Source of the DNA: Thomasclavelia sp.
GTDB taxonomy: Bacteria; Bacillota_I; Bacilli_A; Erysipelotrichales; Coprobacillaceae
Direction: 5' to 3'
NCBI GenBank assembly: GCA_028749475.1
Contig: JAQVWN010000018.1
Span: 1 to 36,173, forward strand
DNA length: 36,173 nt
Of this stretch, positions 1-36,173 are shown piece after piece. A program made the translations under genes and the position numbers. Every line of letters starts with the position of its first letter. Positions within the stretch are counted from its first letter, which is position 1. The notes under the pieces were generated by a model that was given only the letters and a program-made list of their open reading frames with translations, was not told the DNA's origin and made no database searches.

Positions 1-33
1 TAAGTATCTTGCATTTTGTGATATAGTATTCAT
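1..33 (-). CDS. Start of a divergent gene cut by the window edge
   Basis: On the minus strand an ATG at 33-31 opens a frame reading MNTISQNARYL that runs off the left edge. An AAAGGAA ribosome site lies about 10 bases upstream and a TATAAT -10 lies at 72-67, so this looks like a genuine gene start. An in-frame ATG three codons earlier sits on top of the ribosome site and is less likely. Only 11 codons are visible, too few to name the product. The gene is divergent from rpsU, and its promoter and start lie between the two arms of an inverted repeat. Confidence 0.4.
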   Translation of the reverse strand, partial: MNTISQNARYL

Positions 34-86
34 GTGATTCATTTCCTTTCTTTGGTATGCAACTAAATTATAAAGGAATGAATCAC
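34..86. promoter_or_regulatory. Inverted repeat around the divergent promoter
   Basis: The arm GTGATTCATTTCCTTT (34-49) is matched by AAAGGAATGAATCAC (72-86), its reverse complement apart from one extra T. The arms flank the predicted -10 (67-72) and transcription start (about 60) of the minus-strand gene. The arm at 34-49 also contains that gene's ribosome site. Both arms cannot be in one transcript from this promoter, so an operator for a dimeric regulator is likelier than an RNA hairpin. The regulator is unknown. Confidence 0.45.
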
Positions 87-155
87 TTTTTTAATACTTT
101 TGTTTCACATCAATTGTAAACCTACAAAAAATTAAAGCCAATTCTTAAGTCTCTA

Positions 156-183
156 TTGCAATTTTCATAAAAAGCCTTATAAT
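156..183 (+). promoter_or_regulatory. Promoter of rpsU
   Basis: TTGCAA (156-161), a 16-base spacer and TATAAT (178-183) form a near-consensus housekeeping promoter. Transcription should begin near 190, leaving a leader of about 32 bases before the rpsU start. Confidence 0.75.
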
Positions 184-221
184 ACAATTTGTATCTTAAG
201 AGTAGAGGGGGGAAACACCAC

Positions 222-404
222 ATGGCAAAGACTGTAGTTAGAGAAAATGAAAGTTTAGATGACGCTTTACGTCGTTTTAAAAGACAAGTTTCTAAGACTG
301 GTACCCTTGCTGAAGCTCGTAAAAGAGAATTCTATGTTAAACCTGGTTTAAAAAGAAAACTTAAATCTGAAGCTGCAAGAAAAAACAATAAAAAAAGAAG
401 ATAA
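222..404 (+). CDS. rpsU: 30S ribosomal protein S21
   Basis: This 60-residue basic protein is a component of the small ribosomal subunit, needed for base pairing between mRNA and the 16S rRNA 3' end. It starts [20 protein letters not shown], a close match to the family, and ends in the expected lysine/arginine-rich tail (NNKKRR). The ATG at 222 is chosen because a run of six G's forms the ribosome site just upstream and the protein then has the usual S21 length; an in-frame TTG at 189 would add 11 unrelated residues. The gene has its own promoter and terminator, so it is probably transcribed alone. In many Firmicutes rpsU is followed by yqeY; here phoH comes next. Confidence 0.97.
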
Positions 405-411
405 TTATAAT

Positions 412-443
412 AACGAACACATTTGTGTTCGTTTTCTTTTTTA
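412..443 (+). terminator. Terminator of rpsU
   Basis: The stem AACGAACAC (412-420) pairs perfectly with GTGTTCGTT (425-433) over an ATTT loop and is followed by a T-rich tract to 443. This is a classic intrinsic terminator. Confidence 0.9.
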
Positions 444-461
444 ATATGATAAGTAATATAA

Positions 462-490
462 TTATTATCTAAATCCAAGTATGTTATAAT
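462..490 (+). promoter_or_regulatory. Probable phoH promoter
   Basis: TATAAT at 485-490 is a good -10. The -35 at 462-467 (TTATTA) is weak at a 17-base spacing. It lies 32 bases before the phoH start and directly after the rpsU terminator. Confidence 0.5.
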
Positions 491-522
491 AGTTTTATAA
501 AATAACTAAGTGAGGGAATATA

Positions 523-1500
523 ATGCGAGAAGTAATTAAATTAGTGGATTTAACCGTTGATAATGTAACCAACTTAGTCGGTGCTAATGATCAAAACATT
601 AATGTAATAGAGGATGCCTTAAATGTTGAAATCTCTTTTAGAGGAGATGAACTAACCATTATTTCTGAAAACAATGACTCAATTAAAAAGACAAAAGAAA
701 TAATTGATGAATTAGTAAATATAATAAAAAAGGGTGTTAATATTACTAGAAGAGATGTTGTTTATGCCTTAAAGTTAGAAGATAAAAACGATGTTGAACA
801 AATGGATCAATTATATGATATTAAGATTGCTAGAACTATTAATGGTAAAATAATATCGCCTAAAACTGCTGGTCAAAAAGAATACTACTTTGCTTTAAAG
901 AGTTCAGATGTTGTATTTGGGGTTGGACCGGCTGGAACAGGTAAAACCTATTTAGCAGTTGTCTATGCTGTAAATGCTTTAAAGAACAATGAAGTAAAGA
1001 AAATAATCTTAACTAGGCCGGCTGTGGAAGCTGGAGAAAACTTAGGATTTTTACCAGGAGACTTAAAAGAAAAGGTTGATCCTTATTTAAGACCATTATA
1101 TGATGCTTTACACGATATGTTAGGACTTGAACAAACTGAAAGATTAATTGAAAAAGGAATTATTGAAATAGCTCCTTTAGCTTATATGCGAGGACGAACA
1201 TTAGAAGATGCTTATGTCATTCTAGATGAAGCTCAAAATACTACTAATAATCAAATGAAGATGTTTCTAACTCGTTTAGGGTTTAATTCTAAAATGATTA
1301 TTACTGGTGATGCTAGTCAAATAGATTTACCTCGTGGTCAGCAATCTGGATTAATCCATGCGCTAGATATTTTAAAAGGAGTTAAAGGTATTAAGATTAT
1401 TCGTTTATCACCAATGGATGTAGTTAGACATCCAGTAGTTCAAAAGATTATTGAAAGGTATGATCAAACTGATGACAAAGATTCTAATAATCGAAGATGA
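523..1500 (+). CDS. phoH: PhoH family ATPase
   Basis: The 325 residues match the usual length of PhoH (about 320). An N-terminal region with a KH-like fold (about 1-110) precedes the P-loop NTPase domain with Walker A GPAGTGKT (135-142) and Walker B VILDEAQN (232-239). The family is an RNA-linked ATPase or helicase-like group whose exact job is unsettled. The start has AGTGAGGG a few bases upstream. In many Firmicutes phoH is followed by ybeY and other RNA or cell-division genes; here it is followed, with a 29-base overlap, by a two-component response regulator. It ends in TGA, which shows the standard code is used. Confidence 0.93.
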   Translation: MREVIKLVDLTVDNVTNLVGANDQNINVIEDALNVEISFRGDELTIISENNDSIKKTKEIIDELVNIIKKGVNITRRDVVYALKLEDKNDVEQMDQLYDIKIARTINGKIISPKTAGQKEYYFALKSSDVVFGVGPAGTGKTYLAVVYAVNALKNNEVKKIILTRPAVEAGENLGFLPGDLKEKVDPYLRPLYDALHDMLGLEQTERLIEKGIIEIAPLAYMRGRTLEDAYVILDEAQNTTNNQMKMFLTRLGFNSKMIITGDASQIDLPRGQQSGLIHALDILKGVKGIKIIRLSPMDVVRHPVVQKIIERYDQTDDKDSNNRR

Positions 1501-2146
1501 TTCTTCTATTAATAAAATAATCTCATACTCATTAACTAAAGAAGGCTATCAAGTAGATAGTCTTTTAAGCGGAAAGGATGCCGTTAGTAAAATAACTACA
1601 GGTGATTATGATTTAGTTGTTGTTGACTGGATGTTACCAGTCAAAAGCGGAGTTGAAATAATTAGAGAATGTCGTAGTCAAGACTATATTAAACCATTAA
1701 TTATTCTAACGGCTAAATCTAGTGATGAAGATATTGTGGAAGGCTTAGAATCTGGGGCTGATGATTATTTAACTAAACCTTTTAATAATGACACACTTAT
1801 TGCCAGAATAAATGCTCATCTTAGAAGATATTACAAACACTTTAGTGGGAATTTAAACTTTAATAATATTAACTTAGACTTAAATAAAAGAATGGTTTAT
1901 ATTGATAAAGATGAAGTAAAACTTACTAAGGTAGAATATGATTTACTTCGTTACTTTATTGAAAGAAAAGAAGATGTAGTTACTAGAGATGAACTATTGA
2001 ATAATATCTGGGGGTTTGGTTATGATGGCGACACTAGATTAGTAGATGTTCATGTCTTTAAATTAAAATCAAAGTTAAATGCAGGAAATATCCATTTTAA
2101 ATCAATTAGAGGTATTGGATATCAATTGGAGGATAAAGATGAATAA
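1472..2146 (+). CDS. OmpR/PhoB-family response regulator
   Basis: The 224-residue protein has a receiver domain (about 1-115) with acidic pair D9/D10, phospho-acceptor D52 (VVVDWMLP), T80 and K102 (LTKPF), then a winged-helix DNA-binding domain (about 130-222) ending with the typical SIRGIGYQLE segment. It is predicted to activate or repress genes when phosphorylated by the kinase encoded next. The ATG at 1472 gives the canonical start MTKILIIEDD. A GAAAGG lies 13 bases upstream, and an in-frame ATG at 1460 is too close to it. The gene overlaps the end of phoH by 29 bases and the kinase start by 8 bases, so the three are probably one transcript. PhoB or WalR subtype cannot be settled from sequence alone. 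Confidence 0.92.
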   Translation: MTKILIIEDDSSINKIISYSLTKEGYQVDSLLSGKDAVSKITTGDYDLVVVDWMLPVKSGVEIIRECRSQDYIKPLIILTAKSSDEDIVEGLESGADDYLTKPFNNDTLIARINAHLRRYYKHFSGNLNFNNINLDLNKRMVYIDKDEVKLTKVEYDLLRYFIERKEDVVTRDELLNNIWGFGYDGDTRLVDVHVFKLKSKLNAGNIHFKSIRGIGYQLEDKDE

Positions 2147-3362
2147 AGGCTTTTATACAAAAATAACACTATGTTTTATACTAATGGCTGTGTTATATGC
2201 CGTAGAACCTAAATATACTTTAGTATACTTATTATTCTTATTTGTAGCATTAGTGGTTTTATCAAATAGTGAAAAGAAAGAATATGAAATTAAAATTGAT
2301 GAAACTGCTAGAGATAAAGAAAATATAATTAAAGAAGTGGAAGATGAAAATGAATATCATAATAAAATCTTAACTTCTTTAATAAAGACAATGCATATGC
2401 CAATGGTCTTTATTGATAAAGCAGGAGTAATTCGTTTTACTAATGAAGCTTTTAGAAAAGCTTTCAATTTTGAACATTTAAGAGGAGAAAAATATCAAAA
2501 CATCTTCGAAGGACAATTATTAAATATTGTAGAACAATCATATGTCTTTGAAAATAGAGTTGATACGGTAATGCTAATAAATAATCGATTCTATCAAATT
2601 GCTTCTACTCCAATTTTTAAAGATGAAAGAATATTTGATGGTTCAATAATTCTTTTTACCGATGTCTCACAAGTTAAAGAAATAGAACAAATGCAATCTC
2701 AATTCTTTTCCGATGTCTCTCATGAATTAAAAACTCCAATGTCAGCTATTATCGGTTCTGTGGAAATCCTAAAAAAAGATGGAATTAAAGATCAAAAAAC
2801 TTTTGATGAGTTTATGGATATCTTATTAAATGAATCTTATCGAATGCAAAATACAATTAATGATATCTTAAAACTAGTTTCTATTGAACAACCTAAGTCA
2901 AAACCTGATATTCAAAGTACTAATGTCAATGACTTAATAGTTTCATGTATTAACTTATTTGAACCACTAGCAAGTGAAAAAGATATTAAGATTAAATATC
3001 ATAATACTATTGATAAAGAAGTAAAGATTGATTATTCAACCCTTAAGACTTCCATCAATAACTTATTATCTAACGCAATCAAGTATTCTAATTCAGGAAC
3101 AATAACTTTAGATTCTAAAATAAAGAATGATAAAATCCAGATTAAAGTGCAAGATGAAGGAATAGGAATAGATGCTAAAGACCTTCCATATATCTTTGAT
3201 CGTTTCTACCAAGTAGATGACTCTAGAAGTAATAAAGACTCTACGGGACTGGGACTTAGTATTGTTAAGAAGATGGTTGAGAAGGCTGGCGGTACTATTA
3301 AAGTTGAATCCGTTTTAGATTCAGGTAGTATCTTTAAAATCACACTTCCATATGAAGATTAA
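2139..3362 (+). CDS. PhoR-like sensor histidine kinase
   Basis: This is a membrane sensor kinase of 407 residues. Two closely spaced N-terminal membrane helices (about 8-22 and 27-42) leave almost no external loop, followed by a linker, a PAS-like domain (about 75-180), the HisKA domain with phospho-accepting H195 in DVSHELKTP, and a HATPase domain with N box (NNLLSNAIKYS), G1 (DEGIGID), F box (FDRFYQ) and G2 (TGLGLSIV). The layout resembles E. coli PhoR. The ATG at 2139 follows a GGAGG, and ATGAATAA overlaps the regulator's stop by 8 bases, indicating translational coupling. With so little outside the membrane, the signal is probably read through the membrane helices or the PAS domain. Confidence 0.92.
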   Translation: MNKGFYTKITLCFILMAVLYAVEPKYTLVYLLFLFVALVVLSNSEKKEYEIKIDETARDKENIIKEVEDENEYHNKILTSLIKTMHMPMVFIDKAGVIRFTNEAFRKAFNFEHLRGEKYQNIFEGQLLNIVEQSYVFENRVDTVMLINNRFYQIASTPIFKDERIFDGSIILFTDVSQVKEIEQMQSQFFSDVSHELKTPMSAIIGSVEILKKDGIKDQKTFDEFMDILLNESYRMQNTINDILKLVSIEQPKSKPDIQSTNVNDLIVSCINLFEPLASEKDIKIKYHNTIDKEVKIDYSTLKTSINNLLSNAIKYSNSGTITLDSKIKNDKIQIKVQDEGIGIDAKDLPYIFDRFYQVDDSRSNKDSTGLGLSIVKKMVEKAGGTIKVESVLDSGSIFKITLPYED

Positions 3363-3388
3363 AGGTGTTTAAACACCTTTTATATTTA
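3361..3388 (+). terminator. Weak terminator after the two-component pair
   Basis: AAAGGTG (3361-3367) and CACCTTT (3374-3380) form a perfect stem with TTTAAA between them, overlapping the kinase stop codon. The downstream tract (TATATTT) is only moderately T-rich, so termination may be partial. Confidence 0.55.
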
Positions 3389-3463
3389 CATATCATTTAG
3401 GAAATATATAAATGATTATTAAGAATATGCTAAATAATTAAAACATAAATATTTTATAAATAT

Positions 3464-3490
3464 TTAGCACTTATATATTGACAGTGCTAA
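3464..3490 (+). promoter_or_regulatory. CIRCE operator 1 (HrcA site)
   Basis: TTAGCACTT-N9-CAGTGCTAA differs from the consensus TTAGCACTC-N9-GAGTGCTAA at one base in each arm. It covers the -35 box of the clpB promoter (3478-3483), so HrcA bound here would block RNA polymerase. Confidence 0.88.
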
Positions 3491-3505
3491 AAGATGGTAT
3501 ATAAT
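3478..3505 (+). promoter_or_regulatory. clpB promoter
   Basis: A perfect TTGACA (3478-3483), 16-base spacer and perfect TATAAT (3500-3505) lie between and within two CIRCE elements. The predicted start of transcription, near 3512, lies inside the second CIRCE. This is a strong promoter held off by HrcA. Confidence 0.88.
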
Positions 3506-3509
3506 ATAG

Positions 3510-3536
3510 TTAGCACTAAGAGATAAAGAGTGCTAA
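3510..3536 (+). promoter_or_regulatory. CIRCE operator 2 (HrcA site)
   Basis: TTAGCACTA-N9-GAGTGCTAA has a perfect right arm and one mismatch in the left arm. It spans the predicted transcription start and ends directly before the AGGGGTG ribosome site of clpB, so it could act as an operator in DNA and perhaps as a 5' hairpin in RNA. Confidence 0.92.
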
Positions 3537-3550
3537 AAGGGGTGAAAAAT

Positions 3551-6118
3551 ATGGATATTGAAAAATTCACAGAGAAAATGAAAGAAGCTATTTCATCAGC
3601 TAGTCAAATAGCCCTCGATAATAAAAATGGTATTGTCGATGTAGAACATTTATTAATGGCTTTATTGAATGATTCTAATGGTACTCTAAATCGAGTATTA
3701 GAAAAATCTAATATCAGAGTTGATGATGTGATAAGTTTTGTTAAAAGTAAGATAAATTCTAAACCTAAAACTGATAACGCTAATATTAATAGTATGTCAG
3801 CATCTTATGATTTAAATGATTTACTTTCTAAAGGTATGACCAATATGAGTAAGATGAAAGACTCTTATTTGTCAGTTGAACATATCATTTTAGCTTTCTT
3901 TGATAGTAATAATGAAACATTAAAAGAACTAATTAAAAGATTTAACTTAAACAAACAAGATATTACCGCTAAGATTAATGAGATGCGAGGAGGAAAGAGT
4001 GTGGATAATCCAAATCCTGAAAATACATATGAAGTACTTGATAAGTATGGACGTAATCTTATTAAAGACGTTGAAGATGGTAAACTAGATCCAGTCATTG
4101 GACGTGATGATGAGATTAGACGTGTTATTCAAATTTTATCTCGTAAAACCAAAAATAACCCAATTCTTATTGGTGAACCAGGTGTTGGTAAAACAGCAAT
4201 CGTTGAAGGCTTAGCTTGGCGTATATATAAAAACGATGTACCTACTTCTTTGCAAAATAAAATCTTATATGAATTAGATTTAGGTTCACTAGTAGCTGGA
4301 GCTAAATATCGTGGAGAATTTGAAGAAAGACTAAAAGCAGTCTTAAATGAAATAAAGAAATCTAATGGTCAAATAATTATGTTTATTGATGAAATCCATC
4401 AATTAGTAGGAGCTGGTAAGACCGATGGAGCAATGGATGCTGCTAACTTATTAAAACCAATGCTTGCTCGTGGAGAACTTCATTGTATTGGAGCAACTAC
4501 TTTAGATGAATATCGTCAATACATTGAAAAAGATGCTGCTTTAGAAAGACGTTTTCAAAAGGTTCAAGTTGATGAACCAGATGAAGATGACGCTATAGCC
4601 ATTCTTCGTGGTTTAAAAGATGCTTTTGAAACTCATCATGGGGTAAAAATCATGGATTCAGCTATTATCTCAGCTGTTAACCTTTCTCAAAGATATATCA
4701 CTGATCGTTTCCTACCAGATAAAGCAATTGACTTAATTGATGAAGCTTGTGCAAGTATTAGAATGGAAATTGACTCAATGCCAGTTGAATTAGATGAAAT
4801 CACCAGAGATAAGAATCGATTAGAAATGGAAAGAATTTCAATTGCTAAAGAAGAACATTCTGCTGATAATGATAAAAGATTAAAAGACATCGAACAAAAG
4901 ATTGCTTCTTTAACTGAAAAAGAAAATGTCTTAAAAGATAAATGGACTCAAGAAAAGAAATCTTTAGATCACATTAAAGATTTAAAAGATCAAAAGGTTC
5001 GTTTAGAAACTAAAAAAGATCGTCTTCAAGCGGAAGGTAATCTTGAGGAAGCTAGTAAAATTCAATACGAAACTCTTCCAAGCATTACTAAAGAACTAGA
5101 AGACTTAGAAGCTCATGAAAATAAAGATGCTCTTCTTCAAGAAAAAGTAACTAGTGATGATGTATCTTTAGTTATTGCTAGATGGACTGGTATTCCAGTT
5201 AGTAAACTAATGCAATCAGAAAGAGATAAATTGTTATCCTTAGATGAAAAACTTAAAGTCAGAGTTATTGGTCAAGATAACGCTATTGAAAATGTTTGTG
5301 ATGCCATTCTTCGTAGTAGGGCTGGTATTAATGATGAAAATAGACCAATTGGTTCTTTCTTATTCTTAGGACCAACTGGAGTTGGTAAAACAGAAGTAGC
5401 TAAGGCTCTAGCTGAACAATTGTTTGATACTGAAAGAAATATTGTTCGAATCGATATGAGCGAATATATGGAGAAATTCAGTGTCTCTAGACTTGTTGGT
5501 GCTCCTCCAGGATATGTCGGTTATGAAGAAGGAGGACAATTATCAGAGGCTGTTAGAAGACATCCTTATAGTATTGTCCTATTAGATGAAATTGAAAAAG
5601 CTCATCCAGATGTCTTTAATATTTTACTTCAAGTCTTAGATGATGGAAGAATTACTGATTCTAAAGGTAATGTTGTATCATTTAAAAATACCATTATTAT
5701 AATGACTTCTAATATTGGTAGTGAATACTTACTAAATGGTAATACACCAGATAATCAAAAATTAGTAATGGATGATTTAAGAAATCATTTTAAACCTGAA
5801 TTCTTAAACAGAATTGATGAAATTGTCATGTTCAATTCATTAAATGAAGAAGTAGTTAATAAGATTGTTGATAAGTTTATCGGTGAACTTTCTAAACGAT
5901 TAGAAGATAAAAAGATAACTATCACTTTAACTGATAATGCCTACAAACAAATTAAGGACGATGGATTTGATCCAGTATATGGAGCTCGTCCTCTAAAGAG
6001 ATATATTCAAAACAACATTGAAACCAAACTTGCTAAAGATATTATTTCTGGCGCTGTTAAAGAAGGAGACAATGTGGTAGTTGATTATAACAATGCATTC
6101 ATTTTAACTACAAAATAA
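3551..6118 (+). CDS. clpB: ClpB disaggregase (Hsp100 chaperone)
   Basis: This ATP-driven ring chaperone extracts proteins from aggregates, normally with DnaK. The 855 residues fit the family. The N-terminal Clp repeat domain (about 1-145) is followed by NBD1 with Walker A GEPGVGKT (208-215), a long charged coiled-coil middle domain (about 405-525) that distinguishes ClpB from ClpA and ClpC, and NBD2 with Walker A GPTGVGKT (607-614) and the LLDEIEKAHPDV segment. No ClpP-docking tripeptide was noticed. The ATG at 3551 follows AGGGGTG; an upstream in-frame TTG lies inside the CIRCE. The gene is monocistronic, with two CIRCE elements on its promoter and a strong terminator behind it. Confidence 0.97.
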   Translation: MDIEKFTEKMKEAISSASQIALDNKNGIVDVEHLLMALLNDSNGTLNRVLEKSNIRVDDVISFVKSKINSKPKTDNANINSMSASYDLNDLLSKGMTNMSKMKDSYLSVEHIILAFFDSNNETLKELIKRFNLNKQDITAKINEMRGGKSVDNPNPENTYEVLDKYGRNLIKDVEDGKLDPVIGRDDEIRRVIQILSRKTKNNPILIGEPGVGKTAIVEGLAWRIYKNDVPTSLQNKILYELDLGSLVAGAKYRGEFEERLKAVLNEIKKSNGQIIMFIDEIHQLVGAGKTDGAMDAANLLKPMLARGELHCIGATTLDEYRQYIEKDAALERRFQKVQVDEPDEDDAIAILRGLKDAFETHHGVKIMDSAIISAVNLSQRYITDRFLPDKAIDLIDEACASIRMEIDSMPVELDEITRDKNRLEMERISIAKEEHSADNDKRLKDIEQKIASLTEKENVLKDKWTQEKKSLDHIKDLKDQKVRLETKKDRLQAEGNLEEASKIQYETLPSITKELEDLEAHENKDALLQEKVTSDDVSLVIARWTGIPVSKLMQSERDKLLSLDEKLKVRVIGQDNAIENVCDAILRSRAGINDENRPIGSFLFLGPTGVGKTEVAKALAEQLFDTERNIVRIDMSEYMEKFSVSRLVGAPPGYVGYEEGGQLSEAVRRHPYSIVLLDEIEKAHPDVFNILLQVLDDGRITDSKGNVVSFKNTIIIMTSNIGSEYLLNGNTPDNQKLVMDDLRNHFKPEFLNRIDEIVMFNSLNEEVVNKIVDKFIGELSKRLEDKKITITLTDNAYKQIKDDGFDPVYGARPLKRYIQNNIETKLAKDIISGAVKEGDNVVVDYNNAFILTTK

Positions 6119-6120
6119 TG

Positions 6121-6156
6121 ATAAACCAAGTAGAGTCTTCTACTTGGTTTATTTTA
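6121..6156 (+). terminator. Terminator of clpB
   Basis: A perfect 14-bp stem (6121-6134 with 6139-6152; core CCAAGTAGA/TCTACTTGG) with a GTCT loop is followed by a T-rich stretch. Its distal arm also provides the -35 of the next promoter. Confidence 0.88.
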
Positions 6157-6172
6157 TGTTTATTTGTATAAT
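6144..6172 (+). promoter_or_regulatory. Promoter giving a leaderless yihY transcript
   Basis: TTGGTT (6144-6149), an exact 17-base spacer and TATAAT (6167-6172). Counting the usual distance from the -10, transcription would start at 6179, the A of the yihY ATG. The -35 lies in the terminator stem of clpB. Confidence 0.6.
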
Positions 6173-6178
6173 AAAATT

Positions 6179-6982
6179 ATGAAATTAATTAATAAATACA
6201 AAAAAATATATACTGATATGTTTGATAGTCAAGGAGTGTTATTTAGATATTCTTTAAGTTTTGGACTTATCATGGGACTTCTCCCAACTTTGATTATCTT
6301 ATTTTACATCTTTCAAGTGGCCTCTTTAGACCCGATGAAACTAATTGAAGCCTTATATAATTATATTCCTCAAGCATTATTAAAACCATTTGTGGAATAC
6401 TTAATTAAACAAGATCTTCCTGGAATAGTAACTATGACGATTTCTTTAATAATTGCCATCTATATTGGTAGTAAGTCGTTTTATGTTTTTATGCTTAGAA
6501 CTCAAAGAGATTCGACAATTAAAATGCCTAATTATGTTGTCAGAATTAAATCAGTTGTTTGCTATGTAATATGTTTAATTGCCATTATTATTTTGAGTCT
6601 AATTAGTGGACTATTACCAGTTCCTTATGCTTTATGTTTCTTTATTGGAATGTTACTGATTATTTATGTTTTTTATCATATGATGTTTTATGTTAAACTA
6701 CCATTTAAATATGGAATTATTGGATCCATTACTTCATCTTGTTTAATTGCTATTGTTGGAGAAGTATTTTTGTTTTTTATTCGACACTTTACTAGATATG
6801 ATTCATTATATGGACCATTAGTATCATTGATGATTGTCTTATTAGCTTTTTATTTAATTAGTAGTTTTCTATATTTAGGATATTGTTTAAATGAATTTTT
6901 CTATGATCATAGTGAAGATGATACTAGTGGAATTATAGATTATTTAGATAAGAAAAATATTCCTTATGACCATCAAGATTGA
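6179..6982 (+). CDS. YihY/BrkB-family integral membrane protein
   Basis: The 267-residue protein has about six hydrophobic membrane helices and the YihY-family pattern: a cytoplasmic N-terminus, a conserved helix RYSLSFGLIMGLLPTLI, and a C-terminal NEFFYDH-type tail. The family was once mislabelled RNase BN; its function is still unsettled, although transport or envelope roles have been proposed. The ATG at 6179 is the first that gives a full first helix, and no ribosome site precedes it: a TATAAT box ends six bases upstream, so the message should be leaderless. The stop codon lies in a 9-bp inverted repeat (6966-6989). Confidence 0.85.
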   Translation: MKLINKYKKIYTDMFDSQGVLFRYSLSFGLIMGLLPTLIILFYIFQVASLDPMKLIEALYNYIPQALLKPFVEYLIKQDLPGIVTMTISLIIAIYIGSKSFYVFMLRTQRDSTIKMPNYVVRIKSVVCYVICLIAIIILSLISGLLPVPYALCFFIGMLLIIYVFYHMMFYVKLPFKYGIIGSITSSCLIAIVGEVFLFFIRHFTRYDSLYGPLVSLMIVLLAFYLISSFLYLGYCLNEFFYDHSEDDTSGIIDYLDKKNIPYDHQD

Positions 6983-6989
6983 TGGTCAT
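6966..6989 (+). repeat. Hairpin across the yihY stop codon
   Basis: ATGACCATC (6966-6974) pairs perfectly with GATGGTCAT (6981-6989) around AAGATT. No T-tract follows, so it is a weak terminator at best. The same bases supply the -35 of the rsmE promoter. Confidence 0.5.
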
Positions 6990-7006
6990 TACTTATACTG
7001 TATGAT
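6979..7006 (+). promoter_or_regulatory. Promoter of the rsmE operon
   Basis: TTGATG (6979-6984), a 16-base spacer and TATGAT (7001-7006). It is followed by AAGGAG before the rsmE ATG. It would drive rsmE, the unknown gene, mtaB, murE-like and deoC, which overlap or abut. Confidence 0.6.
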
Positions 7007-7023
7007 AAAATGAAGGAGTTAAT

Positions 7024-7782
7024 ATGCAAAGATATTTTATTAAAAACCAAATAATAAACAATGAAGTCCAAGTCTCATCAGATGATCTTCATCATATGAA
7101 AGATGTTATGCGTTACAAAGATGGAGATAAAGTAGTAATTATTGATAGTGATGGAAATAATTTTCAAGCGATTATTAAAGATATTAATTCTGGGATTTTA
7201 GATATCAATAATAAAATTGATATCAATAATGAACTAGATGTGGATATTACGATTATCTATGCTTTCCCTAAGGGCGATAAATTCGAACTAGTTCTTAAAA
7301 AAACCTGTGAGTTAGGGGTGAAAAGAATTGTCCCTATAATTACTAATCGATGTGTTGTTAAATTGGATGAAAAAAGATATCAAAAGAAAAAAGAAAGATA
7401 TAATAAAATATTAAAAGAAGCTAGTGAGCAATGCCAAAGAAGTATTATTCCAACTTTAGAAGATTTATCTTCTTTAAAAGTGGTAGAAAAGTATAAAAGC
7501 GACTATAATCTAGTTGCTTACGAAGAAACTTCTAAAGAAGGTAAACATGGTGAACTATACGAAACCTTAAAAAAGTTAAAGAAAGGTAGTAGTATTACTG
7601 TGGTAGTTGGTAGTGAAGGTGGTTTTGATAAAGAAGAAGTTGACTATTTAAATGGTTTAGGGTTTAAATCATGTAGTTTAGGTAAAAGAATACTTCGTTC
7701 TGAAACAGCACCTATTTATATATGTAGTGTAATTGGATTTACAAGGGAGATAGTACATGACTTTAATAAAATTGATGAATAA
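7024..7782 (+). CDS. rsmE: 16S rRNA (uracil-1498-N3)-methyltransferase
   Basis: RsmE methylates U1498 of 16S rRNA in the assembled 30S subunit, using S-adenosylmethionine. The 252 residues match the family. An N-terminal PUA-like domain (SSDDLHHMKDVMRYKDGDKV) precedes a SPOUT knot domain containing VVGSEGGFDKEEV and the C-terminal LGKRILRSETAP, the SAM-binding knot. AAGGAG precedes the ATG. The gene heads a tight cluster; rsmE next to mtaB is a common Firmicute pairing (yqeU-yqeV in Bacillus subtilis), but here an extra gene lies between them. Confidence 0.95.
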   Translation: MQRYFIKNQIINNEVQVSSDDLHHMKDVMRYKDGDKVVIIDSDGNNFQAIIKDINSGILDINNKIDINNELDVDITIIYAFPKGDKFELVLKKTCELGVKRIVPIITNRCVVKLDEKRYQKKKERYNKILKEASEQCQRSIIPTLEDLSSLKVVEKYKSDYNLVAYEETSKEGKHGELYETLKKLKKGSSITVVVGSEGGFDKEEVDYLNGLGFKSCSLGKRILRSETAPIYICSVIGFTREIVHDFNKIDE

Positions 7783-8536
7783 ATATGGATTAGAAACAAA
7801 AATATCTAAAACAGACTTATATCAAGAATTGGAAAAACATAAGGATATCTGTAAAAGAAATAATTATACTTTGGATATTAAAAGTGAAGATGATTTATTT
7901 AAAGCAGAACTTATTGTAAATGGATTACTTCTTAAAGAAGAATTAGAAGGAGCCTATAATAAATATGTTTCTTTAAATTATGATACATTTGAATATATTA
8001 ACTATGAAGAAAAAAGAAATATCTTTCAAAAAGATATAATGGAAGTATTAAAAGATAAACAATATTTTATAGATAGTAAATCACATAAAGAGATATATAT
8101 TCCGTTCTATGAATTATTTGTAAATGAAAGAATAGTAGATGATTACTTAGTACTAACTCTTAAACAATATGAAAACTATGTTAAAACTTATAAAATAAGT
8201 AATGATAATATTACTTCTTTATATGGTTTACAACCATTTAATTCATCTTTATCTTGTTTAGAAAATATCGGACATGATGATGAATTTACTTATTACTATT
8301 TTAAACCAACTAGAAGTGTCTATATTTATAATACTAATGATTATTCATTTTATAATAAATTAACTTTAGTTGGTAATAAGATTGAGAAAGTTCCAACAAG
8401 CGAGGAAGCTAGAGAACTTATTGCTGTTCTTTTATCAAATGAAGATGATAAAGTCTTTGTTGAAGAGTTATTTAGTAAAGAATTTATTAATGAAAAGACT
8501 TATAAGAAAATTTTGAAGAAAGTAGATAAGAAATAA
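7757..8536 (+). CDS. Unrecognised 259-residue cytoplasmic protein
   Basis: I do not recognise this family. The protein is rich in Tyr, Asn, Lys, Asp and Glu, has no signal peptide, no membrane helix and no obvious catalytic motif, and looks like a soluble mixed alpha/beta protein with a lysine-rich C-terminus (KKILKKVDKK). It overlaps the rsmE end by 26 bases; GGGAG sits 8 bases before the ATG at 7757. An alternative ATG at 7775 would give the 8-base ATGAATAA overlap also seen at two other gene junctions here, but lacks a ribosome site. Its stop overlaps the mtaB start (TAATG). Its place between two RNA-modification genes suggests, without proof, a link to translation. Confidence 0.8.
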   Translation: MTLIKLMNKYGLETKISKTDLYQELEKHKDICKRNNYTLDIKSEDDLFKAELIVNGLLLKEELEGAYNKYVSLNYDTFEYINYEEKRNIFQKDIMEVLKDKQYFIDSKSHKEIYIPFYELFVNERIVDDYLVLTLKQYENYVKTYKISNDNITSLYGLQPFNSSLSCLENIGHDDEFTYYYFKPTRSVYIYNTNDYSFYNKLTLVGNKIEKVPTSEEARELIAVLLSNEDDKVFVEELFSKEFINEKTYKKILKKVDKK

Positions 8537-9819
8537 TGAAAGTTGCGTTTCACACATTAGGATGTAAAGTAAATAGTTATGAATCTGAAGCAATGCTTGA
8601 GTTATTTAATAAAGCAGGATATGAGGAAGTAAATTTTAAAGATCAAGCTGATGTTTATGTAATAAACACTTGTACAGTAACTAATACAGGTGATTCTAAA
8701 TCTCGCCAAATGATTAGAAGAGCGATTAGATTAAATCCTAAAGCTACTATTGTAGTATGTGGATGCTACTCCCAAACTGCCCCTAAAGATATCGAAAACA
8801 TTAAAGGAGTATCAATTATTTTAGGTACTCAATATCGAAATGAAATAGTTGAACTGGTATCTTTATTCCAAACTAATCATCAAAGAATTGTTAAAGTTGA
8901 TGACTTAAAAAATAATCAAAAATTCGAAGATTTAAACATTGATACTTTTCATAACACTAGAGCTTATTTAAAGATCCAAGATGGATGTAATAACTTCTGT
9001 ACCTATTGTATTATCCCATATGCTAGAGGAAGAGTTCGTTCAAGAAGTAAAGATAGTGTTTTAAATCAAGCTAAAATATTAATATCTAAAGGATATAATG
9101 AAATAGTATTAACAGGTATTCATACTGCTGGTTATGGGATGGATTTAAAAGATTACTCTTTTTATAACCTTTTAAAAGATTTAGTTAAGTTAGATGGCCT
9201 TAAAAGACTTAGAATTTCTTCAATTGAAATATCTCAAATAACTGATGAAATTATAGATTTAATTGCTAGTAGCAAAGTAATCGTTAATCATTTACATGTT
9301 CCATGTCAATCTGGTTGTGATGCAACTCTTAAAAGAATGAATCGTAAATATGATACTAAAGAATATATTGATAAAATTAAAGAAATAAGAGAAAAGATTC
9401 CTGGAATTGCTCTTACTACTGATATTATTGTCGGATTTCCCGGAGAAGATGAAAATGAGTTTAAACAAACTATTGAATTTATTAAAGAAGTAAATTACTC
9501 AATGCTTCACGTCTTCCCATATTCTAAAAGAACGGGAACTAAAGCAGCTAGTATGGATAATCAAGTAGATGAATCTATTAAACATCAAAGAACTAAAACA
9601 TTAATAGCTTTGTCTAATGAATTAAATAAAGAATTTGCATTAAGTCAAATAGGAAAGGTAATACCTGTCTTATTTGAAAAAGAAGAAGATGGCTATTATG
9701 TTGGTCATGGAGATGATTATTTAAATATTCGAGTTAAAGGCGATAAGGAATTAATAGGTAATATTAAAGATGTAAAGATTACTGAGTATGAGGATGGCTT
9801 AATTGGACAGGTGATATAA
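8536..9819 (+). CDS. mtaB: tRNA t6A37 methylthiotransferase MtaB
   Basis: This radical-SAM enzyme converts t6A at position 37 of ANN-decoding tRNAs to ms2t6A. The 427 residues show all three parts: an N-terminal UPF0004 domain with cysteines C10 (FHTLGCKVNSYESE), C46 and C77 for the second iron-sulfur cluster, a radical-SAM core with CNNFCTYC (C151, C155, C158), and a C-terminal TRAM domain. TLGCKVNSYE distinguishes MtaB from MiaB. The start overlaps the preceding stop as TAATG and has only a weak purine run upstream, so translation is probably coupled. Confidence 0.96.
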   Translation: MKVAFHTLGCKVNSYESEAMLELFNKAGYEEVNFKDQADVYVINTCTVTNTGDSKSRQMIRRAIRLNPKATIVVCGCYSQTAPKDIENIKGVSIILGTQYRNEIVELVSLFQTNHQRIVKVDDLKNNQKFEDLNIDTFHNTRAYLKIQDGCNNFCTYCIIPYARGRVRSRSKDSVLNQAKILISKGYNEIVLTGIHTAGYGMDLKDYSFYNLLKDLVKLDGLKRLRISSIEISQITDEIIDLIASSKVIVNHLHVPCQSGCDATLKRMNRKYDTKEYIDKIKEIREKIPGIALTTDIIVGFPGEDENEFKQTIEFIKEVNYSMLHVFPYSKRTGTKAASMDNQVDESIKHQRTKTLIALSNELNKEFALSQIGKVIPVLFEKEEDGYYVGHGDDYLNIRVKGDKELIGNIKDVKITEYEDGLIGQVI

Positions 9820-11289
9820 ATGAAAAAACTTTCTGAACTTTTTGAAATTGATAAAAAAGAAGATATGAATATTTATTCAATTCATAGTGATTCAAGATGG
9901 GTAAGACCAAATTCCATCTTCTTTTGTATTGAAGGATTATCGGTTGATGGACATCGATATGTTGATGATGCAATATTTCAAGGAGCTAAGTGTATTGTTT
10001 ATTCTAAAGAATTACATGATTACCAACAAGGCGTAGTTTATATAAGAGTAAAAGATACGCTTGATGAATTAAATCGAGTATCGAATGTCTTTTATGATTA
10101 TCCTAGTAAAAAAATAAAGATGTTAGGTGTTACAGGAACTTCAGGAAAGACAGTAGTAGCGTCAATGATCAAAAATGCAATGAATAATTACTGTCCAACT
10201 GGATTCATTGGTACCATCTCAGTTGAATATCCGGGTGTATCAAGACGAACACCATATACAACGCCTGAAACTATCTATGTTCAACAAACGCTTGCTAGCA
10301 TAGCTAAAAAGGGCGTTAAGGTTTGTACAATGGAAGCTAGTAGTCATGGTCTTGCTCTTAGAAGAATAGATGCAATTAATTTTGCAGTAGCGATTATGAC
10401 GAATATTGGAAGTGAACACTTAGATTTTCATGGAACTGTCGAACAATATGTTTTATCTAAAAGAAAACTATTTGAAATGGTACCAGTAAATGGGACAGCT
10501 ATTTTAAATAATGATGATCATAATTTTGGAACTATTAGAAAAGCTTGTGTTTGTAAAGTGATAACTTATGGTATTGATAATGATAGTGATATCATGGCTA
10601 AAAATATTAAATTATATATTGATCATACTGAACTTGATTTATATTTTAAATGTAATTTACATCATGTGATTTTACCAACTATTGGAATGTTCAACATCTA
10701 CAATGTTTTAGCAGTTGTTGGTGGTTTTATAGCTTTAGGGTTTGATGATCAAATGATTATAAAAGAAGTTGAAAATCTAGCTCCTATTCCAGGAAGATGT
10801 GAAGTGTTGAAAACAAATGATAATGTCAATATTATTATTGATTATTGTCAACATACAGAAAACTATGAAAACATCTTAAAATTTGTCACTGAAGCTAAAG
10901 ACCCAAGGGGAAAAGTGATTGTGGTTATGGGTGCCCCTGGTAAAAGAAATTTAAAGAGAAGAAAAAAGATTGGTAAAATTGCTGATAAGTATGCCGATCA
11001 TATTATTATTACCGAACTAGATGAAAGAGGAGAAGACTTAGATATTATTGCTAAAGAAATAAGTAGTGAAATTAAAAATACTCCTTATGTTACAATTTCT
11101 TCTAGAGAAGTAGCTGTTGAACAAGCTGTCGAAATGGCCAATGAGAACGACGTTGTTTTATTACTTGGTAAAGGAAATGAAGATTTCATTTCTTTACCAG
11201 TAGGACAAATTCCATATCTTTCAGACCGGACTGTAGCTTTAAATACAATCGAAAATAAATTTGGAGAAGACTATGAAGAAATACAATAA
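9820..11289 (+). CDS. Divergent MurE-like Mur ligase
   Basis: Mur ligases join an amino acid to a UDP-MurNAc peptide with ATP. The 489 residues have the MurE layout: N-terminal UDP-binding domain with [23 protein letters not shown]-binding P-loop GVTGTSGKT (103-111), TTPET (148-152), [23 protein letters not shown], the SKRKLF segment with the probable carbamylated lysine (K214), and a C-terminal Rossmann domain. Several signatures differ from standard MurE: NGKT reads SGKT, DYAHTPD reads [13 protein letters not shown]-type reads PGKRN, the DNPR/DNPA amino-acid-selecting motif reads LDERG (400-404), and GKGHE reads GKGNE. It may be a paralogue with a different substrate amino acid, or this lineage's only MurE. 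It abuts mtaB and overlaps deoC by 17 bases. Confidence 0.8.
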
Positions 11290-11923
11290 ACTAATTGATC
11301 ATACTTTATTAAAACCCAATGCTTTAGATAAAGATATTATTAAATTATGTAAAGAAGCAAAAGAAAATGATTTTATGTCAGTATGTGTTAATCCAGCTTT
11401 TATTAAGCTTTGTGTTAACGAACTAAAAGATAGTGATATAAAAGTATGTACTGTTATTGGTTTCCCTTTAGGAACTAATATGACCTCTACAAAAGTATTT
11501 GAAACATCAAAAGCAATTGAAAATGGAGCTGATGAAATAGATATGGTCATAAATATTTCAGCCTTAAAAGATAAAAAGTATGATTATCTTTTAAATGAAA
11601 TTAAAGAAGTTAAACAAGCCACCAATAAACACACTCTTAAAGTAATTATTGAAACATGTTTATTAACTAAAGAAGAAATAGTTAAGATATGTCAGATTGC
11701 TAAAGAAGCTGGTGCCGACTTTGTGAAAACATCAACTGGTTTTTCTACAGGTGGAGCACAAAAAGAAGATGTTAAATTAATGAAAGACACAGTTGGCAAT
11801 ATGGGCGTTAAAGCTAGTGGGGGTATTTCTACTTATCAAGATGTTAAAGATATGGTAGATGCTGGAGCTAGTCGTATAGGGACTAGCCATGGTTTGGATA
11901 TAATAAAAGGCAGTAACGATTAA
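11273..11923 (+). CDS. deoC: Deoxyribose-phosphate aldolase
   Basis: DeoC splits 2-deoxyribose-5-phosphate into acetaldehyde and glyceraldehyde-3-phosphate in deoxynucleoside breakdown. The 216-residue class I aldolase has LIDHTLLKP at the N-terminus, the Schiff-base lysine K152 in DFVKTSTGF, and the second catalytic lysine in VKASGGI. The start at 11273 follows GGAGAAG at good spacing and overlaps the murE-like gene by 17 bases. It is the last gene of the rsmE run; its stop codon lies in the loop of a bidirectional terminator. No deoxynucleoside phosphorylase or deoB is next to it. Confidence 0.95.
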
Positions 11924-11943
11924 ACGTTATTGCCTTTATTTTT
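11905..11943. terminator. Bidirectional terminator between deoC and the PRD gene
   Basis: AAAGGCAGTAACG pairs with CGTTATTGCCTTT (one G-U pair) over ATTAAA. T-rich runs follow on both strands. It contains both stop codons, and the two convergent genes overlap by 4 bases within it. Confidence 0.85.
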
Positions 11944-12618
11944 ATGAACAGATACGACGAAGTGTAAAACGAAGTAGGCTAGTTCACCATCAGTAAATTC
12001 TTTTTTATATATGGCTTTAATATTTTCATTTAAGACCCTAGCATAGTTGAACTCATCAGGATGACGAGTTTTTATTTTATCTAATAAGGGATTATCTAAT
12101 TGATTATCATTTTTAAGACGATCAATAGCTGGAGCTAAGTGTAATCCAATAGCTACATATAAAGATGTATCTTTAGTAAAATCAGTTTGATATTCTTCTT
12201 TTATTTCATGGAAGACTTTTCTAAGTAAGATAAAAATATCTTCATCTAATAAATCTAATCCTGAGTTAAATTCAACATCTAGAACATTATCTTTTGTAAG
12301 ATAAACAGTTACAAAAACTATTTCTGAATCAGGAAAAGTGATATTTAAAGCTTTTCCTACTTCGTGACAAATATTAGCAGCTAATGAATATGCATCTTCA
12401 CTAGCGATAGATTCTATTTGTCTAGTTGACATTGGAATATAGTTATTACTTTTGATTCTTAAAGTAGCTATTGTTAGATGAATGGCTAAGTTATTTAACT
12501 TAGTATGATTCATAAAATAATCTTCTTTTTTAATCTCATTTTGAATAATATCTATGATAATTGACTTGTTGTTATCAAATTGAATTTGTTGTTTCTCAGT
12601 TTCGTAGTTAACAGTCAT
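11920..12618 (-). CDS. Stand-alone PRD-domain protein
   Basis: PRDs (PTS regulation domains) are helical modules whose histidines are phosphorylated by HPr or PTS EIIB proteins; they normally sit in antiterminators (BglG) or activators (LevR, MtlR). This 232-residue protein seems to be two PRDs and nothing else: PRD1 about 15-115 with H47 in [13 protein letters not shown], and PRD2 about 125-228 with H160 ([12 protein letters not shown]) and H219 (YFVLHF). The second PRD1 position reads Y106 instead of His. There is no RNA-binding CAT domain, HTH or EII domain. The ATG at 12618 has GGAGG just upstream; farther in-frame ATGs lie in AT-rich untranslated sequence. It is divergent from pflB, suggesting but not proving a role in sugar-dependent control there. 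Confidence 0.8.
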
Positions 12619-12718
12619 AACAAAACCTCCTAAATTGACTCTATAATAAACTAATGTGGATATAAAATCCAGTATAATCCTAAATAAAAACATAAAAATA
12701 TAAATGCATATTACTTTA

Positions 12719-12733
12719 TTATAATAATGATAA
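12719..12733. promoter_or_regulatory. Possible Fur/PerR-family operator
   Basis: The 15 bases match the PerR box TTATAATNATTATAA at all fixed positions but one, and the wider segment resembles a Fur box. It lies midway between the divergent PRD gene and pflB. The region is extremely AT-rich, so a chance match is quite possible. Confidence 0.25.
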
Positions 12734-12782
12734 TTGTTATTATTTAATTGTAAAAAAATAAGAACTAAATTATACATTATCA

Positions 12783-12811
12783 TTGAGTAAAAAAATTGAT
12801 AGTGTTATAAT
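12783..12811 (+). promoter_or_regulatory. pflB promoter
   Basis: TTGAGT (12783-12788), a 17-base spacer and TATAAT (12806-12811), followed by AGGAGG just before the pflB ATG. No clear Rex or CcpA site was seen nearby. Confidence 0.7.
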
Positions 12812-12840
12812 TTTTTCTGAATTTACTAGGAGGAAAGACA

Positions 12841-15102
12841 ATGTCATTTATTAATTTTGATGTTGAATGGAAGGGCTTTAAAGGAAGACTTTGGAAAGAA
12901 GAAGTCAACACTCGCCAATTCATTCAAGACAACTACACACCATATGATGGTGATGAAACATTTTTAGCTGGACCTACAGAAGCTACAAACAAGCTTTGGG
13001 GTAAACTTCAAGAACTACAAAAAGAAGAAAGAGCTAAAGGTGGAGTATTAGACATGGAGACTAAAGTAGTAACAGGACTTACTGCTTATGGACCAGGTTA
13101 TATTGATGAAAGTATGAAAGACTTAGAAACTGTTGTAGGTCTTCAAACTGACAAACCACTTAAAAGAGCATTTATGCCTTATGGTGGAGTTAAGATGGCT
13201 GAACAAGCTTGTCAAACTTATGGTTATACACCAGATCCTGAATTACACAAGATCTTTACTGAATATCATAAGACTCATAACCAAGCTGTATTTGATGTTT
13301 ATACACCTGAAATTAGAAAAGCTCGTCACTCTCATGTAATCACTGGATTACCTGATACTTATGGACGTGGACGTATCGTTGGAGATTATCGTCGTGTAGC
13401 TTTATACGGAATTGATTACCTTATCGCAGAAAAACAAGAAGATTTAGCTAACTGTGGTAGTGGATCAATGACAGAAGACATCATTCGTAAAAGAGAAGAA
13501 ATTGCTGAACAAGTAAGAGCTCTTAATGGAATGAAAAAAATGGCAGAAGTTTATGGCTTTGATATTTCAAAACCAGCAAGCAACGCTAAAGAAGCTGTTC
13601 AATGGTTATACTTTGGTTACTTAGCAGCTATCAAAACTCAAAATGGTGCTGCAATGTCTGTTGGACGTGTATCTACTTTCTTAGATATCTATATCGAAAG
13701 AGATTTAGCTAACGGAACACTTAATGAAGAAGGAGCTCAAGAATTAATTGACCATTTCGTTATGAAATGTCGTATGGTTAAATTTGCTCGTATCCCTTCA
13801 TACAATGAATTATTCTCAGGAGATCCAGTTTGGGCTACTCTTGAAGTAGGTGGACTTGGAACTGATGGAAGATCAATGGTTACAAAAAACTGTTTCCGTT
13901 TCTTACATACATTAGAAGACATGGGACCTTCTCCAGAACCAAACTTAACTGTTTTATATACTGAAGCATTACCTGCAACATTTAAGAAATATGCAGCTCG
14001 TATTTCAGTTGAAACAAGTTCAATTCAATATGAAAATGATGATGTCATGAGACCTGTATGGGGAGACGACTATTCAATTTGTTGTTGTGTATCTGCAACA
14101 CAAACTGGTAAAGAAATGCAATTCTTTGGGGCTCGTGCAAATCTAGCAAAATGTTTACTTTACGCTATCAATGGTGGAGTAGATGAAAAAGAAAAGAATC
14201 AAGTAGGACCTGAATATCGTCCTATTACTTCAGAATACTTAGACTATGATGAAGTATGTCATCGTTTTGATGACATGATGGATTGGTTAGCAGATTTATA
14301 TGTTAATACATTAAACCTAATTCAATACATGCATGATAAATACTATTATGAAGCAGCTGAAATGGCTTTAATTGATACTGATGTAAGAAGAACATTCGCA
14401 ACTGGTATTGCTGGATTCTCTCACGTAGTTGATTCACTTTCTGCAATCAAATATGCAAAAGTAAAAACTATTAGAGATGAAAACGGAATCGTTGTTGATT
14501 ATGATATTGATGGAGATTTCCCTAAATATGGTAATGATGACGATCGTGCTGATGAAATTGCTGTTAAATTACTTGGTGACTTCTTAACTAAGATTAAGAA
14601 ACATCATACTTACCGTAATTCAGAACCAACTACTTCAATCTTAACTATTACTTCTAACGTAGTATATGGTAAAGCTACAGGAGCTCTTCCTGATGGTAGA
14701 GAAGCTGGTGCTCCACTTGCTCCAGGTGCAAACCCTGCTTATGGTGCAGAACAACATGGTTTACTTGCTTCACTTAACTCAGTAGCTAAACTTCCATATG
14801 AATGGGCTTTAGATGGTATTTCTAATACTCAAACTATTAACCCTGATGCTCTTGGACATGATACTACTGAAAGAAAAGAAAAACTTGTAACAGTATTAGA
14901 TGGATACTTCAAACAAGGAGCTCACCATTTAAATGTTAATGTATTTGGAAAAGAAAAATTAGTTGATGCTATGGAACATCCAGAAAAAGAAGAATATGCA
15001 AACTTTACAATTCGTGTATCTGGATATGCCGTTAAATTTATTGATTTAACTCGTGAACAACAATTAGACGTTATTGCTAGAACTTGTCACGATCATATGT
15101 AA
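12841..15102 (+). CDS. pflB: Formate C-acetyltransferase (pyruvate formate-lyase)
   Basis: PFL converts pyruvate and CoA to acetyl-CoA and formate in anaerobic fermentation. The 753 residues are the usual length. The glycyl-radical motif RVSGYAV lies near the C-terminus with the radical at G728; the catalytic cysteine pair is C415-C416 in SICCCVSAT, with an extra cysteine (C414) just before it. The N-terminus begins [26 protein letters not shown] precedes the start. Codons are more uniform than in neighbouring genes, consistent with high expression. A GC-rich hairpin separates it from its activase gene pflA, probably to keep activase levels low. The enzyme needs activation and is destroyed by oxygen. 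Confidence 0.97.
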
Positions 15103-15104
15103 AA

Positions 15105-15134
15105 AATAAAGCAGCCTTTAAAGGCTGCTTTATT
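15105..15134 (+). terminator. Hairpin between pflB and pflA (attenuating terminator)
   Basis: AATAAAGCAGCC (15105-15116) pairs perfectly with GGCTGCTTTATT (15123-15134). The T-tract is short and the pflA ribosome site follows at once, so part of transcription probably reads through to make less activase than PFL. Confidence 0.75.
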
Positions 15135-15147
15135 ATGAAAGGAAAGT

Positions 15148-15903
15148 ATGGAAACAAAAGGTAGAATACATTCAATCGAGAGCTTTGGTTCAGTCGATGG
15201 CCCTGGTATTAGATATATCTATTTTTTACATGGGTGTCCTTTTAGATGTCAATTTTGTCATAACCCTGATACTTGGGGAAGTGAAAACTTTATGAGTGAA
15301 ATGACACCTAGAGAAGCTTTAGACCAAGCAAAAAGATATGAATCTTATTGGGGTAAAGATGGAGGAATCACTATTAGTGGTGGTGAGCCTTTAGTTCAAA
15401 TAGATTTTTTACTGGAATTATTTAAGTTAGCTAAGAAAGAAAATATCAATACTTGTATTGATACAAGCGGAGCTTGTTTTACAAGAAATGAACCTTTCTT
15501 TTCTAAGTTTAAAGAATTAATGGAATATACTGATTTATTACTAGTTGATATTAAAGAAATAAATAATGAAAGACATAAAGTAATTACTTCTAAAGATAAT
15601 ACAATGGTTTTAGATATGTGCAATTATTTATCAGAAATAAATAAGCCTATTTGGATAAGACATGTATTAGTCCCTCAAAGAAGTGACTATGATGAAGATT
15701 TAATTGAATTGGATAAATTTATTAAAACACTAAGTAATGTCTATCGAGTAGAAGTGTTACCATATCATACTTTAGGAATCTTTAAATGGGAAGAATTAGG
15801 TATTAAATATGAACTAGAAGGTATAAAGCCACCAACTAGTGAAAGAATTAAAAATGCTAATGAATTACTTCATACAAGTGAGTACACAAAATATAAAGAC
15901 TAA
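15148..15903 (+). CDS. pflA: Pyruvate formate-lyase activating enzyme
   Basis: This radical-SAM enzyme makes the glycyl radical on PFL. The 251 residues fit the family: the start GRIHSIESFGSVDGPGIRY is typical, and the iron-sulfur motif CPFRCQFC (C30, C34, C37) is intact, followed by HNPDTW and the SAM-binding GGITISGGEPL. A GAAAGGAAAG ribosome site precedes the ATG. It lies 45 bases after pflB with a hairpin between, and has its own terminator overlapping its stop. No separate promoter is evident. Confidence 0.96.
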   Translation: METKGRIHSIESFGSVDGPGIRYIYFLHGCPFRCQFCHNPDTWGSENFMSEMTPREALDQAKRYESYWGKDGGITISGGEPLVQIDFLLELFKLAKKENINTCIDTSGACFTRNEPFFSKFKELMEYTDLLLVDIKEINNERHKVITSKDNTMVLDMCNYLSEINKPIWIRHVLVPQRSDYDEDLIELDKFIKTLSNVYRVEVLPYHTLGIFKWEELGIKYELEGIKPPTSERIKNANELLHTSEYTKYKD

Positions 15904-15930
15904 GTTTCGTTAATTCGAAACTTTTTTCTT
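15902..15930 (+). terminator. Terminator of pflA
   Basis: AAGTTTCG (15902-15909) pairs with CGAAACTT (15916-15923) over TTAATT, followed by TTTTTTCTT. It overlaps the pflA stop codon. Confidence 0.88.
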
Positions 15931-15959
15931 ATATTTTGGGTACACAAGTTACATAGTCA

Positions 15960-15968
15960 TGCTATAAT
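15960..15968 (+). promoter_or_regulatory. Extended -10 promoter of the ROK kinase
   Basis: TGCTATAAT is an extended -10 element with a perfect TATAAT (15963-15968). No good -35 is seen at 16-18 bases, which fits the extended -10 class. The leader is about 23 bases and contains TGGAGG. Confidence 0.6.
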
Positions 15969-15997
15969 TGTTTATATAAAATTAATGGAGGCTTAAA

Positions 15998-16876
15998 ATG
16001 AAACTTGGAGCTATAGAAGCAGGTGGAACAAAATTTGTAGTATGTGTTGGAGATGAAAACGGAAATGTTTTAGAAAGAGAATCTTTCCCAACAGAATCAC
16101 CAGAAAAAACAATGGCCAATGTCTTTAAATATTTTGATGGAAAAGACATTGATGCTTTAGGAGTTGGTTCATTTGGACCTATTGATCCTGATGAAAGCAG
16201 TAAAACTTATGGTTATATAACTACTACTCCTAAACCAGGATGGAGTAATTATAATATTATGGGTGCTTTAAAAGAAAGATATGATATCCCAATGGCATTT
16301 GATACTGATGTAAATGGTGCTGCCCTTGGAGAATCAACATTTGGTGCAGCTAAAGGATTAGATAGTGTTTTATATCTAACTATTGGTACTGGTATTGGCG
16401 GAGGAGCAATCGTTGGTGGAAGTCTAGTTCATGGACTTCTTCACCCTGAAATGGGACACATGCATATGATTGTTCGTGAAGATGATAATTATAAAGGTAA
16501 ATGTCCTTATCATGGTACTTGTTTTGAAGGATTAGCTGCTGGTCCTGGAATTGAAGAAAGATGGGGTAAATCTGCTAAAGAATTACCTGTTGATCATCCA
16601 GCTTGGGACTTAGAAGCTTATTACATTGGACAAGCTCTTGCAATGTATATCCTAACATTATCTCCTAAAAAGATTATCTTAGGAGGAGGAGTAATGCATC
16701 AACTACAATTATTCCCAATGATTCATAAATATACTCAAAAGTTCTTAAATGGTTATATTCAAAAAGATGAAATAACTACTGATAAAATCAAAGATTACAT
16801 CGTTGCACCAGGACTTGGTGATAACGCTGGTGTAGCTGGAGCCTTAGCTCTTGCTAAAATGGCATTAGAAAAATAA
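15998..16876 (+). CDS. ROK-family fructokinase
   Basis: This ATP-dependent hexokinase most likely phosphorylates fructose (ScrK/YdhR type). The 292 residues show the phosphate-binding IEAGGTKF at the N-terminus, catalytic D104 in FDTDVNGAALGE, TIGTGIGGG (128-136), and the zinc site H154, C169, H172, C175 (HPEMGHM ... CPYHGTCFEGL), which is typical of bacterial ROK fructokinases. TGGAGG precedes the start. It is transcribed alone, with a promoter in front and a strong terminator behind. Glucokinase or mannokinase activity cannot be excluded from sequence. Confidence 0.9.
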   Translation: MKLGAIEAGGTKFVVCVGDENGNVLERESFPTESPEKTMANVFKYFDGKDIDALGVGSFGPIDPDESSKTYGYITTTPKPGWSNYNIMGALKERYDIPMAFDTDVNGAALGESTFGAAKGLDSVLYLTIGTGIGGGAIVGGSLVHGLLHPEMGHMHMIVREDDNYKGKCPYHGTCFEGLAAGPGIEERWGKSAKELPVDHPAWDLEAYYIGQALAMYILTLSPKKIILGGGVMHQLQLFPMIHKYTQKFLNGYIQKDEITTDKIKDYIVAPGLGDNAGVAGALALAKMALEK

Positions 16877-16878
16877 TA

Positions 16879-16910
16879 TAAAGCATCCAAGAAATTGGAT
16901 GCTTTTATAT
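16879..16910 (+). terminator. Terminator of the ROK kinase
   Basis: AAGCATCCAA (16881-16890) pairs with TTGGATGCTT (16895-16904) over GAAA; the stem extends through flanking A/T pairs and ends in a T-rich tail. Confidence 0.9.
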
Positions 16911-16960
16911 TGATTTATAGATTTTAAAAAAGTATCATATAAGAAAAATGGAGGAAAAAA

Positions 16961-18232
16961 ATGAGTAAAGTAGAAACAAAAGCATTACATGCTGGTTATG
17001 AACCTAAAAATGGTGAACCAAGAGAAATACCAATATATCAATCAACAACATTCAAATATGATACTAGTGATGAAATGGGTCAATTATTTGATCTTGAAAA
17101 AACTGGTTATTTTTATACAAGACTACAAAATCCAACTAATGATATGGTAGCAGCTAAAATAACTGCTATGGAAGGTGGACAAGCTGGAATGCTTACTGCT
17201 AGTGGACAAGCAGCTAACTTCTTTGCAGTTTTTAATATTTGTGAAGCAGGAGATCATTTAGTATCTTGTGGAAGTATTTATGGTGGAACATTTAATCTAT
17301 TTGGTGTAACAATGAAAAAGATGGGAATTGATGTTACTTTCATTGATCAAGAAGCTAGCGAAGAAGAAATCGAAAAAGCTTTTAAACCAAACACTAAATG
17401 TGTCTTTGGGGAAACAATTACTAATCCAACACTTAAAGTATTAGATATTGAAAAGATGGCTAACATTGCTCATAAACATAATGTACCATTAATTGTTGAT
17501 AATACATTTGCTACCCCAATTAATTGTAATCCAATTAAATTCGGAGCTGATATTGTCACTCATTCAACTACTAAATACATCGATGGACATGCAAGTAGTG
17601 TAGGTGGTGCGATAGTTGATAGTGGTAACTTCGATTGGATGAAGTATGGTGATAAGTTCAAAGGACTTACAACACCTGATGAATCTTATCATGGAATTAC
17701 TTACGCTACTAAATTTGGTAAAGGAGCTTATATTACTAAAGCAACAGTTCAATTAATGAGAGATCTTGGAGCCATTCAAGCTCCTCAAAATGCTTACTAT
17801 ATTAATTTGGGTTTAGAATCATTACAAGCTAGAATGTATTTCCATTGTAAGAATGCATTGGATGTAGCTAAATTCTTAAAAGATAATGATAAAGTTGCTT
17901 GGGTTAATTATCCAGATTTAGAAGGTGATTCTCAACACGAGTTAGCTAAAAAATATTTACCTAATGGTTCATGTGGAGTTGTATCATTTGGTTTAAAAGA
18001 TAACTCTAAAGCTGAAACATTTATGGATAGTTTAAAACTAGCTAGTATCGTTACTCATGTAGCAGATGCTAAAACATGTTTGCTTCACCCAGCTAGTCAT
18101 ACTCATCGTCAATTAACAAAAGAACAGTTAAAAGAAGCAGGTGTAGATGCTGATTTAATTAGATTCTCTGTTGGTCTTGAAAACAGTGAAGATATTATTA
18201 ATGATTTAAAACAAGCAATTGATAAGATCTAG
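16961..18232 (+). CDS. metY: O-acetylhomoserine sulfhydrylase
   Basis: This PLP enzyme makes homocysteine (or methionine precursors) from O-acetylhomoserine and sulfide. The 423 residues match MetY, which is longer than cystathionine synthases, with ETKALHAGYEP at the start, the SxxYGGT loop, and PLP-binding K205 in HSTTKYIDGH. TGGAGG precedes the ATG. Only about 50 bases separate it from the preceding terminator, leaving no room for a SAM riboswitch or T-box, so control is likely by a protein or constitutive. Its stop codon lies inside the terminator stem. It could also act as a cysteine synthase. Serine acetyltransferase is encoded 13 kb away. Confidence 0.94.
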   Translation: MSKVETKALHAGYEPKNGEPREIPIYQSTTFKYDTSDEMGQLFDLEKTGYFYTRLQNPTNDMVAAKITAMEGGQAGMLTASGQAANFFAVFNICEAGDHLVSCGSIYGGTFNLFGVTMKKMGIDVTFIDQEASEEEIEKAFKPNTKCVFGETITNPTLKVLDIEKMANIAHKHNVPLIVDNTFATPINCNPIKFGADIVTHSTTKYIDGHASSVGGAIVDSGNFDWMKYGDKFKGLTTPDESYHGITYATKFGKGAYITKATVQLMRDLGAIQAPQNAYYINLGLESLQARMYFHCKNALDVAKFLKDNDKVAWVNYPDLEGDSQHELAKKYLPNGSCGVVSFGLKDNSKAETFMDSLKLASIVTHVADAKTCLLHPASHTHRQLTKEQLKEAGVDADLIRFSVGLENSEDIINDLKQAIDKI

Positions 18233-18250
18233 AATTATCTAGATCTTTTT
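18224..18250 (+). terminator. Terminator of metY
   Basis: AAGATCTAGA (18224-18233) pairs perfectly with TCTAGATCTT (18238-18247) over ATTA, then a T-run. The TAG stop is inside the left arm. Confidence 0.88.
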
Positions 18251-18304
18251 ATTTATGTATATTTATTTTAATATTTGATAGAATGTATTAAGGAGATAAA
18301 TTGT

Positions 18305-19192
18305 ATGGATAATATCATTGAACTAAATAATTTAAAAAAATTATATAAAAAGAATATTGCAATTGATGGTGTAAATCTAGAAGTAAAACCTAATCAAATA
18401 TATGGCTTTGTTGGACCTAATGGGGCTGGTAAGTCTACTACTATTAAAATAATGTTAGATTTAATTAGAAGTGATGAAGGAGTAGCTAAAATCTTTAACT
18501 TAGATTGTAAAAATGATACTGAGATTATTAAAAGAGATCTTGGTTTTGTATCTAGTGATGTTCGGTTTTATAACTTTATGTCGGTAAAAGACATAATTAA
18601 TAAGACATTGAAATTTTATAATCTGAAATATTATGATGACATTGATAAAATGATTGAATATCTACAAATAGATACTTCTAAGAAATTAACTGAGTTATCC
18701 CTTGGAAACAAAAAAAAGATTGCAATAGTATGTGCTCTAATTCATCATCCAAAACTAATAATCCTTGATGAACCAACTAGTGGTTTAGACCCTTTAATTC
18801 AAAAAAGACTATTCGTTTTATTGCAAGAAGCTGTTAAAAAGGGGAGTACGGTGTTTTTATCATCACATAACTTACAAGAAGTTGAAACATATTGTGATAA
18901 TGTTGCTTTTATTAAAGATGGGAAAATAATAAGAGTTCAAAATTTAAAAGAAAAAGGGATAAAGCATACTAAAGATGTTTATCTTACTGGTAAGATAGAC
19001 AAGGAAGATTTAAATAATATTGATATTAAATTAATCGAAAATGATGAAAATCATTTACATTTTCATTATCAAGGTGACAGTCAAGATTTAATAAAAGCAA
19101 TTAGTAATTTGAATATCATTGATATTCAAATCCGTAATCTTTCACTAGAAGAAGAATTTATGCATTACTATGAGGGGAAAGATCATGAATAA
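18305..19192 (+). CDS. ABC transporter ATP-binding protein
   Basis: This 295-residue ATPase powers the membrane partner encoded next. Walker A is GPNGAGKST (37-45) and Walker B LIILDEPTSGLD (151-162). The signature reads LSLGN (131-135) rather than LSGGQ, and the usual Q-loop glutamine is not evident (FVSSD). A C-terminal domain of about 80 residues is typical of BcrA/CcmA-type exporters. The ATG at 18305 is preceded by AAGGAG about ten bases upstream; an earlier start would read through that site. It overlaps the permease gene by 8 bases (ATGAATAA). The substrate is unknown; lipids, antimicrobial peptides and antibiotics are usual for this class. Confidence 0.9.
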   Translation: MDNIIELNNLKKLYKKNIAIDGVNLEVKPNQIYGFVGPNGAGKSTTIKIMLDLIRSDEGVAKIFNLDCKNDTEIIKRDLGFVSSDVRFYNFMSVKDIINKTLKFYNLKYYDDIDKMIEYLQIDTSKKLTELSLGNKKKIAIVCALIHHPKLIILDEPTSGLDPLIQKRLFVLLQEAVKKGSTVFLSSHNLQEVETYCDNVAFIKDGKIIRVQNLKEKGIKHTKDVYLTGKIDKEDLNNIDIKLIENDENHLHFHYQGDSQDLIKAISNLNIIDIQIRNLSLEEEFMHYYEGKDHE

Positions 19193-20000
19193 ACTAAATA
19201 TATTTAAATTAGAATTAAAGGCCAACTCTCGTTCTTTTCTACTTTGGAGTGTGGCTTGTAGCATTCTTTTAGTAATTTATATTCTATTATTTCCGATGAT
19301 GGAACAAATGGATATAAATAGTATGATGTCTCAAATGACTAACACAATGCCTGAAGCACTAACTAAAATGTTTGGAATGGATGGTATAAAAGATTATAGT
19401 TCACTTTCTAATTACTTAACTGTTGTTTTATCAGAGTTTAATATCTTTATTCTTATTTATGGAGCTTATCTAGGAGGTACTACTCTAGTTAAAGAAGAAA
19501 GTGAAGGAACAATTGAATATTTATATTCAATGCCGGTAACTAGAACTAAAATATTTTTTGAAAAGTTACTAGCAATTGTATTTTTATATTTTGGCTTTAT
19601 GGTTATTAATGTAATTGTTGGAATTGTTAGTTCTTTCTTTGTGACAAATGTTGATTTTAATTTAGTAAAAGATTTCTTAAAACTATTCTCTAGTGCTTTT
19701 ATAGTTGGATTAGTCTATTTATCACTTGGCTATTTTAGTAGTACGCTACTAAGATCAACTAAACAAGCTATCGCTTTATCAATCGGAATGGTATTAGTGA
19801 CTTTTATCATTGGTTCGTTCTCAGGAATAAGTGAATCACTTGATTGGATTAAGTATCTTGCTCCAATTAATTATTGTAATGGCTCAGATATTTTAACTAG
19901 TGGTTTTAGTTTAACCTATGGATTATTATCTGTTGGAATAATAGTTGTGAGTATTGGATTATCGTATTATATTTATCGAAAAAAAGATTTCAAAGTATAA
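19185..20000 (+). CDS. ABC-2 type membrane permease
   Basis: The 271-residue partner of the preceding ATPase has about six membrane helices: one near the N-terminus (LWSVACSILLVIYILL), a long external segment, and five more ending at YYIYRKKDFKV. The cytoplasmic motif EESEGTIEYLYSMPVTRTKI is characteristic of ABC-2 exporters. The ATG at 19185 follows GAGGGG and overlaps the ATPase stop. The pair ends at a strong terminator and is directly followed by a padR-led operon, but that operon has its own promoter. Confidence 0.9.
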   Translation: MNKLNIFKLELKANSRSFLLWSVACSILLVIYILLFPMMEQMDINSMMSQMTNTMPEALTKMFGMDGIKDYSSLSNYLTVVLSEFNIFILIYGAYLGGTTLVKEESEGTIEYLYSMPVTRTKIFFEKLLAIVFLYFGFMVINVIVGIVSSFFVTNVDFNLVKDFLKLFSSAFIVGLVYLSLGYFSSTLLRSTKQAIALSIGMVLVTFIIGSFSGISESLDWIKYLAPINYCNGSDILTSGFSLTYGLLSVGIIVVSIGLSYYIYRKKDFKV

Positions 20001-20025
20001 ACTATGTCAATGACATAGTTTTTTT
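19999..20025 (+). terminator. Terminator of the ABC-2 exporter pair
   Basis: AAACTATGTC (19999-20008) pairs with GACATAGTTT (20012-20021) over AAT, followed by TTTTT. The loop is short, but the outer stem is strong. Confidence 0.88.
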
Positions 20026-20026
20026 G

Positions 20027-20055
20027 TTGACAAACAATATTATACGCCATATAAT
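20027..20055 (+). promoter_or_regulatory. Consensus promoter of the padR operon
   Basis: A perfect TTGACA (20027-20032), 17-base spacer and perfect TATAAT (20050-20055) directly follow the upstream terminator. Such a strong promoter usually needs a repressor; the palindrome over its spacer and -10 is the likely site. Confidence 0.92.
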
Positions 20056-20061
20056 ATTGTT
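20033..20061. promoter_or_regulatory. Perfect palindrome on the padR promoter (candidate PadR operator)
   Basis: AACAATATTATA (20033-20044) and TATAATATTGTT (20050-20061) are exact reverse complements separated by CGCCA. The palindrome fills the promoter spacer and covers the -10. PadR regulators bind as dimers and commonly repress their own operon, so self-repression by the PadR encoded next is the simplest reading. Confidence 0.8.
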
Positions 20062-20086
20062 GAAATCAAAGGTAGGAGGTCAAAAT

Positions 20087-20407
20087 ATGATATTTAATAC
20101 CGGAGCAGCCTTACTTGATGCAATAGTGTTAAGCGTTGTTGCAAAAGAAAAAGATGGCACGTATGGTTATAAAATAACTCATGATATCCGTAAAGGATTA
20201 GATGTTTCTGAGTCAACGTTATACCCAGTGCTTAGGAGATTACAAAAAGATAAATGTTTAGAGACATATGATAAACAAATAGATGGGAGAAATAGAAGAT
20301 ATTATCGAATTACTAATAATGGGATAGTAACATTAGAGATGTATCGTGGTGAGTGGGATAAATATGTTAGTAAAATAAACTCACTAATCGAAGGAGGGGA
20401 CGAGTAA
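20087..20407 (+). CDS. PadR-family transcriptional regulator
   Basis: A 106-residue winged-helix repressor of the short PadR type. It has TYGYKITHDI, the recognition-helix region SESTLYPVLRRLQKDKCLE, the wing with GRNRRYYRIT, and a short C-terminal helix for dimer formation. GGAGG lies before the ATG at 20087; a longer reading frame extends upstream through the operator but has no suitable ribosome site. It heads an operon with HAAS, DUF4097 and PspC genes, and overlaps the next gene as TAATG. Known PadR proteins of this kind repress exporters or envelope-stress genes and are released by drugs or membrane stress; the inducer here is unknown. Confidence 0.93.
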   Translation: MIFNTGAALLDAIVLSVVAKEKDGTYGYKITHDIRKGLDVSESTLYPVLRRLQKDKCLETYDKQIDGRNRRYYRITNNGIVTLEMYRGEWDKYVSKINSLIEGGDE

Positions 20408-21105
20408 TGAATAAAGAACAATTTTTAAATCAATTATCATATTTACTTCAAGATATTGCTGAAAATGAAAGAAATGAAGCAATGGATTACTACACTAGTT
20501 ATTTTGAAGAAGCTGGTGCCAGTCACGAACAAGATGTTATAAATGAACTAGGATCACCAGAAAAGGTTGCGGCTATTATTAAAGGTGGTTTAGATAGTAC
20601 TTATGAAAAAGGTTTTGAATATGGTGATAGTGGAGTAGATGATAACTATCAAGAAGGCAATAATAAAGTCATTGAGCATGCATATACTACTAAAGAAGAA
20701 AAGACTACAAACTCTAATCCAATTAATGGTTATAATGAAAAGAATAATACATTAGTTAAAATACTAATTGTTATCGCATTTGTTATTTTAATCTTTCCAA
20801 TAGGTGGAACAATTGGGGGATTATTTGTTGGCTTTATCGGATTAATGATTGCCTTATTTTGTACTGGTATATTTGGAACAATTGGTTTAGTCATTGGAAG
20901 TATTGCTTTAATAGTGGCTGCTGTAACCTTCTTTACTTCAGGGGCTATAGGGACAGGAATTTTACTACTTGGAATTGCTTGTTTACTGCTAGCAGCTAGT
21001 TATTTAACTACTGCTTTAGCTAAACTACTAATTACTTTTGTTCCAAAAGTAATTAGAGGGATAGTTCAAACAATTAAAAATGTCTTTAATAAGGTAGGTG
21101 CTTAA
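20407..21105 (+). CDS. HAAS (DUF1700) domain membrane protein
   Basis: The N-terminus (about 1-65: MNKEQFLNQLSYLLQDI ... VINELGSPEKVAAII) is the HAAS or DUF1700 domain, a small helical module often encoded next to PadR regulators. A charged, Asn-rich linker (about 70-115) leads to a glycine-rich hydrophobic half (about 116-210) with three or four probable membrane helices. HAAS proteins are thought to work with the PadR regulator and DUF4097 partners in envelope or antimicrobial stress, but the mechanism is not settled. It overlaps padR by one base and the next gene follows one base after its stop. Confidence 0.85.
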   Translation: MNKEQFLNQLSYLLQDIAENERNEAMDYYTSYFEEAGASHEQDVINELGSPEKVAAIIKGGLDSTYEKGFEYGDSGVDDNYQEGNNKVIEHAYTTKEEKTTNSNPINGYNEKNNTLVKILIVIAFVILIFPIGGTIGGLFVGFIGLMIALFCTGIFGTIGLVIGSIALIVAAVTFFTSGAIGTGILLLGIACLLLAASYLTTALAKLLITFVPKVIRGIVQTIKNVFNKVGA

Positions 21106-21106
21106 A

Positions 21107-21868
21107 ATGAAAACATATCGAAGAGTTTCACTTGTTTTACTAATAGTAGGAATATTACTTTGTTGTGTTGGAATTGGTATGGGTGGCCATCAAAAACTAA
21201 TGTCTAGTGCCTCATCACTTAATCGTTATTTAGTGTTTAATTTTGAAAAGGGAGAAAGTTTTACTAAAGAATTAGAACTACCTAGTAATAGTAATTTATC
21301 TATCAAGGTTGAAGGAGTTAATTCAAATATTGAATATTATGATGGAACAACTATAAAAGTTGAAACCAATAATGTTAGTAGCGAATATGACTTTTCCTCA
21401 GCTAATAATGAAATTAATATGGAATTTGAAGGATGTACAAATTTAAGTAGTAGATCTAAAGTAGTAATTTATATACCTAAAGATTATATGTTTAATAATG
21501 TAAACATAACAGTTGAAGCATCTGATTTTAAGTTTGATAGTCTTAAATGTAATCAGTTTATATATGATAGTGATGCTGGTAATTTGAAAGCTGAAGACTT
21601 AGAATGTACTGGAAAGGTATCATTAGAAGGTGATGCCGCTAGTATTGATATTAGTTTAATTAGTTGTAATGGACTAGATTTAGATATGAATGCTGGAAAT
21701 ATAAAAACAGTACTAGCAGGTAATAGAGATGATTATTGTATTAATAAAGATGCTGATGTAAGTACTGTTACTATTGAAAATGAACATCATGGAGAGAATC
21801 ATGGATCTAAAATAGTTAATGTAGATTGTGATGCTGGAAATGTGGAAATTAAATTTAAGGGGGAATAG
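21107..21868 (+). CDS. Membrane-anchored DUF4097 protein
   Basis: The 253-residue protein has one N-terminal membrane helix (about 9-28) and an extracytoplasmic part with the repeating short beta-strand pattern of DUF4097 (putative adhesin-like beta solenoid), seen in repeats such as SDAGNLKAEDLECTGKVSL, DMNAGNIKT and DCDAGNVEI. A ribosome site AAGGTAGG precedes the ATG at 21107; a GTG at 21098 is in frame but overlaps that site. Like YvlB and LiaG-type relatives, it is encoded with PspC and PadR genes, suggesting an envelope-stress role. Confidence 0.8.
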   Translation: MKTYRRVSLVLLIVGILLCCVGIGMGGHQKLMSSASSLNRYLVFNFEKGESFTKELELPSNSNLSIKVEGVNSNIEYYDGTTIKVETNNVSSEYDFSSANNEINMEFEGCTNLSSRSKVVIYIPKDYMFNNVNITVEASDFKFDSLKCNQFIYDSDAGNLKAEDLECTGKVSLEGDAASIDISLISCNGLDLDMNAGNIKTVLAGNRDDYCINKDADVSTVTIENEHHGENHGSKIVNVDCDAGNVEIKFKGE

Positions 21869-21871
21869 AAG

Positions 21872-22069
21872 ATGAATGAACCAAAAAAATTATATCGCTG
21901 TGGGAAAGATAAGATGGTATGTGGAGTTTGTGGAGGAATCGCAAGATATTTTAATGTCGATCCTTCATTAATTAGAATACTAACTGTTCTTGTATGTTTT
22001 GCTTGGGGAACAGGATTAATTGCTTACATAATTGCGGCTTGTATTTTACCAGTTAATCCATACGAATAA
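21872..22069 (+). CDS. PspC-domain membrane protein
   Basis: This 65-residue protein is essentially one PspC domain: KLYRCGKDKMVCGVCGGIARY, then FNVDPSLIRIL, and two membrane helices ending in CILPVNPYE. PspC domains take part in phage-shock and LiaFSR-type envelope responses, sensing membrane damage or interacting with partners. AAGGGGG precedes the ATG, three bases after the DUF4097 stop. It closes the PadR-led operon before a strong terminator. Confidence 0.93.
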   Translation: MNEPKKLYRCGKDKMVCGVCGGIARYFNVDPSLIRILTVLVCFAWGTGLIAYIIAACILPVNPYE

Positions 22070-22071
22070 TC

Positions 22072-22099
22072 AAAAAGCTACCTAGGTAGCTTTTGTTTT
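22072..22099 (+). terminator. Terminator of the PadR-PspC operon
   Basis: AAAAGCTACC (22073-22082) pairs with GGTAGCTTTT (22085-22094), centred on CTAG, followed by a T-rich tail. Confidence 0.88.
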
Positions 22100-22146
22100 A
22101 AATAAGTGTGATAAAAAACTATCACTATAATAAAATAATTATTAAT

Positions 22147-22168
22147 TTTTGGGATGAATTTCCCAAAA
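22147..22168. promoter_or_regulatory. Inverted repeat upstream of the opp promoter
   Basis: TTTTGGGA (22147-22154) and TCCCAAAA (22161-22168) flank TGAATT, ending five bases before the -35. Its place suggests an operator for an activator or repressor of opp. It does not match CcpA or CodY consensus well. The regulator is unknown. Confidence 0.5.
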
Positions 22169-22172
22169 TCAA

Positions 22173-22201
22173 TTGACAATGTAGGTGATATAGCATATTA
22201 T
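22173..22201 (+). promoter_or_regulatory. opp operon promoter
   Basis: TTGACA (22173-22178), a 17-base spacer and TATTAT (22196-22201) form a strong promoter. Transcription should start near 22208, giving a leader of about 45 bases. Confidence 0.85.
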
Positions 22202-22213
22202 ACATACATAAAG

Positions 22214-22233
22214 ATTGTATACAAACATACAAT
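22214..22233 (+). promoter_or_regulatory. Leader hairpin next to the oppA ribosome site
   Basis: ATTGTAT (22214-22220) and ATACAAT (22227-22233) pair around ACAAAC in the oppA leader, just before the AAGGGG ribosome site. It may stabilise the mRNA or tune translation. AT-rich composition leaves chance possible. Confidence 0.4.
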
Positions 22234-22252
22234 TGGAAGGGGAAAGAAAATT

Positions 22253-23887
22253 ATGAAAAAGATTTTAGCTATTTTTTGTAGTTTTGCAATGGCATTCTCA
22301 TTAGTTGGATGTGGTGGAAGTTCTTCTAGTGCTTCTGATGAGTTTACATTTGTAAGTGAACTTGATATTAACACATTAGATTCAACTGTATCTGATGATG
22401 GTATGTCATTTAATGCAATGCATGCATGTATTGATGGTCTAATGGGCTTAAACGCCAAAGGTAAGATCGTTAACGCTTTAGTTGATAAAGTTGAAAAAAG
22501 TGATGACGGATTAACTTATACTTACACATTAAGAGATGATGCTAACTGGTCTAATGGAGACCCTGTTACTTCTGATGACTTTGTTTATGCATGGCAAAGA
22601 ATTATTAAAAATGCTGGTAACTATGCTTACATGATGGGAAGCGAAGGAGCTAACATTGCTGGTGCTGATGCTTTAATGGAAAAACAAAGTGAAGGTACTG
22701 ATTTAACTGATGCTGATATGGAAACTCTTGGTATCAAAGCTGATGGTGATAAGAAGTTAGTAATTACTTTAGCTACACCTTGTTCTTACTTTGATGAATT
22801 AATGACATTCCCATGTTATTATCCAATCAATCGTAAATTTGCTGAAAAATGTGGAGATAAATATGGTACTAAAGCTGACTATATTATTTCAAATGGTGCA
22901 TTTAAAGTAAAATCATGGGATCTTGGAACTCAAATCGTTTATGAAAAGAATTCTAAGTATTACAACAAAAAAGCAGTTAAACTTAATAAATTAACTATGT
23001 TATTAAAACAAGATTATAAAACTGCTGCTACTTCATTTGATTCAGGAAACAATGATTTCTGTTCAATCAATAGTTCATTAGTTGATAAATATAAAGATGA
23101 AAAATCTTATACAACTTATTCAGAAGGATATTTATTCTACTTACAATTAAATATGAAGACTGCTTCATTAAATAATTATAATGTACGTAAAGCATTATCT
23201 CTTGCAATCAACAGAACAGACTTTGCTAAAAACGTATTAAAAGATGGATCTAAAGCTGCTACAGGATTTGTACCTAGCGGACTTTCTGAAAGCCCTGAAG
23301 GAACTGATTTCCGTAAAGATGCTGGAAGTTATGATTCAATTGCTTATAATGTAAAAGATGCTCAAGCTGCTCTAGATGCTGGACTTAAAGAATTAGGAAC
23401 TGATTCAATTACTTTAAGACTTACTTATGGTACTGATGAATCTCCTATGGATCAAATGGCAACTTACTTACAAAATGCTTTCTCTAAACTTAAAGGTTTA
23501 AAGATTGAAATGGTTGCTACAACTAAGAAAGATAGAATTTATACTAAACAAAAGAATGGTGATTTCGATATCGCTTGTACTCGTTGGGGACCTGACTATG
23601 GTGATCCTACAACTTACTTAAATCTATTAACAGCTAACAATGCAAACAACTATGGTAAATATACTAACTCTGCATATGATGCTAAGATGAAAGAAGTACA
23701 AACTGCTACTGATGTTAATGCTCGTTGGCAAGATATGGTAGATGCTGAAAAGATCGCTATGAATGATTTACCAAACATCCCAGTATTTGAAAAAGCTGCT
23801 GCAGTTTTAGTAAATACTGATTACACTGGTATCGTACATAAACCAGTTGGTGTTCCATATACATTCAATTATGTACATGCAAAATAA
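22253..23887 (+). CDS. oppA: Oligopeptide-binding lipoprotein
   Basis: The extracellular substrate-binding component of the Opp importer captures short peptides. The 544 residues start with a lipoprotein signal (MKKILAIFCSFAMAFSLVGC; lipidated C20) and a Ser-rich linker, followed by the SBP_bac_5 fold: SELDINTLDSTVSDDG, YTLRDDANWSNGDPVTSDDF, RKALSLAINR and, near the C-terminus, RWGPDYGDPTTYL. The ATG at 22253 follows AAGGGG; longer frames upstream run through the promoter. Codon use is smooth and A/T-ending, as expected for a highly expressed gene. A large hairpin after the gene probably stabilises its mRNA relative to the permease genes. Confidence 0.95.
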   Translation: MKKILAIFCSFAMAFSLVGCGGSSSSASDEFTFVSELDINTLDSTVSDDGMSFNAMHACIDGLMGLNAKGKIVNALVDKVEKSDDGLTYTYTLRDDANWSNGDPVTSDDFVYAWQRIIKNAGNYAYMMGSEGANIAGADALMEKQSEGTDLTDADMETLGIKADGDKKLVITLATPCSYFDELMTFPCYYPINRKFAEKCGDKYGTKADYIISNGAFKVKSWDLGTQIVYEKNSKYYNKKAVKLNKLTMLLKQDYKTAATSFDSGNNDFCSINSSLVDKYKDEKSYTTYSEGYLFYLQLNMKTASLNNYNVRKALSLAINRTDFAKNVLKDGSKAATGFVPSGLSESPEGTDFRKDAGSYDSIAYNVKDAQAALDAGLKELGTDSITLRLTYGTDESPMDQMATYLQNAFSKLKGLKIEMVATTKKDRIYTKQKNGDFDIACTRWGPDYGDPTTYLNLLTANNANNYGKYTNSAYDAKMKEVQTATDVNARWQDMVDAEKIAMNDLPNIPVFEKAAAVLVNTDYTGIVHKPVGVPYTFNYVHAK

Positions 23888-23908
23888 TTAAAAAAATTAT
23901 TCACTAAT

Positions 23909-23944
23909 AATAAACACATTATGGTGTAACATAATGTGTTTATT
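23909..23944 (+). terminator. Intercistronic hairpin between oppA and oppB
   Basis: AATAAACACATTATG (23909-23923) pairs perfectly over 15 bp with 23930-23944 around GTGTAA. The tail is not a clean T-tract and oppB has AAGGAGG soon after. This looks like partial termination or mRNA stabilisation giving excess binding protein. Confidence 0.7.
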
Positions 23945-23965
23945 AATATATAAGGAGGAAAAAAT

Positions 23966-24910
23966 ATGGATAAATCGATGTTGAAATACATTGGAAAAAG
24001 AATATTGATTTCCTTAGCAACATTATTTGTTATCATTACTGTCTTGTTTTTAATGGTAAAGTTATTGCCAGGGACTCCATTTAATGATGAGAAATTGACT
24101 GCTGGGCAAAAGGCAGCCATTATGGCTAAGTATGGCCTTGATCAGCCTATATGGGTTCAATATGTAAATTATTTAAAATCTATGATTACAGGAGACTTTG
24201 GAGTTTCTTATGCATTGTATAAAAATGTAGAAGTTGCTGATTTAGTTGGTAGTGCTGCTAAGATTTCATTTTCACTAGGTGTTGCTGCCGTAATCCTTGG
24301 AACAGTCTTAGGAATGCTTCTAGGTATATTTGCAGCTCTTCGTAGAAACACTATTTGGGATTCAATTGCGACCGCAATATCCGTTTTGGGTGTTTCCATC
24401 CCCTCATTTGTATTTGCCCTACTATTAGTAATTTATGTAGGAAATAAATGGCAGCTGTTGCCAATGGCTTATAGTCCAGCTAGTCCAATATCGACTTCTA
24501 TTCTACCGGTTATTGCTCTTTCAGTGGGGGTTATAGCCAACGTTGCTAGGTTTACAAGAACGGAAATGATTTCAGTATTGAACAGCGAATATATTACTTT
24601 AGCTAAAGCTAAAGGATTAGATCGTCATCATATTATATGGCATCATGCAATCAGAAATGCCTTAATACCTGTTATTACTATTTTAGGACCTATCTTAGTT
24701 AACTTAATGACAGGTACTATGGTAGTTGAACAAATCTGTGGTGTTCCCGGACTAGGGAAACTACTTATCGAAAGTATTAGAGCAAATGACTATAATATTA
24801 TCTTAGCTTGTTCATTCTTATATGCTTTGATGTATATAGTTATGATGCTTGTTATCGATGTATCATATGGTATTATCGATCCAAGAATTAGATTAGGAAA
24901 GGATGATTAA
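23966..24910 (+). CDS. oppB: Oligopeptide ABC transporter permease OppB
   Basis: One of two membrane channel proteins of the Opp importer. The 314 residues contain six membrane helices and the EAA loop (SEYITLAKAKGLDRHHIIWH) that contacts the ATPases. The N-terminus YIGKRILISLATLFVIITVLF and the C-terminal IDPRIRLG are typical of OppB/DppB. AAGGAGG precedes the ATG. The stop overlaps the oppC start (TAATG). Confidence 0.95.
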   Translation: MDKSMLKYIGKRILISLATLFVIITVLFLMVKLLPGTPFNDEKLTAGQKAAIMAKYGLDQPIWVQYVNYLKSMITGDFGVSYALYKNVEVADLVGSAAKISFSLGVAAVILGTVLGMLLGIFAALRRNTIWDSIATAISVLGVSIPSFVFALLLVIYVGNKWQLLPMAYSPASPISTSILPVIALSVGVIANVARFTRTEMISVLNSEYITLAKAKGLDRHHIIWHHAIRNALIPVITILGPILVNLMTGTMVVEQICGVPGLGKLLIESIRANDYNIILACSFLYALMYIVMMLVIDVSYGIIDPRIRLGKDD

Positions 24911-25845
24911 TGATGGAATTAGATGATATAAAATTTGAACCTAATGACTTTGAATTAGTTGGGGACAAACAAGACATCACTAAAGATGTTGTTACTCCTG
25001 ACCGTTCAAACTGGAAAGATATGTTATCTCGTTTTACAGCTAATAAAGGAGCTGTATTAGGGATAACTTTAATCGCAATTATTGTCTTACTTGCAATATT
25101 TGTACCTATTATTTCTAACTTTAAATATGATGATATAAATATGGCTTTAGCTGATATTCAACCAAATTTAACTCATTTATTTGGAACTGATGCTTATGGT
25201 AGAGACTTGTTTGTTCGTTGTTTCCAAGGAACACGTATCTCATTATTTATTGCTGTTGTTGCTGTTATTATTGATTTCTTTGTTGGAATGATTTATGGAC
25301 TAGTTTCAGGATATTTTGGTGGTAAGGTTGATGCTGTTATGCAACGTATCCAAGAAATATTCAACTCTATTCCAACTTTAGTTGTTCTTACAATTTTACT
25401 TACAATTATGAAATCTTCATTATTTACAGTAATCGTAGCTTTAATGTTTACTGAATGGATTGGAATGAGTCGTATTACTCGTGCTCAAGTTCTTAAAGTT
25501 AAAGAAGAAGAATTCGTTCTTGCCAGTAAAACATTAGGAGCTAGTAATATGTGGATTATCTTTAAAGCAATTCTTCCAAATATTATTGGACAATTAATTA
25601 TCATGTCAATGATGACTATTCCTAATGCTATCTTCTACGAAGCATATCTAGCCTTTGTAGGACTTGGACTTGCCGTACCGCAAGCTTCCCTTGGTACATT
25701 AGTAAATGATGGATTTAATAGTTTCCTTGTGTATCCATACCAAATGATTATTCCAGCAGTATTGCTTGCAATACTAATGCTTTCATTCAATATGTTTGGT
25801 GATGGTTTACGTGATGCATTAGATCCAACTATGAAGGAGATGTAG
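24910..25845 (+). CDS. oppC: Oligopeptide ABC transporter permease OppC
   Basis: The second channel protein, 311 residues, with a cytoplasmic N-terminal extension (about 1-45), a first membrane helix, the HLFGTDAYGRDLFVR motif in the first external loop, further helices and an EAA loop (EEEFVLASKTLGASNMWII), ending DALDPTMKEM. Start: ATG at 24910 overlaps the oppB stop; a second ATG follows at once, so either could serve. AGGAAAGGATG lies upstream. Three bases separate it from oppD. Confidence 0.95.
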   Translation: MMELDDIKFEPNDFELVGDKQDITKDVVTPDRSNWKDMLSRFTANKGAVLGITLIAIIVLLAIFVPIISNFKYDDINMALADIQPNLTHLFGTDAYGRDLFVRCFQGTRISLFIAVVAVIIDFFVGMIYGLVSGYFGGKVDAVMQRIQEIFNSIPTLVVLTILLTIMKSSLFTVIVALMFTEWIGMSRITRAQVLKVKEEEFVLASKTLGASNMWIIFKAILPNIIGQLIIMSMMTIPNAIFYEAYLAFVGLGLAVPQASLGTLVNDGFNSFLVYPYQMIIPAVLLAILMLSFNMFGDGLRDALDPTMKEM

Positions 25846-25848
25846 ACT

Positions 25849-27246
25849 ATGGCTGATAGAGAAAAAATATTAAGTATAAAAGATCTAAAAATCTCATTCA
25901 AAACTGATAATGGGAAAGTAAATGCTATTCGTGGTGTTGATTTTGACTTATATAAAGGTGAAACAATCGCTATTGTTGGTGAATCAGGATCTGGTAAATC
26001 TGTAACTACAAAAGCTATCATGGGAATTATGGCTAATAATGGAACTATTGATAGTGGTACTATTGAATACCATTGGAATGATGAATTAACTGGTGAACCA
26101 AAAGAAGTTGATATTGCAAAGCTTTCAGAAAACGAAGTTCAAAAAGAAATTCGTGGTAGAAAGATTGCCATGGTCTTTCAAGATCCAATGACATCTTTAA
26201 ATCCGACTACTCAAATTGGTAAACAAATTATGGAGCCAATGAAATATCACTATAAACGTGATAAAGAAGATGCAGTATCTGCAACTTATAAAGTAGTGGT
26301 ATCTAATAATAAAACTACTAAAGGTAATTTAAAAGAAACAGTTGCTCCAAGTAAAAAATACACTTTATTAACAGCTGATTATGAAGTAAATGTTGAAGAT
26401 GCTACTAAAGTAAAAACTAAAAAGGATTTGCTTGATTTAGGTGGAATTATCGCCATTCAAGGAGATAATGGAGCTAACTATCATCCAACTCTTACATGTG
26501 AAGGGTTAGAAGATATTAAAGCTGGTAAACCTGGAGAATATGAATGTAGTGTTTCATATGGTACTTCAGATGATTACTACACTAGAGCATTAGAATTATT
26601 AGAATTAGTAGGTATTACTGATGCTGAAAAAAGAATGAAGAATTATCCTCACCAATTATCTGGAGGAATGAGACAAAGGGTAGTAATCGCTATTGCTTTA
26701 TCTTGCGATCCTTATGTGTTAATTTGTGATGAACCTACAACTGCTTTAGATGTTACAATTCAAGCAAAGATTCTAGAATTAATTCAAGATATTCAAAAGA
26801 AAGAAAACCTTTCTGTAATTTATATTACTCATGACCTTGGAGTTGTTGCTAAAGTAGCTGATTATATTAATGTTATGTATGCAGGTAGAATTGTCGAAAA
26901 GGGAACTATCGATGAAATCTTCTATGATCCTCGTCATCCATATACATGGGGACTTCTTTCAGCTATGCCAGATTTAGATACTGATGATCAAGAATTATAT
27001 ACAATTCCTGGTACTCCACCAAATCTAGCTCAACCTATTAAAGGAGATGCCTTTGCACCTCGTAATAGATATGCATTAAATATTGATTTAAGATTAGAAC
27101 CACCAATGTTTGATGTTGAAGGTAGTAAAACTCACAAAGTAGCAAGTTGGTTAATGCATCCAAATGCTCCTAAAGTAGAAATGCCTAAAGAACTTAAAAA
27201 TCGTTTAGAACATATGGAAAAGGCAGGTGATACAAATGGAAAATAA
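25849..27246 (+). CDS. oppD: Oligopeptide transporter ATPase OppD with an Ig-like insertion
   Basis: One of the two ATPases of the Opp importer, on the cytoplasmic face. Walker A GESGSGKS (44-51), Q-loop VFQDPMTSLNP (109-119), signature LSGGMRQR (270-277) and Walker B LICDEPTTALD (291-301) are intact, and the C-terminal peptide-transporter extension is present (APRNRYALNID, about 403-413). At 465 residues it is about 100 longer than usual (330-360). The excess is one block at about residues 143-243, between the Q-loop and signature, in the helical domain. It resembles a bacterial Ig-like domain of the DUF5011 type, including LEDIKAGKPGEYECSVSYG. Such domains are normally extracellular. The reading frame is continuous, so this is not a sequencing frameshift. 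It overlaps oppF by 11 bases. Confidence 0.93.
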   Translation: MADREKILSIKDLKISFKTDNGKVNAIRGVDFDLYKGETIAIVGESGSGKSVTTKAIMGIMANNGTIDSGTIEYHWNDELTGEPKEVDIAKLSENEVQKEIRGRKIAMVFQDPMTSLNPTTQIGKQIMEPMKYHYKRDKEDAVSATYKVVVSNNKTTKGNLKETVAPSKKYTLLTADYEVNVEDATKVKTKKDLLDLGGIIAIQGDNGANYHPTLTCEGLEDIKAGKPGEYECSVSYGTSDDYYTRALELLELVGITDAEKRMKNYPHQLSGGMRQRVVIAIALSCDPYVLICDEPTTALDVTIQAKILELIQDIQKKENLSVIYITHDLGVVAKVADYINVMYAGRIVEKGTIDEIFYDPRHPYTWGLLSAMPDLDTDDQELYTIPGTPPNLAQPIKGDAFAPRNRYALNIDLRLEPPMFDVEGSKTHKVASWLMHPNAPKVEMPKELKNRLEHMEKAGDTNGK

Positions 27247-28165
27247 AGAAGAACCTATTTTAGTTGTTAAGAATTTAAAACAACACTTTAGAATGTCTAG
27301 AAAATTTACAGTTAAAGCTGTTGATGGAATTTCATTTGAAATTAGACCAGGTGAAACTTATGGATTAGTAGGAGAATCAGGTTCTGGTAAATCTACTACT
27401 GGTCGTTCAATTATTCGTTTGTATAAACCAACTGCTGGTGAAGTAATTTTTAATGGTGAAAACATCTCTGGTAAGATGTCTAAAAAAGCTATCAAAGAAC
27501 TTCGTACAAACATGCAAATGATTTTCCAAGATCCAATGGCTTGTTTAAATCCTCGTAAAAAGGTTATTGATATTATAGCTGAAGGACTTGATATTCATCA
27601 TGAATATAAAGATGAAGAAGATCGTAAACAAAAAGTTTATGATATCTTAGAATTAGTTGGATTATCTAAAGAACATGCTACTAGATATCCTCATCAATTC
27701 TCTGGTGGTCAACGTCAAAGAATTGGGATTGCTAGAGCGTTAATTATGAATCCAGACCTAATTATTGCTGATGAAGCAATATCAGCTCTAGATGTATCTA
27801 TTCAAGCTCAAGTAGTTAACTTAATGAAAAAGATTCAAAAAGATACTAATACAGCTTATTTATTTATAGCTCATGACTTATCAATGGTTAAGTATATTTC
27901 TGATAATATTGGTGTTTTACATTTAGGACACTTAGTTGAAACTGGAACTACTGAAGAAATCTTCAATAATCCAACTCATCCATACACTAAGTCATTATTA
28001 AGTGCTATTCCAATTCCTAATCCAAGAGTTGAAAAAACTCGTAAAGCTTATGAATATGATTATGATAATAATGATATTAATTATGAAAAAGGAACTAGTC
28101 ATTTAATCGATGGTACTCATTATGTTTTAGCAACTGATGAAGAATTTAAAGAATGGACTAAATAA
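27236..28165 (+). CDS. oppF: Oligopeptide transporter ATPase OppF
   Basis: The second Opp ATPase, 309 residues, the normal length, without the insertion found in OppD. It has Walker A GESGSGKST, Q-loop IFQDPMACLNPRK, signature FSGGQRQRIGIARAL, Walker B LIIADEAISALD and the C-terminal peptide-transporter segment (HPYTKSLLSAIPIPNP) ending EEFKEWTK. The ATG at 27236 follows AGGTGA and overlaps oppD by 11 bases. It ends the opp operon at a strong bidirectional terminator. Confidence 0.95.
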   Translation: MENKEEPILVVKNLKQHFRMSRKFTVKAVDGISFEIRPGETYGLVGESGSGKSTTGRSIIRLYKPTAGEVIFNGENISGKMSKKAIKELRTNMQMIFQDPMACLNPRKKVIDIIAEGLDIHHEYKDEEDRKQKVYDILELVGLSKEHATRYPHQFSGGQRQRIGIARALIMNPDLIIADEAISALDVSIQAQVVNLMKKIQKDTNTAYLFIAHDLSMVKYISDNIGVLHLGHLVETGTTEEIFNNPTHPYTKSLLSAIPIPNPRVEKTRKAYEYDYDNNDINYEKGTSHLIDGTHYVLATDEEFKEWTK

Positions 28166-28197
28166 AAAAAGGGCACATCCAATTGGATGTGCCTTTT
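28164..28197. terminator. Bidirectional terminator between oppF and the lipid kinase
   Basis: GGCACATCC (28172-28180) pairs with GGATGTGCC (28185-28193) over AATT. The plus strand ends in TTTT; on the minus strand a run of seven T's follows the stem, serving the convergent lipid-kinase gene. Confidence 0.9.
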
Positions 28198-28198
28198 A

Positions 28199-29101
28199 CT
28201 ATGGAATTATTATATTGATAGCGTTATGAATATTAGTTATTTTAACAGGGAAATTACATCCTTCTTCACCATCCACATCAATCTTTAATGTATCATTGTT
28301 TGAACAAGTTATTTCAATGTTACTTCCTTGATCAAATATTACAAATGGACTATCAGAATGTTTTCCAAATCTAAAATCTTTAATTAAAGCAAGTAAGTCA
28401 GTTACCGAACATTTTTTAATAATAGCGATATCAAGCTTACCATCTGTAATATCAGCATAAGGCATAATATCATCAAAACCACCAACCCGATTAGTATTGG
28501 TAACGGCAAATAAGTAAGAATCAACATCTTTGTATTCATGATCATCCACTTTAATACTTAGTTTTAAATCGGTTCTCAGTTGAGAAGAAAGATTAACTAA
28601 ACCATTAAAATAGTAAGCTAAAGGACCAAATTTCTTTTTATCTTCCTTACTTACAACAAAACTTATATCGGCAAACATTCCGCCAGCAGCCACATTAATA
28701 AAATAGTTATCATTAATCTTACCAATATCGCTAGTAATTATATGATTGTTTTTAATTAAGTTAACTATTCCAGTAATATCATTGGGGATGCCTAAGTAGT
28801 TTGCAAAGTCATTAACAGTCCCAGCAGCTAATATAACTAAAGGTGTTTTTTTATTGGAATCAACCATTCCAGAAGCTACTTCATTTAAAGTCCCATCGCC
28901 ACCTACACTTATAATATAATCATATATATTATCATCCACCTCTTTAGCTTTATTATAAGCATCATTTTTTTTACTAGTATAGAAAACATCAATATGATTA
29001 ACTATTTCTTCTAAAACTAATTGACCAATTATTTTATCTAATTTTTCTTGGATTATTTCTTTTCCACTACTAGGATTAATAATAAATAAAGCCTTACTCA
29101 T
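28199..29101 (-). CDS. DagK/YegS-family lipid kinase
   Basis: This soluble, membrane-associated enzyme likely phosphorylates diacylglycerol to phosphatidic acid, recycling diacylglycerol from envelope synthesis. The 300 residues show KALFIINPSSGK at the start, GGDGTLNEV (67-75), AAGTVNDFANYLGIP and the C-terminal KIDVDGEEG segment, all diagnostic. The ATG at 29101 has only a weak GGGA upstream, whereas a 13-codon frame with a strong AGGAG overlaps this start, suggesting coupled translation. It converges on the opp operon and is divergent from rnhA. Confidence 0.9.
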   Translation of the reverse strand: MSKALFIINPSSGKEIIQEKLDKIIGQLVLEEIVNHIDVFYTSKKNDAYNKAKEVDDNIYDYIISVGGDGTLNEVASGMVDSNKKTPLVILAAGTVNDFANYLGIPNDITGIVNLIKNNHIITSDIGKINDNYFINVAAGGMFADISFVVSKEDKKKFGPLAYYFNGLVNLSSQLRTDLKLSIKVDDHEYKDVDSYLFAVTNTNRVGGFDDIMPYADITDGKLDIAIIKKCSVTDLLALIKDFRFGKHSDSPFVIFDQGSNIEITCSNNDTLKIDVDGEEGCNFPVKITNIHNAINIIIP

Positions 29102-29135
29102 TATTTATCCCGGTATTTAATCTATATTTAATCAT
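29094..29135 (-). CDS. Possible 13-residue leader peptide overlapping the lipid-kinase start
   Basis: On the minus strand AGGAG (29147-29143) is seven bases before an ATG at 29135 that opens a 13-codon frame (MIKYRLNTGINNE) ending in TAA at 29096-29094. The stop lies just inside the lipid-kinase gene in another frame, so ribosomes finishing the short frame could restart at the ATG at 29101. A TATAAT lies upstream at 29165-29160. No peptide homology is claimed; a chance frame is possible, but the ribosome site is much better than that of the kinase. Confidence 0.45.
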   Translation of the reverse strand: MIKYRLNTGINNE

Positions 29136-29194
29136 TGTATTTCTCCTAGTATTAAAGTAATTATAATATTTTATTAATAATAATTAAATAGTTG

Positions 29195-29222
29195 TTTACT
29201 TAAATATTAATTTTGATAAAAT
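29195..29222 (+). promoter_or_regulatory. Promoter giving a near-leaderless rnhA transcript
   Basis: TTTACT (29195-29200), 16-base spacer and TAAAAT (29217-29222). Transcription should start at about 29229, one base before the rnhA ATG. No ribosome site is present between. Confidence 0.5.
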
Positions 29223-29229
29223 TTATTAT

Positions 29230-29817
29230 ATGAGTAAATACTACGCAATCAAAAAAGGTCGTAAGACAGGAATATTTAACACTTGGAATGAATGTAAAAG
29301 CTATGTTGATGGTTATTCAGGGGCTGTTTATAAATCATTTAATTCTAAAGAAGAAGCTGATAATTATTTAAATCAAATAGAAATCAATAAGGATATTGAA
29401 GGACTTATTGCCTATGTTGATGGATCATATAACATCAAAACGAAAGAATATGGTTATGGTTGTGTTTTGATAGATGATGGTAAAGTAGTTCAAACATTAT
29501 CTAATAAAGGTAATAATAAAGATTATGCTTCCATGAGGAATGTGGCAGGAGAAATTCTTGGAAGTCTTAAAGCTATTGAATATGCCTTAAATAATAACTA
29601 TCCTGGCATAATGATTTATTATGATTATGAAGGAATTGAAAAATGGGCTAATGGTTCTTGGAAAGCAAGCAAAGAAGGAACTAAAGAATATGTCTCACTT
29701 ATTAATAAGTATTCTACTAATATCGATATTGGTTTTATCAAAGTGCTAGCTCATAGTGGTGATACATATAATGAAATGGCTGATCAATTAGCTAAAAAAT
29801 CAGTAGGAGTTAAATAA
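29230..29817 (+). CDS. rnhA: Ribonuclease H with N-terminal viroplasmin domain
   Basis: RNase H cleaves the RNA strand of RNA-DNA hybrids. The 195-residue protein has an N-terminal hybrid-binding (viroplasmin) domain of about 45 residues (YYAIKKGRKTGIFNTWNECK), a short linker, and an RNase H1-type catalytic domain with D64 (AYVDGS), E108, D132, H175 and D185 (the DEDD set plus His). The ATG at 29230 has no ribosome site and sits about eight bases after a -10 box, so the message is probably leaderless. Its stop overlaps the nuclease start (TAATG). Confidence 0.92.
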   Translation: MSKYYAIKKGRKTGIFNTWNECKSYVDGYSGAVYKSFNSKEEADNYLNQIEINKDIEGLIAYVDGSYNIKTKEYGYGCVLIDDGKVVQTLSNKGNNKDYASMRNVAGEILGSLKAIEYALNNNYPGIMIYYDYEGIEKWANGSWKASKEGTKEYVSLINKYSTNIDIGFIKVLAHSGDTYNEMADQLAKKSVGVK

Positions 29818-30317
29818 TGAATAAAGCTTTAAATAAGAAATTATCTAAAAGCTTTATTTTTGTTCTCATATTATTTTCTTTATTTATCTATTCTTTTTCT
29901 TTAAATTCAAATACTTCTAAGATAACTAGTTATAAGGTTCAATTAGAAAAAGTTATTGATGGAGATAGTGTGTACTTTAAAAAGGGAAAAGAAAAAATAG
30001 AAGTAAGATTAATTTATATCGATACTCCCGAATATAATGAATATTACGGAAAAGAGGCTAAAGAGTTTACAAATACTAAACTTAAAGAGGCTAAAAGTAT
30101 TATTTTAAAACTAAATAAAAAAGGAAATAAATATGACAAGTATAATCGTTTATTAGCTTGGGTATTTGTTGATGATAAACTTCTTCAAGAACAACTAGTA
30201 GTAAATGGTTATGTTAAAAAGTTTTATGATTATGGATATAGTTATGATTATAAGAGTAATTTGATTAAAGCTTTAAAGATAGCTAAACATAATAAAGTAG
30301 GTTTATATGCAAAATAA
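29817..30317 (+). CDS. Thermonuclease-family (SNase) protein with N-terminal membrane anchor
   Basis: The 166-residue protein has an N-terminal hydrophobic segment (about 12-30) acting as a signal peptide or anchor, then a staphylococcal-nuclease fold (about 38-166). The active-site residues of S. aureus nuclease are all matched: R64, D69 and E72 in VRLIYIDTPE and R111 in KYNRLLAW. It should cut DNA and RNA outside the membrane using calcium. It overlaps rnhA as TAATG, so the two nucleases are translated together. No clear cleavage site is seen, so it may remain membrane-bound. Confidence 0.9.
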   Translation: MNKALNKKLSKSFIFVLILFSLFIYSFSLNSNTSKITSYKVQLEKVIDGDSVYFKKGKEKIEVRLIYIDTPEYNEYYGKEAKEFTNTKLKEAKSIILKLNKKGNKYDKYNRLLAWVFVDDKLLQEQLVVNGYVKKFYDYGYSYDYKSNLIKALKIAKHNKVGLYAK

Positions 30318-30320
30318 AAA

Positions 30321-30341
30321 AACATCCAAGGATGCTTTTTA
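30321..30341. terminator. Weak hairpin between convergent genes
   Basis: CATC/GATG with flanking A/T pairs around CAAG, followed by TTTTT on the plus strand. It is short but lies between the nuclease gene and the convergent small membrane protein. Confidence 0.5.
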
Positions 30342-30346
30342 TTATA

Positions 30347-30634
30347 TTATTTAGCTTTCTTCTTATCTTTTTTCTTTAAGAAGAATAAAACAATTAATAC
30401 TACAACTGCACTAGCTGCAAATGTGTAGTATAGAGTTGGTGTAATTGCATGAGTAGTAGTATACCAACCAGATAAATCAGCAATCTTATCATATAACTTA
30501 ACCATCGCAAAGGCGAAAGTAAATGTACCTAGTAATCCAAATACAAACTTAAAGAATTTATTAAAAACATCTTTAAATAAGATTAATGATGATAGACAAC
30601 ATGCAGCAATGAAAATATTTATACAAAAATACAT
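30347..30634 (-). CDS. Small membrane protein, unknown function
   Basis: I do not recognise this 95-residue protein. It has two or three hydrophobic segments (about 3-20, 28-46 and 68-86) and ends in a strongly basic tail (KKKDKKKAK), which by the positive-inside rule should be cytoplasmic. GGAGG precedes the ATG at 30634 at a slightly long spacing, supporting it as a real gene. It is transcribed alone, divergent from a glycosyltransferase and convergent with the nuclease gene. Confidence 0.75.
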   Translation of the reverse strand: MYFCINIFIAACCLSSLILFKDVFNKFFKFVFGLLGTFTFAFAMVKLYDKIADLSGWYTTTHAITPTLYYTFAASAVVVLIVLFFLKKKDKKKAK

Positions 30635-30752
30635 AAAAAAACCTCCTTATTAACGAAATAAATTTATCACAATTAACATATAAATGCAATATAACATTTA
30701 AATGAAAAGGTCATTTATGATATTATATTAATAATGAAAAAAAGGAGGAACT

Positions 30753-31700
30753 ATGAAAGTTCTTACAATTTGTATACCATGTCATAATAACTTACAAGAA
30801 ATGCATAAAGCAATTGGATCATGTTTACTCATGATAGATGACATTCAATTATTATTAGTAGATGAAAATAGTGATGATTCAACGTATGATGTTTTACTAG
30901 AATATCAAAATGAATATCCTAATGATATTAAAGTAATTAAACTAGATCATGAAAATATGAGTTATTTAGATATTAGAGATAGTATTGATGGTTTATATTT
31001 TAAACTACTTCGAGCAACATCATATTTCAAGAAGGGATCACTCGTTACTTTAGTAGAAACTTTACAAGATTTTATCAGAGTTCAAGCTAACCTAGATTTA
31101 GTCATCAATGATTATCAAATAGAAAGAGAAACGAAGAAACCTCTAAAGTATTCATTTGATAAAATATTAAAAACTGAAAAGTTATTAGGTTGGCACTCTA
31201 AAGGAGTATCAACAATATTTAACTATAAAGCAATAACGATTAAGACTTCAATATTTAAAAAAGCATTTGATACATATCCTAACCTAGGTAACTATTTATT
31301 TGATAGCATTGGTTATAATGGATTAGAGGAAATCAACTCTTTATATTATTTAGAAGAAGTTCTATATACTCAAGCAGATAAGCATAAGCATCCAAAAGAT
31401 TATTATGTATTGGCTTCTGCTTTAATTGCAACTTATCATGCGGACTCTTTAAAATCGCATAATAAGAGAATATATTCCCGCAAATATCTAACAAGTTACG
31501 CTTTAAAAGCTTTAGTTCAACTACTTGATCATGATGATTATTGTCGAGCTGAAGATCTACTTCAACAAATTTCTTTACAACCAAAACTGGCTAAAAGGCT
31601 TAATAAAGAAATGTATGGTAATGTTATGAGTGTAAATAAACTAATATCAGTAAACAAAAACAAATTACTTAGAAAAAAAGTAGAAAAGATTGATTTCTAA
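30753..31700 (+). CDS. Family 2-like glycosyltransferase
   Basis: The N-terminus VLTICIPCHNNLQEMHKAI and the following LLLVDENSDDSTYDVL are the nucleotide-sugar-binding start of a GT-A (GT2) fold; substrate and product are unknown. The 315-residue protein lacks membrane helices. The usual DxD after strand 4 is not obvious (VINDYQ is the nearest), and the C-terminal 100 residues are helical and basic (LLRKKVEKIDF). AAGGAGGA precedes the ATG. It may be an envelope polysaccharide enzyme or a degenerate member; no glycan gene cluster surrounds it. Confidence 0.75.
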   Translation: MKVLTICIPCHNNLQEMHKAIGSCLLMIDDIQLLLVDENSDDSTYDVLLEYQNEYPNDIKVIKLDHENMSYLDIRDSIDGLYFKLLRATSYFKKGSLVTLVETLQDFIRVQANLDLVINDYQIERETKKPLKYSFDKILKTEKLLGWHSKGVSTIFNYKAITIKTSIFKKAFDTYPNLGNYLFDSIGYNGLEEINSLYYLEEVLYTQADKHKHPKDYYVLASALIATYHADSLKSHNKRIYSRKYLTSYALKALVQLLDHDDYCRAEDLLQQISLQPKLAKRLNKEMYGNVMSVNKLISVNKNKLLRKKVEKIDF

Positions 31701-31813
31701 AATATACAAATTATTTTTATAAAAAGCATAAATATATTATAGTCATTAAGATTGGTTATCATATAACTTGCGTAAAAGCCAAAATTAATTAAACTATAAC
31801 AAAGGAGTTAATT

Positions 31814-32353
31814 GTGCAAAAGACTTTAATAAAAAAAATAAAAGAATCAGATCCAGCTAGTCGTAATTATTTAAATATATTAATAAATTATCCAGGCTTA
31901 CATGCCATGTTCTTTTTTAGGATAAATCATTTCTTATGGAAAACATGTCATTTAAAACTAATCGCCAGGTTTCTTTCTCAAATATGTCGTATCTTTACGG
32001 GAATAGAAATTCATCCTGGTGCCACTATTGGCCATCGTTTATTTATTGATCATGGAATGGGAGTAGTAATTGGTGAAACTAGTATCATTGGTGATGATTG
32101 TCAGTTATATCAAGGAGTAACTCTTGGTGGTGTAGGAACTGGTGAACATACTTGTAAAAGACATCCAACATTAATGGATAATGTGATGGTAAGTTGTGGA
32201 GCCAAAGTAATAGGAGATGTAACTATTGGTAGTAATTCAATTGTTGGAGCTCAAACAGTAGTCGTTAAAGATGTACCAGAAAATTGTACTGTTGTTGGAG
32301 TCCCTGCTTATATAGTTCGAGAAAATGGAAAAAGGATTAATAAAAAGTTATAA
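31814..32353 (+). CDS. cysE: Serine O-acetyltransferase
   Basis: CysE acetylates L-serine with acetyl-CoA to give O-acetylserine for cysteine synthesis. The 179-residue form is short, as in Gram-positive species, with a helical N-terminal part (about 1-60) and a left-handed beta helix of hexapeptide repeats ([43 protein letters not shown]). The catalytic [11 protein letters not shown] segment and the TLGGVGTG loop are present. It starts with GTG at 31814, eight bases after AAAGGAG. The 113-base gap before it is too short for a T-box, and no clear promoter could be fixed. It overlaps the PAP2 gene by 29 bases. Confidence 0.95.
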
Positions 32354-32927
32354 AAAGTATTACTTTGTAATACCTTTATTTATAGCAATTATCTGGACCA
32401 TATTAGTAGCGGTACATTGCTTTGATAATATTGATCAAAGTATTACTAATATGTTTGTATCAATAAGGAATCCACTTCTAACTCAAATATTTAAACTAGC
32501 TTCTGATTTTGGCTCTGTTTGGTTTTATATTGTAGCCACAATTATATTTTTTAGTAAATATAAAAAAGAATCTATTACTTGGTTAGTTAATTTAGGAGTT
32601 ATTCAAGTAATTAATAGAATAATAAAAATCATAATTAGAAGACCACGGCCATCTAAATCATTACGTTTAGTAGTTGAACATAATTATTCGTTTCCTAGTG
32701 CTCATGCCATGTGTGCTAGCGTAGCTTATGGTTTATTAATTTGTAAACTAGGTAAATTAGATCTTAAGTATAAAAGACTTTATCAAGGATTACTTTCACT
32801 AGTTATTTTAATGATTTTAATATCAAGAGTATATCTTGGCGTCCACTATGCATCAGATGTAATAGGTGGATTATTATTTGGGATAGCGTATACTTTATTT
32901 ATTAACTATAACACCTCATTTAATTAG
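32325..32927 (+). CDS. PAP2-family membrane phosphatase
   Basis: This integral membrane phosphatase may act on undecaprenyl diphosphate or phosphatidic acid/phosphatidylglycerol phosphate; the family is mixed. The 200-residue protein has about five or six membrane helices and all three acid-phosphatase motifs: K101 to R107-P108 region (KIIIRRPRP), PSAH (124-127) and [12 protein letters not shown] (167-178). The ATG at 32325 overlaps the cysE end by 29 bases with only GAGAAA upstream, so translation may be coupled to cysE. BacA-like or PgpB-like use cannot be decided. Confidence 0.9.
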
Positions 32928-32959
32928 TTCTATAAGATGTTATAAAAAGAGAGGTTAAA

Positions 32960-34057
32960 ATGAATATTAAAGAAACAATAAAAAAATATAATCCCTTATT
33001 TGTGATTGGTATATTACTTATATTAATCTACAAGTTGTTAGAAACAACTTTCTTATCAACATTATTGTATGCCTTTCAACCAGTAATTATCGGAGCTGTA
33101 TTAGCCTATTTTTTACAACCATTAGTTGTTGGAGTTGAAAACAAACTTAAAAAAACTAGTGTTAAAAAATATGCTAGAATAATTTCTACTTTAATAATCT
33201 TTATTGGATTTATTTTAATTCTTTGTATATTACTATGGTATTTTATACCTATTATAATTAATAATGTCGTTAGCTTCGCTAATAACATAGGACACTACGC
33301 TAATAGTTTTGAAGAAACTATAAAAAGTAACGTTGATAATGTTTCTATTAGAAATGCTATTTTAGAATTTGAACAAACAGCACTTAATTGGACTAGTAAT
33401 GTTAAAGGAATTAAAGTGGATGTAGCGTTTAATTATATTTCAACCGCTTCTTCTACAATAATCACAATTCTTTTAGGGCTTATCTTTTGTCCATATATTT
33501 TAATTGAATTAAATAGATTAAGTATTATTTTTGATAAATTAATGAAAATATTTGTTAGTGATTATAATCTAGCATTAATACATAAATATATTCGCCGAAC
33601 TAATGAGATCTTTGGAAGGTTTATTTATGGGAAATTTATTGATTCAGTAATTATAGGAATTATAGCTTGTGTCGGATTTGGAATCCTTGGACTTAAGTTC
33701 TTCCCATTACTTGCGCTTATTATTTTAGTAACTAATATGATTCCATATTTTGGACCATTTATTGGAGCAATACCAGTTGTATTTGTTGCTCTTATTACTA
33801 ATGGATTAATGACAGCGTTGGTAACTGTTATATTTATTTTCATTCTTCAACAATTTGATGGTTTGATTCTAGGACCAAGAATTCTTGGTGGGACTGTTGG
33901 AATATCTCCATTTTGGATCATTACATCCATTACCGTATTTGGATCACTTTGGGGTGTTATTGGAATGTTCCTTGGAGTACCAATCATTTGTGTTATTAGA
34001 ATGTTCTTTAATGATTACATCGAATATCAAGAAAATAAAAAGATACAGGATAGTTAA
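32960..34057 (+). CDS. AI-2E-family membrane transporter
   Basis: The 365-residue protein has about eight membrane helices and the AI-2E/TqsA/PerM family pattern, including the AFQPVIIGAVLAYFLQPLV entry helix, NMIPYFGPFIGAIPV, and LGPRILGGTVGISPFWI near the C-terminus. Family members have been linked to autoinducer-2 release and to sodium/proton exchange; the substrate is not predictable. AGAGAGG precedes the ATG. The stop codon lies in the loop of an 11-bp hairpin, and tRNA-Arg begins 17 bases later. Confidence 0.9.
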   Translation: MNIKETIKKYNPLFVIGILLILIYKLLETTFLSTLLYAFQPVIIGAVLAYFLQPLVVGVENKLKKTSVKKYARIISTLIIFIGFILILCILLWYFIPIIINNVVSFANNIGHYANSFEETIKSNVDNVSIRNAILEFEQTALNWTSNVKGIKVDVAFNYISTASSTIITILLGLIFCPYILIELNRLSIIFDKLMKIFVSDYNLALIHKYIRRTNEIFGRFIYGKFIDSVIIGIIACVGFGILGLKFFPLLALIILVTNMIPYFGPFIGAIPVVFVALITNGLMTALVTVIFIFILQQFDGLILGPRILGGTVGISPFWIITSITVFGSLWGVIGMFLGVPIICVIRMFFNDYIEYQENKKIQDS

Positions 34058-34068
34058 CTATCCTGTAT
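34043..34068 (+). repeat. Perfect hairpin between the AI-2E gene and tRNA-Arg
   Basis: ATACAGGATAG (34043-34053) and CTATCCTGTAT (34058-34068) are exact reverse complements around TTAA, which includes the stop codon. No T-tract follows; the tRNA starts six bases later. It may be a processing or stability element rather than a terminator. Confidence 0.7.
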
Positions 34069-34074
34069 AATTAT

Positions 34075-34151
34075 GTCTTCGTAGCTCAGTTGGATAGAGC
34101 ACACGCCTCCTAAGCGTGGGGTCAGCAGTTCGAATCTGCTCGAGGACGCCA
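34075..34151 (+). tRNA. tRNA-Arg (anticodon CCT)
   Basis: The 77-base cloverleaf folds fully: acceptor GTCTTCG/CGAGGAC (one G-U pair), D-stem GCTC/GAGC, anticodon stem CACGC/GCGTG with loop CTCCTAA, T-stem AGCAG/CTGCT with TTCGAAT loop, discriminator G and an encoded CCA end. Anticodon CCT reads the AGG arginine codon, rare in this AT-rich DNA. No promoter lies between the AI-2E gene and the tRNA (a TATAAT at 34066-34071 is too close), so it is probably processed from a longer transcript. Confidence 0.97.
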
Positions 34152-34159
34152 AGAATATT

Positions 34160-34185
34160 ACTGCAAGATTCATTGCAGTTTTTTT
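34160..34185 (+). terminator. Terminator of tRNA-Arg
   Basis: ACTGCAA (34160-34166) pairs with TTGCAGT (34173-34179) over GATTCA, followed by a run of T's. Confidence 0.9.
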
Positions 34186-34187
34186 GT

Positions 34188-34193
34188 TATAAT
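34188..34193 (+). promoter_or_regulatory. -10 box of the zinc-ribbon gene
   Basis: A perfect TATAAT lies 16 bases before the ATG at 34210, with GAGG between. The -35 is not clear. The predicted leader is only about 9-10 bases and would begin at the ribosome site. Confidence 0.5.
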
Positions 34194-34209
34194 GGAATAG
34201 AGGATAATT

Positions 34210-34725
34210 ATGTTAAGTTATATAGAAAAAGAAATAGAAATTGCTCGAAACTCTAAAAAAGTTGAAAAATATATCTATGAAAAGCAAAGAAAAATAAATG
34301 ATAAAATGAAACCTATTGCAAAATCATGGAAAGATATTGAATTGTTTAGAAGAGTGAATTTTATTACTAAAGTGTTTTCAATCATTTTAATAATCCTTTA
34401 TTTGGTGTTATTGGCTGGATTATTACTATTAAGTCGAGGCATTGGTTTATATATAATCGTAGGAGATTTTATTTTCATTATAGCTATTCAATTATTCTTC
34501 GATTTATATCTAGCAAGCAAATGGAAGTGTCCTTGTTGTCAAGAAAAGTTACCGACTAATTATCATTTTATTAATAGACCAGCTTGGTCAGTTGGAATGT
34601 TAACAATTCTTAATGATAAAGGAATCTCGTATGTTAAAAGTACATTTAGTGAAGTAGCCTTACCAGCTAGTTGTCCTCATTGTGGTTATAAATTTTATCC
34701 GAATCAAAAAGAAGAAAAGGGGTAA
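34210..34725 (+). CDS. Membrane protein with zinc ribbon, unknown function
   Basis: The 171-residue protein has a charged N-terminal helix (about 1-45, probable coiled coil), two membrane helices (about 52-75 and 80-100), and a C-terminal cytoplasmic region with two Cys pairs: CPCC at about 107-110 and CPHC at about 155-158, which can form a zinc ribbon split by about 45 residues. GAGG precedes the ATG. I do not recognise the family. It is followed by a hairpin that overlaps its stop. Confidence 0.8.
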   Translation: MLSYIEKEIEIARNSKKVEKYIYEKQRKINDKMKPIAKSWKDIELFRRVNFITKVFSIILIILYLVLLAGLLLLSRGIGLYIIVGDFIFIIAIQLFFDLYLASKWKCPCCQEKLPTNYHFINRPAWSVGMLTILNDKGISYVKSTFSEVALPASCPHCGYKFYPNQKEEKG

Positions 34726-34742
34726 TAATCTTTCTTCTTTTT
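34706..34742 (+). terminator. Terminator of the zinc-ribbon gene
   Basis: AAAAAGAAGAAA (34706-34717) pairs with TTTCTTCTTTTT (34731-34742), with the stop codon in the loop. The stem is A/T-rich but 12 bp long. The gap to the next gene (34743-34957) holds little else than the promoter below. Confidence 0.65.
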
Positions 34743-34901
34743 AATTTAAAATATTTGTTATTAAGATTGTTTTTGCATTTATATCTATTATTTATAATAA
34801 TTCTTATTTATATTTTGTTCCAAGATTACCCCAGATCATATTTTCTAATTTGTTTCTTATTTTTATTTATTTAAAATATGTTGATTATTTGAACATTTTT
34901 C

Positions 34902-34930
34902 TTGAGTTAAAGCGATAAAATAGATATATT
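34902..34930 (+). promoter_or_regulatory. Promoter of the diguanylate cyclase
   Basis: TTGAGT (34902-34907), a 17-base spacer and TATATT (34925-34930), followed by CAGGGAAGGG before the ATG at 34958. Confidence 0.6.
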
Positions 34931-34957
34931 TAAATTGTTCAGGGAAGGGCAATACAA

Positions 34958-36028
34958 ATGATATCACATTATAGTGCAATCGTATTCATTAGTTCTATTA
35001 TGATGCTAATGATGATTTTATGCGTACAAGTAAATGTATTTTTACAAACAAATCAAAAAAGACGTTTTCAACTTTTATTTCTGATAATAATTATCGCAAA
35101 TATGTCAGAATGGGGTGCAGCTTTTTTGAATGGAACAAATCTGAGTTTAATTGGATTGCATTTTATACTAAAACTAACAGAGTTCATCTTAACACCAATA
35201 GTTCCAATATTATGTATTAGAGCATTTGATGTTACAAAACATAAAATTTTTAGTGCTCCAATCATATTTAATCTTATCCTTCAATCAATATCTTTATTTA
35301 GTGGTGTCGTTTTTAGTATTGATAAGTTTAATGTTTATCATCGAGGACCACTTTATCTACTCTATGTTTTCACGTTTGTATTTTCAATTATCTTATTACT
35401 GGTTTATTGTTATAAGTTTTCAAGTAAATATCAACACTCGAATATGGGCTTCTTTTTGATGATGATTCTTCTTACTGGATTAGTAGCTTTGATGCAAATC
35501 CAATTCCCATATTTACGTTTAGACTGGACTTGTATATCTATTCTAGCAATGATGCTTTATATATATTATTACCAACTTGTTCAACAAGTTGATAATATGA
35601 CTGGTTTATTAAATCGTAGAAGTTATGATTGTTTGATTACAAGTTTTAATAAACCAAGTACAATCTTATTTTTTGATGTTGATCGTTTTAAAGAAATTAA
35701 TGATTCATATGGCCATGAATATGGTGATAAGAGTTTAATCAAGATAGCTAAATTAATGCAAAAGGTATTTAATGGACCTGGATATTCATATCGTTATGGT
35801 GGCGATGAGTTCTGTGTAATCATGCTTGAAGACCGAGACAAAGTTAAAGAATATATTTCTAGATACAATAAATTAATTGAAGAAGAAAGAAAAAAAGATC
35901 CTCAATTACCATATGTTTCAATTGGATATACCATCTTTGATCCAGATAAAGAGAATATTAGTAATGCAATCAGAAGGGCTGATCGAATGATGTATATCTA
36001 TAAAGAAATACATCATAAACAATGGTAA
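34958..36028 (+). CDS. Membrane diguanylate cyclase (GGDEF)
   Basis: This enzyme should make cyclic di-GMP from GTP. The 356-residue protein has an N-terminal membrane part of about six to eight helices (1-208) of a 7TM-like sensor type, then a GGDEF domain: DNMTGLLNRRSYD (212-224), FFDVDRFKEIND (238-249), YGHEYGD, and an intact active-site GGDEF at 281-285. The inhibitory RxxD site is not seen before GGDEF, so product feedback may be weak. AGGGAAGGG precedes the ATG. It is monocistronic, with a terminator shared with the converging peptidase gene. No phosphodiesterase is encoded in the window. Confidence 0.93.
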   Translation: MISHYSAIVFISSIMMLMMILCVQVNVFLQTNQKRRFQLLFLIIIIANMSEWGAAFLNGTNLSLIGLHFILKLTEFILTPIVPILCIRAFDVTKHKIFSAPIIFNLILQSISLFSGVVFSIDKFNVYHRGPLYLLYVFTFVFSIILLLVYCYKFSSKYQHSNMGFFLMMILLTGLVALMQIQFPYLRLDWTCISILAMMLYIYYYQLVQQVDNMTGLLNRRSYDCLITSFNKPSTILFFDVDRFKEINDSYGHEYGDKSLIKIAKLMQKVFNGPGYSYRYGGDEFCVIMLEDRDKVKEYISRYNKLIEEERKKDPQLPYVSIGYTIFDPDKENISNAIRRADRMMYIYKEIHHKQW

Positions 36029-36037
36029 TTATAATAA

Positions 36038-36068
36038 AACTCCAATCGTTGATTGGAGTTATTCTTTT
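36038..36068. terminator. Bidirectional terminator between the cyclase and PepT-like genes
   Basis: AACTCCAATC (36038-36047) pairs with GATTGGAGTT (36051-36060) over GTT. T-rich sequence follows on both strands, and the minus-strand gene's stop codon touches the stem. Confidence 0.85.
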
Positions 36069-36173
36069 ACTAAATTGATTACTACTTGAGTGGATTGTTC
36101 CATCATTGTAATATCAGCAAATTCTAATGGACCATGGAAGTTTCCACCACCTGTTCCAATGTTAGGAGTAGGA
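36059..36173 (-). CDS. pepT: C-terminal end of an M20 peptidase, probably peptidase T
   Basis: The last 37 codons before the TAA at 36061-36059 read PTPNIGTGGGNFHGPLEF, then ADITMMEQSTQVVINLVKE. TPN..TGG.NFHG..EF is the C-terminal metal-site region of peptidase T (tripeptidase), where the His binds zinc. The rest of the gene lies beyond the right edge. PepT cleaves the N-terminal residue from tripeptides and would complement the Opp importer. Another M20 peptidase is possible but less likely. Confidence 0.75.
   Translation of the reverse strand, partial: PTPNIGTGGGNFHGPLEFADITMMEQSTQVVINLVKE

Follow-up and report, generated by a model that had tools for sequence, protein, structure and literature searches.

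In the LltR operon of Listeria monocytogenes (lmo0599-lmo0600-lmo0601), a PadR gene is followed by genes for a DUF1700 and a DUF4097 protein. LltR represses its own operon, lltR-lmo0600-lmo0601, and in the lltR* helix mutant lmo0599, lmo0600 (DUF1700) and lmo0601 (DUF4097) are up 151-, 118- and 107-fold, respectively (PMC6624303); no LltR operator sequence was found in the accessible part of that paper. The HAAS domain was named in PMC11237479, which proposes HAAS-PadR systems as an alternative to two-component systems in envelope stress and proposes that HAAS signals to PadR by protein contact. The dyad described there consists of a HAAS gene beside a gene for a standalone PadR-like wHTH protein, often with Toastrack and PspC genes, and the accessible part of the paper yielded no operator for the Toastrack/PspC type.

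For PadR-s2 proteins a shared ATGT/ACAT operator, ATGT-N8-10-ACAT, has been suggested, with a degenerate CTGT-N8-ATAT suggested for bcPadR2 (PMC3506622). Sites of LmrR have 8- and 10-bp spacings (PMC5428041), and the bcPadR2 neighbour BCE3448 (2O3L) has been placed in the HAAS superfamily (PMC11237479). The PadR box ATGT-N8-ACAT of PadR and LmrR, for which degenerate forms have been suggested in bcPadR1 and bcPadR2, is dyad-symmetric and lies near the regulator's own promoter. LftR of Listeria, a PadR-2 protein tied to a multidrug transporter, binds OP-1, a partial palindrome within the LftR promoter region, with a Kd of 6.2 nM (PMC6457526).

The padR promoter and its palindrome

We analysed a 36,173-nt stretch of Thomasclavelia sp. 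DNA (the window) that carries a related operon on its forward strand. The first gene (20087..20407), preceded by a ribosome-binding site AGGAGG (20074..20079) 7 nt 5' of its start codon, encodes a 106-aa PadR subfamily-2 regulator (PF03551, E 8.7e-16). It is followed by genes for a 232-aa HAAS (DUF1700-type) protein (20407..21105; PF22564, E 3.7e-13), a 253-aa Toastrack (DUF4097) protein (21107..21868; PF13349, E 2.9e-10) and a 65-aa PspC-domain protein (21872..22069; PF04024, E 1.3e-23), the last three each above the Pfam cut-off, and a terminator-like hairpin of 9 pairs (22073..22094) closes the operon. Translation and Pfam bear out the initial annotation, made from the sequence alone, in placing padR first, and they put the HAAS gene second. 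The HAAS protein is probably membrane-bound, its C-terminal half being hydrophobic by eye. The window has the padR-DUF1700-DUF4097 order of the LltR operon and differs from that operon as described in having pspC. It also has the HAAS-PadR dyad adjacency, a HAAS gene beside a standalone PadR gene, with Toastrack and PspC. The link of the window PadR to HAAS and Toastrack sets it apart from LftR with its multidrug transporter.

Upstream, positions 18275-20000 hold an ABC-transporter gene pair (an ATPase and an ABC-2-type permease) with no regulator seen adjoining it, and its hairpin abuts the padR promoter. This intrinsic terminator (19999..20025, forward strand) has a 10-pair stem at 19999-20021 and a T-rich tail, and its T-run stops 1 bp short of the -35 box.

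The padR promoter combines a -35 box TTGACA (20027..20032) and a -10 box TATAAT (20050..20055) with a 17-bp spacer, and is the sole 12/12 promoter-like site in 19900-22300. The palindrome, a putative operator at 20033..20061 with its dyad at 20047, starts right after TTGACA: its left arm AACAATATTATA (20033-20044) and right arm TATAATATTGTT (20050-20061) are fully complementary around the 5-bp centre CGCCA (20045-20049). Both the exact 12-bp palindrome and its placement over the spacer and -10 of a perfect promoter had been claimed in the initial annotation and are confirmed; the palindrome occupies the whole spacer and includes TATAAT within its right arm. Such a promoter may be tightly repressible.

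We read the palindrome as the operator of the PadR encoded downstream, serving negative autoregulation with HAAS-mediated release under envelope stress, and give this whole reading a probability of about 0.88. Some PadR proteins are activators, and the window PadR might likewise bind here and activate, or mainly tune, the promoter. We regard this as very unlikely: the site reaches from the spacer over the -10 into the start region of a promoter that matches the consensus, the usual position for a repressor, and the Listeria regulators LltR, LstR and LftR have been classed as autorepressors (PMC6624303). The palindrome could also act in the leader RNA as a hairpin, attenuator or riboswitch, inverted repeats being able to fold as RNA. 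That is highly improbable, since with the -10 box inside the right arm transcripts should begin at about 20062, past the palindrome, and the sole Rfam match at gathering threshold in the whole window is the tRNA at 34075.

Perfect inverted repeats (arms of at least 12, loop of at most 12) number 17 in the window when counted per centre and loop, or 7 distinct ones, several of them terminator-like by eye; in 200 dinucleotide shuffles the same count averaged 0.225 and never exceeded 4. A perfect 30-bp loopless palindrome at 15105-15134, just 3' of a pyruvate-formate-lyase-like gene (12841-15102), is probably a terminator. Another of 26 bp, ATACAGGATAGTTAACTATCCTGTAT at 34043-34068, overlaps an AI-2E-transporter-family gene at its end and lies 6 bp before the tRNA gene (34075-34148), with no T-run after it. 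An inverted repeat with 16-bp arms and a 6-bp loop (23908-23945) lies between a gene that by eye encodes a peptide-binding lipoprotein-like protein (22154-23887) and the next gene.

Conservation upstream of orthologous padR genes

A protein scan returned 89 relatives of the window PadR, of which the best 80 (61-84% identity) were kept. By record title these come mostly from Lachnospiraceae and from Erysipelotrichaceae or Coprobacillaceae genera, with a few other Bacillota; for some genera the family placement is our assumption. Within 400 bp upstream of padR, the core AATATTATA-N5-TATAATATT (at most 3 mismatches in 18) is found in 78 of these best 80 loci, and the two loci that lack it are contig ends with 56 bp (L032) and 167 bp (L033) of upstream DNA. 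The remaining 700,667 bp of the 80 loci contain no core site with 0-2 mismatches, 6 with 3 and 42 with 4. The initial annotation had staked its reading on conservation of the palindrome upstream of orthologues; the palindrome is conserved, and the promoter register is retained. With the same palindrome standing before the same regulator gene in so many relatives, it is very probably a site for repression of the regulator's own operon.

We aligned the 79 sites (78 loci and the window) and numbered positions from the dyad (d) to either side. At d3-d6 and d8-d10, left and right of the dyad, 78 or all 79 of the sites agree on one A or T, which makes 14 near-invariant arm positions; selection at up to 3 core mismatches biases core columns upward, though any column could vary. 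Position d7 is variable (left T 0.90, C 0.10; right A 0.53, G 0.42), and conservation falls off past d10. The conserved motif is ATAYTATA-N5-TATARTAT, at 20037..20057 in the window, and belongs to a broader TAYTAT-N7-ATARTA class. The expectation of a clean motif for this PadR subgroup held for the core; the full 12-bp arms, or the 29-bp sequence, are not conserved.

The -10 box over the 79 sites is TATAAT in 42, TATAGT in 33 and another sequence in 4. TTGACA stands exactly 17 bp before it in 55, and 64 match at least 5 of the 6 bases. Half of the motif doubles as a -10 box and its arms are mainly A/T, and an AT-rich promoter might by luck carry a mirror image of TATAAT in its spacer. A chance palindrome of this kind is nevertheless the least probable of the readings and can be practically discounted: a shuffled window should contain the exact pattern (at most 3 mismatches) 0.01 times, the core recurs in 78 of 80 loci, and the left arm, in the spacer, is as invariant as the right arm. 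Sigma factors require no particular sequence in the promoter spacer.

Arm positions outside the core co-vary: d11 is symmetric in 46 of 78 sites against a shuffle mean of 31.0 (0 of 2000 shuffles that high) and d12 in 42 against 32.3 (p 0.0085), statistics that ignore relatedness in a set where near-identical species were kept (78 of the 79 site segments are distinct). Co-variation is absent at d7 (38 symmetric, shuffles 41.0) and not clear at d13-d19. Of the 79 loci, 30 carry two or three sites (at most 3 mismatches); among 32 spacings between neighbouring sites, 19 measure 32-33 bp, roughly three turns of the helix, and 5 measure 17 bp, with the sites overlapping. This suggests tandem operators that would hold two dimers on one face of the DNA.

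With profiles built for the scan, HAAS was found to adjoin padR in 80 of 81 loci, the sole miss being L081, which has 51 bp of downstream DNA; Toastrack is present in 77 and PspC in 53 of the 81, some of the contigs being short.

A PF03551 search of the organism's own genome (1.84 Mb, 97.9% complete) scored 6 candidates, of which one passed as a PadR (E <= 0.001). A genome scan for the palindrome, proposed in the initial annotation, matched the full pattern (at most 3 mismatches) at three places, one of them, the padR promoter, outside coding sequence. We set aside the other two (2 and 3 mismatches) as chance matches inside open reading frames, which by eye are alanine-racemase-like and nucleotidyltransferase-like.

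A PadR with at least 65% identity is encoded in 20 of the 43 family genomes scanned. Matches to AATATTATA-N5-TATAATATT (at most 2 mismatches) in the 43 genomes were about as many as those to a reversed control and so carry no information on a wider regulon; a -35-anchored pattern, TTGACN4AATAYTATAYRNNRTATARTATT (at most 3 mismatches), was used instead. It matched in 24 of the 43, including 19 of the 20 with such a PadR; in the twentieth, G015, the contig ends 56 bp before padR. Matches also occur in five of the other 23: before padR genes of a second subgroup in G001 and G006, and with 3 mismatches in G018, G021 and G022. There are extra 3-mismatch matches in G014 and G036. The second subgroup (38-46% identity; G001, G006, G027, G032 and G033, with a copy bearing an internal stop in G028) has its own version of the operator in the same register, at its most symmetric CACATAATACTAT-N7-ATAGTATTATGTG (G006). 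In one genome (G042, L125) an IS110-type transposase gene (PF01548, PF02371) separates the matching site from padR, putting about 1.65 kb between them. This transposase gene (L125:1898-3109; G042 C1, about 779.4-780.6 kb) splits the conserved promoter/operator from its operon.

Recognition helix and operator type

An AlphaFold2 model of the window PadR (40 sequences, pLDDT 90) has helices at 6-19, 27-37 and 42-54, strands at 58-65 and 68-75, and a C-terminal helix at 77-101. The closest solved structures are those of small PadR proteins, led by 3l7w of Streptococcus mutans, with further matches to 7wjp, 6abq (Listeria; presumably LftR) and 4esb. PadR-s2 proteins have about 100-110 residues, with a wHTH and a single C-terminal helix for dimerisation; length (106 aa), model, PF03551 and fold matches agree with this architecture, in which the C-terminal helix would serve dimerisation. 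The PadR-s2 segments YGY and YPxLxRL are present as Y26-G27-Y28 and Y46-P47-V48-L49-R50-R51-L52, invariant in the 40 aligned sequences. The alpha3 region reads S41-E42-S43-T44-L45-Y46-P47, which in the model opens alpha3 (helix 42-54). The PadR-s2 alpha3 motif is EGT(L/I)YPxLxRLE (PMC3506622), and here EST replaces EGT, S43 being invariant in the 40 sequences; this sub-variant of the consensus makes the window PadR a less typical PadR-s2 member. The residues of bcPadR1 and bcPadR2 that match Tyr46 and Arg51 have been named as likely DNA-binding (PMC3506622), and binding is lost in LftR Y48A (PMC6457526).

We scanned 395 genomes of the class, 135 of which have a PadR at E <= 1e-14, and took the best 30 places as loci L133-L162; the first six were the window and family members already covered, leaving 24 (L139-L162) that were analysed as new. 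All seven PadRs of 48-57% identity among these 24 have both operator and HAAS, and in more divergent PadRs the presence of the operator tracked the start of helix alpha3. Over the discovery set, 99 of 106 SEST-type PadRs have a site with at most 1 mismatch within 200 bp and 7 do not; with other helices 2 do (L151 and L159, each with 1 mismatch) and 18 do not. Six of the seven misses are explained by a site further upstream (L030, L031, L049), a contig end (L032, L033) or a gene with an internal stop (L176); L146, a SEST-type locus with no operator site, is a true miss.

The helix rule was fixed before the next 40 listed places were fetched for validation, skipping one already covered (G028:C81). 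Within 200 bp upstream, TAYTAT-N7-ATARTA (at most 1 mismatch) is present for 17 of 17 PadRs with [ST]ES[ST]LYP and for 4 of 23 others (Fisher p 7e-8), those four all being SESTIYP. Start codons were estimated and some estimates fall inside the gene, so the 200-bp regions used here and in the motif counts for other helices below can include as many as some tens of bases of coding sequence. Of 2500 resampled upstream regions of 400 bp, 5.4% contain a site with at most 1 mismatch. A reversed-arm control pattern (at most 1 mismatch) matches at 9 of the 17 validation loci with SEST-type helices and at none of the other 23, probably because the AT-rich operator resembles it, so this control cannot tell arm order from composition.

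We rejected the idea that HAAS linkage determines whether the operator is present. HAAS (E <= 0.1) is encoded at 14 of the 17 [ST]ES[ST]LYP validation loci and at 14 of the 19 loci with neither SEST[LI]YP nor operator, and with frequencies this similar HAAS linkage alone has no predictive value for the operator.

Another DNA-binding protein might use the palindrome, with PadR merely the first gene of the operon, given that the case for PadR as the binder is a correlation with its helix that includes shared descent. We consider this very unlikely: the palindrome is single outside coding sequence in its own genome, and the operator accompanies SEST-type PadRs and not those with other helices even in HAAS operons, since no operator (at most 1 mismatch) is present at any of the 19 loci in the validation set that lack SEST[LI]YP. 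The helix link is the best evidence for PadR as the binder, as read from sequence comparisons. Helix types cluster on the tree, so the link is partly shared descent. For this tree the helix was masked and one A-set row in five retained (102 rows, 87 columns). The four SESTIYP PadRs fall in a supported clade beside ENT and EGT rows, apart from the other SEST rows, and seven SESTLYT rows lie inside a well-supported, mostly SEST group at a position that is itself weakly supported. For a tree of so few columns, this hints that the helix-operator association is recurrent.

Other helices accompany other boxes, by patterns that were composed post hoc, after viewing the sequences. TRYTGTGT-N3-ACACARYA (at most 2 mismatches) occurs with 10 of 14 ENT-type PadRs and in 0/88 and 1/39 of the two SEST sets, and ATACCTCGTGATATGATGTAT (at most 2 mismatches) with 7 of 9 ESTxYT-type PadRs and in 0 of 157 other regions; no single motif shared by the upstream regions of the 15 EGT-type PadRs was found. 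TGTGT-N3-ACACA-like palindromes of the ENT type are seen at L151, L162, L183, L189, L190, L195, L200, L206 and L212-L214, where alpha3 has ENA in L206 and DNT in L213, and some ENT-type promoters apparently carry two palindromes. The SESTLYT PadRs of L154, L158, L187, L191, L199, L202 and L207 share a near-identical ATACCTCGTGATATGATGTAT box, which by eye lies over the -10 region.

The PadR box was also tried as the operator and rejected: ATGT-N8/9/10-ACAT is absent from 20033-20061 and rare in the subgroup, exact ATGT-N8-ACAT occurring in 5/88 and 1/39 of the SEST-set upstream regions and in 0/39 of the remaining regions. The window operator is like the PadR box in being dyad-symmetric and near its own promoter, and by our own arithmetic some 6 bp separate half-site centre and dyad in each of the two; the half-site is TAYTAT rather than ATGT. 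A code for HAAS-type PadRs, by which an alpha3 opening S/T-E-S-T-L/I-Y-P sets the half-site TAYTAT, ENT for EST goes with TGT for TAT and YT for YP goes with ATACCTCGTGATATGATGTAT, would make the operator predictable from the protein; we put it forward tentatively, at somewhat under even odds.

Proposed mechanism and implications

In the proposed mechanism, a PadR dimer would sit symmetrically on the palindrome with its two alpha3 helices in successive major grooves around the dyad at 20047. Bound PadR would mask the spacer, the -10 and the start-site region and shut out RNA polymerase, closing padR-HAAS-Toastrack-pspC in negative autoregulation. Under envelope stress HAAS, aided by Toastrack and PspC, would capture or alter PadR, and the strong promoter would fire. 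Binding by the window PadR is suggested by the helix link and by LftR and other PadR precedents; repression as the direction of control is suggested by the promoter overlap and the genetics of LltR. The position and conservation of the operator point to self-repression of the LltR type, and the HAAS release step would follow the proposal in PMC11237479. The signal that the gene cluster presumably detects is cell-envelope damage.

The type of system is known, and the operator class and helix link look new: the top-ranked papers searched, few of them from subscription journals, included none on a TAYTAT-N7-ATARTA operator or a helix link, and a search with the motif letters found nothing relevant. 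With its 21-bp core defined at each base, its recognition helix predicted and its outliers named, the system is directly testable. The finding provides an operator candidate for one HAAS-PadR subgroup, the nearest earlier one being the degenerate bcPadR2 site (PMC3506622), and argues against the one common operator that the same paper suggested for PadR-s2 proteins. If the helix code is true, the ATGT of the PadR box would be one member of a family of boxes that share a register, and the link would permit operator prediction across many Bacillota.
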